Shown here one piece after another: positions 1-64,000 of a stretch of DNA of 64,000 bases. The stretch comes from Nitrospira sp. (GTDB taxonomy: Bacteria > Nitrospirota > Nitrospiria > Nitrospirales > Nitrospiraceae). The stretch is from the NCBI GenBank assembly GCA_024998595.1, contig JACOEK010000003.1:372001-436000 (forward strand). The letters run 5' to 3'. The notes beneath the pieces are model-generated. The model was not told the DNA's origin. It saw nothing but the letters and a program-made list of their open reading frames with translations, and ran no database searches. The position numbers and the translations under genes were made by a program. The stretch's first letter is position 1, and the number at the start of each line of letters is the position of its first letter.

Positions 1-275
1 TGGGCGTCTATCCTCCGGGAACCGTCGTGTCCTTGTCCGATGGTTCGTTCGGCCTCGTCCTGAACATCAACTTCAAAAATCGCATGAAGCCTCTGGTGTT
101 GATTTACCATCCCACTCCGGGCCACGAACCCCACACCGTCGATCTCCTGCAAGACCCGGCTCTCACCATTCTCCGTGCCGTGCCTCGCGAGGAGCTGCCC
201 CGCCCGATCGTCGACTTCTTCCGGCTCAAACGGTGGACGGGTTATTTCATCCAATCCACCATGCGTACGGCATAA
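1..275 (+). CDS. C-terminal end of an HD/HD-GYP-type signalling protein (partial)
   Basis: An open frame enters from the left edge and stops at 275. The first visible residues, GVYPPGTVVSLSDGSFGLV, are the kind of tail that follows the last helices of HD and HD-GYP phosphodiesterase domains, where a short beta segment of the form YP-G-x-V-L-DG-G-V occurs. About 90 residues are visible, and none of the catalytic HD or GYP motifs lie inside the window. The protein is therefore probably a c-di-GMP or HD-domain signalling protein, but the assignment rests on this tail only. The next gene starts 66 bp downstream on the same strand. Confidence 0.55.
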   Translation, partial: GVYPPGTVVSLSDGSFGLVLNINFKNRMKPLVLIYHPTPGHEPHTVDLLQDPALTILRAVPREELPRPIVDFFRLKRWTGYFIQSTMRTA

Positions 276-341
276 GGCGGCGCGCTACAGATCTGCTCAG
301 ATCACTGGCAGCGGCGCGGTGCAGTATGGTATCTCCCAAGC

Positions 342-2534
342 ATGGCTCTCCCCCGTGTGCTCCTCATCATTCCCCCGCTGACGCAATTAAACACGCCCTA
401 TCCCGCGACCGCCTATCTCGCAGGCTTCTTGCGGTCCCGGGGGTATGAGGCGGAGCAGGCCGATCTTGGCCTCGACATGATTCTGCGTCTCTTCTCACGG
501 GCCGGACTACAGGAAGCGTTTCGTCGCATCAAGGCACATAGGAGGCCTTGGCGCGGAGAGGTGCAGCAATTCCTGGCGCTCGAAGACAGTTACCTCGCAA
601 CCATCGAACCGGTCATCGCCTTCCTGCAAGGGAAGGACCCTATGCTGGCCCCGCATCTCGCCCGCCCGGGATTTCTTCCCGAGGGCCCACGCTTTGCCGC
701 CGACGGGCGACCGGGACCAGGACCGTTCGTCACTTCCCCGACCGACAATGCCCGACACCGCGCCACGCTATATATCGAGGATCTGACGGATCTGCTCCAC
801 GAAACGATTGCGCCGCACCTGTCCCTGAACCGGTATGCCGAACAGATCATGCAGGCGACCTCCTCCTTCGACCGGATTGAAAAGGCTTTGGCTGCCCCCC
901 TCAGCTTCACCGACGAACTTCTCCTCCAGGCCCTCGAGCCTCACCTCCTCCGCAGCTCGCCCGATGTCGTGGGTCTCACTGTGCCTTTTCCAGGCAATCT
1001 ATTCGGCGCCTTGCGCATAGCTCAAGCGATCAAAGCGCGGCGCCCAGCTACGGCCGTTGTCCTTGGCGGTGGGTATGTGAACACCGAACTTCGGCGCTTG
1101 AAGGATACGCGGCTCTTCCAATACGCGGACTACGTCACGCTCGATGACGGTGAACGCCCTTTTCTTTGCCTGCTCGACTTCCTGGCGGGGGGACGGTCTC
1201 AAACCATGCTCTGCCGGACCTTTGTGCTGGCCGACCGGCAGGTTCTCTTCCGAGACGGGAGTACCGAGCCGGACATACCTATGCACGAACTCGGCACCCC
1301 GACCTACAATGGACTTCCGCTGGGCCGTTACCTCTCGATCCTGGACAGCCTTAACCCGATGCACCGGCTTTGGTCGGAAGGCCATTGGAACAAACTGACC
1401 GTCGCCCACGGCTGCTATTGGAAACAATGCACGTTCTGCGATGTCGGGCTGAGTTACATTGCGCGCTATGAAATGACGCCGACCGATGTCTTGATGAGGC
1501 AGATTGACGCCCTCATCCGTGAGACCGGCCAGCGCGGGTTTCACTTCGTCGATGAGGCCGCCCCGCCTGCCGCGTTAAAAGCGCTTGCGCTTCGCTTGCT
1601 GGAGACAGACCAGACCATTTCCTGGTGGGGAAATATTCGCTTCGAAGAAGCCTTTTCACCGGATCTGGCAAGACTCCTGGCAGCCTCCGGCTGCATAGCC
1701 CTCACGGCAGGACTCGAAGCGGCATCGGACCGTTTGCTCAGGCAGATGAAAAAGGGGATCACCGTAGACCAAACCGCCCGAGTGGCCGCGGCGTTCCGCC
1801 ATGCCGGCATCCTGGTTCATGCCTACCTCATGTACGGACTCCCTGGTGAGACCATCGCCGACACGGTGGATTCTCTGGAACGCGTGCGGCAATTGTTTGC
1901 GAACAATCTGTTGCAGTCGGCCTTCTGGCACCGCTTCACCGTCACCGCTCACAGTCCGGTGGGACTCAATCCCGCCACGGAAGGCATCACCATCCTCGGT
2001 CCTGCCTTCGAAGGGTTTGCTGAAAACGATCTGCATCATGCCGACCCCGATGCTTCCTGCCCGCCCTGGCTCGGCGAAGGCCTCCGCACGGCCATCCTCA
2101 ACTACATTGAGCAGGCAGGACTGACCGTGCCGGTTCAACGCTGGTTTCCGCAAACCGTGCCCCCCTCTCGCGTGGCAAAAGGCTGGCTGACACGGGCGCT
2201 GGCCGACACCGTCCCTGAACCGCTGACAGCCGAGCGGCGATGCGTCTGGATCGGTGGGCGGCCGGTAGTGGCGGCCGAAGGTACCCTGCGCACCAAGATC
2301 ATTCTGCCGACCCGCATGGAAGATTTTTCGATCAGCGTCACCTCGAATCAAGTCGAATGGCTGATCGACCTGCTGCAGAACGCTACGCCCTCATCGCACC
2401 GGGCCGACCGGGACTATCCACGGTTGGCCGAGGCGCGCGAACGCTTCCCCCGCACCGGCGCGCAGGGATTCGACCGATTTGCTAAAACCGCGGCCTGGCA
2501 CAACGCTCGCCAAGCGGGACTGCTTCTAGTCTGA
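342..2534 (+). CDS. B12-binding domain radical SAM protein
   Basis: A 730-residue protein. The N-terminus (about residues 1-50, RVLLIIPPLTQLNTPYP) and residues 200-290 look like a cobalamin-binding Rossmann domain. A radical SAM core follows, with the cluster motif HGCYWKQCTFCD (Cys358, Cys363, Cys366; CX4CX2C spacing as in other proteins carrying a GCYWGKCTFCD-type motif) and a later GLPGET segment. Such enzymes use a 4Fe-4S cluster, SAM and often cobalamin to methylate or rearrange unactivated carbon. The substrate cannot be told from sequence. The C-terminal 150 residues match nothing I recognise. The ATG at 342 is taken as the start, although no strong Shine-Dalgarno site precedes it. Confidence 0.85.
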   Translation: MALPRVLLIIPPLTQLNTPYPATAYLAGFLRSRGYEAEQADLGLDMILRLFSRAGLQEAFRRIKAHRRPWRGEVQQFLALEDSYLATIEPVIAFLQGKDPMLAPHLARPGFLPEGPRFAADGRPGPGPFVTSPTDNARHRATLYIEDLTDLLHETIAPHLSLNRYAEQIMQATSSFDRIEKALAAPLSFTDELLLQALEPHLLRSSPDVVGLTVPFPGNLFGALRIAQAIKARRPATAVVLGGGYVNTELRRLKDTRLFQYADYVTLDDGERPFLCLLDFLAGGRSQTMLCRTFVLADRQVLFRDGSTEPDIPMHELGTPTYNGLPLGRYLSILDSLNPMHRLWSEGHWNKLTVAHGCYWKQCTFCDVGLSYIARYEMTPTDVLMRQIDALIRETGQRGFHFVDEAAPPAALKALALRLLETDQTISWWGNIRFEEAFSPDLARLLAASGCIALTAGLEAASDRLLRQMKKGITVDQTARVAAAFRHAGILVHAYLMYGLPGETIADTVDSLERVRQLFANNLLQSAFWHRFTVTAHSPVGLNPATEGITILGPAFEGFAENDLHHADPDASCPPWLGEGLRTAILNYIEQAGLTVPVQRWFPQTVPPSRVAKGWLTRALADTVPEPLTAERRCVWIGGRPVVAAEGTLRTKIILPTRMEDFSISVTSNQVEWLIDLLQNATPSSHRADRDYPRLAEARERFPRTGAQGFDRFAKTAAWHNARQAGLLLV

Positions 2535-2748
2535 CTCTAACCGGCTCCATTCGCGACGCCCTTTCTGTCCAATTTATCAAGATGAACGGTGTTAATGCCG
2601 ACCAGCTCATCACTACGCCATCATGGGATCGGGTGGCTGACGGCGACCGGGATCATTTTCTTCGCGAGAACACAACGGGACACAAGCCACCAAACCGACT
2701 CCCCTTTGTGCTGATCTCCCGATGTGCACTACTAGGGACCAATACGAC

Positions 2749-2780
2749 AAGAGGAGTCGGCCAACCGGCCGACTCCTCTT
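2749..2780 (-). terminator. Perfect 14-bp hairpin downstream of the peroxiredoxin gene
   Basis: Two perfectly complementary 14-base arms (AAGAGGAGTCGGCC and its complement) flank a 4-base loop. The hairpin lies 33 bp past the stop codon of the minus-strand peroxiredoxin gene, where a Rho-independent terminator would sit. The U-tract after the stem is short, and the gene to the left runs toward the hairpin, so it could act bidirectionally. Confidence 0.7.
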
Positions 2781-2813
2781 GGTGAGCCTGCACTCTCTCG
2801 GTGTCTGCTGCCG

Positions 2814-3449
2814 CTACTTATTGGGCTGCGGCGTCAGACGCAGATAGGGCTTCACTGCCTTGAACCCCTTCGGGAACAAGGTTTTGGCTTCGGCATCATT
2901 CACCGCCGGGGTAATGATGCAATCCTGACCATCCTTCCAGTTCACCGGCGTCGCCACTTTATATTTGGCGGTCAATTGCAGAGAATCCACCACCCGCAGC
3001 AACTCGTCGAAATTTCTTCCGCACGACGCCGGATAGGTGAGCATCAGCTTGATCTTCTTATCAGGTCCGATCACAAACACCGAGCGCACTGTCATGCTGT
3101 CCAGCGAGTTCGGGTGGATCATGTCGTACAAGTTGGCGACCTTCTTCTCGGGATCTGCAATGATGGGATAGGTCACCGTGCAGTTCTGGGTCTCATTGAT
3201 GTCTTTCATCCAGCCGCGATGCGAATCCAGCGGATCGACACTGATGGCGAGGATTTTCACGCCCCGCTTGTCGAATTCACCCTTGATTCTGGCCATGTAG
3301 CCTAATTCCGTCGTGCACACCGGGGTATAGTCTTTCGGATGTGAGAACAAGATCCCCCACCCGTTTCCGAGCCACTCATGGAAATTAACCGTCCCGTCGG
3401 TCGTTTCCGCTGTAAAATTAGGGGCCTCGTCGCCCAATCGTAATCCCAT
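2814..3449 (-). CDS. 1-Cys (Prx6-type) peroxiredoxin
   Basis: A 211-residue thiol peroxidase of the Prx6 class, which reduces H2O2 and organic peroxides in the cytoplasm. The peroxidatic cysteine is Cys45 in PKDYTPVCTTELG. The C-terminal Prx6 arm is present (residues 130-211, with PASCGRNFDELLR), and no typical resolving VCP motif is seen. The open frame extends 37 codons further upstream, but the ATG at 3449 is preceded by AAGGAGGG at good spacing and begins the conserved MGLRLGDEAPNF sequence, so it is chosen. A strong hairpin terminator follows the gene. It is divergent from the pentapeptide gene and probably has its own promoter in the 3450-3650 interval. Confidence 0.93.
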   Translation of the reverse strand: MGLRLGDEAPNFTAETTDGTVNFHEWLGNGWGILFSHPKDYTPVCTTELGYMARIKGEFDKRGVKILAISVDPLDSHRGWMKDINETQNCTVTYPIIADPEKKVANLYDMIHPNSLDSMTVRSVFVIGPDKKIKLMLTYPASCGRNFDELLRVVDSLQLTAKYKVATPVNWKDGQDCIITPAVNDAEAKTLFPKGFKAVKPYLRLTPQPNK

Positions 3450-3650
3450 GATTTCCCTCCTTGAATATCCGGTCGAACGTGGTGAAATACCTGCACATGA
3501 GAACCGACAATCGGGTAAGAGTACCGTTTCTGAACGGCGTGGCGCAAGCAGGAAGGGCACCGGTACGGATCGCTGTCATGGAAAAATCGCCCGTCCCTCA
3601 AGTTTCCGCTGCTGCATCCGATAAGAGACACAGGTGCCAAAGGAGTTCGC

Positions 3651-4019
3651 ATGGACAACATGAAACCACCTGCGACCGGACTCAGGATCGCCAACGATCC
3701 CATGTACCGCTTACTCCGCGAGGGGTGCATCAAGGAATTCAATGTCAAGCGAGCGGCAGGCGAACCGGTAGACCTCACGCGCTGCGACCTGCGCGGGCTG
3801 GATTTGCGCGGACTGGAAGTCGATGGCCTGGATTTCAGCGAATGTTATTTCCGGCAAGCGGATCTTCGAGGCATCGATTTCCGCAAGGCCAAGCTGGAAG
3901 GCGCCAGTATCAATGCCGCCAAAATCTCCGGGGTCTATTTCCCAATCGAATTAACCGCCAGTGAGATCGAACTGTCGCTCCTGCACGGCACGCGGATGCG
4001 GTACCAGCCCAAGGCCTAG
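3651..4019 (+). CDS. Pentapeptide repeat protein
   Basis: 122 residues. From residue about 42 to 95 the chain has A(D/N)LxG-type pentapeptides (LTRCDLRGLDLRGLEVDGLDF, FRQADLRGIDF, RKAKLEGASINAAKI), which should fold as a short right-handed quadrilateral beta-helix. The N-terminal part (YRLLREGCIKEFNVKRAAGEPVDL) is a feature of small bacterial pentapeptide proteins of unknown role. The start is supported by AAAGGAG 6 bp upstream of the ATG. The gene is convergent with the DUF748 gene and divergent from the peroxiredoxin. A specific function, such as gyrase protection, cannot be inferred. Confidence 0.85.
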   Translation: MDNMKPPATGLRIANDPMYRLLREGCIKEFNVKRAAGEPVDLTRCDLRGLDLRGLEVDGLDFSECYFRQADLRGIDFRKAKLEGASINAAKISGVYFPIELTASEIELSLLHGTRMRYQPKA

Positions 4020-4034
4020 CCTTCGATAGACCGG

Positions 4035-6977
4035 TCAGTTCCCCGTCAAATTCAAGTGAACCCGAATCTGCTGCTGCTCGGATGCCGCCAGTTCGGACTC
4101 GACCAGAAATACCCGCTCATCAGGTAAGTGACCCTGCTCGATCAGATGTTCACGGATGGCTTTCGCGCGCTCTTGCGCCAGTGCCCGCAGTTCAGAATCC
4201 TCCACCGTCATCGCCGGGAATAGCTGCTGCCGGAGTTCCTCGGCTGTCAATACGCGCTCAACGGCTTTCCCGCCCGGAAGGTCTTCCCGCTTCATCGGCT
4301 GCTTGCCCAACTTCTCCGCATACAGGTCACCGAGCAGTTCGAATTCACGCGAGGGAGAGGGCACCGCCTGCAGGTTCTTCGTCCCCCCCTGGGTAAATCG
4401 CCGTTGAACCTGGGCCGCAATTTTTTGCAACGCGAGAGCCTGGCGATCCCGTGCCGGGTCGGCAACTCCGGCCACGTCCACTCGTAGCGCCGGTCGTTCC
4501 TGCAATGCCTTGGCAATAGACTCCAGCTTCCGTTGCTCTGCAGTCTCAAGGACCTCGCTTCCCGCCTGAAATTCCACAAATTGCAATTCTTCCCCGCCGC
4601 CGCCAACGAGTCCACCCAGAGCCGAAAATGGAGAGGTGGCCACCTTGGTCAACAGATTCACGAGGGCATTCAGGACCACCCGGCCGTATCGAAAATCCGG
4701 TTCGTTGAGATCCCCTCGCACCGGCATATCGATGTCGATCCGGCCCCGTCGGTCCTTCAACAAACCCACGGCCAGACGAACCGGCAGAGTGGTTGCATCC
4801 GGGCTGTCGGTCTTGTCTCCAAACGTCAACTGATCGACCAGCAGCTTATTCTCCCCGATCAATTGCTTCTTGGAGATCTGATAGGTGAGATCCAGCGATA
4901 GTTTTCCCTTGGTGATCGGAAAGCCGACGAACTTGCCCGCATAGGGCGATACCGGCGTCAAATCCACCCCTTGGAACAAAAACGTCAGATGTGTAAAGGC
5001 GTCCTCGCTCAGCGGATTGATCTGGCCCTTGATCTTGAGCGGCGCCACCTCGTCCACCTTACCCGTCAAGGCCACCTCGGCCTTGGCCATCTGCCGGGAG
5101 GACAGGCCCTTGATCGTGCCGGTAAGATCGGTGATTCCGGTCGTAACGGTCGGGACGATCGATTCATCGACGAACGTGGCGGACATGTTCGTTAACCGGA
5201 CGACGGCGATCTCAACGGGCGTAGGGGCCGTGGGCTTCTTGGGCGCATCCGATTCCACCGGTTTCGATGCGGGTGCCTGCGTGGCATCAGGAGAACGGAG
5301 CACGCGCGAAAGATTGGTGGTCCCGTCTTTGTCGGTGACCAAACGCACTGCCGGATCCCGTAACGCAATCTCTCCAATCTTGACCGTGGTCGGCGCCACG
5401 TCCAGCGCCATCTTACTCAGGCTGAGGGCTGCCCATCCAAGAAACTCCTTCGCCGAGACCCGGTCGGCCAGGTGAAGATTGGTGAGTCCTGCCTGACCTC
5501 GGTACTGTACCATTGGCTCCGCTTCGGGGCGACTTCGATAGACGAGTTCTCCATCCAAAGCCAATTCGCCATCCCTGATTTCAAGCTGTACCATCCGATC
5601 CAGATAGGGTTGAAACGGCCGGAGTCCGACATGATCCAGTTTGAGCGAGAGCGCAGCTTGAAGGGAATCGAGACGCAGCGTGCCCCGGCTCTCAACTGTG
5701 CCTTGTTGATTGAGCCGAAAACCAGCCGTCACCGGAAGTGTCCCCTTAAACGGCACCTGCAAGTCGTTCAAGGTCACGTGGAGGTCATCGATGACCAGTT
5801 CGACCGGCGTCGCAAGACTTCTGTCCTCAAACTCCACCTGAGTGTTTGCGACCGCAACCGTCTGGACGTCCACCTTCCAGGGTGGTCCTGGGTCCGGAGC
5901 AGGGGGCTCCGGCTGCATCGAGACCTCCGAAGGTGCGGCAACCGGTGCAAAGAGCGGCGTAAAATTGACCACGCCATCCCGTCCAAGCCAGGCGCGAATC
6001 TCCGCTCCGGTCAAGGCCGCGGTGCCGATTCCCAGCTGCCGTTTCGACAGGTCCATGGTGATGCCATCAATCCCGAAAGACGGCACCGTCAGCACCGGGT
6101 CAGGACTCCCCGCTTCCGACAGCCGGAAATCCGCTAATTGAATCTTGCCCTCTGTAATCCGCAGATTGACCGGGGTGAGATGCGTGTCGAAGTGATACTG
6201 GGCATCGGCCGACAGTATCCCGCGCTGGATGTCGAACCGGAAGCGGTCACGAAGGCTCGGCCAGAACGTATTCAGGTCGACATGCGACAAGGAGACATGC
6301 CCGTCCGATTCGAGGGGATCGAGGTGCAATGTGCCCTCCCAGGCCAACACTTCCCCCTCCCCGAACTCCGCCGTGAACGCGTAGGCATTTTCACCGCCTC
6401 GCCGGCTGCTGAAGTTTCGGACGGAAATTTCAATCGGCACCACATCGATAGTGACTGGCCTTTTTTTTGAATCGTCCCGATATTCGATCACGCCACGCTG
6501 GATGCTCAACAATCGAATGTCCACGGACGGCATCGAGGCCTTGTCGGATTTTTCCGCCGGCGGGAGCTCGGGCCGCTCCGCTCCTTCAGGAGCGCGAGGT
6601 ACCAGGCCAAGAAGATTGAGCTTCCCGTCCGCCTGCAAATGCACGAGTCCAAACGGGAGCGTCAGACGGATCTCGTCGAACAGATATGATGAACGGACCA
6701 GCGAGGTCGCTTCAAAATTCAGAAACAGTTCCTGAAACCCGAGCATGGGCGTGTGGTCCGGCTCCTGTATCTCAAACCCGATGAGCTCCACGGAGAAGGT
6801 AAACGGATTGAGCCGGATAGCTTCAAGCAGGACGGGATGTCTCAAACGTTCAGACAAGGCCGGAATGCCGTAGGTTTTCACCGCATAAGGAACGACGAGA
6901 AAACCTAATAGCGCATAGAACGCCAACAGGCCACCGACTATGGGGAGGAGAATGCGATACCTGGAAAGGAAAGTCAT
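4035..6977 (-). CDS. DUF748 (AsmA-like) envelope protein
   Basis: About 980 residues. A single N-terminal membrane helix (ILLPIVGGLLAFYALLGFLVVPYAV) is followed by a long beta-rich region with the repeated pattern of DUF748/AsmA-like proteins (for example FPITKGKLSLDLTYQISKKQL). The end is rich in Arg, Glu and Ala helices (AQERAKAIREHLIEQGHL). Proteins of this superfamily bridge the inner and outer membranes and are linked to lipid transport and envelope integrity. That role is inferred from the family, not seen here. The frame is open 14 codons further with a TTG start, but the ATG at 6977 places the signal anchor at the extreme N-terminus. The gene is convergent with the pentapeptide gene. 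Confidence 0.85.
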   Translation of the reverse strand: MTFLSRYRILLPIVGGLLAFYALLGFLVVPYAVKTYGIPALSERLRHPVLLEAIRLNPFTFSVELIGFEIQEPDHTPMLGFQELFLNFEATSLVRSSYLFDEIRLTLPFGLVHLQADGKLNLLGLVPRAPEGAERPELPPAEKSDKASMPSVDIRLLSIQRGVIEYRDDSKKRPVTIDVVPIEISVRNFSSRRGGENAYAFTAEFGEGEVLAWEGTLHLDPLESDGHVSLSHVDLNTFWPSLRDRFRFDIQRGILSADAQYHFDTHLTPVNLRITEGKIQLADFRLSEAGSPDPVLTVPSFGIDGITMDLSKRQLGIGTAALTGAEIRAWLGRDGVVNFTPLFAPVAAPSEVSMQPEPPAPDPGPPWKVDVQTVAVANTQVEFEDRSLATPVELVIDDLHVTLNDLQVPFKGTLPVTAGFRLNQQGTVESRGTLRLDSLQAALSLKLDHVGLRPFQPYLDRMVQLEIRDGELALDGELVYRSRPEAEPMVQYRGQAGLTNLHLADRVSAKEFLGWAALSLSKMALDVAPTTVKIGEIALRDPAVRLVTDKDGTTNLSRVLRSPDATQAPASKPVESDAPKKPTAPTPVEIAVVRLTNMSATFVDESIVPTVTTGITDLTGTIKGLSSRQMAKAEVALTGKVDEVAPLKIKGQINPLSEDAFTHLTFLFQGVDLTPVSPYAGKFVGFPITKGKLSLDLTYQISKKQLIGENKLLVDQLTFGDKTDSPDATTLPVRLAVGLLKDRRGRIDIDMPVRGDLNEPDFRYGRVVLNALVNLLTKVATSPFSALGGLVGGGGEELQFVEFQAGSEVLETAEQRKLESIAKALQERPALRVDVAGVADPARDRQALALQKIAAQVQRRFTQGGTKNLQAVPSPSREFELLGDLYAEKLGKQPMKREDLPGGKAVERVLTAEELRQQLFPAMTVEDSELRALAQERAKAIREHLIEQGHLPDERVFLVESELAASEQQQIRVHLNLTGN

Positions 6978-7360
6978 GTCACGAACACATTGGAAGGTGG
7001 TGCGTCCGGCTGGAATCAAACCAGCGGGTGACTCAGAAACGATTGAGAGCGAAGGATAACTACTAAATTCGCCTAGAACAAGGAGAAAATGTCTCGTTGG
7101 CTACCCCTTCGTGGGATTAACGGAGACCGACAACAGGAAATCAGCGCTTAGGGATATCGGCAGTTGATGAAGATCGGTGTATCCGTGATGGTCAGATATG
7201 CGCGGAGCCGATAGCACGGTGATAGGCGACTGTAGAAGAAAGCCCCTGCTCCATGAGGAGAAACACACAATTTTTCAACATAGTTTCCGCAATGTCGATT
7301 TCAGAACCGGGCGACGACTAATAGGTGAAGGCCGGAAACTAAAACGGAAGGGGAAATCGT
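6978..7360. other. Intergenic region without a recognised gene
   Basis: This 383-bp region separates the divergent DUF748 and YciI-like genes, so it should hold promoters for both. No strong consensus promoter, RNA gene or conserved short frame was recognised. An AGGGGAAAT stretch just before 7361 is the ribosome binding site of the next gene. Confidence 0.4.
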
Positions 7361-7768
7361 ATGCGATTCTTAGTTCTCATGATCCCAGGGATATATCAGC
7401 CCAAAAGCGGCAAGAAGACCGATGCGCATTTCACGCCGGATGCGGAGATGATGGCGAAGATGGGCCGGTTCAACGAGGAACTCAAACGGGCCGGTGCGCT
7501 GCTCTCGCTGGACGGACTGCAGCCACTGACGGTGGGCGCGCGCGTGGCTTTTTCCGAAGGCACACCCACCGTTACCGACGGCCCGTCTGTCGAAGCCAAG
7601 GAAGTGGTCGGTGGCTATTGGATGCTGCAAGCCAACTCCAAGCAGCAGGTGGTCGATTGGATGAAGCGCTGCCCAGCGCAGGATGGCGACGTGATCGAGA
7701 TTCGGCAGGTCTTTGAGATGTCGGACTTTCCTGAAGACGTCCAGGCGGCGGCCCAAAGAAATACTTGA
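7361..7768 (+). CDS. YciI-like (DGPF/YCII domain) protein
   Basis: 135 residues. The chain begins MRFLVLMIPG and has the central segment VTDGPSVEAKEVVGGYWMLQANS, the DGPF-type signature of the YciI/YCII family, with its ferredoxin-like alpha/beta fold. Family members are small cytoplasmic proteins, often encoded with sigma-70-family ECF regulators or with glyoxalase-like proteins. The next gene here is VOC-like, which fits that habit. The active site and substrate are unknown. The start is supported by GGAAGGGGA upstream. Confidence 0.88.
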   Translation: MRFLVLMIPGIYQPKSGKKTDAHFTPDAEMMAKMGRFNEELKRAGALLSLDGLQPLTVGARVAFSEGTPTVTDGPSVEAKEVVGGYWMLQANSKQQVVDWMKRCPAQDGDVIEIRQVFEMSDFPEDVQAAAQRNT

Positions 7769-7857
7769 GTGAGAGAGACTGGCATAAGATTAGACAGGAG
7801 CGGCTATTCTCGGATGCCTTTGATTCACGTTGATCAAGAACCACAAAGGAGAGTGAT

Positions 7858-8352
7858 ATGACCAAGCCCGCAAAGAACACGATCTGCATTTGGTATGACC
7901 GGGATGCTGAGGAGGCGGCGCGGTTTTACGCCAAAACCTTTCCCGATTCATCCGTGAGCGCAGTCCACACGGCGCCGGGGGACTATCCTTCCGGCAAAAA
8001 AGGAGACGTGCTGACGGTGGAGTTTACCGTGATGGGAATACCCTGCCTCGGACTCAATGGCGGACCCGCCTTCAAGCATAACGAAGCATTTTCGTTTCAG
8101 GTCGCAACCACCGATCAAGCCGAAACGGACCGTTACTGGAACGCGATCGTCGGCAACGGCGGCGAAGAAAGTGAATGCGGCTGGTGTAAAGACAAGTGGG
8201 GCGTGTCATGGCAGATCACGCCGATGGTTTTGACGAACGCGGTCACCAATTCCGATCCCGCCGTGGCGAAGCGCGCCTTCGATGCGATGATGCAAATGGG
8301 AAAGATCGACGTCGCGGCAATCGAGGCAGCAGTTCGCGGTTCAAAAGTTTAG
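7858..8352 (+). CDS. VOC/PhnB-like superfamily protein
   Basis: 164 residues with the order typical of the PhnB / 3-demethylubiquinone methyltransferase-like (glyoxalase-fold) group: ICIWYDRDAEEAARFYAKTFPDS near the N-terminus, FTVMGIPCLGLNGGPAFKHNEAFSF in the middle, and ECGWCKDKWGVSWQI then AKRAFDAMMQMGKIDVAAIEAA at the end. The fold is a paired beta-alpha-beta-beta-beta module. Metal-dependent chemistry is possible but unproven. AAAGGAG sits 6 bp before the ATG. The gene lies 89 bp downstream of the YciI-like gene on the same strand and is probably co-transcribed. It is the last ordinary chromosomal gene before the integrated elements. Confidence 0.9.
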   Translation: MTKPAKNTICIWYDRDAEEAARFYAKTFPDSSVSAVHTAPGDYPSGKKGDVLTVEFTVMGIPCLGLNGGPAFKHNEAFSFQVATTDQAETDRYWNAIVGNGGEESECGWCKDKWGVSWQITPMVLTNAVTNSDPAVAKRAFDAMMQMGKIDVAAIEAAVRGSKV

Positions 8353-8737
8353 CGAGTGTAGTGACGAGGGTGGCTGGCGATGAGAAGCGCTTGTCGCATG
8401 GGACGGATGGGAAGGCAAGCCGGGTCACTTGCCTTCCCGGATGCGGTCACGACGATGGCGATACAGCGGGACAATTCTGCATCGGCAGGTCATGAGTGCA
8501 TAACGCCACCATAAATGAGAGCCGTCGTCATCGATACAAGGGAAATCCCTAATCACCGTGACTCGTTACCCTAGAGTTTCAAAAGCGGGAGAGGGGTATG
8601 CACGGAAGGGAGCGAGTGAGGAGTTGGTGTCCCGCTGGAGAAAGAAATCCAGAGGAAAGGACTTTATATCTGGATACCTTGTACGCTGCTACTCTTCAAA
8701 TTTTTGATCTGATTTGAGCGTTTACCTGCTGATTTTA

Positions 8738-8754
8738 TGGTGCGCCCGGCTGGA
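8738..8754. repeat. Degenerate att-like copy of the tRNA-Arg 3' end
   Basis: TGGTGCGCCCGGCTGGA matches the first 17 bases of the 47-bp att core at 24501-24547 with one mismatch. The preceding bases (GATTTTA) also resemble the GATTATA preceding the tRNA copy. The rest of the core is missing, replaced directly by the element-end sequence. This marks the oldest, leftmost boundary of the stacked integrations. Confidence 0.55.
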
Positions 8755-8764
8755 CCTTCCTTAC

Positions 8765-8833
8765 AGGTGGGACTAAGTAGGATCAGGTTAGACTGGCCAT
8801 CGGGAGTGAAACTGGGAGTAGCACTGGGAGTGG
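8765..8833. repeat. Element-end repeat with GGGAGT iterons, copy 1
   Basis: Begins with a GGTGGGACTAAGTAGGATCAG-like block and continues into three GGGAGT units spaced 11-12 bp apart. It is closely similar to 15493-15590 and more distantly to 11930-11985. Regularly spaced short repeats near an att core are typical of integrase arm-type binding sites. That role is an inference. Confidence 0.6.
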
Positions 8834-9159
8834 AATCCGAAGGATTTTCGTGCTGCGAATGCCCAGTCTCGGCAGGACGCGGGCCTTGAATGGTAACGAA
8901 AAAGTATGCCCCACAGGCATGAATCTCGGGCGTCCCATGCTCTGCAATGACGTACTGTATCACCTACACTAGCTAAATTTGAGAACGCAAGGATTTCAGT
9001 GGGCGGTTTGAGATTGGGCCTATCGTGCATCTCCACGATTGCTTCTGGAATTAATCTTTGTTGGTCATGGTGCCGCATCCGCGAGAAACGTCAGCAGGAC
9101 CGCCCCGCGGCCTTCGAAGACGATTCTCTTTCAGTGGTCGACGTGGGGGCGACCCGGCA

Positions 9160-9378
9160 TCAACGACCCCGATTTAAGGAGTTGGGTCCTCCGGTGGCGG
9201 AGGGCCTCACCGAGCTCCGCAGATCGTCCAGGTGCGCTTGCATTTCTGACAACACATGGTCGATTCGTTTGGCTGAACAGTGACGGAGCTGATGGAGGCC
9301 CCTCCCCGTCCAGATCCGAAGGGCGCTACGGGAAGGCGAATGTACGGTCAGCACATATGTCTGTGGTGTCGTCTTCAT
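9160..9378 (-). CDS. Small hypothetical protein
   Basis: 72 residues, beginning MKTTPQTYVLTVHSP and ending with an amphipathic helix (IDHVLSEMQAHLDDLRSS). I do not recognise the family. The start at 9378 is favoured over an ATG four codons upstream because GGAGG lies 5 bp before it. The gene runs in the same direction as the next three small genes, which together make up the left part of the older element. It may be a decayed or element-specific gene. Confidence 0.4.
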   Translation of the reverse strand: MKTTPQTYVLTVHSPSRSALRIWTGRGLHQLRHCSAKRIDHVLSEMQAHLDDLRSSVRPSATGGPNSLNRGR

Positions 9379-9550
9379 ATCATCCTCCATGAAAATGGTC
9401 GCCCGGATCGGTCTTCAGGGCATACTATGACCGAGACCGATCCGGGATGGGTTCGCCTCAAACGGCGCGAAACATGGCAAGCAAATCACGCATGACCAAC
9501 GTTGCGATCGAGCCGGTCACAGGAACGACCGTCTTGATAACGTCACATCG

Positions 9551-9895
9551 TCAGCTCCAGGTGCGGTGTTGCTCACTCACCTGTTCTCTCCCGTCTTTTT
9601 TCACCACGACCCATTCCACGTCATCGGGAATGGTGACGATCTTGAGTTCCGCGCAGTGCCCATTCGCCTCTCCGCGCAACTCTTCCACAACTTGGACAAG
9701 CCGGCGGTCATCGCGAGGAATCAGTATCCCGCATCGATTGAGGCTTGGCTCTTGAGGACTGGCTGCCTGAGGCCAATAGGCCCCGTGATCCGTTTCATGA
9801 AGAGCATCCGGTTGCCCTAACTCTCTCAGCCTGAGAAACGCCTTATGGCTCACGCAGAACCGGTCGTAACTTGCATTGATCACGATTTTGACCAT
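9551..9895 (-). CDS. Conserved hypothetical protein with MVKIVINASYDRF N-terminus
   Basis: 114 residues. The N-terminus (MVKIVINASYDRFCVSHKAF) and the segment GILIPRDDRRLVQVVEELRGEANG, followed by LKIVTIPDDVEWVVVKKDGREQV, belong to a small protein type that recurs in phages, plasmids and islands. I recognise the pattern but know of no established function. AGAGAG lies 8-9 bp upstream of the ATG. The neighbouring genes are also small and run on the same strand. Confidence 0.7.
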   Translation of the reverse strand: MVKIVINASYDRFCVSHKAFLRLRELGQPDALHETDHGAYWPQAASPQEPSLNRCGILIPRDDRRLVQVVEELRGEANGHCAELKIVTIPDDVEWVVVKKDGREQVSEQHRTWS

Positions 9896-9975
9896 GGACG
9901 GACTCTCTTTCTGTACCTCGCGTGTGGCTTGCGGGGGACCACGAGGACGCTCAACCCGGCCGATAGTGGAGGGGA

Positions 9976-10221
9976 TTAGGTGGAGGCCGGCTCAGGATCA
10001 CTATATCCGAGATAGTTCCCCGTCCAATGCGAATACCGGCGATCGACCCAGATACTCACTTCGCTCTTGTTCGTATCCCCATACCGCTTCAGAACAATGT
10101 CTTTAAACGTCGCCAGACTGCCCTGGATTTCTTTAAGATCGCTATCAGTGATTCTTTCCCACTTGGCTTTTAAAGGCATCTTGAGCTGTAACCAGAATTG
10201 CTCAAATTGTTCTTGATTCAT
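9976..10221 (-). CDS. CsbD-like stress protein
   Basis: 81 residues, beginning MNQEQFEQFWLQLKMPLKAKWERITDSDL and continuing with EIQGSLATFKDIVLKRYG. The W-x-x-LK-x-x-KW-x-x-(I/L)TD-D-L-EI-G pattern is that of CsbD-type proteins, with a C-terminal extension (HWTGNYLGYSDPEP). Family members are small, soluble and induced by general stress, with unknown biochemistry. The start at 10221 is preceded by GAGGAG, while an upstream in-frame ATG at 10254 has none. The gene sits with an exported small protein (10266-10562) that could be in the same transcript. Confidence 0.75.
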   Translation of the reverse strand: MNQEQFEQFWLQLKMPLKAKWERITDSDLKEIQGSLATFKDIVLKRYGDTNKSEVSIWVDRRYSHWTGNYLGYSDPEPAST

Positions 10222-10265
10222 TGCACACTCCTCTGCAGATTGGTTGTCTCGCAAGACAACGTGTA

Positions 10266-10562
10266 TTAAAACTGCGGGCCGCCGTGAGTCGTTTTCCTGA
10301 TGGCCTCCTCTCCTTGGCAGGTCCGTTCCGCCAGCATGCGCTGTCCGACAGTCGCCTTATCTGGAATTCTCGCGAGACAGGCCTTCAGGGAGTCCTCTAC
10401 AGCACCCTGTGCCACGTCGCCTTGGGCACTTGTGGGAGCGGTAATCATGGCGCCTTTCACCTGCGTCTCCTCTGCATGGGTGAGGAGCGGCGACAGCGAG
10501 AACGTGAGCGTTAGCACTGATGCGCACAAAAACCACCGCTTCGCGAAGAGTTGCTTGTTCAT
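10266..10562 (-). CDS. Small exported protein of unknown function
   Basis: 98 residues. It has a clear Sec signal peptide: MNKQLFAKRWF, then a hydrophobic stretch LCASVLTLTFSLSPLL, then a likely cleavage after THA. The mature part is about 70 residues with two cysteines (ACLARIPDK and RTCQGEE) that could form a disulfide. The ATG at 10562 is preceded by GGAGGT. The frame runs five codons further upstream without its own ribosome binding site. I do not recognise the family. It lies upstream of the CsbD-like gene on the same strand, 44 bp away. Confidence 0.6.
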   Translation of the reverse strand: MNKQLFAKRWFLCASVLTLTFSLSPLLTHAEETQVKGAMITAPTSAQGDVAQGAVEDSLKACLARIPDKATVGQRMLAERTCQGEEAIRKTTHGGPQF

Positions 10563-10859
10563 GACGCGCACCTCCAATGGGGCCCATATGGTTCACATTT
10601 CGTAGCGGGCCTTCCCAAAAACCAATCTAACGACATCGCCAGTCGCACGTTTCCATGCTACGCCCTGAGCCGAAGTATAGCTGGTCAAAATTGCTCAGTT
10701 CTTAAATGGCCTCCGGCGCATACTCCAAAACTGGCTCCAGCCCGAGCGAGACATCACCTTGCGATAGCAGTAGACGGGCCGACCAATCCCGCGACACCGG
10801 GAACGCACTGAGGGCCAGATTCTATTGACCACTACGATTGACCAGAACTGGAGAGTTTC

Positions 10860-11666
10860 ATGACAACATTCCCATCGAAGTCCGTAGCCATCTTTGCCTT
10901 GGCCTGTATGCTCCCCGTTGCCGGGGCCAGCGCTGCACCTGAAGAGAAACACATAGACCATGAGCATCTGCAGGGGAACCGAACGTTCCTGGGAACGGTC
11001 GACGAAGTCAGAAGCGACCAGGCGAGGGTGAACACCGGCGAAGGACAGCCGCGCTTCGTCCCCATGAATGTGCGTAAAAGCAAGGGGCTACCAGACCTCC
11101 TCATCGGGGATCTGGTAGAGATTACGGTCAATGATCAGAATCTCTTGGTGGATGTGCATAAAGCCGGCGAGATCAGTCATCATCGAATTGTTCGAGGTCA
11201 GCTCGCCGTGAGCCTGGGAACGGGTCACGAGACGGCAGTCATTCGAACCGCGGAGGGCAAAGAAGAGTCCCATGGTATTCGGCCTGTGGCCAGAAGCAAA
11301 GTGTCCTCACTACCTGTCGGAGCGGAGGTGACCTTTCTCCTCGATGAGTTGGACACAATCGTAGACGTCACGCTCGGCACATCCCACCGAGCTGGTCTGT
11401 CGACGGCGCAGGGGCATAAGCAGTCACCAATCAAAGGGAACCTCCGCCAGGTGCGCGGAGTAATCTTGAAGGCCCTGCAAGACAAGACCATCGCGATCCG
11501 TACCGAGGACGGAAAAGAGCAATCCTTCGAGGTCCGGCCGCTTATTCTGGAACGACTCAGCAAGGTCTCTCGCGGCCAATCAGCCGTCTTACTCATCGAC
11601 GACGAACAGCAAGTGGCGGATGTCTCCTTCAACCACTCCGAAAAAGGGAATCCCTCGACTCATTAA
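10860..11666 (+). CDS. Exported protein of three repeated beta-rich domains
   Basis: 268 residues with a signal peptide (MTTFPSKSVAIFALACMLPVAGASA). The mature part has three copies of one unit of about 65 residues: FLGTVDEV...LLVDVHKAG, VRGQLAVS...TIVDVTLG and IKGNLRQV...QQVADVSF. Each has the layout G-x-(V/L) ... I-x-T-x-(D/E)G-x-E ... L-x-x-G-x-x-V ... DV, suggesting small beta-barrels. The same unit occurs twice in each of two other exported proteins in this window (12589-13107 and 41172-41684). A role in the periplasm is inferred from the signal only. It could bind metal or ligand, but no binding residues are evident. Confidence 0.65.
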   Translation: MTTFPSKSVAIFALACMLPVAGASAAPEEKHIDHEHLQGNRTFLGTVDEVRSDQARVNTGEGQPRFVPMNVRKSKGLPDLLIGDLVEITVNDQNLLVDVHKAGEISHHRIVRGQLAVSLGTGHETAVIRTAEGKEESHGIRPVARSKVSSLPVGAEVTFLLDELDTIVDVTLGTSHRAGLSTAQGHKQSPIKGNLRQVRGVILKALQDKTIAIRTEDGKEQSFEVRPLILERLSKVSRGQSAVLLIDDEQQVADVSFNHSEKGNPSTH

Positions 11667-11795
11667 CGGGTTGATCAACGCAGGTACTATGCCGCCCAGG
11701 ACCGTGTGGTAGTGACGTCTTCCCTGATAACGACGGCACTCGAAAACGAGAGTAGAATGACGGCTTCGGCGGGCCTCGACGAAAGGAGTGGATCG

Positions 11796-11915
11796 ATGAA
11801 GCGGTCGAAATTCTCCGAAGAGCAGATCGTCTATGCGCTCCGCCAAGCCGACAGCGGGACCTCCATCGGGGACCTTTGCCCGCAACTCGGCATCGCCGAT
11901 GCAAACCTAGCGAAA
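11796..11915 (+). pseudogene. Truncated IS3-family transposase OrfA
   Basis: MKRSKFSEEQIVYALRQAD continues into SGTSIGDLCPQLGIADAN, the standard start of IS3-family OrfA helix-turn-helix proteins (native examples continue with a FYxWKKKY-type helix). After about 40 residues the homology stops and the sequence runs into the element-end repeat at 11930. The rest of the insertion sequence is missing. The start codon is preceded by GAAAGGAG. It cannot be functional. Confidence 0.8.
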
Positions 11916-11929
11916 ATCATCTTTCTGGG

Positions 11930-11985
11930 GGGATTAAGTGCGATTAGGTTGGCCTGGTAATTGGGAGTAAAACCGGGAGTAAGTC
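11930..11985. repeat. Element-end repeat with GGGAGT iterons, copy 2
   Basis: GGGGGGATTAAGTGCGATTAG followed by a GGTTGGCCTGG segment and two GGGAGT units 12 bp apart. This is a diverged copy of the repeats at 8765-8833 and 15493-15590. It directly abuts the broken IS3 OrfA, so an element end appears to have been joined to, or created the truncation of, the insertion sequence. Confidence 0.55.
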
Positions 11986-12054
11986 ATCCCAGCTTCCGCC
12001 ACTCATTTCACAACGTTTTTCACGCCAGAATGGCGACTCAAGATAGACGGCTGT

Positions 12055-12141
12055 ATGAATGTTGCTTGGGGATTCGTTCTGCTTATATTGGCTGGCGTGC
12101 TGGGGGTAGGCGGTCCTTACATCAACGTTAAACTCAACTAG
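12055..12141 (+). CDS. Possible 28-residue membrane peptide
   Basis: A short frame, MNVAWGFVLLILAGVLGVGGPY followed by six more residues, is almost entirely one hydrophobic helix. No good ribosome binding site precedes it and no family is recognised. It could be a real single-span peptide or chance. Confidence 0.2.
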   Translation: MNVAWGFVLLILAGVLGVGGPYINVKLN

Positions 12142-12533
12142 AGCCGCTGACTCCTAAACTGGCGGGACATTTCTTGGGTCAGAATCCATATCTACTTCGC
12201 AATCTGATCTGCATGCGTAGAGAGGTTACTGCCGGAACTATGTGTCTGGGTTTCAGTCTCGCAGCGATGTCTACGGGAACCATTATCACTTCAATAGATT
12301 CACCACATATCTCGTTACAAGCAGCCCTTGTTCACACACCGGTGATCAAAGGATTAGGTTGCGTAGGTGGTTTGAGCACATTGCATCTAACGTCCAGCCG
12401 ATGACCTCACCCATGACTAGGACCAGATAGGGTCGCTGATTGATGTCCCGCGGATTTCAAAGGAAGATAATGCTGCGTTCCTGGAACAACTGAAGCCAGA
12501 CTTTATCAAAGCCCAATAGCGTCCACACGAATA
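12142..12533. other. No intact gene; short C-terminal gene relic
   Basis: Nothing convincing is encoded here. One 32-codon open stretch ending at 12519 (12421-12519, plus strand) reads SLIDVPRISKEDNAAFLEQL and ends FIKAQ before a stop. It looks like the C-terminal tail of a lost gene: it follows an in-frame stop and has no start. The family is not recognised. Confidence 0.35.
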
Positions 12534-12571
12534 GTGAGCCCCGCCTAGGCAGTGACGCCGGGACGGGGCTC
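12534..12571 (-). terminator. Hairpin downstream of the two-domain exported protein gene
   Basis: The arms GAGCCCCG and CGGGGCTC are separated by a GC-rich interior that can also pair partly. The hairpin sits just past the stop of the minus-strand gene at 12589-13107, as expected of a terminator. The T-tract is weak. Confidence 0.5.
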
Positions 12572-12588
12572 CATGATCTGAGGAATGC

Positions 12589-13107
12589 TCAGTGCTTATC
12601 TTTGTGTTTCCCTTCATGCAAATCGATGACAGTTCCCGCCTCATTCAGTTCCACCGTTACTTCTGTCCCCTCAGTCAACGCCTTGGTTTTCGTCTCCTGA
12701 AGCAATAGTGGGAACGTCTTTTCTCCATCAGCGGTCTGCAGCTTGATCTCTTTTTTCATTAACCCTACATGCACAAGCTTTCCGGTGACATGTTTGTGTT
12801 TACCCTTTTCTCCCGCAAGATGAACGTCTATTAGCGTATTGTTCTCATTGACCGTGAAATCCACCTTATCACCAACCTTGAACTCGCGACCTTGTCGGCC
12901 CGCTTCCTTTTCGCTTAAGGAGTAGGTAGACCCGGTCTCATCCTTAATGGCCAAGCTGCCGGCCTTCTCGACCACTTCCCCTTTGTAGTGTCGGTGCGCT
13001 CCCTTGCCCTTCTCGTCAGCGAACGACAGCCCGTTCGCTCCCAACACCACGGCACCACATACCAACGTAGCAACCAAGATTCGAGACATTTCGTTCCCTC
13101 TTCCCAT
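12589..13107 (-). CDS. Exported protein of two repeated beta-rich domains
   Basis: 172 residues. After a signal peptide (ILVATLVCGAVVLGANGLSFA) there are two units like those in the 10860-11666 protein: YKGEVVEK...NNTLIDVHLAG and VTGKLVHVG...AGTVIDLHEG. The linkers are rich in His and Lys (EKGKGAHRHYKG, GEKGKHKHVTG, EGKHKDKH at the C-terminus), which suggests metal or polyanion binding, though this is speculative. The start at 13107 follows AGGAGG at 6 bp. An ATG at 13089 is an alternative that gives a more standard signal peptide. A hairpin follows the gene. Confidence 0.65.
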   Translation of the reverse strand: MGRGNEMSRILVATLVCGAVVLGANGLSFADEKGKGAHRHYKGEVVEKAGSLAIKDETGSTYSLSEKEAGRQGREFKVGDKVDFTVNENNTLIDVHLAGEKGKHKHVTGKLVHVGLMKKEIKLQTADGEKTFPLLLQETKTKALTEGTEVTVELNEAGTVIDLHEGKHKDKH

Positions 13108-13676
13108 GGTAGCCTCCTGGTTTGAATGAATAAGACGTTTCATCACCATACTAGTGGTATTACCGAATGGAATCATCCAGTATTTCAGCAAGCCAGATCG
13201 AGGGGTACAAGGCGTCTAAAAGTTGAACGGGTTTTCAAACCATAGTGATACGTACGAGTTGCTCCGCTTGCTCCTAGACGGCCCTACCGTTATGAGACAT
13301 CGCTTGGACAAACGAAAGACCTCATTCGCCGGGATGATACTGGTTTCGTGGAAAAGCAGACCCCAGTTCGTGCCGAACACTGTGAGGGCCAATGGCTACG
13401 CCCAATGGAAATACCGAAACGAAACGAAGCCAGGCCTCTCCTCGATTCCCATCATTAATCAGCTAACCACTCCTCAGTGCCCATTGCATCCGGATCGCTC
13501 CCCCTAGATGGCAGGGGGAGCGACCCAACACCCACTACTCTTCCCAACAGGGATTCTAGGATATGTCCTAGCTGGCATGGCCCCCTAGAAATACTATTTT
13601 AACGGTAACGGAGATATACCGCCCAACTTACCCTGGTCTCTAGTTTTCTACGGTACTGATTCCCTGGGAGGCTCAC
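13108..13676. other. Intergenic stretch with unassigned reading-frame fragments
   Basis: About 570 bp with no supported gene. One frame reads IRRDDTGFVEKQTPVRAEHC and continues briefly to a stop near 13455. It looks protein-like but has no start, ribosome binding site or family I can name, so it is probably another relic. The promoter of the metallothionein-like gene at 13677 should lie near the right end. Confidence 0.35.
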
Positions 13677-13835
13677 ATGGTCAGCAAATGTGCACACGCT
13701 TCTTGTTCGTGCCAGGTCGAAGGCAAAAAGTTCTGCAGTGACGAATGTCAGACGTCCTTGATGAAACCTGAAGCCGCTGCAGTATGTTCCTGTGACCATC
13801 TCTGCTGTAAGGAAGCAGCATTGATTGCCGTGTAA
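13677..13835 (+). CDS. Metallothionein-like small Cys-rich protein (copy 1)
   Basis: 52 residues with ten cysteines: MVSKCAHASCSCQVEGKKFC, then SDEC, then VCSCDHLCCKE. The order C-A-H-x-x-C-x-C ... F-C-S-D-E-C ... C-x-C-x-H-x-x-C is that of bacterial SmtA-type metallothioneins, which chelate Zn, Cd or Cu in the cytoplasm through thiolates and a few histidines. GGGAGG precedes the ATG. Two further genes of this type lie at 28867-29058 and 36788-36961. The downstream neighbours are tiny proteins with CxxC motifs. Confidence 0.85.
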   Translation: MVSKCAHASCSCQVEGKKFCSDECQTSLMKPEAAAVCSCDHLCCKEAALIAV

Positions 13836-13856
13836 TGATTTGGGAAGAAATATCGA

Positions 13857-14003
13857 ATGGATAGCTCTAATCTTATTTTGGGATTCGGGGTCGGAGTGGG
13901 AGTGGGCGCGTTAATTGGAGCTATAAGCGGATGGATCCTGGCACGTTGGTGTAGAACAGGATGCGAGTCGATGAGGGGTTTGGAATGGAACAAAAACAGT
14001 TAG
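13857..14003 (+). CDS. Small glycine-zipper membrane protein
   Basis: 48 residues, beginning MDSSNLILGFGVGVGVGALI and continuing GAISGWILARW. This is one membrane helix with repeated small residues (G-x-G-x-G) that could pack as a glycine zipper, followed by a short tail with two cysteines. It lies 21 bp after the metallothionein-like gene and overlaps the next gene by 19 bp in another frame, so the three may form one transcript. There is no strong ribosome binding site (AAGAAAT only), so its reality is uncertain. Confidence 0.4.
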   Translation: MDSSNLILGFGVGVGVGALIGAISGWILARWCRTGCESMRGLEWNKNS

Positions 14004-14173
14004 ACGGGCAATCTCCTAATCCTGAATGTCCACAGTGTGGGAGAGTGGATGTGATTGCTTTGAAGAGTGAAGTCAGTCGCGCCACCAAGGAGGGGGCAAT
14101 GATTCCAGAGGCTCCTCAGCTTAGATGGCGCTGCATATTCTGTAAACACGAATGGCCTCGTTCCCTCGCCTAA
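13985..14173 (+). CDS. Small zinc-ribbon-like protein
   Basis: 62 residues. Two CxxC pairs (CPQCGRVDVIAL near the start and CIFCKHEWPR at the end) with a spacing that suits a zinc ribbon. The internal part is polar with no membrane segment. The start at 13985 is chosen because MEQKQLDG is preceded by AGGGGT. An upstream in-frame ATG at 13961 would add eight residues. The family is unnamed. A nucleic-acid or protein-binding role would fit a zinc ribbon but is not shown. Confidence 0.55.
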   Translation: MEQKQLDGQSPNPECPQCGRVDVIALKSEVSRATKEGAMIPEAPQLRWRCIFCKHEWPRSLA

Positions 14174-14279
14174 GACGCGGGAACTCGTACTCGCTCGCAT
14201 TATTCCAAGGGATCACGCACATCACCGAAGAGTTCTATAAAACGTGCCGATAATTGATCCTGAATAAGAAGGATGTCAT

Positions 14280-14465
14280 ATGAAATTGTGGCACTACCGA
14301 GACGAATACATTAATGCCGACCGAATCGTGCGAGTGAAACGAGAACAAGATGTATACATGGTGTATTGGTTGGATGAGGGTAACGGTGTGAAGGAAATTG
14401 TCCTTCGCAAAGACCAATGGCTGATTGCGCTCCAAGAGATGCAGGATGGGGTCAAGGCTCGTTAA
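14280..14465 (+). CDS. Small conserved hypothetical protein
   Basis: 61 residues: MKLWHYRDEYINADRIVRVK, then a strand-rich centre (DVYMVYWLDEG) and a C-terminal helix (KDQWLIALQEMQDG). It looks like a compact alpha/beta domain with an evenly mixed composition and no cysteines. No function can be assigned. The preceding sequence has AAGAAGG 7-8 bp before the ATG, supporting translation. The flanking genes also encode tiny proteins. Confidence 0.55.
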   Translation: MKLWHYRDEYINADRIVRVKREQDVYMVYWLDEGNGVKEIVLRKDQWLIALQEMQDGVKAR

Positions 14466-14651
14466 ATCCCAACGCGAAAGGGTCACATGTCCTTTGCTTT
14501 AGTCGTCGTAGAGAATGGATCAGTTCTTAAAACCACGACGGCTGGATACGTGATAGAGAATGCTTAATCGAATTCGTCAACTACTGGCGGCCGCTGGACA
14601 ATTGAATACCGTCTCCCTCCCGATCGTGGATGGAGCCAATGGGGGTGAGGG

Positions 14652-14924
14652 ATGAAAGACAATGGCCAGGAAGAGAAGGCTAAAACAAAACTACCACCAG
14701 ATACCGTTATATGCGAGAATCCTCGGTGCGGGGAACGCATAGAATTAGATGAGTCTTTGTTGTCCCCTGATGCGGATACACCGCAAGCCCACATCCATAC
14801 ACGTTTCGATCCAAAGGTGCCCCCCTTTTCGGTCCTCTGCAGACATTGCCATCATTTCACTGTGGGTCTTTCTGCGCCGGGACAAAATCCCATCTCCTCA
14901 ATGAATGCGCCACCCAGCATGTAG
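14652..14924 (+). CDS. Small zinc-binding hypothetical protein
   Basis: 90 residues with CENPRCGE (CX4C) near residue 21 and CRHCHHF (CxxC plus His) near residue 63, suggesting a single zinc site. The rest is hydrophilic. GGTGAGGG lies shortly before the ATG. This is the last gene of the older element before its broken integrase. Its family is not recognised. Confidence 0.5.
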   Translation: MKDNGQEEKAKTKLPPDTVICENPRCGERIELDESLLSPDADTPQAHIHTRFDPKVPPFSVLCRHCHHFTVGLSAPGQNPISSMNAPPSM

Positions 14925-14974
14925 TCACAGGGTCGGTCGCCCACGACAACCAATTCAACCCGAAGCATTCGTAG

Positions 14975-15420
14975 ATTCGAGATTGGGAAATGGTCGCCTT
15001 TAGGATCCAAGCCCGATTGCGGCGGTCTGAACAGTTTCGGCTGCAATGTGAACTAGTGGATCTGGAAACAAGGTGCTCGACTTACCCATGCCTAGGGGCG
15101 GAAAGAGTCGTTTGCGGCATGCCGTGGCCTCTCACCGTGCCCTCGTCGGAATAGGTCTCTACAGCACCAAGGAGATCTTAGCCCACATAGACATGCGACA
15201 ATGCAACGCTACGCTCATCTCACGCCGAGCTTCCTACAAGACTCCGCAAAAAAGGGGACTTAATTGCCTTAGGGAAGGGGGAAAAGGGAACTGGGAAAAG
15301 GAAACTGGGAGTAACACCGTGAGTACCCAATCGACCGAAGTAAGGAGCTTTGCACAATCCTTGAATTTTCTGGTGCGCCCGGTTGGAATCGAACCAACGA
15401 CCCTCAGCTTAGAAGGCCAA
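14975..15420 (+). pseudogene. Tyrosine integrase relic (older element)
   Basis: Three blocks match the intact integrase at 23345-24550 in order. The first, WEMVAFRIQARLRRSEQFRL, matches WKMVAFAIETGLRRSEQFNL and holds the first catalytic arginine. The second, VLDLPMPRGGKSR, matches VLNLPMPKGSKSR. The third, LRHAVASHRALVGIGLYSTK, matches LRHTAATRRVLSGASLYGVQ and includes the HxxR region. There is a frameshift near 15075 and an internal deletion of roughly 55 codons after KSR. The tail again reads VRPVGIEPTTLSLEG because it is encoded by the tRNA-derived att sequence. It is non-functional. Confidence 0.85.
15371..15417. repeat. att site: 47-bp perfect copy of the tRNA-Arg 3' part (left end of young element)
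   Basis: This segment is identical over 47 bp to 24501-24547, the 3' half of tRNA-Arg including the CCA end, the T arm and part of the anticodon arm. The two copies are direct repeats enclosing about 9.1 kb with the integrase at the right end, the arrangement left by site-specific integration at a tRNA gene. It is also the right end of the older element to the left. Confidence 0.9.
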
Positions 15421-15492
15421 CCAGAAGCCATTGATATTACTGAAGATTAAGTGTGACTGTATCGCCTAAACGAATGCTAAACCAAGCGAAAA

Positions 15493-15590
15493 TCTTCCTT
15501 GCAGGTGGGACTAAGCAGGATTAGGTTGGACTGGCAGTTGGGAGCAAAACTGGGAGCGAACCGGGAGTGAAACCGGGAGTGAAATTGGTC
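15493..15590. repeat. Element-end repeat with GGGAGT iterons, copy 3
   Basis: A GGTGGGACTAAGCAGGATTAG block 76 bp inside the att core is followed by four GGGAG(T/C) units spaced 11, 12 and 12 bp. It is the best-preserved copy of the repeat seen at 8765 and 11930. Shorter two-unit versions occur inside the integrase gene near 24433-24453 and in the relic near 15305-15325, that is, at the other end of the elements. Arm-type integrase binding sites are the simplest reading. Confidence 0.65.
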
Positions 15591-15639
15591 CGGTTTCTTC
15601 TCCTGCTTCACAATCAATCTGCGGCATTCTGACATGTGC

Positions 15640-16593
15640 TTATGAGAAGGATTGGTGACGAGCTACGACTCTCTTGTACCTTTTCTTATAAAGCCGAGCC
15701 GCATCTGGCCACGCATCAGAAAGGATTTTCCAAATATAGGCCAGCTTACTACCTCGATCGAATTTGCATAGATCGTTGATCTCTGTAGCTATAGCGACAG
15801 AAATGACCAGTGCCAACATATAATTGTTCGACTTAATTTGATGTAAGATCATCTCCTTGTCTTGGTCTGTTTTTTGTAACAGCAGCTTCGAAAACATTCG
15901 CGCTATACCCGCCCCGCTCATATGAACATCTTGTGAGAGCTCGCTGTAAAACAGGGTGTAAAAATAGTCGAGAAAGCCATGGGGCCGCAGTTTTCGCTTT
16001 CCTCGCCTTTTCTGATTCAAGAACTGACCTAACGTAGGCCACCACTTAATCTGTTGGTAATTCTCGGCAAGCCTTTTACTGATTCCATATGCAATTCTCA
16101 TTTGCTCCAGGGCCTTTGTCTGTGCTTGGACCTGGGAAGAAAACGTCTTCTTTGAGCCTTTTTCATTGGCTAAGACTTCTAAGGATTCCCGTAGCTCCCT
16201 CCAACCGGAGTGGTGATACAACTTGCAGTATAGTCTGGGATTTTGTCGGATAATTATGAGAGTCGACAGCATATCTGCCAAAAATCTCACATTGGGAGAT
16301 ACACAGATACAAAACTCAGGTTTTCGAAAAGGGTCGGGGGGAGTGTCCGCAAGAAGGTATCTTATCGCGTCTAAATTACTCTTTACTGCATATGCCACCA
16401 CCAACAGAAGAGGGCCAAAGCCTTTTACTTGCCTAATATTCTCCGGACATCGCCGCTCGATCAAATTTTTAAGTGCGATTAGTACATTGTCGACTTCTGA
16501 GATTAACTCGCGATTTATTAGTTTATTGCGAGGTAACGAGCAAAACTCTAGCTCTCCTACTGAGTGGCCCTTTACTTTGGTCTTATCAACCAT
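15640..16593 (-). CDS. Island protein of unknown function, DUF5677-like
   Basis: 317 residues, alpha-helical by composition, with no signal or membrane anchor. The segment LFYSELSQDVHMSGAGIARM is reminiscent of the Y-x-x-LS-x-x-VH core of DUF5677-type proteins found in mobile and defence loci. I cannot confirm membership. The C-terminus is basic (ARLYKKRYKRVVARHQ). The gene follows the large NTPase gene on the same strand after 141 bp. Codon use is more AT-rich than the chromosome, consistent with recent transfer. A functional partnership with the NTPase is inferred from position and strand only. Confidence 0.6.
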   Translation of the reverse strand: MVDKTKVKGHSVGELEFCSLPRNKLINRELISEVDNVLIALKNLIERRCPENIRQVKGFGPLLLVVAYAVKSNLDAIRYLLADTPPDPFRKPEFCICVSPNVRFLADMLSTLIIIRQNPRLYCKLYHHSGWRELRESLEVLANEKGSKKTFSSQVQAQTKALEQMRIAYGISKRLAENYQQIKWWPTLGQFLNQKRRGKRKLRPHGFLDYFYTLFYSELSQDVHMSGAGIARMFSKLLLQKTDQDKEMILHQIKSNNYMLALVISVAIATEINDLCKFDRGSKLAYIWKILSDAWPDAARLYKKRYKRVVARHQSFS

Positions 16594-16734
16594 TCGTCAG
16601 TTGTGCGCTTATGTCGAATTTGTTTTCTTTGCAAGGAATTCCTCTGCTTCAGAGGTGAGACCCCGCAAAGACCTAGCCCTTGTGCGCGAAGGCCATAGCA
16701 TCGCAGGCAGGATTCCTACCCCCCACTCCATCCC

Positions 16735-19700
16735 TCACGCTTCAGTGGGGGCACAATCAATCACGACTACTAAAATCAAGTCTCGCTCGAAATGCGTGAG
16801 TGTTTGGAGGAGGGCCACTTCGAGATCGCGAGGGGTTTGAGGCGCTGGCGTGCCACTTGGAGACGTAGGGCATGAGGCAACTTTATTCCCAAACCAAAGA
16901 ACTACATATATGCCACGACCTGCGGTTCCTGGATCACGCGAGTAGAGGCGCTTGAGTTGATCACGCGGGGCCGTCCAGAGATCGGGGTGATAATGTCGTT
17001 TTACCTCCACCGGGAGATTTAGAGGCCCAGCAATAGCCTTTATATCGGCCCGCTTATCTTCTGCATAGTGACCTTCCGGTTCCGCCGCTACGCCGACTTG
17101 GAGCAATTGTAGGCGAAGATGATCCAGGAGGCGATCGCGGCAATCGTTCTCAGGGCGTGGCCCTGTTGGCCTCCCGTAGCCATCCACATTCCACATAGCT
17201 TTCCAACCATCAGTGGGCCCATTTCGCAATTCCTCACGAAGGACCTCTAACTGTGAGACGACCAAGGCCTGAAGGTCGGCAGCATTTGCTGGCCGCCCCT
17301 TGTTTAATGTCTCAATGACCTGGGTGACCGAAGGATATTTGAAAGCAAGTTCACGACGCTGGCGTCCTTGAGTCGCGAGGACATGCGCGATTTCTATGCG
17401 CCAAGGCGCTAGAGTCGGGCTATCGTGTAACCGGTGGAGTGCCTCGGAAGCTTGAGAAGAAAGATCATTACCTAGTCGATAGATCAAAGAGCGGACTGAA
17501 CTAGCGGCTTCTCCCCGACTGTGGAGTCCCAACCAACCACTCTGGGCAAGGTCTGGAGGTTGGAAGATAGGGCCTGTCATCTGTATCACGGAAGCAAGTG
17601 CAACTGACGAAAGACAGTATTGGACTTCAGTGGCAATTCCAAGAGATGGAGAAATGAAGCCTAATAACCTAGCTGCTTGCTCTTCCCTCCCACTAATCTG
17701 GGCTGCAAGCCGAGCCTTAACTCTTTCGGGGTCAAGAATAAATGTGGCGGCGCACCATAACGTCTTGTTTTCGTCGCTGAGGAGAGTCGGGCCATTCAGG
17801 ATTTCGTCAGAGAGCGTCACGAACTCGGTAGGGTCAGAATTGCGAGTTGCAGCGCGAAGCAATAGCTTCAAGTTGTCTTCCAGGCAATTAGGAAACTCTT
17901 TCAGGAGAGTAAGCGAAACGAGTCGTGCGACTCCCTTCATTCTTTCCTCATGAGCAAGATCGTACAACCCAGGAATATGCTGCAAATTTCGAGCGAGATG
18001 TGGACGCCAGTAAGAAACTAAGGCACTGGCCGATATCTCAGGCATTGATTCGATAAGCAGGTTCACCCATTCGCGCGATCGTTCGGTTAAGTTGGCATAG
18101 TGAAATACCAGTCCGGACTGCAACGTGGTCTTCGCAAGTGCAAGTATATCGAAGAGAGACTTACCAGCGAGCACGTCCAAACCGGCTAGAACTGGGAAGC
18201 CTATAGAGTATTCTCTCCCATTAGATTCAAGTTCACCGATCATTTGAGGTGATGGGAGATCAGGGAGCTGCAAAGTAGCCAGAAAACCTTCCAGAGTAGC
18301 AGCAGCAATTTCCGGATTTGTGAATGTTGTCAAGCGATTGCTTGGGGGCGATTCACGCGCTACGTCGTAAAAAAGTCCAAAGTAGACCTTTGCCAAATGC
18401 ACTAATGGACCTACCGACGCCGCTGACCGAATACCCTCAATTTGCTCTGTTAGTTGTTTTATGCGGATAGCTCTCTGGGTTTCGTCTTTTTGTTCTCTCA
18501 TCAGTCGCCGCTCGGCATCTTCTCTCCGCCAAGGTGGAATATCCCAGCAAAGCTCCGACCGTAACTGCTCACCGAAGGCGGGATTGCGGATGACAAATTC
18601 GAAAAACTCGTCAAGAGTTGGAGCATCTTCCCTTTGAAGATACGTACGGCCATGTACCGATGTGCGAAAAATCAGTTCCGCTCGTCCAGGCTCAAGCTCA
18701 GTTTCTAGCTGTTGCAGCAACCACTTATGGAAGCCCACTGGGGGAGCAATGTTAAAAAGATGCTGCCAGAAGCCGTGTAACTCATGTCTCGGATTTTTAA
18801 GTTCAGAGATAGATAGCCAATACAGGAAGAGTTGCTGAACTACGGCGGGATGAGACCTCAACCAGTCTTGTATACTCTCCAATTCGTCCTTATCAGCCAC
18901 GGGATGCCCATACTCGTCCAGAACTCTGCCGAACCAAGCATAAAGCTCAGAGGCTGGTGTGGTTTCTCCCTGATAACGGAGTATCTGTAGGATCAGATTT
19001 CCGAAAAAACGCCGCCAGTTCAAGCGAGAAGTTCGGTCTACCAACTTCGATGCATCTACTGCCGACAGAAGCAGCGGAAGATCCTCGGACTTCGTTAGGC
19101 GCACTAGATCATACGCAATGAACATTGTATACGAGTTGATATGATGTTCGACCTGCTCCACGAGATACTGCCCTATCTCACGAGGACCAATAACTCCTGG
19201 ATATAAGGCGCATAAAACTTGCCCTCGCAACCGATGATTCTGATCAAGCACTTGCCCCTTGTGAATTTCATCGAGGAGCTTTCGAAGAACTAAATGGTCG
19301 TTCGGACTAATGCGCTGCAGGGCTGACAACGCAGCGGCGCGTATTCCTTCCCCGCTTGTGTTGTCACGCACAATTTTGAGCAGAGCAGAACCAAGTTCAG
19401 GCAATGGAGGCCCATACTCTATAGCATCCAGAATACAGGTAAGCAGCTGAGGAGGCTCAGTTTTCTCAGCCAGGATACTTTCAAAAATTGGCACCATATC
19501 CTTTGAGGCCAGCCCCCCGAATGGTTCATCTGACCAATTCTCTGTGCGGAAACCAGGGTTTGATATTGCGAGAGCGCGAAGACTATCGATGAGCATCTGC
19601 TTACTGGATGTAGAAAGCACGGAGACATCACCGTACAGAATGACACCGAGCGGGTCTCTGTGAATCAAGGTTGACGCATGGTCTTCATACAAACACGCGA

Positions 19701-20733
19701 GCCAGGCATAAATTCCACGTAACTCAGCTAGAGTTCCTCCATCATATCCTGTCAGAAGCGACAAGATGCGTTTCAACGGAAGACCGGCACGAAGACGAGC
19801 GACTATGAACTGAGCAGCTAGGTACTCAGCGATCGTTCGGTGGACCGGTGTGAAGCGGCCATGTCCGTCGGTTCGAAAGGCCCGCCGTCGTATAGCTGAG
19901 ACTAACGCGTCTCGATCCTCGCCCAGATTCAAAATGTGCGGGTAGTCCCCATCAGCATCCTCGGTTAAAATCGCAAACCCCTTTGTTCCCCCGCACAAGT
20001 GAACTGCACACAAATATCCTGCAGCATTGAGAAGCTTCACAATTGGCAGAGACTCAACATTTCCGTATACATGTTCGTCGTTTCTCTCCTGGAGTAAACG
20101 CGCGCACGCCTGTTGAAATAATTCGGCACGTGTGGCCGGCCATACTCCGCTTCTAACCTCCGCAATAATAAGCTGCAGAGTTTGTGGGTTTCGAAGAAGC
20201 GTATCGATTCCACGTCGCTGAGCCTGGACTAGGAATTCGGCCGGATCTCTTAACTCACCCCCAGCGATGCTGATGATATCCTCATCAGAGAGAGGTTCTA
20301 AGCTTAACACCACAACTTTACCGTCCGAAGAAACCGCCCGCAGCCGCTCTGCCTCAATCTTTCCGTACCAATCTGCTGCTCGGCATGACAATCGGTATTG
20401 AGGGCGATTAAGATCATCTAACTTTCTACGGACCCGGTCCAATACTCCTCTCCCATCCTCAGTCTTCGTCCGTTGTTCATCCAAACCATCTAAATAAAGT
20501 ATTTTTCCTCTCCATTGATCTTCACGCAACGCTAAAAAGTCGCGAATGGGAACAAACACAGCATTAGGTTCTGTTGCCGCACTCTGGCGAAATATCGTTG
20601 TCTTACCCGATCCTGGATCGCCGAGAACTACGATGGCGGAGTGTGAGTAGTATTGTTGAAGCGGCTTGGGAAGACTTCTGGAATCATCTCCTTCCGCCTG
20701 CACTTGTGTAAAGAACCGTTCAACGATGGGCAT
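16735..20733 (-). CDS. STAND/NACHT-type NTPase with C-terminal PD-(D/E)XK-like nuclease motif
   Basis: 1332 residues. Near the N-terminus is a P-loop NTPase: Walker A GDPGSGKTT at residues 38-46 and Walker B ILYLDGLDE at 78-86, the NACHT/STAND pattern. A long helical region (about 280-1200) with many L-x-x-L segments resembles HEAT-like sensor repeats. The last 118 residues contain KRADI (Asp1230), PVEVK (Glu1243 and Lys1245), then QLKRLY and GIYVVLWFG, the D-Xn-E-x-K plus Q-x-x-x-Y layout of PD-(D/E)XK nucleases. The architecture suits an immune receptor that senses phage and cuts DNA, though this is inferred. The ATG at 20733 is chosen. A GTG 12 codons upstream is possible. Confidence 0.75.
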   Translation of the reverse strand: MPIVERFFTQVQAEGDDSRSLPKPLQQYYSHSAIVVLGDPGSGKTTIFRQSAATEPNAVFVPIRDFLALREDQWRGKILYLDGLDEQRTKTEDGRGVLDRVRRKLDDLNRPQYRLSCRAADWYGKIEAERLRAVSSDGKVVVLSLEPLSDEDIISIAGGELRDPAEFLVQAQRRGIDTLLRNPQTLQLIIAEVRSGVWPATRAELFQQACARLLQERNDEHVYGNVESLPIVKLLNAAGYLCAVHLCGGTKGFAILTEDADGDYPHILNLGEDRDALVSAIRRRAFRTDGHGRFTPVHRTIAEYLAAQFIVARLRAGLPLKRILSLLTGYDGGTLAELRGIYAWLACLYEDHASTLIHRDPLGVILYGDVSVLSTSSKQMLIDSLRALAISNPGFRTENWSDEPFGGLASKDMVPIFESILAEKTEPPQLLTCILDAIEYGPPLPELGSALLKIVRDNTSGEGIRAAALSALQRISPNDHLVLRKLLDEIHKGQVLDQNHRLRGQVLCALYPGVIGPREIGQYLVEQVEHHINSYTMFIAYDLVRLTKSEDLPLLLSAVDASKLVDRTSRLNWRRFFGNLILQILRYQGETTPASELYAWFGRVLDEYGHPVADKDELESIQDWLRSHPAVVQQLFLYWLSISELKNPRHELHGFWQHLFNIAPPVGFHKWLLQQLETELEPGRAELIFRTSVHGRTYLQREDAPTLDEFFEFVIRNPAFGEQLRSELCWDIPPWRREDAERRLMREQKDETQRAIRIKQLTEQIEGIRSAASVGPLVHLAKVYFGLFYDVARESPPSNRLTTFTNPEIAAATLEGFLATLQLPDLPSPQMIGELESNGREYSIGFPVLAGLDVLAGKSLFDILALAKTTLQSGLVFHYANLTERSREWVNLLIESMPEISASALVSYWRPHLARNLQHIPGLYDLAHEERMKGVARLVSLTLLKEFPNCLEDNLKLLLRAATRNSDPTEFVTLSDEILNGPTLLSDENKTLWCAATFILDPERVKARLAAQISGREEQAARLLGFISPSLGIATEVQYCLSSVALASVIQMTGPIFQPPDLAQSGWLGLHSRGEAASSVRSLIYRLGNDLSSQASEALHRLHDSPTLAPWRIEIAHVLATQGRQRRELAFKYPSVTQVIETLNKGRPANAADLQALVVSQLEVLREELRNGPTDGWKAMWNVDGYGRPTGPRPENDCRDRLLDHLRLQLLQVGVAAEPEGHYAEDKRADIKAIAGPLNLPVEVKRHYHPDLWTAPRDQLKRLYSRDPGTAGRGIYVVLWFGNKVASCPTSPSGTPAPQTPRDLEVALLQTLTHFERDLILVVVIDCAPTEA

Positions 20734-21324
20734 AACCGGTCCCCAAAGGAGACAAGAATCTCCTCCCACAACAACAAACCGGTTGTAGCCCCCCCGGTAG
20801 CACTCTCAATAGAAACGGTAAGTGCACGGAGGAGACGTGATGAAAAGCAGCAGCTTGAATCCCAAATAGGAGTTGACTGTCCATACGGGTAAATCGCTCC
20901 CGTGTGAAATATAACGCCGTTAAGATCAAATTTCGAGGGTTCCTACTGGGGAGGATTACAGGTCTCCCCCAAAACCCCTTTCGTCGCAAACAAATTTCCG
21001 ACCGCAAAATGATTCTGAACGAGAACCAAAGCAACGTTCTACTCTGACCATATGAATCAAGTGAAGCGGGGGCTGCGCCCCCGATCCCCCCGGCCGTCCG
21101 GTCCAGTGGTCCGGAACGGCCGGGCGGCCTCGTTGGGCGGAGTATTCGCGTGACCAAGCTCCCATGGTTTCAGTATTCCTGTTCTCTTCCCTGCGTCTGT
21201 AATCAACGATCAAACAGAGAGGCGGCCAAGCTAACGCATCGCCGCCTTGTAATGAAGGAGCATTGTTCCCTCTCACCCGTAGCGGATAGTGGACGGGTGA
21301 CAGGGAGAAATTGATTAGAGCGTG
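20734..21324. other. Non-coding region between the replication-like cassette and the NTPase gene, with strong hairpins
   Basis: About 590 bp without a supported gene. It contains a GGGGGC/GCCCCC hairpin with a 3-base loop (21068-21082) and, next to it, a long hairpin with arms CCCGGCCGT and ACGGCCGGG plus inner pairing (21089-21124). They may terminate the zinc-protein/Rep transcript, or form the element's replication origin. The NTPase promoter should lie at the left end. Confidence 0.5.
21068..21124. other. Twin GC-rich hairpins, candidate origin or terminator
   Basis: Two adjacent inverted repeats: a 6-bp stem with TGC loop, then a 9-bp outer stem with four to five further inner pairs and a one-base bulge. 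They lie 200 bp downstream of the replication-like cassette. Rolling-circle origins and strong terminators can both look like this, and nothing here decides between them. Confidence 0.45.
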
Positions 21325-21567
21325 TCACCGTCGCCCCGTCAGTCCCCCACACTCCACACAGAGCCAGACTTCGCACATCACATCCTTGTCCGGATAACAA
21401 AACCGCACCCACGCTCGCTCGAATTGGCAGAACTCACACAATCGTTCCTTGGTATGTTCGGGACAAAGCCAAGCCTTTCGTGCCCGGTCGTACGTGGTCG
21501 CTTCCCGTCCGCAACAGGCTGGACCAAAGAGACTCGGCAACTTCAAATCGCATCGATGCCAGATCAT
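21325..21567 (-). CDS. Small cysteine-rich zinc-binding protein of the island cassette
   Basis: 80 residues with CCGRE near residue 18, then CPEH, CEFCQFERAW, CYPDKDVMC and CVECGGL, enough for two zinc sites of the CxxC/CxxH kind. The start at 21567 follows AGGAGG at 8 bp and lies just 2 bp after the stop of the replication-like gene, so the two are clearly coupled. The same frame is open far upstream but without motifs, and that part overlaps the replication-like gene. The role may be DNA binding or regulation of the element. The family is not recognised. Confidence 0.65.
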   Translation of the reverse strand: MIWHRCDLKLPSLFGPACCGREATTYDRARKAWLCPEHTKERLCEFCQFERAWVRFCYPDKDVMCEVWLCVECGGLTGRR

Positions 21568-21569
21568 CC

Positions 21570-22283
21570 TCACACCTCCTGATAGACCAGCCCTTTCCCA
21601 AGTACCAGTTGCAAAATCGTGCCGCTGAACCAAATAGGATGCCCTGATAGCAGATCCTCCCAGGTCTTGATGAACACAATCCGAGGGATTTCGATCTCGC
21701 CCCTGATCCGCCGATAGGCATTCCTGGTGGACCATTGATGCCGCATTTCTTCCCACAGCCTGCTGATGGGGAAGCCAAGAGACCGCTTCCAGGACCAACA
21801 CATATTCACGTAGCCGCATTGATCCTGGACATATTGGCTGATGACATAGCGGCTGAGACGGTTCCGGGAACGATTGCTGGGCTGATAGGCCTTGATCCAG
21901 ACAACTGGAGCCCCATGGAGGGTGTGCCATTGTGAGGAGAGCCATTCCTGGGAGATCCAGAACCGTCGGGCGCGTTCCCCATCCGGCACCCGCCAGGCCC
22001 AGAAGATGTGGAGCACCCCGTGCCCTTCTTCCGTCCGAACCTGGTAATACTCCAGCCCCTGAAAGCCTAGCTGCCGTTCGATCCGTTGACGCAGTTGCTT
22101 GTGATGGTAGGTCAGCTTCTCGGCATCCCCGCCTTCTGCCGTAGACAGGGTGACCCAGAGCACTTGGAACTGATGACATTCCCAGAACCACAGGAGTGAT
22201 CGAACGCGGTGATAGCCCCGTTTCTGCTTTCTGGTCCATTCGCCGGCGACGGGCTCACGCCGGAACTCCTTCCAGCGGCTCAT
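21570..22283 (-). CDS. Candidate replication-initiator-like protein of the island
   Basis: 237 residues, basic and Trp/Tyr-rich. The segment EEGHGVLHIFWAW and the later RYVISQYV resemble the histidine motif and tyrosine motif of rolling-circle Rep relatives (families with G-x-G-V-x-H and Y-x-x-x-Y). The exact HUH triad is not present (the histidines are H88 and H92, spaced by three), so the call is tentative. It overlaps the excisionase-like gene by 4 bp and is followed 2 bp later by the zinc-protein gene, forming a tight three-gene operon. It may replicate the excised circle. An alternative is a phage-type hypothetical protein. Confidence 0.5.
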   Translation of the reverse strand: MSRWKEFRREPVAGEWTRKQKRGYHRVRSLLWFWECHQFQVLWVTLSTAEGGDAEKLTYHHKQLRQRIERQLGFQGLEYYQVRTEEGHGVLHIFWAWRVPDGERARRFWISQEWLSSQWHTLHGAPVVWIKAYQPSNRSRNRLSRYVISQYVQDQCGYVNMCWSWKRSLGFPISRLWEEMRHQWSTRNAYRRIRGEIEIPRIVFIKTWEDLLSGHPIWFSGTILQLVLGKGLVYQEV

Positions 22284-22489
22284 CGCGCACCTTCCGGCTG
22301 GGGAATCACCGGCCTCAGGCCCGCAGCCAGAATCCGCTCCAATTCCTCAATGGGAATCCGCACGGCGCGTACCGACGGCTTCACATAGGCGATCTGCCGT
22401 CTCAGGATGTACTTCCTGATCGTGCTTTCCTTGAGCCCTAATCGGTTGGCCGCCTCTCGAATGGTGATCAATTTTGTACTGGGGACCAT
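22280..22489 (-). CDS. Excisionase/MerR-type helix-turn-helix protein
   Basis: 69 residues: LITIREAANRLGLKESTIRK continuing YILRRQIAYVKPSVRAVRIPIEELERIL. This is the winged-helix layout of excisionase-family DNA-binding domains (helix-turn-helix, then a K-x-G/x-x-x-x-R-(I/V)-P wing and a terminal helix). In integrating elements such proteins direct excision and regulate neighbouring genes. It begins the three-gene cassette and overlaps the next gene by 4 bp. AAGGAGG lies before the ATG. It is divergent from the 22693-23370 gene, leaving a shared promoter region of about 200 bp. Confidence 0.8.
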   Translation of the reverse strand: MVPSTKLITIREAANRLGLKESTIRKYILRRQIAYVKPSVRAVRIPIEELERILAAGLRPVIPQPEGAR

Positions 22490-22692
22490 CGCACACCTCC
22501 TTGAAAGAATGGTTCAAAAATGATCACGGCTGCTATTGGTGAGCCGTGATTCTTCTTGACACCCATTAGCAAGGCGGAGGTACACTTGCCAAACACATTC
22601 CGGTGGAGACGGCCCTTTCGCATGACACATTTTTCGGTGGTGTTGGGATTAAGAACTGAGGGAGGGGTCCACGTGAAAAAGGAGCCGAAGGC

Positions 22693-23344
22693 ATGAGCGC
22701 ACAGGAGCAAGCCGAGCATGAGTTCCAAGTGGAGTATGAGAAGGCGATGGAGCGTATCCAGACGATGCCAGATGGCGCCGTGGGGTGGATGCTCCGGTTT
22801 TTACAGACCGACCTGGAGGCCTTGACGCCCACGGAATGGACGCTGGTGGCGTTTGAGGTCGCGGCCTTTGTCGATGAGACGGGGGAGCGCTATGGCGGGA
22901 TGGTGGCCCCGGAGAGTGGCTGGAGCGTGGAAGGCGTCCCCAACGCGAAGAACTATCAGACGATACCCAGTCGCAAAGAAGCCCTGGACATTCAGGCTAC
23001 CGTCCTGGAGCAGTTAGAGCTCTATTGGCATGAAGGCTACACCACCTTCACGTTTCCGCAGATGACGCTGGTCGCGGTGTCGCCGGGTGAGGGCTCTGAC
23101 GAGGCTGGCACGGTCATCGTGAGCGCGAAACGCAAGGCGAAGGAGTTTGAATACCGCTTTGTCCACCTGCTGGCCCAAACGGGGGACTACATTCGGCGCT
23201 GTCCGGAATGCGCCACGATCTTTTTCGCGATCCGACGCGACCAGCTGTACTGCCAGCCCCGCTGTCAAAACCGCGTCGCGGCGAGAAAATGGCGCGACAG
23301 CCAGAAGACTGACCACAAGACCGCGAGACGAAAGGAGGACGGCC

Positions 23345-23370
<26 letters not shown>
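22693..23370 (+). CDS. CGNR-like zinc-finger protein
   Basis: 225 residues. An acidic helical N-terminal domain (residues 1-160) is followed by IRRCPECATIFFAIRRDQLY and CQPRCQNRVAARKWR. The latter is a CxxC ... YCQxxCQNR zinc-binding module like the C-terminal domain of CGNR zinc-finger proteins, which are putative transcription regulators. A Lys/Arg-rich tail follows. The gene ends 26 bp inside the integrase gene, so the two are co-transcribed and probably translationally coupled. The start at 22693 has GGAGCCGAAGGC before it, a moderate site. Confidence 0.75.
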
Positions 23371-24577
<1,207 letters not shown>

Positions 24578-24589
24578 CCCCTCTATTTT

Positions 24590-24999
24590 CAATTACTTGC
24601 GAGATGAGTACCTAACAATACCTTCGCCAAGTGTTCTTGGCGTGTTCCCTTATAGGTATCTGTGAACTTTTGAGCAGCTTGAGTCAAGTCTCGCTCCTCA
24701 ATCGCGTTGTATCGTTTCCACATTTACTCGGACTTATGGCCCACAATTTTCATAGCCATCGCCATGTCCACCCCTGCCCTTCGGAGATTGGTAAAGGCAC
24801 CGTGGCGCCGGTCGTGGAACCGAAAGTCCGTAATGCCTGCCCCAACGGGGGCGGTCGTGAAAGACCGGCTCATCCGTTGAAGCGGTCGGCCCTTATACGT
24901 GAAAACGTGCCTTATCGCAAGACTGCGTATCCGAGCAAGTCCCTGTAGAGTCCTTTTGACATCAGGAGTCATGGGAGCCGATGCACCTTCTGGGATCAC
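24590..24999 (-). pseudogene. C-terminal part of a second, decayed tyrosine integrase
   Basis: On the minus strand the frame reads FRFHDRRHGAFTNLRRAGVD and then MAMKIVGHKSE, the HxxR and GH region of a phage-type integrase. Next come a TAA stop and, in the same frame, MWKRYNAIEERDLTQAAQKF continuing for about 25 residues. Intact relatives read GHKSEKMWKRY, so a Lys codon has become TAA. The catalytic tyrosine lies beyond the stop. The upstream N-terminal part is missing or diverged. The orientation is opposite to the young element's integrase. Confidence 0.75.
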
Positions 25000-25265
25000 G
25001 GCCAGGGGTCTTCAAGCAACTGTCCAGAGACAAATCGTTCCGCGCTATGCGTAGAATCGTTCCCTACAAGCTTCTGCGGTTGTAATTGCGCCTTGACCGT
25101 GTGTTGATCTATCCACTTATCCAAGTGGTCCTGCCAGAACTTAACCAACCGACCGACTTTCACAAACCTCAGCTTCCTAGCATATGCTCAACCGTACAGG
25201 GTCAGTTTGGATATGCCTAGATACTCCGACGCCTCATCCATTGTCAAAAGCTTGCTCCTGTTTTC
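25000..25265 (-). pseudogene. Decayed excisionase-like helix-turn-helix gene
   Basis: The minus-strand frame reads LLTMDEASEYLGISKLTLYG, a stop, then AYARKLRFVKVGRLVKFWQD and LDKWIDQHTVKAQ. This is an excisionase-family DNA-binding domain in which the expected Trp after LYG has become TGA. It continues open to the region of the integrase relic at 24999, so the two formed one module of an older element lying on the other side of the tRNA. Confidence 0.7.
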
Positions 25266-25518
25266 TCCAAACTGAATTTCAGAACACCTCTGAACAAAGT
25301 GAGTACCGACCTTTCCGTTGACATGACTCAAAGAGCCCGGTCACAGAGGGTACGAGCCGGGGTCGCGGAGCACCGGATAGGCCTTCCCGGTTCCCTCCGA
25401 GCCGGTCGCCCCCCTCCATGCCTGCCCGCTGCAAGATTCCGGTGCCGCCCCCTTTGTTACGCCCCACCCTTGGTTTTGTGAAGGGTGAGGCTAGACATAC
25501 TTTCAGAAGGAGGCGGAC

Positions 25519-26070
25519 ATGTCCGTTGACAGTTCTCTCGGTTCCTTGAACGGTGGACGGCTACTGAGCCCGATTCGTAAATACGGCACCCCTCGGTACC
25601 GTGTCACGCTAGTCCGCGAGGGCCGTGCCATTCCGGCGGCGGAATCGATGCATACGTCGGAAGGCGCTGCGGTCATTCTCCGGCCGTTGTTTGTCGGCCT
25701 GGACCGCGAACAGTTCCTCATCTGTGGCCTGGATGCGAAACATCAGCTGACCGGCATCGATATCGTCTCCACCGGTTCGCACAATGGGACCATTGTGCAT
25801 CCGCGCGAAGTATTCCAGCCGCTCATCCTCATGAACGCCGGCGATTGGCTCTGCGCCCACAATCATCCGTCCGGAGACATTACGCCCAGTCCCGAGGATC
25901 GCCTGTTGACCAAACGGCTGCGTGAAGCTGGCGAACTATTCGGCATCACCCTCCTGGATCACCTCATCCTGGCCGACGAACGCTACTACAGCTTTGCCGA
26001 CGTAAGGGTGGCCCAGCGCCTAGCGGAGCAGCCGCAACACCCAGGCGGCCCCGGCGGCGAGGGCTTGTAG
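25519..26070 (+). CDS. RadC/JAB-domain protein
   Basis: 183 residues with the RadC-type JAB (MPN) metalloprotease-like core. It reads HPREVFQPLILMNAGDWLCA and then HNHPSGDITPSPEDRLLTKR, the H-x-H-P-S-G ... S-x-x-D zinc motif, ending in LLDHLILADERYYSF. RadC-like proteins are frequent on plasmids, islands and near defence genes, and their activity is unsettled. This copy lacks the helix-hairpin-helix domain of chromosomal RadC and has instead a 60-residue N-terminal lead. AGAAGGAGG precedes the ATG. A small hairpin (CACCCTT/AAGGGTG, 25470-25492) lies just upstream and could be regulatory. Confidence 0.9.
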   Translation: MSVDSSLGSLNGGRLLSPIRKYGTPRYRVTLVREGRAIPAAESMHTSEGAAVILRPLFVGLDREQFLICGLDAKHQLTGIDIVSTGSHNGTIVHPREVFQPLILMNAGDWLCAHNHPSGDITPSPEDRLLTKRLREAGELFGITLLDHLILADERYYSFADVRVAQRLAEQPQHPGGPGGEGL

Positions 26071-26132
26071 TGGGAGCGCAATGCTCAACGTAGCTTGCAT
26101 TCCAGGCCAATGCGAAGCGCATCATTAGCGAT

Positions 26133-26534
26133 CTAGAGAAGGTTTGCGATGCGCGATTGCCACCAGCACAACAGGGGTGTCACCACCAACTCCATAACAA
26201 TCGCATAGATCATCGACCGGGATGGCATCACAATAAAGACTGCACCAGCCAGACGCGCTATTCCACCCACCCCGACTAGGAAAGTTAGGAGCCGCATGAG
26301 TGCTGTGTGGGTTTCAATCCGGGGAACGATGGCCCAAAAGCTCAGCCCAATCCCGAATAACAGCCCTGACAAATACCGAACATGACTATCGAGAGCGATC
26401 TCGCCAGGGTGTTCCGATAGTATGGCCGTCCCAGTGATCATTCCCGCGCCTCCAGCGAGCACTGGCACGCAGGCGGCGACCACCAGCGCTACTTGAAGCC
26501 CTCGCCTTTCTCGGTGAGAGCACGTTTTAGTCAT
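26133..26534 (-). CDS. DUF4345-like membrane protein
   Basis: 133 residues with four hydrophobic segments (VALVVAACVPVLAGGAG, YLSGLLFGIGLSFWAIV, LLTFLVGVGGIARLAGAVF and IYAIVMELVVTPLLCWW). The pattern, with R-YLSG-LL-G-GL in the second helix and GG-ARL in the third, fits the DUF4345 family of small inner-membrane proteins. The start ATG at 26534 overlaps the stop of the upstream esterase gene (ATGACTAA), so the two are translationally coupled. The function is unknown. Confidence 0.8.
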   Translation of the reverse strand: MTKTCSHRERRGLQVALVVAACVPVLAGGAGMITGTAILSEHPGEIALDSHVRYLSGLLFGIGLSFWAIVPRIETHTALMRLLTFLVGVGGIARLAGAVFIVMPSRSMIYAIVMELVVTPLLCWWQSRIANLL

Positions 26535-27390
26535 TAGCACCAGCCTCAAAGAACAGGGTCATATCATCGACCACTGACGAACTCGGCCCGAAGCCAGAGA
26601 AGGTGCCGATGATGCCGAGATGACCTAGATCAGGATATGTTGCCACTTCTACACGTCCGCCTTTCGCCCGAATACGCTGTGCCAGTCGTTCATGGTTATA
26701 GGCCAACACGGTTGTATCGTCCTGCCCGTAGAGCAGAAACATCGGAGGCTCCTTGCCCTCCACGAAGGTCGTCGCCTGCATAAGGAGATAGCGGTCGGGA
26801 GGGCCGAAGATCTCCACAAGGTCCTTATCTTCGGGGGTAAAAGCATAGGGACCGGCCAATCCTGCAAAATCCTTGATGATCACTCGAGCGTCTTTCCCCT
26901 GAGCAGCGAGATAGTGTGTATCGACCGTAAGGAGCGCAGCCATATGCGCGCCTGACGAATGGCCGGCAAGGTGGATGCGGTCACGTCTTCCGCCGTGATC
27001 CTCGATATGCTCATCGACCCATGCCAGCGCGCGAGCAGCATCCTCCACAAAGACCGGAAATCGGACCTCAGGATATTTTCGAAATTCAGGGATGACCGTC
27101 ACGAAGCCCCGTCGAGCCAATGCCGCGCCCACGAAGCGAAAATCTTCTTTGCTTCCGTAGCGCCAACGACCGCCGTAGTAAAAAACGATGACCTCCTGTT
27201 TCTGTCCCCCACTTGCGCGTGGGACATAAATATCCAGTTTACCTGATGAGCCCGAGCCATAGGAGGCCTCGTGTACTGAGTATCCCCCCTGAAATACCGC
27301 TGGAAGATTGAGAACGGAACACCCTGCCAATATACAAACTGTGATAAGAGCTGGAACAGTCGCAAAAGTAGTAGGAGACACAGACGCCAT
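26527..27390 (-). CDS. Lipoprotein alpha/beta hydrolase (esterase)
   Basis: 287 residues. The N-terminus has a signal with lipobox (ITVCILAGCSVLN), so the enzyme is probably membrane-anchored on the periplasmic side. The hydrolase domain carries VIVFYYGGRWRYGSKEDF (an oxyanion-hole region with YYGG in place of the usual HGG), the nucleophile elbow GHSSGAH, an acid in LLYGQDDTTV and the catalytic His in DLGHLGI. This is the layout of BD-FAE/carboxylesterase-type enzymes. The substrate is unknown. It is co-transcribed with the DUF4345-like gene. AAAGGA precedes the ATG. Confidence 0.88.
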   Translation of the reverse strand: MASVSPTTFATVPALITVCILAGCSVLNLPAVFQGGYSVHEASYGSGSSGKLDIYVPRASGGQKQEVIVFYYGGRWRYGSKEDFRFVGAALARRGFVTVIPEFRKYPEVRFPVFVEDAARALAWVDEHIEDHGGRRDRIHLAGHSSGAHMAALLTVDTHYLAAQGKDARVIIKDFAGLAGPYAFTPEDKDLVEIFGPPDRYLLMQATTFVEGKEPPMFLLYGQDDTTVLAYNHERLAQRIRAKGGRVEVATYPDLGHLGIIGTFSGFGPSSSVVDDMTLFFEAGAND

Positions 27391-27544
27391 GGAGGTATCC
27401 TTTGATTTCGTTCGAGAAGTTCTATTTTGGCGTAACGCGCCATAGCAAAGACGGAGAGATCTACACTGCTGGCGAAACCCACCCTCCTCTCGCTAAGTGG
27501 AACGACGCTCCCGGCTATCCCGCAGCATCTGTGGGCTTGAGTAT

Positions 27545-27901
27545 CTATTGTGTCGTTATTTGGAACTCATACCAGGGCAAACCTTTATCGCTACTTATTT
27601 GCATCAGGGTGATTTTATAGCTTTGGTTGGGTCGCTCTACTGCATGCGCCGGCAAGGAAAGAAGGTCGAAATATAACTCTTTGGATTCAGCAGCAGGCTC
27701 CCTTGCGCTACCTTCACTCCTGGACTCATGAGAACTATTTGCACAACTTGCAGCAACCTCTTCAGCACCCCAGTCGAGCCGAACAGTTACGGAGGTAGAA
27801 CCCCTGGGACTTTTAACTTGCAGTACGAGCATACCCCCGAATGCGGCCACAGGCGGCGGACCTGACGGCGCGTCAACGATACGAAGAAGTTCGATGGACA
27901 T
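27545..27901 (-). CDS. Hypothetical protein
   Basis: 118 residues starting MSIELLRIVDAPSGPPPVAA. The first half is beta-rich (GGMLVLQVKSPRGSTSVTVRLDW), the middle is Ser/Glu-rich and low in complexity, and the end (QSYKITLMQISSDKGLPWYEF) is again beta-rich. There is no signal peptide and no recognised family. GAAGGGGA before 27901 favours this start over an ATG 15 codons upstream. It stands alone between the esterase operon and an insertion-sequence relic. Confidence 0.5.
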   Translation of the reverse strand: MSIELLRIVDAPSGPPPVAAFGGMLVLQVKSPRGSTSVTVRLDWGAEEVAASCANSSHESRSEGSAREPAAESKELYFDLLSLPAHAVERPNQSYKITLMQISSDKGLPWYEFQITTQ

Positions 27902-27974
27902 AGCTTCCCCTTCTAGTGTCTTCTTCCCTACAGCTGTTCTAGGCATACTCCTATAGCCTGAATTCCAATGGTAC

Positions 27975-28431
27975 TGGGGTTTATCCTTGCCCTACACCCT
28001 GCTGGATGAAGGAGTGCGGGAGGGGTTGGCGATTGAGATTGAGACGTGGCTCCCAGCGGAGCGCGTGAGCCGCGTGTTGGAGCTAGTAGTAAGCTGGCGG
28101 GGGCAGCCTCAGGCGATTCGGCTCGACAATGGCCCGGAATTCATCGCCGAGTCGTTCATCAGCTGATGGGCGGAACGGGCGATTCAGTTGTGGCCCATCC
28201 AACCGGGCAAGCCGGATCAGAATGCGTTCATCGAGCGCTATAACGGGACGTATCGAACCGAAGTGCTCAATGTATGTGTTTGAGTCGTTGGCGCAGGTGC
28301 GCGAGATCAGTGTGGAATGGTTGCAGAGTTACAACGAAGAGCGGCCCCATGACGCGCTGGCAGGCTTGCCGCCCACCACGTATCGGGCTCGCCTTGAGGC
28401 CAGAAGTTCGCCCGTGAGTGTGTCTTGTTGA
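27975..28431 (+). pseudogene. IS3-family transposase OrfB relic
   Basis: The frame reads LDEGVREGLAIEIETWLPAE, later AIRLDNGPEFIAESFIS with a TGA, then [20 protein letters not shown]. After a frameshift near 28270 it continues [20 protein letters not shown] and ERPHDALAGLPPTTYRARLE. This is the C-terminal half of an IS3 integrase, with the second Asp (LDNGPEF) and the Glu (NAFIERY) of the DDE triad. The N-terminal half is absent. It is not contiguous with the OrfA relic at 11796. Confidence 0.88.
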
Positions 28432-28866
28432 CAGGGGAGCTTACGTACTTGCCGTGTACTGGAGATCTCGTGCAGGCGGGATTTGGTGATCCTTCACTGA
28501 CAGTAAACCCTTCTGCAAGGCGTCGCGAATGGGCTTTTGTTGTACAGCAAGACACGTTGAGTGTCTAGTCTCCGCCCCTGCGACAACTCCGTGAACACCT
28601 TGGACACGCGTGGAGTCATAGGGACGTGCGGCTCTTCTCATTCTTTGCCAGTGAGCAGCCCGAGGTTGTAAAACGTCTTCCCACCTACCGCGGCTGATGT
28701 GCACTTCGCCAATAGACGAGGACAGGACACAGCCGAAGGGTCCTCTGGGCAGCCGACTCGCGCGCTACAGGATGAGCCTTCTCTCTGCACGAACTTCCAT
28801 AGTAGGCGCACAGGTTTCAAGTTGGTGCATTCGATGGTAACCATAGTGCTCTGCACGAAAGGAACG
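28432..28866. other. No supported gene
   Basis: About 435 bp between the IS3 relic and a metallothionein-like gene. Several frames stay open but have no motifs, no ribosome binding sites and conflicting strands. No RNA gene was recognised. It is probably the decayed surroundings of the insertion sequence. Confidence 0.4.
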
Positions 28867-29058
28867 TTATACCGTCGCATCAGCCTTGGGGGACTTGCAC
28901 GCGCGATGATCACACGGACACGTCGCCGCTTCCGTAGTGGCGACTTTCGCTGTTGAAGCACACTCAGGACTGCAATACGGGTAGGTTGCTGTCACCTCAC
29001 AGGCGCACCCTGGATGGGCGCAGGCCTTGGTGGTAGCTGCAATTGTTGAACTTGGCAT
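28867..29058 (-). CDS. Metallothionein-like small Cys-rich protein (copy 2)
   Basis: 63 residues: MPSSTIAATTKACAHPGCAC, EVTATYPYCSPEC, then ATCPCDHRACKSPKADATV. The cysteine and histidine order (CAHxxCxC ... YCSxEC ... CPCxHxxC) matches the copies at 13677 and 36788, with a Thr/Ala-rich N-terminal lead. Bacterial proteins of this type bind Zn, Cd or Cu. AGGAGG sits 6 bp before the ATG at 29058. It lies immediately downstream of the membrane protein gene at 29250, on the same strand, within a stress-gene cluster. Confidence 0.85.
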   Translation of the reverse strand: MPSSTIAATTKACAHPGCACEVTATYPYCSPECASTAKVATTEAATCPCDHRACKSPKADATV

Positions 29059-29249
29059 ATTACTCCTCCTTTTTTTCCATAGCCTAGTCCAGAGCCCATT
29101 CAAGCCAGGTATCTTCCGAGAAGCGACTGTTTATAGAAACGCTTGCCCGACGTTGCGGCGAATATCTGAGGGCCCGGTGGCCGAAGGAAGCTTATTTCGG
29201 CTCCCTTCGACACCTCGCAAAAGGCTAAGCCTTCTTTCTCTCCTCTTCT

Positions 29250-30224
29250 CTATACACCCGCGTGCGCCGGTCTGATGACCGGTCGTCCATCGATCTCAAG
29301 CCTCAGATTTTCCGCGACACCCAAGGCTCCGCCACCCACCGTGGCAACGAGCGAAAGCATGGCCAACACGAACATCCACCAGGCTGCCGTACCGAGGTTC
29401 TTAATCGTCGTATTTGCCATGGCAACTGACTGCGTCTTCACTTCCTGAGCCTTTTCCTTCAACGGCTCGATCATCCCGATGGAGGCCTGGATGACCTCCT
29501 GCGCTTGAGTCTTCGACATGCCGAACTTATCGACCATGACGTTGATCGCGGCTTCCTTATCCAGCGCTAGCAGCTTTTCTTTGAGTTCAGAAATACCTGC
29601 ATCAGTGACCTGATTTAACGATTGGCCCCCTGCTGCCTTATCCGCGACTTTTCCGGCATCTTTCTTCATTTCCCCAGGCTGCAACTCCGGTTTCTGTGTC
29701 GCCTGCAAAATGGATTCGACCTGTTTCTTGAGCCCCTCGGAGGTGAGGCTGCTGTTGGATGCTGCTTTGTCCACAACTTTGGACACAGTGGTGCTGATCC
29801 CTTGTCCGGCCGCTTGACCTATTGATTGGAGGCCGGTCCCGAATGCGCTGAACATCCCCCCGATCATGGTGGCCATGGCAGTCGTGGTCAGCCACGTGAA
29901 GACCAGCCATGTCAAACCCCATACCACCGCCGCATGGTACATCCCGTCGGAACGCAACGGCGCGCCCGAAAGGCGCGATGTCACGAAGCCGCCGGCAAAC
30001 GCGGAAATCAGCATGGACAGACCTGTCCATAATCCCGTGGAAAGAGACATCCCTTCCGTCGGCTGGGAATCGTGCAAATTAATGGATGAAGCACCGATCG
30101 CCAATCCCAACAGGGTCAGGACCATTTGCACCGACACGCCGACAATGAACCCTGCAAAGACGGCACTCCACCGAATGCGCGCCTCGCCGATGTTCCACTC
30201 CCGTACTGTTTTTGTGATTTCCAT
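29250..30224 (-). CDS. Multi-span membrane protein with large soluble loop
   Basis: 324 residues. Two N-terminal hydrophobic segments (AVFAGFIVGVSVQMVLTLL and GLSMLISAFAGGFVTS) and a third (AAVVWGLTWLVFTWL) are followed by a region of about 150 residues rich in Lys, Ala and Gln with helical repeats. A final membrane helix is WWMFVLAMLSLVATVGGG. The starting IRWSAVFAGFIVG motif is common in uncharacterised bacterial membrane proteins that resemble PhnA-like/YrzE-like proteins. The start at 30224 follows AAGGAG at 6 bp. An upstream open extension has no such site. The function is unknown. Confidence 0.75.
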   Translation of the reverse strand: MEITKTVREWNIGEARIRWSAVFAGFIVGVSVQMVLTLLGLAIGASSINLHDSQPTEGMSLSTGLWTGLSMLISAFAGGFVTSRLSGAPLRSDGMYHAAVVWGLTWLVFTWLTTTAMATMIGGMFSAFGTGLQSIGQAAGQGISTTVSKVVDKAASNSSLTSEGLKKQVESILQATQKPELQPGEMKKDAGKVADKAAGGQSLNQVTDAGISELKEKLLALDKEAAINVMVDKFGMSKTQAQEVIQASIGMIEPLKEKAQEVKTQSVAMANTTIKNLGTAAWWMFVLAMLSLVATVGGGALGVAENLRLEIDGRPVIRPAHAGV

Positions 30225-30681
30225 ATTACTCCTTATGTGAGAATTCCGATGGCGGCTGAGTGATGGCTTGCACTTGAGGACAGGCGTTGAGGGTCGTTTC
30301 CGTGGTCCCTCCATTGCTGCGATATAGTAAGCCACTGCTCTAGGGCATCTAACTGGGCAGAGCCCTGGTTAGTCCCGCTGGATGCCGAAGCATTTGCCTT
30401 CTTGCCTCTCCATGCCGCAAGGGCTTCGCCGAGTATTCCCCGCTGTTAAAGAGACTAGGATCGTAGATCAGCGTGTGAGCTATTCCGCCGCTTCCTACTA
30501 CCGTCCTTCACAAACGCAAAGATGAAATAGCGGTGTGGTACTTCGATGCGGGGAACATTCATAACCAGGCCAGAGAGCCGAGCAAACCATTTCCGAACTA
30601 TAAATCCGTGCAGCGAAGGAGGCGAAGCTCATCTGTTTCTCAATCTATCGGGCGATCCATACGTCACAAAGGAGACAAGCA
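30225..30681. other. Divergent intergenic region
   Basis: About 457 bp between the divergently transcribed membrane protein and alcohol dehydrogenase genes. No gene, RNA or strong motif was recognised. It must contain promoters for both directions and is a sensible place for shared stress control. Confidence 0.4.
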
Positions 30682-31854
30682 ATGAAAGCACTCTGCTGGC
30701 ACGGCAAAGAGGATGTTCGCATGGAAACGGTTCCTGACCCCACGCTCCTCGATCCACGAGATGCAATTGTAAAGGTGACGGCAACGGCTATTTGCGGGTC
30801 CGATCTACACCTCTATGATGGTTACATGCCGACCATGGAGTCAGGGGACATCCTCGGCCATGAATTCATGGGTGAAATTGTGGAGGTTGGCTCAGGCAAC
30901 AGCAGGCTCAAGCGCGGAGACCGTGTCGTAGTTCCATTTACGATGGCTTGCGGCAGCTGCTTTTTTTGTCAGAAAGAGCTGTTCTCGCTCTGCGATACCT
31001 CGAATCCCAACGCGGACATTGCTCGTAAAGCCATGGGGCATTCACCGGCGGGGCTCTTTGGCTATTCCCACATGCTAGGGGGATTTTCGGGCGGGCAAGC
31101 CGAGTATGTCCGGGTCCCGTTTTCCGATGTCGGCCCGCTTAAGATTCAATCCGGATTGGCAGACGAGCAGGTGCTGTTTCTGTCTGACATTTTCCCGACC
31201 GGTTACATGGCGGCTGAAAACTGTCAGATGGAGCCGGGTGACACCATTGCCATCTGGGGATGCGGACCAGTCGGACAGTTCGCAATCCAGAGCGCCTGGC
31301 TGTTGGGGGCCGGACGGGTCATCGCGATTGACACAGTCCCGGAACGGCTGGACATGGCAGAGTTGTACGGTAAAGCGGAAACCATCAATTTCGAGCAGGA
31401 TGATGTCTATGACCGCTTGATGGAGATGACGAACGGCCGAGGACCTGACCGGTGCATCGATGCGGTGGGGGCAGAGGCACATGCAGGCGGCAGCGTGGAT
31501 GCGATCCTCGACCAGGCAAAAGCGGCATTGTACCTGGGGACCGACCGCCCGCACGTGTTGCGGGAGGCGATCATGTGCTGCCGAAAAGGAGGCACGATCT
31601 CCATCCCCGGTGTCTATATCGGCTTCTTGGACAAAATTCCGTTTGGCGCCGCCATGAACAAAGGCCTTACGTTCAAAATGGGGCAAACGCATATGCACCG
31701 ATACATGCGGCCTTTGCTTGAGCGCATTGAGAAGGGAGACATCGATCCATCACGTATCATTACGCACCGACTCAAACTCAGCGACGGCCCGGATGCCTAC
31801 AAGACCTTCCGCGATAAGAAGGACGGCTGCATTAAAGTGGTCATGAAGCCCTAA
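30682..31854 (+). CDS. Zinc-dependent alcohol dehydrogenase (MDR family, formaldehyde-dehydrogenase-like)
   Basis: 390 residues. The catalytic zinc region reads [14 protein letters not shown] with [12 protein letters not shown]. The structural-zinc lobe is [16 protein letters not shown], the four-cysteine loop. The NAD-binding Rossmann motif is [16 protein letters not shown], then [14 protein letters not shown] long insert around 110-150 and the sequence of the C-terminal half resemble glutathione-independent formaldehyde dehydrogenase-like enzymes of the MDR family. It oxidises or reduces an alcohol/aldehyde with NAD(H); the substrate is unknown. ACAAAGGAG precedes the ATG. It is followed by a membrane protein gene in the same direction. 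Confidence 0.93.
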
Positions 31855-31981
31855 TGCGTGGCGATTCGACGCGCTGCGCACGAAAGGAGGTCCTGACGTC
31901 CCTATATATATGGTTGCTCGCGGTTATGAACGTGGGGCGGTCAGCCTGCTAGTCGTCCCAGGTATAAGGAGGAAATCTTTC

Positions 31982-32491
31982 ATGCCCTATGCCGATCGAG
32001 AATTTCTCAGAAAGTCCTGTCTGACCGGAACGGCAAGTGGACTACTTATGTCGACCGTGGTCGGTATGGTGAGTCAGTTGACGGTCGGCCGAAGTGCCCC
32101 AGGCTTAAATGCGATCAGTCACATCGTTTGGGGCGAGAAAGCGGCCCGCCAACCAACGTGGACGTTTCGCTACACAGGAACGGGATTGCTCTTAAATCAC
32201 ATTGCCTGTCTCTTCTGGGCCGGTTGCTATGAGGCCTTATGGCGAAAGCACCGATCACAGCGCGTCATGAGTTCAGCCGCTGATGCGATGACTATTGCCC
32301 TGCTGGCCTACGTAGTTGATTACCACATTATTCCCAAGCAGTTCACGCCAGGCTTTGAATTGGTGTTTCCCAAAAAGCTCTTTCCGGTATTGTATCTGGG
32401 GCTCGCCGGCGCTCTCTTGGCGGGTTCCTCATCCCGAGTAAAAACCGCCAAGGGTCAGCCAGATACCCATGCTGCACAGGCATTGAACTAG
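31982..32491 (+). CDS. Small multi-span membrane protein
   Basis: 169 residues with about four hydrophobic segments (GLLMSTVVGMVSQL, LLLNHIACLFWAGCYEAL, AMTIALLAYVVDYHII and FPVLYLGLAGALLAG). Conserved-looking polar residues lie in the membrane parts (NH, DYH). I do not recognise a named family, but the same protein type accompanies stress-related dehydrogenases in related genomes, as far as I can recall. AAGGAGG precedes the ATG at 31982. The open frame upstream is rejected. It lies 127 bp after the dehydrogenase on the same strand. Confidence 0.65.
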   Translation: MPYADREFLRKSCLTGTASGLLMSTVVGMVSQLTVGRSAPGLNAISHIVWGEKAARQPTWTFRYTGTGLLLNHIACLFWAGCYEALWRKHRSQRVMSSAADAMTIALLAYVVDYHIIPKQFTPGFELVFPKKLFPVLYLGLAGALLAGSSSRVKTAKGQPDTHAAQALN

Positions 32492-32566
32492 CAGGCTGTC
32501 GGTTTCAGGCTATATGCATACACAGTTGTGACGACGTTAAAAGATGGGCCGGGGAAGGCAAGATAG

Positions 32567-33517
32567 TCATGTCCCTTCTCGTACCTGACCAAAACAAGGC
32601 AGCGCGTGCCGGCGCAGACTCTCATCGAACAAATCGCGATTGATGCTTTGAGCCGCAGTGGCTCCTTGCCCGGCAGCGATGATCATTTGGCAATTCGCAG
32701 GCGTGACGCAACCCGCCGCATAAAGACCCGGCACCGTGGTCCTCAAACATGCATCGACCACAACCTGGCCTTCTGAGTCTAATTCTGCCCCGAGCCCTGT
32801 AAGCAGCTCGGTGTGCGTCACATCCCCGCGCGTCGCGAAGGCCGCGTCAGCTTCTAGCCGTACCCCTGCCCCGAACGTTAACGCACGAAGGTGCCCGTCA
32901 GCATGTTCAACTTCGGCGATCCGTTCTCTGCGAATTGCAATCCTGTATTCCTCCAACCAGGCACCGTGATCGGAATCCCAGGTGAGGGTATGGTCATTGG
33001 TCGCAATCACCACGCTGGCAGAAAATAAAAGCATGGCCAATGCGTAATCTGCGGCCTCGTTATTATGGCCCAGAATGACAATGCGCTTGCCCTGCACTCG
33101 GAACGCATCACAGTCTTTACAGAAGAAAAGGCTGAGGCCGAGACATTCCCGTACCCCAGCTATTTCAGGTGGTAAATGAGTGAGCCCCGTGGCGACGAGA
33201 AGGCGTAATGCGCGATAGGACTGCGTCTTCCCTCGAAGATGAAAGATCTCATCGACTTTGGTAACGAACCGGATTTCGTCCTCTTTGATTTGAACTCCGA
33301 ACCGTTCCACTTGCCGGCGACCCCGTTCTAAAATGGCATCACCGGAAATGCCATCAGGAAATCCTAGATAATTTTGGACGTCATCCTCCCACTTCGCCAT
33401 AGATCGATCCGAATGAATCAACAGCGTATCGCGTCGACTTCGGCCGAGATAAATAGCAGCAGAGAGGCCCGCCAGGCCGCCGCCAATAATGATCACATCC
33501 CGATGCTGTTGTTCCAT
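32567..33517 (-). CDS. Thioredoxin-reductase-like FAD/NAD(P) oxidoreductase
   Basis: 316 residues with the thioredoxin reductase fold. The FAD motif is VIIIGGGLAGLSAA. The redox-centre region is FFCKDCDAF, a CxxC where classical TrxB has CATC. The second dinucleotide motif is IVILGHNNEAADYA, where classical TrxB has GGGDSA. The terminal FAD motif is VPGLYAAGCV. The altered NADPH motif suggests a different electron donor or partner, as in several TrxR-like subfamilies. It is next to the catalase gene on the same strand, 33 bp downstream of it in the direction of transcription, so a joint oxidative-stress role is likely. Confidence 0.85.
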   Translation of the reverse strand: MEQQHRDVIIIGGGLAGLSAAIYLGRSRRDTLLIHSDRSMAKWEDDVQNYLGFPDGISGDAILERGRRQVERFGVQIKEDEIRFVTKVDEIFHLRGKTQSYRALRLLVATGLTHLPPEIAGVRECLGLSLFFCKDCDAFRVQGKRIVILGHNNEAADYALAMLLFSASVVIATNDHTLTWDSDHGAWLEEYRIAIRRERIAEVEHADGHLRALTFGAGVRLEADAAFATRGDVTHTELLTGLGAELDSEGQVVVDACLRTTVPGLYAAGCVTPANCQMIIAAGQGATAAQSINRDLFDESLRRHALPCFGQVREGT

Positions 33518-33550
33518 CTTCGTTTCGATACTCAGATCTAGATCGCTCTG

Positions 33551-35737
33551 CTATTTGGGTCGGTTCCAGTGACGTCGCTGTCCGATGGCTTCGACGAAAA
33601 GATTCAAGAAATCACTCCCGCTCTTGCCGAGCACGACACCGGGCGCGGAGCTGATACCCACAGACTTCAGAAGGTCCACCCCATCTTGGCCTACAGCAAT
33701 GGCCTTCCCGTGGTTATAGGCTTCGCGAACAAACTGACGGGCTTCATCATCTCCCTGTAATTGCTCAAGGCTCTCTTTGCCATTGGGCACGTACAGCGCG
33801 TCGTACATCACTGACGCAGCTGTGGCCAGTGATTTATCGATCCGGAGGGCGTCTGAGGACGTGCCACGGAGGACGCCTAAGTGGGGGGCTACCAACTCTG
33901 CTGTTGCACCCTTCTCTTTGAGCGCGGCTTCCATACGGGTAATGTCGGCGCTGTTCACGCCGTCGGCCGCCAAGATGGCAATCTTCAGACTCTTGATGGA
34001 CCCTTTCGGCCCTTCTTCCTGGCTTAATCCCTTTGCCTTGCCGACTTTGGTGCTGTCTTGACCAGCGGGGGCTTTAATTCCCAGATAGGTTCCGACGAGC
34101 GTCGCGAGCTGCTGATCGACCTTTGACAGATGCTCAATCATGCGTTGCTGAACATCCTTTTTGGTGACCTTGCCGAGCTCAAACTGCAGGGCCTGACGAA
34201 TATGCTCCCGCTCAGTCACACTCAAGCTATTGAAGAAGAGTGCCGCTTGCGAGTAATGATCGCCGAAGCTCTTGCTTCGCTCACGAGCCTTGTTCCCATC
34301 GACTTTAGCGGGGTAATGGACATATCCGCCCTTGTCCACAGGTGTTTCCTTCGGGGCACCACTGATGGAGTTCGGCTCATAGTTAGCCTTGCCTGCTCGA
34401 TTCCCAAATCGCATCATGCCGTCCTGCTGAAAATTATTGACCGGCGATTTGGACTGATTGATCGGCAATTGCACGAAATTCGGCGTGCCAAATCGATTCA
34501 ACTGCGTATCGAGGTAGGAGAACAAACGACCCTGCAGGAGGGGGTCATCACTCACGTCGATCCCAGACACGACATGGCCGGGGTGGAAGGCCACTTCTTC
34601 CGTCTCGGCGAAGAAGTTGTCGGGGTTGCGGTTTAATGTCAATTTTCCCACGCGATGAAGTGGAAACTGGTCCTCCGGCCACAACTTTGTGGGGTCGAGA
34701 ATATCAAACGGGGCTTTATCCTTATCCTCTTCAGGCAACAATTGTAACGCCAGTTCATATTCCGGAAATGCCCCGTTCTCTATTGCTTCCCATAGGTCAC
34801 GGCGATGGAAATCCGGATCTTTTCCCGCCAGTTTCTGTGCTTCATCCCAGACCAGGGAATGCACACCCAATATAGGTTTCCAATGAAATTTGACGAAGGT
34901 CGATTTTCCCTGGTCGCTGATCAGCCGGAATGTATGCACTCCAAAACCATCCATCATGCGATAGCTGCGAGGGATCGCACGATCGCTCATGACCCACATC
35001 ACCATGTGCATCGACTCAGGCGTGAGGGAGATGAAATCCCAGAAGGAGTTGTGCGCCGTGGAGCCTGACGGCATATCGTTGTCTGGCTCGGGGTGAAACG
35101 CATGTACAAGATCGGGAAACTTGATCGCATCCTGGATGAAAAAGACGGGAATATTGTTACCGACGAGATCCCACACGCCGTCTTTGGTGTAGAACTTGGT
35201 CGCGAAGCCCCGCGCATCCCGGATGGTATCTGCGGTACCAAGCGACCCGTTCACGTTCGAAAAACGCACGAAGACCGGCGTCTTAACAGATGGGTCGGCA
35301 AAAACCGCCGCCTTGGAGTACTGATTGAGCGGTTTATACATCTGGAAATAGCCGTGGGCGCCCGATCCTCGCGGATGGACAATTCGCTCTGGCATTTTCT
35401 CATGGTCGAAATGGGTCATCTTCTCACGGAAGTGAAAATCCTCCATGAGTGTGGGACCGGTTGGGCCAGCCTTGAGTGAATTGTCATCGTCCGATAACCG
35501 AACTCCCTGGTTGGTCGTGAGACTGTTGCCGTCAGCGACACGTGGTTCAGCCGCATCTCGCGGGGCGATTCGGGGTGCTTTTTCAGGCACCGGCTCAGCG
35601 AAAAGGAGCGTCGGTAGCCATGCCCCGCCCATCAGCAGCAGGCAGGCGCCCAACCAGGTGCGGGCGGCCACCTGCCAGGACGAGGAAACAGGGACGTGGG
35701 CTCTACCGGAATTGGAAGGGCGATCATGTGACATCAT
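33551..35737 (-). CDS. katE: Large-subunit catalase (KatE/HPII type) with an export signal
   Basis: About 728 residues. It has the catalase core: PERIVHPRGSGAHGYF with the distal His, FFIQDAIKFPD with the Asn/Gln position, and SYLDTQLNRFGTPNF with the haem-ligand Tyr. A C-terminal flavodoxin-like domain (SLKIAILAADGVNSADI onward) is typical of large-subunit catalases. It disproportionates H2O2. The N-terminus is unusual: about 25 polar residues, then a hydrophobic stretch and a cleavage-like site (LGACLLLMGGAWLPTLLFAEP), which predicts export. The ATG at 35737 has AAGGA at 7 bp; an ATG at 35752 is also possible. It is probably co-transcribed with the TrxR-like gene. Confidence 0.93.
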   Translation of the reverse strand: MMSHDRPSNSGRAHVPVSSSWQVAARTWLGACLLLMGGAWLPTLLFAEPVPEKAPRIAPRDAAEPRVADGNSLTTNQGVRLSDDDNSLKAGPTGPTLMEDFHFREKMTHFDHEKMPERIVHPRGSGAHGYFQMYKPLNQYSKAAVFADPSVKTPVFVRFSNVNGSLGTADTIRDARGFATKFYTKDGVWDLVGNNIPVFFIQDAIKFPDLVHAFHPEPDNDMPSGSTAHNSFWDFISLTPESMHMVMWVMSDRAIPRSYRMMDGFGVHTFRLISDQGKSTFVKFHWKPILGVHSLVWDEAQKLAGKDPDFHRRDLWEAIENGAFPEYELALQLLPEEDKDKAPFDILDPTKLWPEDQFPLHRVGKLTLNRNPDNFFAETEEVAFHPGHVVSGIDVSDDPLLQGRLFSYLDTQLNRFGTPNFVQLPINQSKSPVNNFQQDGMMRFGNRAGKANYEPNSISGAPKETPVDKGGYVHYPAKVDGNKARERSKSFGDHYSQAALFFNSLSVTEREHIRQALQFELGKVTKKDVQQRMIEHLSKVDQQLATLVGTYLGIKAPAGQDSTKVGKAKGLSQEEGPKGSIKSLKIAILAADGVNSADITRMEAALKEKGATAELVAPHLGVLRGTSSDALRIDKSLATAASVMYDALYVPNGKESLEQLQGDDEARQFVREAYNHGKAIAVGQDGVDLLKSVGISSAPGVVLGKSGSDFLNLFVEAIGQRRHWNRPK

Positions 35738-36057
35738 GGGGTTCCTTTTCATGGACTGAACGTGTGGTGATTTACTTATGGAGTCTGATCTTCCCTGGAG
35801 GGCGTCGATACTGGGCAGAGCCCTTGCCACTGCATCTCTAGCTTAAAACCCGCCCGTATGCTCCTTCACATCCTGCTCTGATTCACCCTTTCGCCACCGA
35901 AGTGCGGTCCCCCTTGTTCAACGTGTGGGCCGGGGCTATGCCCAGTTCACAAACAGCCCAGGCAGGCCCATAAAAAAAGAGTAGGTGATCTAACGTTAGG
36001 ACCGAAAAGCGCGACGTCCGCTGACCACATTGAAAAAATTCTCAGAAAGGCCACGTG
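35738..36057. other. Divergent intergenic region
   Basis: 320 bp between the divergent catalase and transaldolase genes. It holds an A-rich stretch (CCCATAAAAAAAGAG at about 35970) but no recognised operator, RNA or gene. Promoters for both genes are expected here. Confidence 0.35.
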
Positions 36058-36705
36058 ATGAAACTTTATCTCGATACGGCAAACCTCAAGGAGATCCAAG
36101 AGGGAGCGAACCTTGGTCTGATCGATGGGGTGACGACCAACCCTTCCCTCGTTGCACGGGAGGGGCGCAGTTTTAAGGAGATGCTGCTGGAGATCTGCAA
36201 TCTGATCGATGGGCCTATCAGCGCGGAGGTCGTAGAAACGGAGCTAGACGCGATGATCAAAGAAGGTCGTGAACTGGCAAAAGTTCACGACAACATCGTG
36301 GTAAAGATTCCGCTCATCATGGAAGGCCTTCGTGCGACAAGAGTATTAGCAGCGGAAGGGATCCGAGTGAACGTCACCTTGTGCTTTTCACCTGCGCAAG
36401 CGTTGCTCGCAGCGAAGGCCGGGGCATGGTGCGTCTCCCCGTTCATCGGTCGCCTGGACGATGTGAGTTCAGATGGGATGGAATTAATCCGACAGATTTT
36501 GACCATCTATCGGAATTATGACTTCCCCACGCAGGTGCTGGTGGCAAGTGTGCGAACGCCGCAACAGGTCGCGGAAGCCGCATTGGCGGGGGGCCATATT
36601 TGTACGATGCCTTATTCTATTTTTCAGCAACTAGTGAAACACCCCCTCACAGACATTGGGTTAAAAAAGTTTCTCACTGACTGGGAAAAAATGGGGCAGC
36701 TATGA
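36058..36705 (+). CDS. tal: Transaldolase, small FSA/TalC type
   Basis: 215 residues, the length of the short transaldolase / fructose-6-phosphate aldolase class. It begins [13 protein letters not shown] with the first-strand Asp, then GVTTNPSLV, then [10 protein letters not shown] with the Schiff-base Lys, [20 protein letters not shown] and SPFIGRLDD. The protein transfers dihydroxyacetone units in the pentose phosphate pathway or cleaves fructose-6-phosphate. Transaldolase activity is more likely from the overall match. A GTG one codon before the ATG is possible. AAAGG precedes the start. In this cluster it could serve NADPH supply through the pentose pathway. Confidence 0.93.
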
Positions 36706-36787
36706 TTTATCAGACAACCGCTGACGCCGGCGAGCACGATCGGAGAGACTCTTATTATGAAAGGACGTGCGCGGGATAGACATGTCG

Positions 36788-36961
36788 TTAGTGCGGCGTT
36801 TTGCAGCCGGCATGCTTGCAGGGACAGATTGCCGAACCTGTCCGCCCACTCGCCACCGACTCACATTCAGCGCTGCAATAGGTCTCGTCGGTCACCCGGC
36901 ACGCACACCCATAATGCGCACAGGTCTGGCCACCGGGTTTGGCTGCTGTTGTTGTGGTCAT
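36788..36961 (-). CDS. Metallothionein-like small Cys-rich protein (copy 3)
   Basis: 57 residues on the minus strand: MTTTTAAKPGGQTCAHYGCA, CRVTDETYCSAEC, then ICPCKHAGCKTPH. The CAHxxCxC ... YCSxEC ... CPCxHxxC layout is shared with copies 1 and 2. GAGGAAG lies 7-8 bp before the ATG. It lies between transaldolase and the NUDIX gene and is transcribed against both. Its likely role is binding of soft metal ions. The plus strand shows an open frame over the same bases, but it lacks motifs and is rejected. Confidence 0.82.
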   Translation of the reverse strand: MTTTTAAKPGGQTCAHYGCACRVTDETYCSAECESVASGRTGSAICPCKHAGCKTPH

Positions 36962-37108
36962 AGAAGGTCTTCCTCAAAATAGGCCTGCCACTCTTACTTC
37001 TACAGCGTTTCTTCTCTTGATCCAGCTGGCAAATATCCTAGGTCGTGCAGATACAGGGACAACAGAAGATGTTCTTCACTTGCCTACCGTTATCGGCTAT
37101 GGTGAAAC

Positions 37109-37534
37109 ATGGCTGTGCGGAATGTGTCGCTCTTCATTCTCTATTCCTCCACGGGGCAAATCCTCCTTCAGCATCGAACCCACGACGCCTGGCGATTACC
37201 CAATCACTGGGCATTTTTTGGAGGCGGGATAGAACCGGGAGAAACTCCCACGGAAGCGCTGATGCGCGAGGTGATAGAAGAATTGTCCTATCACGTACAA
37301 GACCCGCACTTTCTCATGTCGCAAGTCGTGATAGACGGCGAGAACGAGAACACGAAGTATGTGTACGTTGAACGATATGAAGGCCAACCGCTTCAGTTAG
37401 GCGAAGGCCAGGCGATGGGTTGGTTCTTTCCGGACGAAACGCATGAGCTGAAAATGATCGACCACGACCGTGCCATCGTCGAACGAGTGCGGCAGTATTT
37501 GATTGAACGATACGTGCGGCCGCGAGACGACTAG
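37109..37534 (+). CDS. NUDIX hydrolase
   Basis: 141 residues. The NUDIX box is complete: Gly39 in GGGIEPGETPTEAL followed by REVIEEL, that is G-x5-E-x7-R-E-(U)-x-E-E, which binds the metal needed to cleave a nucleoside diphosphate linked to another moiety. The substrate class is unknown. The N-terminal strand VSLFILYSSTGQILLQHR and the loop before the box are normal. It could be housekeeping (8-oxo-dGTP-like clean-up), consistent with the oxidative-stress genes nearby. Confidence 0.9.
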   Translation: MAVRNVSLFILYSSTGQILLQHRTHDAWRLPNHWAFFGGGIEPGETPTEALMREVIEELSYHVQDPHFLMSQVVIDGENENTKYVYVERYEGQPLQLGEGQAMGWFFPDETHELKMIDHDRAIVERVRQYLIERYVRPRDD

Positions 37535-37788
37535 CTCAAGGCTGATCCGCAGAGAGCTGCGCCCCGCCTCCGTGAACAAGAATCCTTCTGCATTTCACGT
37601 GTCTATGGACCAGTGAACCTCCTACCCGTTTCAGGCCTCAAGCTTTTCGATCTCCAGACTACGGACTCGATCAAACCCGCACCAAACACCCCGAGTGCCG
37701 TATAATGCACCCTCTCGACAGACGATCGTCTGACTCTTACCCAGTGAGGACGATCAGACCCAGCCCGACCTTCATCCAGGAGACCACC

Positions 37789-38628
37789 ATGTCGCCACGC
37801 AGACGCGCCGCTTCCCCATCCAGACGAACCCGAGCAACGGACACTACCCTCGAGTATCCCGGATACGCCCTCAAGGCCGGGGTGAAAGCCCCTGTAACGA
37901 TTCGGGCCGTCCAACAGCGGCTGAACCAGGTCGGTTGTGGACCGATCGCCGTCAGCGGCATCTACGATCGTGCGACGCAGGGAGCCGTGCGACTTCTGCA
38001 GGCACGCTCGGTCGATGGGCAAGGTCAGTCTCTCAAAATCGACGGTGTGGTTGGGCCACTCACCTGGGCTGCGCTCTTCGGGTCGCATAGGGTGCCTTCG
38101 ATCGCTGACACTCCCATCTCTGCCTTGGTGAAAGCCACCCTCAGTGTCGCATCGTCACAAGTCGGTGTGATGGAAGATCCGCCCGGTTCCAACCGCGGGC
38201 TCAAAGTGGATGAGTATCTGAAAGCGGTAGGAATCAACCCTTCGGCCGGGAGCTACGCCTGGTGCGCCGCATTCGTCTATTGGTCGTTCGGCCAAGCAGC
38301 GACTCGCCTGGGAACCGATAATCCCACTATTCGCACGGCGGGCGTGCTGGATCACTGGAGGAAAGCCGGACAAGCCGGCATCACCCGTTTGCATGCAGGG
38401 GAGATCCTGGACGACCTCTCGCTCCTGAAGCCAGGACTGGTCTTTGTCATCAACACGGGCGGGGGCCACGGTCACATGGGTCTCGTGGAAGACTTTCGCG
38501 ACGATCGCCTGATCACCATCGAAGGAAACACGAATCTCCCCGGCGATCGCGAAGGCGTCGGAGTGTTCCGTCGAACCGGCCGCAGCATAACCGAAATCAA
38601 CCAGGGCTTCCTGAGCTACGACTCGTAG
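37789..38628 (+). CDS. Peptidoglycan-binding plus CHAP-domain protein
   Basis: 279 residues. Residues about 35-95 are a PG_binding_1 domain (VTIRAVQQRLNQVGCGPIAV, then RATQGAVRLLQARS and VDGVVGPLTWAALFG). The second half is a CHAP-type amidase/peptidase: YAWCAAFVYWSFG carries the nucleophile Cys, GGGHGHMGLVEDF the His, and TIEGNTN the third position. There is no signal peptide, and the N-terminus is Arg/Ser-rich. It should cleave peptidoglycan cross-links or stems. Without a signal it could be phage-type (endolysin) or exported another way. The ATG at 37789 follows AGGAG. Confidence 0.88.
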   Translation: MSPRRRAASPSRRTRATDTTLEYPGYALKAGVKAPVTIRAVQQRLNQVGCGPIAVSGIYDRATQGAVRLLQARSVDGQGQSLKIDGVVGPLTWAALFGSHRVPSIADTPISALVKATLSVASSQVGVMEDPPGSNRGLKVDEYLKAVGINPSAGSYAWCAAFVYWSFGQAATRLGTDNPTIRTAGVLDHWRKAGQAGITRLHAGEILDDLSLLKPGLVFVINTGGGHGHMGLVEDFRDDRLITIEGNTNLPGDREGVGVFRRTGRSITEINQGFLSYDS

Positions 38629-38848
38629 GCTCCGGCAGGATAAGGATCATGAAGCGGCCGTGAGCGGGGGCAAAGTCCGGTTATCCAGGTCCCATCGGCC
38701 CTACCATTCTCCATACGAAATTTGTACTATGCCCAGGTTGGGCAAGATGTTCGTGCGTTGCTGCAGTGAACCCGAACCCATCTCGAAAGATCGGTAGGCG
38801 CAGAATTTCGTATGACAGGCCTTCCACGACCAGCGCTTTCTCTCACTC

Positions 38849-40249
38849 ATGCAGGAAGTCGAATCGAACTCCTCGTTCACGTTGATTGATGTGCCAGGCG
38901 GCCTGCCCTGGCTTGGCCATCTACGCGCGTTCAAGCATCGCCCGCTCGGCACAATGGCGGAATGGTGGCGCCAGCATGGCGATGCGCTGCGCTTTCGACT
39001 AGGCCCGAAGACGATCCATCTCTTCAGTCATCCCGCTTTGGCCGAAGAAGTGCTGCTGTTGCAATCCGAGCGTTTTGGAAAAGTGTATGAGCAGCGGCGT
39101 CCCACCGGCCTCGCGCTGGTTCTGGGCAACGGGTTGGTGACCAGTTCCGGCGAGGTGTGGAAGCGGCATCGTCGCATCATCCAGCCCGTGTTCCATCGTT
39201 CGCGCATGGCGGCAATGGCCGATCGAATGGCCCAGGTGGGGGAGCAACGGCTCGCTGGTTGGGCGACACACGGCGGACGACCGGTAGACATCGCCGCTGA
39301 GATGATGCAACTGACGCTGGAAGTGATCTCGCAAACAATGTTTCACACCAGCGTCGCGGAGCATATCGATCAGATCAGTCAGTCGCTCCGCGTGAGCCTG
39401 AAATATGCGTTCGACTCATTCCATAATCCGGTGCATCTACCGGCCTGGGTGCCGACCGCTCGTAACCGAGAGTTCGGCCGGGCTCTGAAATTCATGGATA
39501 GGCTGATCTACGGATTAGTCGCGGCCCGACGGCAAAGCGGGGCGCAGCATGACGACCTCCTCAACCTGCTGCTCCAAGCTCGGGATGAGGAGACCGGCAT
39601 GGGCCTGAGCGATCAGGAACTCCGGGATGAAGCCCTAACGATCTTTGCGGCCGGACATGAAACCACCGCCAATGCACTCGCGTGGACATGGTATTTGCTC
39701 GCCACCCACCCCGAGGTGAAGGCACGTTTTCACGCGGAAGTGGACCGGACCCTCCAGGGTCGAATCCCCACTGCCGACGATCTGCAGCACCTCCCCTACA
39801 CTCGTGCCATCTTTGATGAGTCGCTCCGCCTGTATCCGCCGGTACCAGCCATCCAGCGGAAAACACTGGCGCAGACGACTCTGGGCGGAATGACCCTGCC
39901 GGCCAATGCGATCGTCCTCGTTGGCCTGTACAACCTGCACCGGCACCCGGCATTTTGGCCGGACCCTGAACTCTTCCTGCCGGAGCGTTGGCTGGATGGT
40001 GAACGTCCACCTTCCCGCTGCGCCTACCTTCCGTTCGGCGCAGGACCGCGCGCCTGCGTCGGGACGCACTTCGCGACGGTGGAAGGGCCGCTGCTTCTGG
40101 CGCTGATCGGCCGACGCTACGATCCGCAACTGGCGCAGGACAGCGTCGAGCCTGAAATCATGGTGACCTTGCGGCCGAAGAACGGCATCCGAATGACGCT
40201 TCAACCACGGCACCACGACGTCGAGTCCACTAGGGGAACGGTTTCCTAG
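38849..40249 (+). CDS. Cytochrome P450
   Basis: 466 residues with all P450 landmarks: the I-helix oxygen-binding segment AAGHETTANAL, the K-helix ExxR (DESLRLYPP), the PERF-like motif LPERW, and the haem-ligand loop LPFGAGPRACVGTHFA with the thiolate Cys. The fold and spacing resemble CYP110/CYP102-like bacterial soluble P450s that act on fatty acids or terpenoids. The class and substrate cannot be fixed by eye. No dedicated ferredoxin or reductase gene is adjacent, so electrons must come from a general system. The N-terminus lacks a membrane anchor. No strong ribosome binding site precedes the ATG. Confidence 0.95.
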   Translation: MQEVESNSSFTLIDVPGGLPWLGHLRAFKHRPLGTMAEWWRQHGDALRFRLGPKTIHLFSHPALAEEVLLLQSERFGKVYEQRRPTGLALVLGNGLVTSSGEVWKRHRRIIQPVFHRSRMAAMADRMAQVGEQRLAGWATHGGRPVDIAAEMMQLTLEVISQTMFHTSVAEHIDQISQSLRVSLKYAFDSFHNPVHLPAWVPTARNREFGRALKFMDRLIYGLVAARRQSGAQHDDLLNLLLQARDEETGMGLSDQELRDEALTIFAAGHETTANALAWTWYLLATHPEVKARFHAEVDRTLQGRIPTADDLQHLPYTRAIFDESLRLYPPVPAIQRKTLAQTTLGGMTLPANAIVLVGLYNLHRHPAFWPDPELFLPERWLDGERPPSRCAYLPFGAGPRACVGTHFATVEGPLLLALIGRRYDPQLAQDSVEPEIMVTLRPKNGIRMTLQPRHHDVESTRGTVS

Positions 40250-40372
40250 TAAATTCTTCCCGTCGCTTCAAAGCCGCACAGGTTCAGGGTCGAAGACACG
40301 TTGGTTGTATTTGCTGAGAGGGTAGGATATTTCGGCACACAATGGATGTGCCGGTTCGTACGAAATGCGATG

Positions 40373-40450
<78 letters not shown>

Positions 40451-41171
40451 ACATGAGAATTACGATCGCGTTCAGAACTGAGCCGGAAACCCCGCAAGGA
40501 CCTTTCAGCTACCCGGGCCGAACTCCAGATGGCCGAAAACCTCGTCCCTTGACGTTCCGAAGCCTGCGGCCTGAATGGATACAACTCTAGGCTACAAGCA
40601 GATTTTTCGGGACTTCTTTATACAGGAACAGGCGGTAGAGTGTCCAGGTGACCTCCTCCTTGCCCCTCGTCCCGCGCAGTTCTCTCCGCCCGAACAGGTG
40701 TCAGGATATTCCCACACGCCCCTGGCTACCATCGTCGGGCCGGAGGTGAACCCGATCGCGCCTATCCCTCCGGACAGAGCACTTTTGACCACTCCGCACA
40801 GGCCTTCCAGGTATGCTGGGGCACAATGGCGATAGTCTCTTCATGGCAGATGACGCATGAAAAGAAAGCCGTACCATGATCCTCAGTCGCGCGATCGCCT
40901 CAGAGACAACTCCATAGGGATCTGGCCTTCTGCTGTCAGTCTGCCCTGTCGAAGCTGAGGTCTGGCAACCCGTTGGAAGTCCTAGAGCCTTAGGCATCTC
41001 GGCTCCCATTTCCCTGAAATCACTCGAATGTGAGCAATATTGATCAGCCGGCAACCTCAATGAATGCCAGTATGAAAGAGTTCCGCTGCCGCTCGCATAG
41101 CTCAGATCGGCATCATGTTCCAGACCCGGCAACCTCATACGCAACGCACCCGCTCAGAAGGAGTTTCTTCC
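40451..41171. other. No supported gene
   Basis: About 720 bp after tRNA-Pro. Frames on both strands stay open but conflict and lack ribosome binding sites. On the minus strand a short stretch near 40780-40890 reads AFFSCVICHEETIAIVPQH and ends shortly at a stop. It resembles part of a CxxCH haem or zinc motif, but it has no start and is probably a relic. Nothing else was recognised. Confidence 0.4.
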
Positions 41172-41684
41172 ATGAATCATCTCGTACACACAATCCTATT
41201 CGCAGTGACCTTAAGTCTCGGAATGGCGCCACTCACCTCTATCGCAGCCGAATCTGCAGCGCCGGGGCCACAGAGTGTCACCGGTGACCTGCTGAAGATC
41301 GAGGGAGAGTTCTATACCGTGCATGACACAGCCGGCCATGAAACACGATTGCACGTCGACAAGACGACGAAGTTGGACGGCACATTCAAGACGGGTGACA
41401 GGGTCGAAGCCCAGGTGACAGATAAAGGACATGCATTTTCCCTGAAACACATGAATGTGGCGAGCGCCGGTGCGGCATCAGGTCCTCAAATGATCACCGG
41501 CGACCTGCTGAAGATCGAGGGAGAGTTCTATACCGTACATGACACAGCCGGCCATGAAACACGGTTGCACGTCGACAAGACAACGAAGTTGGACGGCACG
41601 TTCAAGACCGGTGACAGGGTCGAAGCTCAGGTGACGGACAAAAATCATACACTTTCGATTCGACACGCAAACCCGGCGAAGTAG
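41172..41684 (+). CDS. Exported protein with two nearly identical domains
   Basis: 170 residues. A signal peptide (MNHLVHTILFAVTLSLGMAP, cleavage likely after SIAA) precedes two units of about 58 residues. Both read VTGDLLKIEGEFYTVHDTAG or ITGDLLKIEGEFYTVHDTAG, and both end FKTGDRVEAQVTDK. The units differ at only a few residues, and their DNA copies (149 bp, period 216 bp) are also almost identical, so the duplication is recent or gene-converted. The unit is related to the domains of the proteins at 10860 and 12589. AGAAGGAG lies upstream of the ATG. The role is unknown. Confidence 0.75.
   Translation: MNHLVHTILFAVTLSLGMAPLTSIAAESAAPGPQSVTGDLLKIEGEFYTVHDTAGHETRLHVDKTTKLDGTFKTGDRVEAQVTDKGHAFSLKHMNVASAGAASGPQMITGDLLKIEGEFYTVHDTAGHETRLHVDKTTKLDGTFKTGDRVEAQVTDKNHTLSIRHANPAK
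41278..41642. repeat. 149-bp tandem duplication with 216-bp period
   Basis: Bases 41278-41426 and 41494-41642 are nearly identical direct copies separated by 67 bp, and both lie inside the coding sequence of the exported protein at 41172-41684. Most differences are in third codon positions, which keeps the protein sequence the same. Confidence 0.85.
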
Positions 41685-41876
41685 AGACTCCTGCACACAG
41701 ATGGGGCGAACCGATAAGGCCGACCCCATCTGTGCTTCGCAGGAGAATCGTTGCCCCGATGACGTTCAGCTGTCTCTCCCAGTCAACGCCGGTAAAGCAC
41801 CACCCCTGCTTCTGCCCGACAGCCGGTTGCCCCGATTACTTCACCGTTCTAGGAACTCTTCACTCAACTCTATTTT

Positions 41877-42530
41877 ATGGTCGCCAAACGAACAGCCGGA
41901 TTCAATCCCACGACGTTCCTTGCCAAGGTCGGCAACGGCAAAACCATCCTGAAATCGAAAAAGAAAGACGTGCTTTTTTCGCAAGGGGATGCCGCGGACG
42001 CCGTCTTTTATATTCAGGAAGGCAAGGTCAAGCTCACGGTGGTCTCCACCAAAGGCAAAGAAGCCGTCGTCGCCATTCTTGAACGAACCGCGTTTTTCGG
42101 TGAAGGCTGCCTCGCCGGCCAACCTGTCCGCATGGCAGCCGCCACGGCACTGGATCCCTCCACGATCGTGCGCATCGACAAAAGTGCGATGCTCCGGTTG
42201 CTTCAAGACGAGCCGACCTTCTCAAAGCTGTTCATGGCTTATCTCCTCTTTCGCAACATTCGCATCGAGGCGGATCTCGTAGATCAGCTCTTCAATTCCA
42301 GCGAGAAACGCCTGGCTCGGGTGCTCCTGTTGTTAGCTCACTTCGGAAAAGAAAGCCAACCGGAAACAGTCATCGCAAAGATCAGCCAGGAAACGCTGGC
42401 GGAAATGGTCGGCACCACACGATCTCGTATCAGTTTCTTTATGAATAGATTCAGGAAACTGGGCTTCATCGAATACAATGGCGGGTTGCACGTGCACAGC
42501 TCACTCCTCAACATCATCCTTCACGATTAG
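41877..42530 (+). CDS. Crp/Fnr-family transcription regulator
   Basis: 217 residues. An N-terminal cyclic-nucleotide-binding-like beta-roll (KKDVLFSQGDAADAVFYIQE, then GKVKLTVVSTKGKEAVVAIL and FFGEGCLAG) is joined by a long helix to a winged helix-turn-helix, with SQETLAEMVGTTRSRISFFM as recognition region and EYNGGLHVHSSLL as wing. No Fnr-type cysteine cluster is present, so it is not an Fe-S oxygen sensor. The ligand is unknown. The target genes may be adjacent, but no palindromic operator was located. The start at 41877 has only a weak upstream site. Confidence 0.92.
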   Translation: MVAKRTAGFNPTTFLAKVGNGKTILKSKKKDVLFSQGDAADAVFYIQEGKVKLTVVSTKGKEAVVAILERTAFFGEGCLAGQPVRMAAATALDPSTIVRIDKSAMLRLLQDEPTFSKLFMAYLLFRNIRIEADLVDQLFNSSEKRLARVLLLLAHFGKESQPETVIAKISQETLAEMVGTTRSRISFFMNRFRKLGFIEYNGGLHVHSSLLNIILHD

Positions 42531-43050
42531 GCTGCCGAGGCGAACGGTCGTCTGTAGGAATGAGGCCGACCGACAGAGACATCTCATCAGCCAAACGGAG
42601 CGCTTTTGACCAGACGCTCCCCTGCCATGCAGGCATGATGTGGCGTACGAGTTCTAAGTGTGCGACCGAGGGCCTGCTCGGATCGCCACGGCAACCGTCC
42701 GTCCGCCTTACCGATCGGCGCGTGCAGAGTATCACCACGAAGAGAACAAGGAAGGTGTGACCGTACGCTGCGACGCTGTGGAGGACTCGTTATTCTGGAA
42801 TGGTTGGGTAGTTTTAGAACGGAGGTCAGTAGCATGTGCCCGGCAGCCCCATGTACCAACTCCGGCTGACTGGAAGACGCCGTGGTACGTTTAAATCGTC
42901 GCCATCCTCCTGTGGAGAAACGGCAGATACCTCGGGGAGTGGCCCGTTAACTGGAAGTCCTGGGATCATGGGGCTTTGGGCTCACGTGTTCCACGACTTG
43001 AGCCACCCCTTGCCGACTGGGATCCACAACCAGCGCGCGACCGGGCTGCG
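42531..43050. other. Non-coding stretch with a tRNA-Pro-like fragment
   Basis: About 520 bp without a supported gene. At its right end (43013-43057) it contains a fragment similar to the 5' half of tRNA-Pro. An 11-codon frame at 42834 (MCPAAPCTNSG) has a GGAGG before it but stops at once. No other structure was recognised. Confidence 0.4.
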
Positions 43051-43057
43051 CTAGGCA
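43013..43057 (-). pseudogene. Degenerate tRNA-Pro fragment
   Basis: AACCAGCGCGCGACCGGGCT and the following GCGCTA align with AACCAGGCGCGCTACCGAGCTGCGCTA of the tRNA-Pro gene at 40374-40450, covering the D arm and part of the anticodon arm on the same strand. The stems no longer pair well and the T arm is missing. It may be a remnant of a duplication or integration event. Confidence 0.4.
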
Positions 43058-43665
43058 CGAACCGAATTCCAATCCCCCATCATCTGCTGGAGCAGCGTCT
43101 TCGCCTGCGCGAAAGCGCGGGCACGATGGCTGATTCGATTCTTCACATCCGGCGGCAATTGTCCTAAGGTCTGATTATATTCCGGCAGAACAAAGACCGG
43201 ATCATACCCAAACCCATTGGACCCAACAACCGATTCGGCAATGACTCCGTCTAACACACCTTTGGCCGACATGGTCTTGCCGCCGGGAAACGCGATGGCT
43301 GCAACGGTCACGAAACGGGCTCCCCGTTGGGCAGGAGGAACCCCCCGAAGCTCGTGCAATAATTTCCGGCAGTTGTCCTCATAACTGGCATTCTCCCCGG
43401 CATACCGCGCCGCAAAGGCTCCCGGTCGTCCTCCCAGGGCATCCACTTCCAACCCGGTGTCGTCAGCCACTGCCGGTAACCCCGTGTATCCGGCGATTTC
43501 CACAGCTTTCTTCAGGGCATTGGCTTCGCAGGTATCGCCGTCTTCCACCACCTCCGGTGCCTCAGGAAAATCATCGAGGGTCCGAATGGTGATGCCCGAC
43601 CCGCTCAGCAAAGCGACAAGTTCCTGCTTCTTATGCTGATTCCTGGTCGCCAGCACGATGTGCAT
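43051..43665 (-). CDS. rdgB: XTP/dITP diphosphatase (RdgB/HAM1)
   Basis: 204 residues, full length for the family. It begins MHIVLATRNQHKKQEL and contains the ADDTGLEVDALGGRPGAFAARYAG signature (in two parts) and GFGYDPVFVLPEYNQTLGQL, followed by ISHRARAFAQ. It removes non-canonical purine nucleotides (dITP, XTP) from the pool by hydrolysis to monophosphates, with Mg. It starts 3 bp after the stop of the RNase PH gene and is clearly co-transcribed with it, a very common bacterial pair. The longer upstream frame overlaps that gene and is rejected. Confidence 0.96.
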   Translation of the reverse strand: MHIVLATRNQHKKQELVALLSGSGITIRTLDDFPEAPEVVEDGDTCEANALKKAVEIAGYTGLPAVADDTGLEVDALGGRPGAFAARYAGENASYEDNCRKLLHELRGVPPAQRGARFVTVAAIAFPGGKTMSAKGVLDGVIAESVVGSNGFGYDPVFVLPEYNQTLGQLPPDVKNRISHRARAFAQAKTLLQQMMGDWNSVRA

Positions 43666-43667
43666 CG

Positions 43668-44411
43668 TTAACCCAACGAGCCGATGAGCGATTTTTGCAA
43701 ATCGACCAATTCGCGAATGGCGTTCCACCCGAGATCGAGAAACTCATCCATATCTTTTTTGTTGAAGGGAGTCCGTTCGGCCGTTCCCTGCACTTCGACA
43801 TATTGCCCGGTCCCGGTCATCACCAGATTCAAATCGACTTCGGCATGGGAATCTTCTTCGTAGGCCAAATCCACCATCACCTGACCTCCGACTTTCCCGA
43901 TGCTGATGGCCGCGAGGTAGTCGGTTAATGGATTGACCTTGAGCAGGTCTTTCTTTTTCAAAACGGTAATGGCATCGGCCAGGGCAATGAATGCTCCCGT
44001 GATGGAAGCAGTGCGGGTTCCGCCGTCGGCTTGGATCACGTCGCAATCGATCCAGATGGTCCGTTCACCTAAACGTCCGGTGTCGATGACGGCGCGGAGA
44101 GCCCGCCCAACCAGACGTTGAATCTCCAGCGTACGGCCACCCTGTTTGCCCTTGACCGACTCACGCGGGGAACGATCGTGCGTCGCGCGGGGCAACATGG
44201 CATATTCGGCTGTGACCCACCCGGTTCCCTTGCCTTTGAGGAAGGGCGGCACTTTTTCTTCGACCGACGCGGTACAGATCACCTTCGTGTCGCCCATTTC
44301 GATCAGGACGGAGCCTTCGGCATGTTTCGTAAAATTGCGCGTCACCTTGACGGGGCGGATTTGATCCCGTCGCCGCCCATCAATTCGTCCCAATGCTGCC
44401 CCGCTCGTCAT
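43668..44411 (-). CDS. rph: Ribonuclease PH
   Basis: 247 residues. The phosphorolytic exoribonuclease signatures are present: [74 protein letters not shown] and [12 protein letters not shown]. It trims tRNA 3' ends using phosphate as nucleophile. The arrangement rph-rdgB on one transcript is standard. The ATG at 44411 starts [20 protein letters not shown], which matches the conserved R-x-DGR-x-x-x-x-R entry. Confidence 0.96.
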
Positions 44412-44867
44412 TCAGTCGTACTCCTTCCTGCACAGCCAATCCAAAGGAGCGGATTATAGGGAACGGCCCATCAAAGAGCAAATCCGTGCGATCGAACCAG
44501 GCCGGAGTTCTCAAACTGCGTTTCAACTGGCGTTCAGGGAGTGCCCCTGTATAATTCACCACATTGGCCGGCTCACTGCCGCACTCGACATATTCCCGAC
44601 ATCAGCCACCAGCCCTGCGTCAGACTTGACGGCCAAGCCCTTTCCGCCGACCCCAGTGCCAGTAGAATTCTGTCCGGATCTGGATCAGTCCTGCGCAATG
44701 TCTGGCAAATGATCGGACTCAGGGCGGAGGAATAATGGAGGTCGAATTGGCACAAAAGGTGCAGCCTTGGAAATGCTGCCGCGCCCTTCAGACTTAGATC
44801 CTAAAAACCGATACTGATTCTATACCTGATTCAGCATCACCTTGAACTTAACCCGCGAGCGAGCCGT
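44412..44867. other. Divergent intergenic region with a candidate sigma-54 promoter
   Basis: 456 bp between rph and the HD-GYP response regulator, transcribed apart. No gene was recognised. A good sigma-54-like promoter faces the response regulator gene (annotated separately). Confidence 0.4.
44747..44763 (+). promoter_or_regulatory. Candidate sigma-54 promoter of the HD-GYP gene
   Basis: TTGGCACAAAAGGTGCA has the -24 GG and -12 GC dinucleotides separated by exactly 10 bases, and the TGGCAC half is a perfect match. The -12 half reads GTGC where TTGC is ideal. It lies about 105 bp before the start codon at 44868. No activator site was identified. Confidence 0.35.
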
Positions 44868-46046
44868 ATGAGCATCCCAAGCGTCAGTGAAGTGACCACC
44901 CAACAATCGATTCTCGAAAACCGCAATATCCTGATTGTGGACGACGAGGAACCCATTCGCCGCCTATTGGGCTATTTGCTCGAGCCCCACGGCTACCAGG
45001 TCACTCTGGCTGGTGAGGCTCGCGAAGCCCGTCAACGGATGGAGAGTGGGTCCTACGCCATGGTGTTGTGCGATGTGAATATGCCCGGTGAATCGGGCAT
45101 GGATCTGATTCGCCACATATTGACGCAATATCCCAATACCGCGGTGATCATGATCACAGGACTCGATAGCCCTGTCCTGGCCAATGCGGCCCTGGATATG
45201 GGAGCCTTCGGGTACATCATCAAGCCCTTCGAGGCCAACGAGGTTCTGATCAACGTGGCGAATGCGTTACGGCGGCGCAAGCTGGAAGTCGAAAATGCCA
45301 TGCATCGGGAGAATCTGGAAGAAGTCGTCCGGACCAGAACGATTGCCTTGCAGCAGGCGCTGGAATGGCTGGAACGGAGCGAAAAAGAACTGCGCCTCTC
45401 TCGCGAGGAAACTATTCAACGGCTCGCAATTGCCGCCGAGTATCGCGACAGTTCGACCGCGCAGCATATTCAACGGATGAGTCACTACTGCGAGCTGCTG
45501 GCGCGCCGTTACGGGTTATCCTCCGATCGATGCGATCTCATTCGCACCGCCAGCCCCATGCATGATATCGGCAAGATCGGCACCCCGGATCATGTGCTGC
45601 TCAAGCCCGGGAAGTTCACGCCTGAAGAATTTAAAGTCATTACGCAACATACCGAAATCGGTTACAGAATTTTAGCCGGTTCCGACTCGGATCTTTTGAA
45701 GGTGGCCGCGCTCATCGCCTGGACCCATCATGAACGGTACGACGGCACCGGGTATCCACGCGGAATCAAAGGTGAGGATATTCCCCTGGAAGGCAGGATC
45801 GTGGCGATCGCCGATAACTTCGACGCCCTCACGACTCAACGGGTGTACAAGCCGGCGTATGATTTCGACCATGCGAAGGATCTCATGCTGAAGGAACGGG
45901 GCAAACATTTCGATCCCGACCTGCTGGATATCTTTTTTGATTCCATGGCCGACATTAAACGCATTTTCGATCAATTTGCAGACCCGACCTGGCTCGCCTC
46001 CTCGCGGCATCGTGTGATCACGCAGGACCAGGGGGAGGGCCTATGA
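44868..46046 (+). CDS. Response regulator with HD-GYP phosphodiesterase domain
   Basis: 392 residues. A receiver domain spans about 20-135, with LIVDDEEPIRRLL, the phospho-acceptor Asp in MVLCDVNMPGESG and the Lys in IIKPFEANEV. A coiled-coil linker at about 140-190 (LEEVVRTRTIALQQALEWLE) leads to an HD-GYP domain at about 190-360: YRDSSTAQHIQRMSHYCELL, then SPMHDIGKIGTPD and HHERYDGTGYPRGI. It hydrolyses c-di-GMP under control of an unlinked histidine kinase. No kinase is adjacent. The stop overlaps the start of the next gene (ATGA), so they are coupled. Confidence 0.95.
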   Translation: MSIPSVSEVTTQQSILENRNILIVDDEEPIRRLLGYLLEPHGYQVTLAGEAREARQRMESGSYAMVLCDVNMPGESGMDLIRHILTQYPNTAVIMITGLDSPVLANAALDMGAFGYIIKPFEANEVLINVANALRRRKLEVENAMHRENLEEVVRTRTIALQQALEWLERSEKELRLSREETIQRLAIAAEYRDSSTAQHIQRMSHYCELLARRYGLSSDRCDLIRTASPMHDIGKIGTPDHVLLKPGKFTPEEFKVITQHTEIGYRILAGSDSDLLKVAALIAWTHHERYDGTGYPRGIKGEDIPLEGRIVAIADNFDALTTQRVYKPAYDFDHAKDLMLKERGKHFDPDLLDIFFDSMADIKRIFDQFADPTWLASSRHRVITQDQGEGL

Positions 46047-46540
46047 CCCGCACGTCACGAAATTGGATCGCCTATCTGTGTGAGAACCTGGCCTCGTCCG
46101 GGATGATGCCGACATGGGAAGCCGCCACGTACCTGACCGACAATCTGTTCGGAGACAAACCCAACCCGCGACTTCTGCGCACGACCTGCCCGTATGAGGA
46201 TACGACGCACTTGCTCCACCGGTTGTACGAGCCGCTCGTCGCAGCGGCCACTCGTGATATCCCGCTGCCGGCGGCAGCCATGATCCATGTGTTCACGGAT
46301 ATCAGCCTCACCGGAAAATCAGCGGTGCTGGTGGTCTATTTCCCCGGACACAATCAGCCGCACCAACTCCTGCTGTTGGATGCCGCTAAAGCTTGGGATC
46401 TGGTGTTTGAAAATTCAGACGAGTTCAACGCCTGGGCGGAAGAACGCTATCGTTGGATCAAGGCCGCGCTTGCCAACGTATCGGCGTGCGTACCAATCTC
46501 CCCGACCCTGCCCTCACCCCTCGAAGCCGTCAAGAACTGA
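46043..46540 (+). CDS. Hypothetical protein coupled to the HD-GYP regulator
   Basis: 165 residues, soluble, with no signal or membrane segment. It has a mixed alpha/beta pattern (MIHVFTDISLTGKSAVLVVY, then WDLVFENSDEFNAWAEERYR). I do not recognise the family. Its ATG overlaps the HD-GYP gene stop by 4 bp, so it is made together with that regulator and could modulate it or act on the same pathway. It is convergent with metH (stops 6 bp apart). Confidence 0.75.
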   Translation: MTRTSRNWIAYLCENLASSGMMPTWEAATYLTDNLFGDKPNPRLLRTTCPYEDTTHLLHRLYEPLVAAATRDIPLPAAAMIHVFTDISLTGKSAVLVVYFPGHNQPHQLLLLDAAKAWDLVFENSDEFNAWAEERYRWIKAALANVSACVPISPTLPSPLEAVKN

Positions 46541-46546
46541 CCGCTG

Positions 46547-49500
46547 CTAGGCGTCGTAGTTCAGATTCGGAGCCAACCACCGCTCCACTTCGCCTACGGA
46601 AAGGTTCTTGCGAACCGCATAGTCTTCCACTTGGTCGCGGTTGATTTTCCCCACGGCAAAATACTTGGCCTCTGGATGCGCAAAGTAGAACCCACTGACG
46701 GCTGCCGCCGGCAACATGGCAAAAGACTCGGTCAACGTCACCCCCGATTGCGATTCTGCCTGCAGCAGATCGAACAGGATGCGCTTCTCCGTGTGATCCG
46801 GACAAGCGGGATACCCCGGCGCCGGACGAATGCCGCGATACCGCTCGCGAATCATATCCTCGTTCGTAAGTGTCTCCGTTTTCCCGTATCCCCATTCGAC
46901 TCGAGCCTGCTTGTGCAGCCATTCGGCAAACGCTTCCGCTAGTCGATCCGCAAGCGCCTTGACCATGATGGAGTTGTAGTCGTCATGATCCTTCTCGTAC
47001 TTCGCACAGAGCGGCTCTACGCCGATGCCTGCCGTCACCACAAAGGCCCCCACATAATCGCCGCGTCCTGATCCCTTAGGCGCAACGTAGTCGGCCAAGG
47101 CCAGGTTGAACTGATCGGCCGGCTTCTCGGTTTGTTGCCGCAGCGTGTGGAATGTGGTCAACACTTCCCGACGATCGCTATTCCGATACAATTCAATATC
47201 GTCGCCGATGCTATTGGCCGGGAAAAATCCATAGACGCCGCGCGCCGTCAGCAACTCGCCCTGAATGATCTCCTCCAGCAATGCCTGGGCATCAGCCAAA
47301 AGTTCCTTCGCCTTCGGGCCGACTGTGGCATCGTCCAGAATACCGGGATACCGGCCACGCAGTTCCCAGGTATGAAAAAACGGTGTCCAGTCGATATATG
47401 GCACCAACTCACGCAACGGCACGCGATCGATCTGGCGCAGTCCGGTAAACGAAGGAGTGGGAATATCGGCTGAGGCCCAATCGGTGGGCATCTGATGACT
47501 TCGCGCGGACTCCAGACTACGGAGCGTTTTCGAACCGCGATCCTGGTGTGCCTGCCGAATGCGGTCGTAATCGGCGCGAACGGAGGCCGAAAATTCCTGC
47601 TTTTGCTGCTCGTTGATCAAACTCCCCACCACACCGACCGCACGTGAAGCATCAAGCACATGCACCGTGGCCTGATTATAGGATGGGGCAATCTTCACCG
47701 CCGTATGAGCCTTGCTGGTGGTGGCGCCACCGATGAGCAGCGGCACCGTGAACCCCTGCCGCGTCATCTCCTTGGCCACATGCACCATTTCGTCTAGAGA
47801 CGGCGTGATCAATCCGCTCAGGCCGACCATATCCACCTGTTGCTCACGGGCCGTCGCCAGAATCTTTTCGCAGGAGACCATCACCCCCAGATCGATCACT
47901 TCGTAGTTGTTGCAGCCCAACACCACACCCACGATGTTCTTGCCGATATCGTGCACATCGCCCTTCACGGTCGCGAGCAACACCTTGCCATTCGCGCGGG
48001 AAGTACCCAACCGTTGTTTTTCCGCCTCCATAAACGGCATCAGGTAGGCCACGGCCTTCTTCATCACGCGCGCGCTTTTCACCACCTGCGGCAGGAACAT
48101 TTTTCCCGAGCCAAAGAGATCGCCGACGATGTTCATGCCCGCCATCAACGGGCCTTCGATCACGTCGAGCGGCCGGGTGGATTTCTGTCGTGCCTCCTCC
48201 ACATCCTGATCGATATAATCCGTCAGTCCCTTCACCAGGGCGTGGGCCAACCGTTCCTCAACAGGCCGCGTACGCCATTCATCGTCCTTGACCGCCGCTT
48301 TCCCCTTCTGTTTGACCGTGTCGGCAAACGTCACCAACCGTTCGGTCGCATCAGGTCGGCGGTTCAACAGCACATCCTCCACCAGCGCAAGCAGATCCTT
48401 GGGAATTTCTTCATAGACGGCCAACTGCCCGGCGTTGACGATACCCATATCGAGGCCAGCCTGGATCGCATGGTAGAGAAACGCGGCATGCATCGCCTCG
48501 CGCACGACATTGTTCCCGCGGAACGAAAACGAGATATTACTGACGCCGCCGCTGACTTTGGCCAATGGCAGGTTCTGCTTGATCCAGCGCGTCGCTTCGA
48601 TAAAGTCGACGGCGTAATTGTTGTGTTCTTCCAGTCCGGTCGCGACGGTGAGGATGTTCGGATCGAAAATAATGTCTTGCGGCGGAACACCGACCTGATC
48701 CGTGAGCAGACGATATGACCGTTCGCAGATCTCGACGCGCCGTGCGACCGAGTCGGCCTGACCACGCTCGTCGAATGCCATGACGACAATCGCCGCCCCG
48801 TAGCGCCGGATAAGCCGCGCCTGTTCCAAAAACTTGGCCTCGCCCTCCTTCAAGCTGATGGAATTGACGATGCCCTTGCCTTGCAAGTTACGGAGGCCCT
48901 CTTCGATGACCTCCCATTTCGAACTGTCCACCATGATCGGCACGCGCGCGATGTCCGACTCGGCCGCCAGAAGACGCAGGAATTTCTGCATCGCCGCTTT
49001 AGAGTCCAGCATGCCTTCATCCATATTGATGTCGATGACCTGCGCCCCGCCTTCCACCTGCTGACGGGCCACCGTCAACGCCTTGTCGTAATCGCCCGCC
49101 AGGATCAATTTGGAGAAGGCCGGTGAACCGGTGATGTTCGTGCGCTCGCCGACATTCACGAAGTTCGATTCGGGCCGGACGGTCAGGGCTTCCAGGCCGC
49201 TGAGGCGTAAAAACGGTTCGACCTGCGACGGCCGACGAGGAGACACCCCGCGCACCGCTTCCGCAATGGTATGAATATGGTCGGGCGTGGTTCCGCAACA
49301 GCCGCCCACAATGTTAAGCCACCCGTTTTGTGCCCACTCGCGCAGCTGAGGCGCAAGCGATTCCGGGGTTTCGGGAAAACCAGTGGGCAGTAACGGATTG
49401 GGCAGCCCGGCATTCGGATGGCTGCTGACATAAATCGGCGCCAGCTGCGACAATTCTTCGATCAGCGGCCGCATTTCTTTCGGCCCCAGGGCGCAGTTCA

Positions 49501-50230
49501 TGCCCACACTGAGCAAGGGCACATGGGAAATGGAATTCCAAAACCCTTCGACCGTCTGCCCCGAAAACCCGCGGTTGCTCCCGGCCTGAATGAACGTGAC
49601 CGACGCCATGATCGGCACCTGGCGGGCACCTTCTGCAAACAGTTGCTGAATTGCAAAAAAAGCGGCCTTGGCATTCAGCGTGTCGAAGATCGTTTCGACC
49701 AACAGCAAGTCGACGCCGCCGTCCAATAGACCACGCACCTGCTCGCCATAGGCCTGCACCAATTCCGGATAAGTGGTCCCGCGCGCCGCCGCATCATTGG
49801 AATCTGTCGAAACCGACGAGGTCTTGGTGGTCGGGCCGATCGCGCCTGCCACGAAGCAGCGTCGCGCCGGGTGCGCCGCGACCACCTGTGCCACCGCCCG
49901 CTTGGCGCATTCGGCGCCGGCTTTGGATAGCTCATAGCCCAGATCATCCATGCCGTAGTCGGCCAGTGACACGGATTGAGAATTAAACGTGTTGGTTTCA
50001 ACGATGTCCGCTCCGGCTTCGAGATACTGCCGGTGGATCGCCTCGATGACGCCCGGTTGCGTGACGTTCAAGAGGTCGTTGTGGCCTTTGAGGTCCTTCT
50101 TCCAGTCCTTGAAACGATCCCCGCGAAACGCGGCTTCGTCCAGCTTGTGACGCTGGATCATGGTCCCCATGGCACCGTCCAGGATCAGGATACGTTCTCG
50201 CAGAAGGTCTCGAATCTCGTGTACCGGCAT
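46547..50230 (-). CDS. metH: Cobalamin-dependent methionine synthase
   Basis: 1227 residues with the four MetH modules in order. The homocysteine-binding barrel (1-330) has zinc ligands in GMNCALGP and [10 protein letters not shown]. The methyltetrahydrofolate-binding barrel (about 350-620) has [14 protein letters not shown]. The cobalamin module (about 640-900) has the cap plus [20 protein letters not shown], with the His that ligates cobalt. The reactivation domain (about 910-1220) has the SAM-binding R[16 protein letters not shown] region. It methylates homocysteine in the cytoplasm. It has its own promoter region at 50231-50412. No riboswitch was seen there. Confidence 0.98.
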
Positions 50231-50412
50231 GACTACCTATGTCTTTCTGTCATCGAACTCAGGCCTGTGGCGGCTGGTCGATGACTCGCAATGGATCGGC
50301 ATCATATCGGGAACGGACTTTTTTCGGCAAGCCTGGCCGGCTCTGCCTTGACAATGCCTACCCTGGCCGATACGATGCCAGACAGTGTCTGGGTCGAGCC
50401 TGAGTCGATTGT

Positions 50413-51192
50413 ATGGCGCATCAGACAGTCACCCGCCTCATTATTTGTTGCCTTCTCTGCATCAGCCTCCTCGGACCGGAATGCCCTTCCCTTTGGGCCG
50501 GGCCCTATTTTGAGGATGGCTATCTCGGGCTGACTCAAAACGAGTTGCACGACAAACTCGGCCTGCCTCAGGCGGTGCGTGACCGCAAATCCGCATTGCG
50601 CGTGTTCACCTATTACCCCATCAACGATTGGGATCAATACTTCAAGAAAGTCGCGTCTCCTGAAAACGGAGAAGATGTCTACACGTTCAAGCGTGACGGG
50701 GTCGATATCCGGTATTCCTTCAGTTTTATGTTCGATCCCAACGATCATAACGAGCAGCGCCCGTTGTTTGTCCGCCTGGTCGACATCGAGTTCTCTCCCC
50801 CTGTGGCCCTGAGCAAGATTCCCCAACTCGTCCCGGAATTCAAACCTCCGGACGAGGCCTCTGCGCCGGTTTTCCGCTCCAACATTATGTTGTTGTTTTT
50901 TTCGGGGAGCCCGTCGGCCGATGCGCGGTTCATTGTACGGGAGAAAGGAAAGGATGCCCTCGACTGGTCGCTCGCCTTCCAGATGTTTGCCTTGCAGGGT
51001 CTACCCGATCCGCTGACGCCGAAAGCCCCGATCGACCGCCTGGAAATCGGAACCCAAAGTCTCCCGCTGGTCAAATTGCGCCAGCGCACGACCCATGAAC
51101 CGGTCCTCAACCCCTACTCGAAAGCCTTCGCCCAGCAGCCGACGCCTGCGCCGCCCGTAAAAAAAATTCCGGTGCCGACCTACGCCGATTAG
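50413..51192 (+). CDS. Exported hypothetical protein
   Basis: 259 residues. A signal peptide (MAHQTVTRLIICCLLCISLL, with possible cleavage near LWA) is followed by a segment that resembles SmpA/OmlA-type modules (YLGLTQNELHDKLGLPQAVR). A beta-rich middle and a Pro-rich tail (PTPAPPVKKIPVPTY) complete the protein. No function is known. It is divergent from metH and convergent with the DUF4124 gene, six bases apart. Confidence 0.7.
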   Translation: MAHQTVTRLIICCLLCISLLGPECPSLWAGPYFEDGYLGLTQNELHDKLGLPQAVRDRKSALRVFTYYPINDWDQYFKKVASPENGEDVYTFKRDGVDIRYSFSFMFDPNDHNEQRPLFVRLVDIEFSPPVALSKIPQLVPEFKPPDEASAPVFRSNIMLLFFSGSPSADARFIVREKGKDALDWSLAFQMFALQGLPDPLTPKAPIDRLEIGTQSLPLVKLRQRTTHEPVLNPYSKAFAQQPTPAPPVKKIPVPTYAD

Positions 51193-51198
51193 ACACAG

Positions 51199-51849
51199 TT
51201 AGGGAGCTGGTTGTTCGGCTGGCTCCAACTGGCGAGCCGTGCGTTCGTCCTGGGCGCGATAACTTTGCTCGGTCTGGCTCCGCATCCGCCCTAGCATATT
51301 GTCCACGGGCTGACCCGTTCCTTGTTGGGAGGGTCCTGCGAGCGCCTCCAGAGACGGAGTTTGGATAGCGATCAGCTGGTATGCGGCGGAGACACCCACT
51401 AATACCAGCAGCAACTTACACAGAATCCTGATGGCGGGATTGCCGCTTAGAAACATCAAGGTCAGGAGGAGCAGGGCAGAACAACCTGCCAGGATCACGA
51501 CGGCGGTCTGATAGGCCGTCAGCCCCTTGATCGTTCGCGAACCGACCCGGGCCGCAACGGCACCGAGGAGATCGCCGATCACGCCCGTCGAAGCAGGATG
51601 GTTGCTGTCGGTAACGGCCGGAGCAGGAGCAGAGGCCGCGGATTCCGTACTGGTCATGGTTCGCACCCGCCCCCGATAAGCGGCCGGTACCTGGTCGAGA
51701 TTGTCGGTTAGGACAGCTTGGCCCTGGGCATCCGTGTACACATAGAGGGACCCCGCTTCGGCCTCAACCGCGGCGTACCCTACGAGACAAAACCCCAGCG
51801 CACTCGCCCATACCATTGCCCTGTGTGGTCTCCGGCCCCTCTGCCCCAT
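51199..51849 (-). CDS. DUF4124-type exported/membrane protein
   Basis: 216 residues. A signal or first membrane helix (AMVWASALGFCLVGYAAVE) precedes the DUF4124-like segment SLYVYTDAQGQAVLTDNLDQ with VP-x-x-Y-R-x-(R/K)V. Two further membrane helices (AVVILAGCSALLLLTLMFLS and LCKLLLVLVGVSAAYQLIAI) and a polar C-terminus follow. DUF4124 domains are envelope modules of unknown function, often in peptidoglycan- or pilus-related proteins. An internal Met at residue 12 is an alternative start. Confidence 0.75.
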   Translation of the reverse strand: MGQRGRRPHRAMVWASALGFCLVGYAAVEAEAGSLYVYTDAQGQAVLTDNLDQVPAAYRGRVRTMTSTESAASAPAPAVTDSNHPASTGVIGDLLGAVAARVGSRTIKGLTAYQTAVVILAGCSALLLLTLMFLSGNPAIRILCKLLLVLVGVSAAYQLIAIQTPSLEALAGPSQQGTGQPVDNMLGRMRSQTEQSYRAQDERTARQLEPAEQPAP

Positions 51850-51979
51850 ACGCAGCCCTCCAGCGGTACTCCATTAAGCATAGCAGGTCGAAACGTCCCT
51901 CCCTTGACGGACCGAAAACCTATTGTTTAGCATGCAGCAGGCACCGCGCCCTCGCACACTCGTTGACGGAAGGATATTT

Positions 51980-52432
51980 GTGACCGATCAGACAACTTCG
52001 GCAAGCCCCGTTTCCTCCATGCCTCCGGCGGCGGAACCCACCCCGTTCATCCGCCAACGGCCGGTCAGGATCATTATCAATTCCTTCCTCGCGCTGTTCG
52101 TGGTCGCCCTGATCGCGTTTCGATTCGTGCCGGGCTGGCTGGACCCGGATTTCTCCAAACATATCGAAAGCCACCGCGTGATGGTGGGCATGGACCGCAA
52201 GCAGGTGCTGGAATCGTGGGGCTCGCCGAATACGATGAATGTGTCCCATACTAGCGATGGGCTACGACGTGAAGAATGGATCTTTGAAGATTGGGAAAGT
52301 CCGGCGGTCGTCAAACACCGGTATCTCTACTTTGAAGAAGGCAAGTTGATCGGCGGCCATTTTTCAGGGTCCGACGTGCGCCTACCGCTGCCTACCAACC
52401 CGGAACCGGTCAAACCGAAGGGCCATCCCTAG
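51980..52432 (+). CDS. Small membrane-anchored hypothetical protein, SmpA/OmlA-like C-terminal domain
   Basis: About 150 residues from a GTG start at 51980, which AAGGA precedes. An upstream ATG at 51932 would add 16 residues. A membrane helix (IIINSFLALFVVALIAFRFV) follows an N-terminal cytoplasmic stretch. The outer part has VMVGMDRKQVLESWGSPNTM and EEWIFEDWE, which resembles the G-M-x-x-x-x-V-x-x-x-(L/W)G-x-P module of SmpA/OmlA-like proteins. A role in envelope assembly is inferred only from this resemblance. Confidence 0.65.
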   Translation: MTDQTTSASPVSSMPPAAEPTPFIRQRPVRIIINSFLALFVVALIAFRFVPGWLDPDFSKHIESHRVMVGMDRKQVLESWGSPNTMNVSHTSDGLRREEWIFEDWESPAVVKHRYLYFEEGKLIGGHFSGSDVRLPLPTNPEPVKPKGHP

Positions 52433-52478
52433 ACAACGGATATTTGCCATCCGGCCTGATTACCTTGCTTCCCTCGAC

Positions 52479-52748
52479 TCACTCAGCCTCGCCCGTTGCT
52501 TCACGGACTTGCAGCGCCAGACGGCTCAACAGGATTTCCGCCCGCTGCCTGTCACTTTCCTCAACCATGACCCGGCTGCCCAACAGCGCCACTCCGGGAT
52601 AAAGCGCGCTGATGTGTTCATGCTCAACGGCGTAGGGAATGCCGTTGCCGTCGAGCAAGCTTCGGATCAGCGCAAGCTCGCCGACATCCGCCGGTTCACG
52701 GAGAGTCACCAGATGCTGAGAACTCTCAGGATGATGCCGTAACGTCAC
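52479..52748 (-). CDS. DUF2007-type protein
   Basis: 89 residues. The segment REPADVGELALIRSLLDGNG followed by IPYAVEHEHISALYPGV and VMVEESDRQRAEILLS matches DUF2007, proposed to be a small signal-transducing or regulatory domain. There is no signal peptide. The DNA between this gene and the upstream one is sparse. The function is unknown. Confidence 0.85.
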   Translation of the reverse strand: MTLRHHPESSQHLVTLREPADVGELALIRSLLDGNGIPYAVEHEHISALYPGVALLGSRVMVEESDRQRAEILLSRLALQVREATGEAE

Positions 52749-52983
52749 AATTGCCCTCCCGCCGGGCCGCTTCGCGCACTCATCGAGTGGAGTTTGCCGG
52801 GAACCGGCATCCCACGCTGCGAACAGCGCGTGATTCGTTGCAATTCACCCGGATGGTCAATACACTCACGTATACACACACAGGGCACGGAAGCAGAAGG
52901 TAGCCTCGGATCTCGGCTCTGGAGCAAAGGACTGCACGGGATATCGGTGTTGGTGCCGTTGCCTTAGGGGTATAACGGACGGC

Positions 52984-53268
52984 TTACGGGGTTTCGGTGA
53001 TCTGAACGCGCCGCTCTTTCCCGGGCCCGCCGGACACGGTCAGTACGCGTTTCCATTCCCGAACTTGATAGATGGCCCAGGCCTGCGGCTGATTCTTGTA
53101 AAACGCGTCCGGGTCTTCGCCTGATGCATTGAGGTAAATCGGCTCCGTAAACCCTTCATCCAGCACATAGTCCAATAAACAGTCCGTGGTAAACCCTTTT
53201 CCATGCAGGGCCACCTCGGCAAGGAAGTTAAGAATCTCGTCGGAATCCTGAATGGTGATAGGCTTCAT
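52984..53268 (-). CDS. Hypothetical protein
   Basis: 94 residues beginning MKPITIQDSDEILNFLAEVA. It reads as alternating helices and strands with no recognisable motif. The start at 53268 is chosen over an ATG 18 codons upstream, because that one would overlap the divergent CADD-like gene. It is divergent from that gene with 47 bp between their starts, so they share a promoter region. Confidence 0.65.
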   Translation of the reverse strand: MKPITIQDSDEILNFLAEVALHGKGFTTDCLLDYVLDEGFTEPIYLNASGEDPDAFYKNQPQAWAIYQVREWKRVLTVSGGPGKERRVQITETP

Positions 53269-53315
53269 CTGTCCGGTGGCTGATTGTAGCCAGTAGGAAC
53301 GAAGGAAGGCAAGGC

Positions 53316-54068
53316 ATGGCACAGAAGAGATTGACCCGCACGCAATTTCTCGAACGGCTGTTGTCCATCATGGATCGTAAACACCATTGGGGCTGGCCGA
53401 TCATCATGGGACCCGGGATCACCAAGGCCCAGTTGAAGCTCCACTACCAACAGGAGTATCTGGTCTATGTGCGGGACTTTCCCGTCCTCCTCGCCCGGGT
53501 ACATGGGCAAAACCCGCCTCCGGATGTGCGGCGCATGTTGGCTGAAAATATTTATGAAGAAGATACCGGGGGACTGTCTTTTGGACGGTCTCACCCCGAG
53601 CTCTTCAATGAAATGATGCGCGGGCTCGGATTCGACAGCCGGGTGTTTCTCAGAGCCACACTTCTCCCTGCCAGTACCCGCTATCGACGATGGCTGGAGA
53701 AGGTGACAGCCAGCCGCGACTGGGTCGTCGGTGCCGCCGCCTTGGCGGTGTTTGTCGAAGGCAGCATCAAGGACCGTCAGGAAATTCAAGAACCCTCCAA
53801 GCCAAAAACCGAGACCGAGATTGAAGCCTATATTGACGCCCATCCCCTCATTCGTCATCACGGGATTGACCGGCAGCAGATGGACCTCATACGCGCGCAC
53901 CAGAAGGTGGAGGCCGGGCATCGACAGGACGCCTACACGATGGTCGTCACCTATGCGGACAGCAGAAGCCGGCAAAATGCCGTTCTGGCCTGCGTTCGGC
54001 AAGGGCTGACGCTGTGGATGGCCTACCGCGACGGTATCGCCAAAGCCTGCAAATTGGCCAAGCCATGA
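53316..54068 (+). CDS. CADD-like (TenA/PqqC superfamily) iron-dependent enzyme, candidate PABA synthase
   Basis: 250 residues of the haem-oxygenase-like fold. Candidate metal ligands occur in family order: Glu81/Glu82 in NIYEEDTGG, His93 in GRSHPEL, Glu149 in FVEGS, His195, Glu199 and His202 in AHQKVEAGHRQ (H-x3-(D/E)-x2-H). A lysine at 152 (SIKDR) corresponds in position to the reactive Lys of the Chlamydia protein CADD, which makes p-aminobenzoate from its own tyrosine with a di-metal centre. The Tyr candidates are in YQQEYLVYVRDF. Activity is inferred from the family. The gene overlaps the next by 4 bp. Confidence 0.75.
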   Translation: MAQKRLTRTQFLERLLSIMDRKHHWGWPIIMGPGITKAQLKLHYQQEYLVYVRDFPVLLARVHGQNPPPDVRRMLAENIYEEDTGGLSFGRSHPELFNEMMRGLGFDSRVFLRATLLPASTRYRRWLEKVTASRDWVVGAAALAVFVEGSIKDRQEIQEPSKPKTETEIEAYIDAHPLIRHHGIDRQQMDLIRAHQKVEAGHRQDAYTMVVTYADSRSRQNAVLACVRQGLTLWMAYRDGIAKACKLAKP

Positions 54069-54961
54069 GGATTCTCCACGCCCGCTGGCGGTTGTTGCTG
54101 CTCTGCCTACTCTTTATCTTCAATCTGAATCAGGCGGCTGGAGCATCCGTGTCACCTGACGACATGGTGCTGGTGCCAGCCGGTGAATTCACCATGGGGG
54201 CCTCGGCTGACAACGGCGGCCTGCCGGATGAGCAACCGATGCGCCTGGTCTATCTGGGCGCGTTCTGGATCGATCGGTACGAAGTCACAAACGCCGCCTA
54301 TCTTCAATTCGTCCAGGCCACCAACTATCAAGCTCCCGCCAATGCCGCCGTGAAATTGAACCTCTGGGATCAGAACCGACCGCTCCCGGGCATCGAGCAA
54401 CATCCGGTCGTGAATGTGAGTTGGCTTGATGCAGTCGCATTCTGTCGTTGGGCGAATAAACGCTTGCCGACGGAAGCGGAATGGGAAAAGGCCGCGCGAG
54501 GAACCGACGGACGGATTTACCCCTGGGGCAACGAATGGCAGTTCGACAACGGGAACAGCGCGAGCTACTGGGCCGGGAAAACCGTGCAATTTGCGGACAG
54601 CACGGAATGGGACGCGTTCTGGATCAAGGGCCCCGGCGCGCGCATTTCGAAAGCGAAGGGTCTCAATGGTGAAATCCTCACCATGCCGGTCGGCAGTTTC
54701 CCCGCCGGCGCGAGTCCCTACGGAGCGCTGGACATGGCTGGAAATGCCGCGGAATGGGTGCAGGACTGGTACAACCCCAACCATTACCGCTCAGCGCCGC
54801 TCACGGACCCCCAGGGCCCCGAACGCGGTGCGATTAAAGCCATGCGCGGCGGATCCTGGCTTAAACCGGCGATCAGCCTGCGCGCCTCCGATCGCGATTG
54901 GGGGACAATGGACAGCCGCCCTTCAGGAACCGGATTCCGTTGCGCCAGGGACCGCTATTAG
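54065..54961 (+). CDS. SUMF1/FGE-like domain protein without catalytic cysteines
   Basis: 298 residues with a signal peptide (LLLLCLLFIFNLNQAAGA) and the formylglycine-generating-enzyme sulfatase-type fold: MVLVPAGEFTMGASADNGGL, then DRYEVTNAAYLQFV, VSWLDAVAFCRWANKRLPTE, GNAAEWVQDWYNP and RGGSWLKPAISLRASDRDWG, ending GFRCARDRY. True FGE enzymes have two cysteines in the GGSW-x-C-x4-C segment, and here those positions are K and S. The protein therefore cannot be a normal FGE. It may bind ligands or peptidoglycan in the periplasm. It is coupled to the CADD-like gene. Confidence 0.88.
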   Translation: MRILHARWRLLLLCLLFIFNLNQAAGASVSPDDMVLVPAGEFTMGASADNGGLPDEQPMRLVYLGAFWIDRYEVTNAAYLQFVQATNYQAPANAAVKLNLWDQNRPLPGIEQHPVVNVSWLDAVAFCRWANKRLPTEAEWEKAARGTDGRIYPWGNEWQFDNGNSASYWAGKTVQFADSTEWDAFWIKGPGARISKAKGLNGEILTMPVGSFPAGASPYGALDMAGNAAEWVQDWYNPNHYRSAPLTDPQGPERGAIKAMRGGSWLKPAISLRASDRDWGTMDSRPSGTGFRCARDRY

Positions 54962-55127
54962 TCCAACCCCTCCCGCGAGTTGCACCCCGTGTGTTGAACT
55001 ACTCCCCCCGACTCCTCTACCTGCCGGATTTTCAGGAGATCCTAGGTAGCCCAGGCTTCAACCGCTATACTGCTCGTAAACGCAGGATCCTCCAGATTGC
55101 GTAACCTTGATCGGTTGAACAGCCGCC

Positions 55128-55877
55128 ATGGCATCCCAGATCTATCACACCGATGACGCCGGCTCGAAACCGACATTTCGGGTCTTGCTGGCCGACGATT
55201 CGCTTGAGTCACAAGCTTTGATCCGCTGCTATCTTCAAGACCCTCCCTACAAGGTTGACGTCGCAGGAAACGGAGCAGCAGCGGTCGCCCTCTTCCAATC
55301 CAAGCCGTTTGACCTGGTCCTCATCGATCAGCACATGCCGGTCATGGACGGCTTCGCCGCCACGCGTCTGATTCGGGCATGGGAGTCCTCCCATCAATGT
55401 GGCCCGACGCCCATTGTGGCCTTGACCGCGGACGCATCGATCGACGCGAAGGAGGAGGGCCAGGCGGCAGGATGCACCGGGTGTTTGGCCAAACCGATTT
55501 CCAAAGCACTCCTTGTCGATGCGGTGCAGACCCATTGCGCCCCTTCCTCAATGAGGCGAGCGACCGCACAAGACCCTTCATCCGCCGGGATCGCAGCTCT
55601 CATCGACGAAGAAATCGCGAGACGCCGCCCTCTCTTTCTCGACAATCGTCGTCAAGACGTGGAGCGGATGCAGGAGGCCATTGAGCGAGGAGACTACGAG
55701 ATCATCCGGACCATGGGCCACCGCATCAAAGGCTTGGCCGGATCGTACGGATTCCCCGACATCGGGCTGGCAGGAGCGCAGTTGGAGCAGGCGGCGAAGA
55801 ACCAGGACCTTATGTCGATGCGACGGACAATCGATCAGCTGACCACAATCCTTGCTCAGGCTCGTCAGTCCCTATGA
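55128..55877 (+). CDS. Receiver plus histidine phosphotransfer (Hpt) protein
   Basis: 249 residues. A receiver domain (about 17-140) has VLLADDSLESQALI, the phospho-acceptor in LVLIDQHMPVMDGF and the Lys in CLAKPISKAL. A linker leads to an Hpt domain (about 155-248) with the phospho-His in MGHRIKGLAGSYGF. Such proteins relay phosphate between kinases and regulators. No kinase is adjacent. The gene is followed 38 bp later by another response regulator in the same direction, a plausible partner. Confidence 0.92.
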   Translation: MASQIYHTDDAGSKPTFRVLLADDSLESQALIRCYLQDPPYKVDVAGNGAAAVALFQSKPFDLVLIDQHMPVMDGFAATRLIRAWESSHQCGPTPIVALTADASIDAKEEGQAAGCTGCLAKPISKALLVDAVQTHCAPSSMRRATAQDPSSAGIAALIDEEIARRRPLFLDNRRQDVERMQEAIERGDYEIIRTMGHRIKGLAGSYGFPDIGLAGAQLEQAAKNQDLMSMRRTIDQLTTILAQARQSL

Positions 55878-55915
55878 ACGGATCACTGTCGGTGAGCTAG
55901 AAGAAGACTTCGACC

Positions 55916-56560
55916 ATGAGTATTCTCATCATTGACGACTTTCAGGAGGAACGCGACCTGCTCCACGCCATCCTTCACCGGGCCGGATTCGGCCCCCTCC
56001 TTCCTGTCGCCACCGCGCAGGAGGGACTGAACCTCCTGGGGATCGGCAAACGGGGAAAACTTGGGAACGGCATCGATCTCGTCCTTATGGATCTCGAAAT
56101 GCCCGGGATCGATGGACTAGAGGCCTGCCAGAGAATCCGGATGGAAGAACAGCTCCAGGGCCTGCCCATCATCATCATTACCGCGCATACGGCGGAGCAG
56201 GATATTCAGGCGGCCTATACAGCCGGCGCCACGGATTATATTCGCAAACCCGTGGTTCCGGTCGAGCTGCTGGCGCGAGCAGCCACGGCCCTGAGTTTGA
56301 AACAGGAAATCGACGCGAGAAAGTTACGGGAGCAGGAACTGCTTGAGCGGACCAAAGAGCTCGACCACGCGTTCGAGCAAATCACCACGCTGCACGGTAC
56401 CGTAAAGATTTGCGCCAAGTGCAAACGAGTGAAGACGGATGGATCCTACTGGCAGCGGATTGAAGACTACCTGCGCCGGATGGCGCGATCGAAGGTGACG
56501 GAAGCCGTCTGTGATTCCTGCATGCATCAGGCCTATCCCCATCTGAAGCGGATGCCCTAG
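55916..56560 (+). CDS. Response regulator with CxxC/CxxC tail
   Basis: 214 residues. A receiver domain (1-125) has ILIIDDFQEERDLL, the phospho-acceptor Asp in VLMDLEMPGIDG and the Lys in DYIRKPVVPVEL. A coiled helix (about 130-165) follows. The C-terminal module reads VKICAKCKRVKTDGSYWQRI, EDYLRRMARSKVTEAVCDSC and MHQAYPHLKR. This CxxC-K-(x)-(D)-(G)-W-x-x-x-E-x-Y-(x)n-C-x-x-C module recurs in Nitrospira and deltaproteobacterial signalling proteins and should bind zinc. The output activity is unknown. Confidence 0.88.
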   Translation: MSILIIDDFQEERDLLHAILHRAGFGPLLPVATAQEGLNLLGIGKRGKLGNGIDLVLMDLEMPGIDGLEACQRIRMEEQLQGLPIIIITAHTAEQDIQAAYTAGATDYIRKPVVPVELLARAATALSLKQEIDARKLREQELLERTKELDHAFEQITTLHGTVKICAKCKRVKTDGSYWQRIEDYLRRMARSKVTEAVCDSCMHQAYPHLKRMP

Positions 56561-56599
56561 CGACCCAAACCGCATCTATCTTGAATGACGGCACGGGCC

Positions 56600-57265
56600 T
56601 CACCTCGCGCCGGCCGCCAAGACAAAGGCCACGGCTTCGATGCGCACGACCGGCATGATCAGGCCGAGTCCCTCGACGTCGTGCGAGAAATCGTAGACGA
56701 GAGATTCCTCTGGAACCAGCGTTCCGCACATCACCACGTCAATTTCGATCTGTTCCCCTCGCTGCATCCTGGCCTTGAGGTCGGCGGTGGCCTCCCCTGC
56801 CGAGGCTATCAATGTCGCCGGCAGATCTTCATGTTTGAAACGTACCTCGCCCCATGACGTCCGGTTGAATTTCGGCCCCAATGCGACACGAAATCCTCCT
56901 TCCTCCTCGTCATACCTCGACAGCTCGCCTGACCAGACCACGGTCACCAACCATTGCAGTGGTTCCTTGCCTTCGCGCCGGGCATCACGTTCACGGTTCA
57001 AGGCAAACAATCGTTCGTCGTGGCCAGGATCATGATGCCCATGACCATAGAGCTGAGCCCAGTCCGGAGGTGTCCCGTCCAGCGCTGCAAGAAACTGTTC
57101 GATAGGTTCACGATCGAGAAGGAGGTGATTCTGAGGAGGAAGGGTCGCCAGCGCGGCAGACATGGTGAGGTGCAGGGGGCGCAAGGCAGGAGACTGTTCG
57201 GCTGACACCATTGCGGGCGCCAACCAGGCCGGCAGCAGCAGGGCCATGGCAAGGAATGTCCGCAC
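56600..57265 (-). CDS. Exported hypothetical protein
   Basis: 221 residues from a GTG start at 57265, preceded by GAGGAG. A signal peptide (RTFLAMALLLPAWLAPAMVSA) is followed by a helical part (LREPIEQF-like: LLLDREPIEQFLAALDGTPP) and a beta-rich C-terminal half. The region HGHHDPGHDE is His/Asp-rich and may bind metal. No family is recognised. The frame is open further upstream but without a start signal. Two other minus-strand genes follow upstream in the same direction. Confidence 0.6.
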   Translation of the reverse strand: MRTFLAMALLLPAWLAPAMVSAEQSPALRPLHLTMSAALATLPPQNHLLLDREPIEQFLAALDGTPPDWAQLYGHGHHDPGHDERLFALNRERDARREGKEPLQWLVTVVWSGELSRYDEEEGGFRVALGPKFNRTSWGEVRFKHEDLPATLIASAGEATADLKARMQRGEQIEIDVVMCGTLVPEESLVYDFSHDVEGLGLIMPVVRIEAVAFVLAAGAR

Positions 57266-57284
57266 GTGGAAGGGACTCCTCGTC

Positions 57285-57602
57285 TCAGGCGGCAGAAACC
57301 GGCAGACTGCGAAATAACTCCCCGAGCTCGCGCGTCGCGGGATGAGCCCACGACAAGACGCCTGCATCGACCAGCACCTGGAGCCGGGGTCCAGGATCGA
57401 GTCGAGGCAGCATCTCGGCATTCAGGGATTGGGACTTCAACACTTGCGCGTAGACCCCGATCCAGGACTCAACGACCGCGCGCAATCCGGCATCAGTCGC
57501 CTTCATCCGACCCAGCCGGACTTCCTGTAACAATTTGATCAACGGGTCTGACTGGAGGATGGTGCCGATCGCACGACGCAGTTGTTCTTCTTGAGCGTCC
57601 AT
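57285..57602 (-). CDS. Hypothetical protein
   Basis: 105 residues, mostly helical, acidic at the start (MDAQEEQLRRAIGTILQSDP) with no signal, cysteines or known motif. It lies between the FmdB-family gene (18 bp downstream of that gene's stop) and the exported protein, all on one strand, so they probably form one operon. No function can be suggested. Confidence 0.7.
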   Translation of the reverse strand: MDAQEEQLRRAIGTILQSDPLIKLLQEVRLGRMKATDAGLRAVVESWIGVYAQVLKSQSLNAEMLPRLDPGPRLQVLVDAGVLSWAHPATRELGELFRSLPVSAA

Positions 57603-57620
57603 CTTTCCCCCGGGTCCTGA

Positions 57621-57848
57621 TTAATTCGTGGAGCAGGAACCGGGACCCCGCGGATCTCCACAGGAGCCGCATCCGCCGCCGGAATTCGAAACCACCGGCC
57701 ATCCGCCGGTTGCACCGACCCCGAATGCGGAAAATTGTTTATCCAACGTTGTCCCCTTGCAAGAGGGACAGGCCGGGACCGTTTGTCCCTGCACGAGGAG
57801 CTCGAACCGATGGTTGCATTCCTGGCAAACGTATTCGAAGATGGGCAT
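57621..57848 (-). CDS. FmdB-family zinc-ribbon protein
   Basis: 75 residues beginning MPIFEYVCQECNHRFELLVQ, then CPSCKGTTLDKQFSAFGVGA and a Gly/Cys-rich tail (GGGCGSCGDPRGPGSC). The first two CxxC pairs form the zinc ribbon typical of FmdB/FmdB-like regulators. The tail with further CxxC is also common. The role is regulatory or unknown. The start at 57848 has GGAG before it. Confidence 0.92.
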   Translation of the reverse strand: MPIFEYVCQECNHRFELLVQGQTVPACPSCKGTTLDKQFSAFGVGATGGWPVVSNSGGGCGSCGDPRGPGSCSTN

Positions 57849-57928
57849 GGGGCTATACTCCTTAGAATTTGAAATATTATAAGTAAGGCCGTTTCACTTC
57901 GCAATCATCAGCCGACAGGAGTCCACAC

Positions 57929-58183
57929 ATGTGGTCAGAAGATAAATCATTCGTGTTTCGCATCAGCCTGGAAGCGCAATTCCCCGACGATTACGACGGT
58001 CCTCTCGATGAGCAGGCCTGGCTGCGCGAGTGGGAGCTGCAGATCAAGCCCGTCCTGATCAAGAACCTGTTTGAAACGCTGCGGGAATACCCGGCATGGA
58101 AATCCCACGTCAGAAACCGCGGGAAATCGCCAACGGAAGAAATTGAAGTCGCCATGGTCCGCGACTTTTCACCAACCCCCTAG
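57929..58183 (+). CDS. Small hypothetical protein upstream of the HemW-like gene
   Basis: 84 residues: MWSEDKSFVFRISLEAQFPD, then YDGPLDEQAWLREWELQIKP and VAMVRDFSP near the end. It is acidic and mixed alpha/beta, with no signal or motif I recognise. It ends 13 bp before the HemW-like gene and runs in the same direction, so they are probably co-transcribed. Confidence 0.7.
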   Translation: MWSEDKSFVFRISLEAQFPDDYDGPLDEQAWLREWELQIKPVLIKNLFETLREYPAWKSHVRNRGKSPTEEIEVAMVRDFSPTP

Positions 58184-58196
58184 GCGCAAGCAAACC

Positions 58197-59348
58197 ATGC
58201 TTCAAGCAACCGGTCAGGGTCTCTACATTCATATTCCCTTCTGTCATCAGCGCTGTCATTTCTGCGCCTTCTACCTGGAGATCCATCACGCTCGCGCCGC
58301 AGACGAGTTTGTGGCTTCGCTGTTGACGGAACTACGTTTGTACGGCGAACGCGGCGTATTGGGACCGACCCCGCTGGATTCGATCTACCTCGGCGGTGGG
58401 ACGCCGACGACGCTCTCCTCCCGACAACTCGCGACGATCCTGGCTACGAGCAAGCAGATGTTCGGCCTGGCACCCAATGCCGAAGTCACCGTCGAAGCCC
58501 ATCCGGGATCGGTCACGCGGGACAGTCTGGCGCATCTCCACGAAGCCGGCTTTACGCGCGTCAGCTTCGGCGCCGAATCGATGGACCAGACCGAGTTGGA
58601 TCGCGTCGGACGACCGGGGTCTCCCGCGAGCACGATCCACATCATGGCCGTTGCCCGCGAAGCCGGTTTCACTAACATCAATCTCGATCTCATGTACGGG
58701 CTCCCGGACCAGACGATGGGAAGTTGGGCGACCTCGTTGCAGCGGACGATTGACCTGGCTCCGGAACACTTGTCTTGTTATGCCTTGACGGTTGAAGAGG
58801 GCACTCATCTGAAGACAGCCATTCAGCGCGGCCTCGTCCCCGCCCCTGATGAAGAGCTCCAAAACCGGATGGAGGACCTGGCCGAAGAGATTCTTAGCCG
58901 GGCTGGCTACGACCGCTACGAAATTTCCAATTATTGCCGACCCGGATTTGCCAGCCGGCATAACCGCCTTCATTGGACCGGCGGGCATTACCTTGGCGTC
59001 GGCCCGAGTGCGCAATCCTATCTCGATGGCCTGCGATTCGGAAATGTGAGCGATCTGACTGCCTATACGACAGCCCTGAAGAGCGGCCGACTCCCGGTTT
59101 CGGAATCCGATCATCTCTCGGAGGAAGTGGATAGTTGCGAACGACTGGTCTTTGGGCTGCGCCTCATCGATGGCATTTCCCTGGAGCAAACAGGCGCCCT
59201 GTCATTCCCTGAACTGACGCAGGAAGTGAACAAGTTGCTGGTGGACGACCTCCTCGAACGGAACGGCGACGTGGTTCGACTCACCACCAGGGGAAGACGC
59301 TATGCGGATACGGTGGCGGTCGCCCTCATGGCCAGTCTGAACGAATAG
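58197..59348 (+). CDS. hemW: HemW-like (coproporphyrinogen III oxidase family) radical SAM protein
   Basis: 383 residues. The radical SAM motif is IPFCHQRCHFC (Cys16, Cys20, Cys23; CX3CX2C) and is followed by typical family segments: YLGGGTPTTLSSRQL, VEAHPGSVTRDSL, RVSFGAESMDQ, INLDLMYGLPDQTMGSW, DRYEISNYCRPGFASRHNRL and YLGVGPSAQSYL. The family includes oxygen-independent CPO and the haem chaperone HemW, and HemW is favoured by length and sequence style. The ATG at 58197 is chosen, since the long upstream extension overlaps the small gene before it and lacks motifs. Confidence 0.92.
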   Translation: MLQATGQGLYIHIPFCHQRCHFCAFYLEIHHARAADEFVASLLTELRLYGERGVLGPTPLDSIYLGGGTPTTLSSRQLATILATSKQMFGLAPNAEVTVEAHPGSVTRDSLAHLHEAGFTRVSFGAESMDQTELDRVGRPGSPASTIHIMAVAREAGFTNINLDLMYGLPDQTMGSWATSLQRTIDLAPEHLSCYALTVEEGTHLKTAIQRGLVPAPDEELQNRMEDLAEEILSRAGYDRYEISNYCRPGFASRHNRLHWTGGHYLGVGPSAQSYLDGLRFGNVSDLTAYTTALKSGRLPVSESDHLSEEVDSCERLVFGLRLIDGISLEQTGALSFPELTQEVNKLLVDDLLERNGDVVRLTTRGRRYADTVAVALMASLNE

Positions 59349-59418
59349 CTGCGCTCGTCCCATTGACTTCCGTCCCCGGCAGAGGGGAGACTGAAGACTC
59401 GAAAGGAGGCCTCTGTCC

Positions 59419-59616
59419 ATGCCTGTCAATATGGATCCCAGCAAACGTCGCCGTCGCCAGCCGCTCGAACCCGCAGCATCCGCCACCGATCAAGACACAG
59501 CTCAGCCCAAACGATTCGGAGAAGATACGGAAGCCGACCGGGAAAAGGCGATCGCGGAAGCCGAATTGAAGAATTTGTGGGACGCGACTGAAGTCATCGA
59601 CATGGATAGCTGGTAA
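59419..59616 (+). CDS. Small hydrophilic hypothetical protein
   Basis: 65 residues, highly charged (MPVNMDPSKRRRRQPLEPAA at the start, DADREKA-like helix later, ending WDATEVIDMDSW). AAAGGAGG precedes the ATG. No family is recognised and it is probably disordered apart from a C-terminal helix. It is a single gene between two others of the same direction. Confidence 0.6.
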   Translation: MPVNMDPSKRRRRQPLEPAASATDQDTAQPKRFGEDTEADREKAIAEAELKNLWDATEVIDMDSW

Positions 59617-59702
59617 CGCTATCTCGGCGCGAGTCAGCGGCGCGATCCCTGTTTCACCGGAACCCTCTCCCATTCGATAATCCCACTCAAACCTACTCAT
59701 CG

Positions 59703-60395
59703 ATGACCTCTTCGCCCATTCGCAATGCCCTGTTTTACCCGTTCCATCTGTGTGCCCCAGACACGTTGGACTATCTACTCGCACACTATGGAGCCATCCA
59801 TTTCCGTGACTACATGGCGCTTCGCCTCACGCCGTTCATGGGGACCACGGCCTACCAGGACCGCATGGGGGACGGACACCCCGACCTCGTCATCAGCGGC
59901 CGCATCGTGCAAGGGCATCCGGTCAGCGGCCCTCTGGATGACGCTGCAATAGCCGAGATCAATCGCGATTGTGCCGATCCCCAGTGGAGAACTCTGTTCC
60001 ATGCGGGCTTGCAGGAGGATCGCCGGTTTCAGCGCGGCCTTTTTGATCTGACCCATTCCATGCGGATCGGATCGGCGCTCGTGCCAGGCCCGGCAGCCTT
60101 GCTTCGACTGCTTGAACCGCAACGCGCGTCCGAACGGTGGACCGTCGCACTGGTGCAACAATTGGCCCGTTCGTCTGCCACCCTGGAGGAAGCCTACCGA
60201 TTCGAATATGGTCTCGCCCTGCTGAAAACCGCCGCCGCTCAGGTCTATACCCGCCGCCTGGCTTACGCGCATGGGTTAGTCCCGGTCACCGACTCCAAGA
60301 CTCACCATGCCTTACTCAGCCGAAGTATGGCCCGAGAAGGTGTCGAACTACCCAACGACTATATCGGGACACCACAACGGGGCTCGTCCTCATGA
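59703..60395 (+). CDS. Hypothetical protein
   Basis: 230 residues, soluble, mostly helical (WTVALVQQLARSSATLEEAY, then ALLKTAAAQVYTRRLAYAHG). There is no signal peptide or metal motif. The N-terminal region has a repeated aromatic/His content (LFYPFHLCAPDTLDYLLAHY). I do not recognise the family. It is followed by the ClpS gene in the same direction after 136 bp. Confidence 0.7.
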   Translation: MTSSPIRNALFYPFHLCAPDTLDYLLAHYGAIHFRDYMALRLTPFMGTTAYQDRMGDGHPDLVISGRIVQGHPVSGPLDDAAIAEINRDCADPQWRTLFHAGLQEDRRFQRGLFDLTHSMRIGSALVPGPAALLRLLEPQRASERWTVALVQQLARSSATLEEAYRFEYGLALLKTAAAQVYTRRLAYAHGLVPVTDSKTHHALLSRSMAREGVELPNDYIGTPQRGSSS

Positions 60396-60531
60396 CCTCC
60401 TCATGCCGCCGAATTGACGGGCTTGTCACACTCCCACAGCCGATGCTGAGGCGAGTGAGAAAAGAAGATGATGCCGGGTTGCACTCAACCCCGTGTCATT
60501 TGATACACTCGGCACCGAGCAAGACGACCGC

Positions 60532-60825
60532 ATGAGTACCCTCACCCCAGTCATGACCCCGGACGCCCTCGATACCACCGACGTGGGGACCGGCGACGAT
60601 CTTGAAGCCCGTGTGATCGTGTTTAATTGCGAATGCCACACCTACCAGCAGGTGATCGCACTCTTCTGTAAATGTATTCCGGGGATGAACTCATCCCGGG
60701 CCTTCGAGCTCGCGTGGCGCATTGACCATGAAGGCCAGGCGACGGTCTATTCAGGAGCCAGAAAGCTGGCTGAAGAAATCGGCAAGAAACTCGCGACCGG
60801 GGGTTTACGGGTGGGAGTTCAGTAA
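60532..60825 (+). CDS. clpS: ATP-dependent Clp protease adaptor (ClpS-like)
   Basis: 97 residues with the ClpS fold: an N-terminal tail, then VIVFNCECHTYQQVIALFCK, AFELAWRIDHEGQATVYSGA and ARKLAEEIGKKLATGGLRV. The pattern V-x-(V/F)-N-D/C-x-x-(T)-x-x-x-V and A-x-x-(V/I)D-x-x-G-x-A-x-V fits ClpS, which delivers N-end-rule substrates to ClpAP. The usual NDD motif is NCE here, so binding pocket details differ. The start at 60532 is chosen. An ATG 13 codons upstream lacks a signal. Confidence 0.8.
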   Translation: MSTLTPVMTPDALDTTDVGTGDDLEARVIVFNCECHTYQQVIALFCKCIPGMNSSRAFELAWRIDHEGQATVYSGARKLAEEIGKKLATGGLRVGVQ

Positions 60826-60881
60826 GAGGGAGATGGAAGAGAACCGGCGGTCTGCGCCGACCCTCTCGACGCAGACGCAGG

Positions 60882-61229
60882 TTACTTGGCTCGTTTTTTC
60901 GGTGCGGCGGCCTTCGTGGCTTTCATTTTGGCTGCCGGGGCCGCCGGTGCGGCAGGTTTCTTGGAGCTCCCCTTGGCGCTGCCATGGGTCGCTTGCGAAC
61001 TTTTTGAGGACTTGGCCGGAGCGTGTGCGGCCTTTTGCTCCTGTGCAGCCGCCGCCTTGTAATAGGATTTGTTGAGCTTACTCAACATATCGCCGTTCAG
61101 CACGCGCACTTGGTACAGTTCGAACAACTTGCTGATGGCCTTCGGGTCGCCCTTGCGCGCAAGACCCAGCAGCCGCCGCCGTTGGTTCATTTCTTCTTCT
61201 TCAGTATGAGACGCTGCTCGCCGCTCCAT
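60882..61229 (-). CDS. Small basic Lys/Ala-rich protein
   Basis: 115 residues. The first half is a charged helical domain (MERRAASHTEEEEMNQRRRL, then LGLARKGDPKAISKLFELYQ), and the second half is low-complexity Lys, Ala, Ser and Pro. The tail resembles histone-like or nucleic-acid-binding extensions. AAAGGAG lies before the ATG. A role in DNA or RNA binding is possible, but the family is not recognised. Confidence 0.65.
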   Translation of the reverse strand: MERRAASHTEEEEMNQRRRLLGLARKGDPKAISKLFELYQVRVLNGDMLSKLNKSYYKAAAAQEQKAAHAPAKSSKSSQATHGSAKGSSKKPAAPAAPAAKMKATKAAAPKKRAK

Positions 61230-61472
61230 AGCGCTCCTTTCAAGGAATGCCTGAGACCCACTGCATCATTCGTCAAATTGCCGGATGAAATGCCCCGCAG
61301 TATAACAGATTCGGCCTAGCCAGTACTACACAAACCTTGGTCAAAAGAGAGAAATGTTACCAGCGTCGCTGCATGGAGACTCATCGCAGACCGTTCACGT
61401 CCCGGTTGTAGAAGAACGATCAAGGTCTCTATAATCATCGTTTCCACCTACTACGACATAAAGGAGTCTCCG

Positions 61473-62150
61473 ATGGAACATGCCGCCGCTACTGATACAC
61501 AACCGACCGTCGCCGACGATCCCGAGGCTCGCGCTCTTCTCCAGCGAGCATTTGATAGCACGGCCCGTTGGCAACCAGATTTTCGGGGTTTTTCCGCCGA
61601 CCTCAGCGTCAATACCAATGGGCAAGTGGTGAGCGGAACGGTCGTGGTCAAGGGACCGCGGGAAGTGACTGTCCAACTCGGCGATGAGGCGATTCAGAAA
61701 TGGGCGCAGGAGCAGATCGGCATGATCGCCGTGCACCGCGCGCCCCGCAAATTCGAGGAATCGGATGGGAAAAACCGCCTCACGATGGAAGCCGGCAACG
61801 AGCACCCGCTTGGCCGTCGGCTCGACATCCATGGTGACGGTATGCAGTCCTTCTATCGCATCAAGGACAATCGCATCACCCAGATCAATCGCAAGATGCC
61901 GCATGTGGCATTTACGATCAATGTGGAAGAAAGCAGCACAACTCAGGATCAGAAGCAGCTGACCACGAAGTACACCGTCTATTATTTCTCGCCGAAGGAC
62001 GGCGCACTCCGCAATGTCGAGAGCTTCACGGACACTCATATCCGGGTGGGCAACTCTGATCTTCCCGCCGCACGCCGAATCATTTCCTATGAGAACGGCT
62101 CCGTGCTGGTACGGACGATGACCTTCAGCAACCACAAATTGTTGGCGTGA
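61473..62150 (+). CDS. DUF3386-family protein
   Basis: 225 residues. It reads ARALLQRAFDSTARWQPDFR, GFSADLSVNTNGQVVSGTVV, GDGMQSFYRIKDNRITQINR and HIRVGNSDLPAARRIISYEN, the order expected of DUF3386, best known from cyanobacteria and plants. Soluble with no signal, it has a lipocalin/START-like beta composition. The function is unknown. It overlaps the next gene by one base (TGATG), so the two are coupled. AAAGGAG precedes the start. Confidence 0.8.
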   Translation: MEHAAATDTQPTVADDPEARALLQRAFDSTARWQPDFRGFSADLSVNTNGQVVSGTVVVKGPREVTVQLGDEAIQKWAQEQIGMIAVHRAPRKFEESDGKNRLTMEAGNEHPLGRRLDIHGDGMQSFYRIKDNRITQINRKMPHVAFTINVEESSTTQDQKQLTTKYTVYYFSPKDGALRNVESFTDTHIRVGNSDLPAARRIISYENGSVLVRTMTFSNHKLLA

Positions 62151-62581
62151 TGGATTTACGCACGACGTTCCCGCGTAGCATGAAGACGAGGCTGGCTGGG
62201 TATGTCCATCTGGCACGCATGATCGACAAGTGCCGCGCCGTGCTCGCGGGAACCGAAGGCGAGTATATCTATCCCTGCCCCATGGATGACCGGCTCTTGG
62301 AATTCACCGGCATCACGGCCGATCAATTCACGGACGCAGTGAAGGCCCATCCGACCGATGATGGGGTGGCGGAGTGGTTACGACGCACCGCCACCCTACA
62401 TGACACGGCAGAACTCGAGACATGGAACAGTAGGCTGCTCGACCGGGGCCCGAGTTCGCCGGAAAGTGCTGCGAAATTTAAGAAGTACCGCGACGCGGTG
62501 GATCCGTCCCGCACAGACATCAAGACCTGGTCGGATCTGCAAGATCTGGAAGAGGGCAGGCCCGTTCCACGACGAGGATAG
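62150..62581 (+). CDS. DUF5069-family protein
   Basis: 143 residues: MDLRTTFPRSMKTRLAGYVH, LARMIDKCRAVLAGTEGEYI, then DDGVAEWLRRTAT and helical C-terminus. The start (L-R-x-x-x-P-R-S-x-x-x-(L/R)-(L/A)G-Y-x-x-L-A-R-x-(I/L)D-K) matches DUF5069, found in many bacteria. The function is not known. It is translationally coupled to the DUF3386 gene. Confidence 0.85.
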   Translation: MDLRTTFPRSMKTRLAGYVHLARMIDKCRAVLAGTEGEYIYPCPMDDRLLEFTGITADQFTDAVKAHPTDDGVAEWLRRTATLHDTAELETWNSRLLDRGPSSPESAAKFKKYRDAVDPSRTDIKTWSDLQDLEEGRPVPRRG

Positions 62582-62911
62582 TATTTCTCATTCTGATGAA
62601 TCAGCAGGCGCTTCTCAACAAGCCTCCTCCTGGGTGCCGATCTCGTATATACCCCTTCGTACCGTATCCAAAGAGAGTCCCGCTGTATCACTCCCGATAC
62701 GTTCCATCATCATGGCCGGTGCTTCCCGATACGAGGCACTGACAGCTCACCGTAGATGCACACACGCACAATCCGTATTGATTGACAGTTCCAGTGATCT
62801 CACTCAAGGTGAACATCACACGAATTCGTCCTGGCATGTGAATGGCATACCGGCATGATCAATCGCAGGACTGCAATCACCCATTTTCAACCAGCGGCAG
62901 GAGGTACGTAC
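62582..62911. other. No recognised gene
   Basis: 330 bp between the DUF5069 gene and the next gene. No RNA, repeat or conserved short frame was recognised. GCAGGAGG at its right end is the ribosome binding site of the following gene. Confidence 0.35.
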
Positions 62912-63508
62912 ATGGCCCTCGTTCAACAGAATCTGGTCCCCGGAACCGGCGACCATTTGATTACGCTCGACACCGACACAAACTTGGAATGGCTCAGTCT
63001 GAACGCGACAGCCAATCTATCCTACCTGGACGTCCTGGGGGGAGCCGGAGGGTACACGACCACCTATGGGTTCCGGTACGCCACCGGACAGGAGATCAGT
63101 CTGCTTCACCAACATGCCGGCATCACGAAGTTCGGCATCTCTCAAGTCGTGCCCTTTCCTCAGAGCAATCATCTCGCCATGGAAACACTCATCGAGCTCA
63201 TGGGAGGTGTCGCACTGAATTCATCGACCAGCAGCGGCTCAGTTCTGGTCCAAACTCAAGGCATGATGAAGTTTCGAGGCACCGGAGTTCCCACCCCGGC
63301 TACACCTATGAGCGTCGTGCAGCTCTGGCTATTCAAGAACAATCCCGGCAGTTCCTACGCCGACAGCAACCCGGCAGGGCCGGCCGGTACGAGATTTCCG
63401 GAAATCGCCTCTTATTTAGTGCGCAATCGAGTCCTGCCAACCCGCTCCATCTCTCGCGGAAAGTCGACCAAGGCCGCCAAAACTCGTAGATCGAGCAAGA
63501 AGTCCTGA
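62912..63508 (+). CDS. Hypothetical protein with an exosortase-locus-type N-terminal domain
   Basis: 198 residues beginning MALVQQNLVPGTGDHLITLD. The segments NLEWLSLNATANLSYLDVLG and YGFRYATGQEISLL follow the pattern (D-x-(G/N)-L-x-WL-x-L-x-x-(T)-x-x-x-S-x-x-x-V ... G-(W/F)RYA-T-x-x-E) found in PEP-CTERM-associated secreted proteins. No signal peptide or PEP-CTERM anchor is present, and the C-terminus is Lys/Arg/Ser-rich. AGGAGG lies 7 bp before the ATG at 62912. Possibly a surface-related protein. The function is unknown. Confidence 0.65.
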   Translation: MALVQQNLVPGTGDHLITLDTDTNLEWLSLNATANLSYLDVLGGAGGYTTTYGFRYATGQEISLLHQHAGITKFGISQVVPFPQSNHLAMETLIELMGGVALNSSTSSGSVLVQTQGMMKFRGTGVPTPATPMSVVQLWLFKNNPGSSYADSNPAGPAGTRFPEIASYLVRNRVLPTRSISRGKSTKAAKTRRSSKKS

Positions 63509-63805
63509 TTCCATCTCCCATTCGCATCCCATGAGGCGGGTCATCGGCTTCATGGGATGCCTGCGACCACTCACAACAGGAAATGTGTCCTCCTCTCCTA
63601 GCTCCACACCAAGATTGATTTGTTTTCAGGAGAAGCATAGGCTAAGACCTACCTCGTGCCGCATCAGACGCGGCCGAGGCTCCGCGGGCACTCCGGACCC
63701 TCTCAACTGGGGGCAACATGCACTTCCTCCCTTCACAGAACCACATCTCACTCGAGACGTTCGCCATCACAGGACCTGGACGGCAAACCCAGATAGCGTG
63801 ACATC

Positions 63806-64000
63806 ATGACCACCATTGCGTCGCGTGACCAATCTCTTTTCGCACCGGACCCCATTTCGAATCGCTCAGTCTCCCCGAAGAACCTGCTCATCGCCGTCGA
63901 CGATTCGAACGCCACCACCCGTGCACTTCATTATGTCGGAACACTTCTTCGCGAGACGCCCGCTGTGACCATCACCCTGTTTCATGTGTTGAACCCCATG
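63806..64000 (+). CDS. Universal stress protein (UspA family), N-terminal part
   Basis: The frame is open to the right edge. After about 28 residues comes PKNLLIAVDDSNATTRALHY followed by VGTLL and TITLFHVLNP. The (L/I)-(L/I)-x-A-V-D-x-S segment at the start of beta strand 1 and the HV-x-x-P at strand 2 are hallmarks of UspA. The ATP-binding G-x2-G-x9-G motif, if present, lies beyond the window. The lead of about 28 residues before the domain is slightly long. Confidence 0.85.
   Translation, partial: MTTIASRDQSLFAPDPISNRSVSPKNLLIAVDDSNATTRALHYVGTLLRETPAVTITLFHVLNPM

Follow-up and report, generated by a model that had tools for sequence, protein, structure and literature searches.

An EruA-type NACHT NTPase with a predicted C-terminal nuclease, carried by a tRNA-Arg-targeted element

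The window, that is the whole stretch of 64,000 nucleotides that was analysed, belongs to a genome of 4.2 Mb and contains on its minus strand a gene (16735–20733) that very probably encodes an EruA-type single-protein antiphage NLR. The gene resides on an element targeted to a tRNA-Arg gene, where a smaller neighbour would be a second, independent cargo. The large protein matches over its whole length (profile positions 14–1317 of 1318) the NCBIfam equivalog model NF058535, "NACHT domain-containing antiphage protein EruA", at 1012.5 bits, the cut-off being 1000. A profile search with the whole protein had been proposed in the initial annotation, which considered a possible undescribed system. 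As NF058535 already covers the protein, this suggestion is ruled out, and on sequence grounds the large gene is assigned to a catalogued family.

The name of the family is in keeping with the defence role that had been proposed. The antiphage activity of the window protein is ascribed from this name given by NCBI, since the paper behind it was not found in a non-exhaustive search of CC-licensed PubMed Central. The DefensePredictor paper (PMC13092281) contains neither 'Eru' nor 'Hyo'. The name EruA is also borne by a SlyA-family regulator of E. coli (PMC12839154).

The large protein and its two predicted domains

The minus-strand open reading frame is intact from 16735 to 20769, where a GTG would start a protein of 1344 residues. 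Because a GGGGA stretch is found upstream of the ATG at 20733, this ATG is taken as the likely start, and yields the 1332 residues announced initially. The Walker A motif GDPGSGKTT (20596–20622) and the Walker B motif ILYLDGLDE (20476–20502) are present as described. The P-loop begins at residue 38 of 1332 and the Walker lysine is Lys44, instead of Lys45 as had been written. The positions of the C-terminal Asp1230, Glu1243 and Lys1245 were right in the numbering from the ATG. They become 1242, 1255 and 1257 when numbered from the GTG, which adds 12 and is used for the conserved residues below. The putative nuclease site has the form D-x12-E-x-K.

Conservation was assessed in an alignment of 58 rows, consisting of the window copy, 53 of 62 EruA loci from named genomes (at least 1150 residues, E < 1e-40) and four plasmid rows. 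The Walker A residues G53, G55 and K56 and the Walker B residues D97 and E98 are found in 55 of the 58 rows, the other three having a gap at these positions. In the C-terminal part, E1232, D1242, E1255, K1257, Q1271 and Y1276 are invariant in 58/58, and for the catalytic residues this invariance is, within the alignment, more than chance. The 62 loci were collected with two C-terminal seed patterns, one of which contains PEGHY, so that part of the conservation seen at Glu1232 reflects this selection; Asp1242, Glu1255, Lys1257 and Gln1271 are absent from both. Many of the 62 loci come from metagenome bins whose isolate codes are related, and cannot be treated as independent.

The N-terminal region (residues 13–560 in GTG numbering, 19090–20733) was modelled with 51 sequences, with a mean pLDDT of 88.8 and a pTM of 0.86. 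When this model was compared with the PDB using Foldseek, the best matches were to NLRC4 (E 1.5e-8, query TM 0.49) and NLRP3, and the bacterial EfAvs5 filament was retrieved at E 3.3e-5. Given these matches, the N-terminal part is predicted to be an NLR-type NACHT module, which bears out the STAND/NACHT NTPase recognized at first.

The C-terminal domain (16756–17151) was modelled within the final 220 residues, using 54 sequences (pLDDT 87.4, pTM 0.80). The model displays an alpha-beta core with the aspartate and the ExK on adjacent strands, which is the arrangement of PD-(D/E)XK nucleases. Holliday junction resolvases came top in Foldseek, with Can-type CRISPR nucleases and EcoRV lower among the top 15, and the best E-value was 2.6e-3. 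Re-scoring of the same matches with VIA gave modest Z-scores of 8.2 for Can2, 7.7 for EcoT38I, 7.7 for BglII and 6.6 for McrC, the best of which is on the borderline of the range where the tool is trustworthy. Judged from their titles, most of the 50 matches listed are PD-(D/E)XK nucleases. From these modest fold scores, together with the invariance of D1242, E1255, K1257 and Q1271, the C-terminal domain is predicted to be a PD-(D/E)XK nuclease. The structure prediction that had been proposed thus agrees with the nuclease motif first noticed, and the layout with the NTPase first and the nuclease last is upheld.

Pfam provided no NACHT or nuclease match above its cut-offs for the large protein, the AAA and STAND matches being sub-threshold only. 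A weak match to mad8 (E 0.005) was obtained with PADLOC. A sequence search against solved structures returned nothing useful for the large protein or for its 317-residue neighbour.

Genes adjoining EruA-type genes

The second gene (15640–16593) is present as annotated, on the same strand and 141 bases downstream of the large gene. Its product of 317 residues weakly resembles Pfam DUF5677 (22.9 bits against a gathering cut-off of 27.1, E 9.8e-5). It had been presented as a partner of the large gene. In such a two-gene system, the large NLR would be the effector and the small protein a sensor, regulator or antitoxin, as could be expected from two genes that lie so close together on one element and make up all its obvious cargo. 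The neighbourhoods of the homologues speak against such a system, as regards the small protein. The ORFs of at least 60 residues yielded no relative of it, either in the 62 named-genome EruA loci or in the four plasmid loci. At least 1 kb of sequence was available upstream in 54 of the 62 loci, downstream in 56, and on both sides in 48. Across all the loci scanned, these included, the only matches are the window's own copy and that of genome G082. With E 0.01 as the limit, no relative was retrieved from 72,556 plasmid records, and a viral scan gave a single match, 24 residues long.

The small protein occurs in 3 of 395 genomes of the phylum, counting that of the window, and EruA-like proteins (E ≤ 1e-30) in 18. 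The two other genomes that encode it are G082 and G008. G082 also has the closest EruA relative of the window copy. This is the same protein as on Nitrospirae contig JAKAHZ010000010.1, from which the host of the window is taken to be Nitrospirota-type, and its genus presumably Nitrospira. This co-occurrence slightly favours a link between the two genes, but they are on different contigs in G082. There the small gene is flanked by a HEPN gene and an ORF running off the contig, and the ORF downstream of EruA is another one. EruA was not found in G008, where, however, the contig extends just 282 bases ahead of the small gene. A further echo of the large-plus-small layout is found in an element related to that of the window, where a gene for a Upx-like protein (L144:4633-8352) adjoins one for a DUF5677 protein (L144:8540-9277), but the latter protein and the small protein of the window are not significantly similar by BLAST (E 0.50). 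The evidence apart from the co-occurrence thus stands against a link. A conserved partnership is not supported by the EruA neighbourhoods, a two-gene system comprising the small protein is improbable, and the small gene is more likely a separate, independent cargo.

Two relatives of the small protein contain an R-x6-H sequence, namely RELSQDSH in L030 and RSLSQDHH in L186. The window copy reads SELSQDVH at this place and, if this is a HEPN-type motif, is without the arginine.

Another gene recurs beside EruA relatives. In 44 of 50 named-genome EruA loci that could be assessed, the gene immediately upstream, in the same orientation, is an AAA_14-DUF4143 gene, its domain content determined for two copies. 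The 50 are the 62 minus four fragments and eight with less than 1 kb upstream. One of these eight (L062) shows a partial AAA_14-DUF4143 gene. The pairing is recorded for L047–L104 and exemplified by L085 (Methylovulum) and L032, where the AAA_14-DUF4143 gene is at 4725-6008 and 4281-5546, respectively. In 38 of the 44 pairs, the ORFs overlap by 1–25 bases when called from the first start. The P-loop residues of GPRQxGKT, the Asp-Glu pair D111 and E112, and a C-terminal D...ExK (D358, E371, K373) are kept in 43/43 aligned copies. Three copies scanned with NCBIfam had no match above cut-off. All five copies scanned with PADLOC were identified as the defence candidate PDC-S01 (E 1.5e-130 or better), which rules out that the gene is uncatalogued. 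No paper on its pairing with EruA was found in CC-licensed PubMed Central by a non-exhaustive search. The window is without the upstream gene, as the best match in tblastn with one such protein had an E of 0.069, and no decayed copy was seen upstream of the large gene by this means. The four plasmid EruA relatives are likewise solo.

The distribution of the pairing was examined on a tree of the 58 rows built with a quick method. The paired label requires four changes, compared to a mean of 12.7 when shuffled, and two changes if one drops the three rows whose upstream side is unseen. All 44 paired rows are inside a clade of 51 rows. The window copy is outside this clade and groups with a Nitrospirae protein (L046; SH-aLRT 94, not starred), the upstream side of which is cut off. 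One EruA relative, in locus L178 (G396:C85), is interrupted by three stop codons and is apparently decayed.

This position in the tree raises the question of whether the window protein is EruA proper, or belongs to a separate subfamily of a wider EruA family with another trigger or substrate. The identity of the window copy to any other row of the tree is at most 41%, and it exceeds the NF058535 cut-off by just 12.5 bits, other full-length relatives scoring below, such as that of L002 at 972.1. Yet the curated cut-off is passed by a match over the full length, and the invariant residues are the same as in the other 57 rows. A separate subfamily is considered unlikely, while deserving some weight, and the assignment to EruA is retained.

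The upstream AAA_14-DUF4143 gene and EruA possibly constitute one two-gene system. The analysis suggests that PDC-S01, catalogued as a single-gene candidate, and EruA often share one operon. We tentatively propose, with slightly less than even confidence, that EruA-type NLR nucleases occur either alone, as the window copy does, or coupled to an AAA_14-DUF4143 ATPase encoded upstream; that PDC-S01 and EruA would together make up one NLR system in at least eight phyla; and that the solo copy would be spread by a family of tRNA-targeted elements, genus-wide in distribution, in which defence genes often occupy the slot.

The tRNA-targeted element and its family

The element in the window is delimited by a repeat of 47 bases. 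The distal attachment repeat (15371–15417) is identical to the end of a tRNA-Arg(tct) gene on the minus strand (24501–24577), of which positions 24501–24547 are the integrase-side attachment repeat. The plus-strand ORF at 23147–24550 encodes a tyrosine integrase (PF00589, 2.3e-30; phrog_1, 2.8e-67), which probably starts near 23345. The tRNA-borne element announced initially is thus substantiated. Three further backbone genes are found: that of a 225-residue protein with weak, sub-threshold C-terminal matches to zinc-finger and HNH-type domains (22693–23370, plus strand), that of a 69-residue HTH_17 excisionase-like protein (22280–22489, minus strand; PF12728, 4.7e-9; phrog_66), and that of a 237-residue protein for which no Pfam or PHROGs family was found (21570–22283, minus strand). 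The large and the small gene are the only obvious cargo, much as had been claimed, and the remainder is backbone common to sibling elements.

The backbone recurs at three further places in the same genome (G000 C6, C9 and C14). The sibling loci (L138–L172) contain elements of roughly 6–11 kb that have the backbone in common and differ in the tRNA gene targeted and in the cargo, which occupies a swappable slot. The 237-residue protein is encoded in 20 of 25 genomes of the same genus, with up to six copies per genome, and in 0 of 16 others. The median identity over 465 pairs of 31 full-length copies, which had been preselected at 95% identity or more to that of the window with seven at 81–86% left out, is 98.3% for the protein and 88.9% for the DNA, with medians of 71 silent and 4 replacement codons. 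These differences between protein and DNA suggest that the protein is under strong purifying selection. A repeat of at least 40 bases passing a tRNA-like filter was found for 21 of 39 backbone copies. In 20 of these 21 elements, the site has a called gene for tRNA-Arg, tRNA-Cys or tRNA-Gln.

The cargo differs among the 21 elements. When 14 cargo proteins were scanned singly with PADLOC at 1e-5, 11 matched: 10/10 of those chosen as defence-like, a rate biased by picking the most defence-like proteins, and 1/4 of the further ones. The matches of the ten include Upx, type IIG, DRT RT_UG14, SIR2-type PDC-S65, PDC-S06, PDC-M41A, Old/Gabija-like and others. One of the ten defence-like proteins originates from L043, outside the 21 elements. 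In this locus, a backbone copy adjoins a protein of 1019 residues (L043:5654-8713), which has a RelA/SpoT domain at its N-terminus. By the PADLOC scans, 11 of the 21 elements hold a defence-type protein, including that of the window and also L143, whose inclusion is due solely to its having the same cargo listing as L142. The cargo of L162 (two proteins) and of L140 (one) had no PADLOC match. A pooled scan of 45 cargo proteins matched 179 families, where families and not proteins are counted. With PADLOC, 0/10 chromosomal proteins of the window matched. Going by these comparisons, the island is a member of a family of elements that is genus-wide, targets tRNA genes and varies in its cargo, which is often defence-like.

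Relatives of EruA are also found on conjugative, mobilizable and non-mobilizable plasmids. Two of the four fetched plasmid relatives are near annotated defence-type genes, one near ppl and an Abi-family gene, the other near a restriction endonuclease and an AbiEii-family gene; no named defence gene was found near the other two. Residence on mobile elements and plasmids would also suit a protein that serves its element against competing plasmids or elements and not against phages, as an NLR nuclease could attack any incoming DNA. However, the gene is outside the conserved backbone, siblings hold other cargo in the same slot, and NF058535 is named as an antiphage family. Such a role is therefore judged very improbable, and an antiphage NLR is the preferred reading.

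Proposed mode of action and comparison with known systems

By analogy with NLRs, the N-terminal NACHT-type NTPase and the long helical middle would hold the protein inactive until a component made by the phage binds. Binding would trigger ATP-dependent assembly, which would switch on the C-terminal PD-(D/E)XK nuclease. The active nuclease may cut phage DNA, host DNA or both, and thereby stop the infection. The gene would move as cargo of the tRNA-Arg-targeted integrative element, siblings of which bear other, often defence-like cargo. The window thus offers a mobile and clearly bounded case of an NLR whose predicted nuclease is C-terminal, in a Nitrospirota-type host, and the element family, with its compact, swappable slot in one genus, may be mined for defence genes.

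Avs and bNACHT proteins have in common with the window protein an NLR-like STAND/NACHT NTPase, and EfAvs5 is among the fold matches. In Avs proteins, the effector is N-terminal, ahead of the STAND NTPase, whereas in the window protein the NTPase opens the protein and the predicted effector is C-terminal. Avs is ruled out by this layout, with a P-loop from residue 38, and by the lack of any Avs match among the four element proteins scanned with PADLOC. Lamassu consists of LmuA and the SMC-like LmuB. It is also ruled out, as the likeness to LmuA (PDLC03853) is weak and restricted to residues 1087–1261 (E 3.9e-6), and no further Lamassu model was matched among the same four proteins. The sister model HyoA (NF058534) matches most of the window protein (residues 146–1295), though more weakly, at 139.3 bits and far under its cut-off of 1200. 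The closest likeness is to EruA, with which the window protein shares a full-length profile match that passes the equivalog cut-off, but narrowly.
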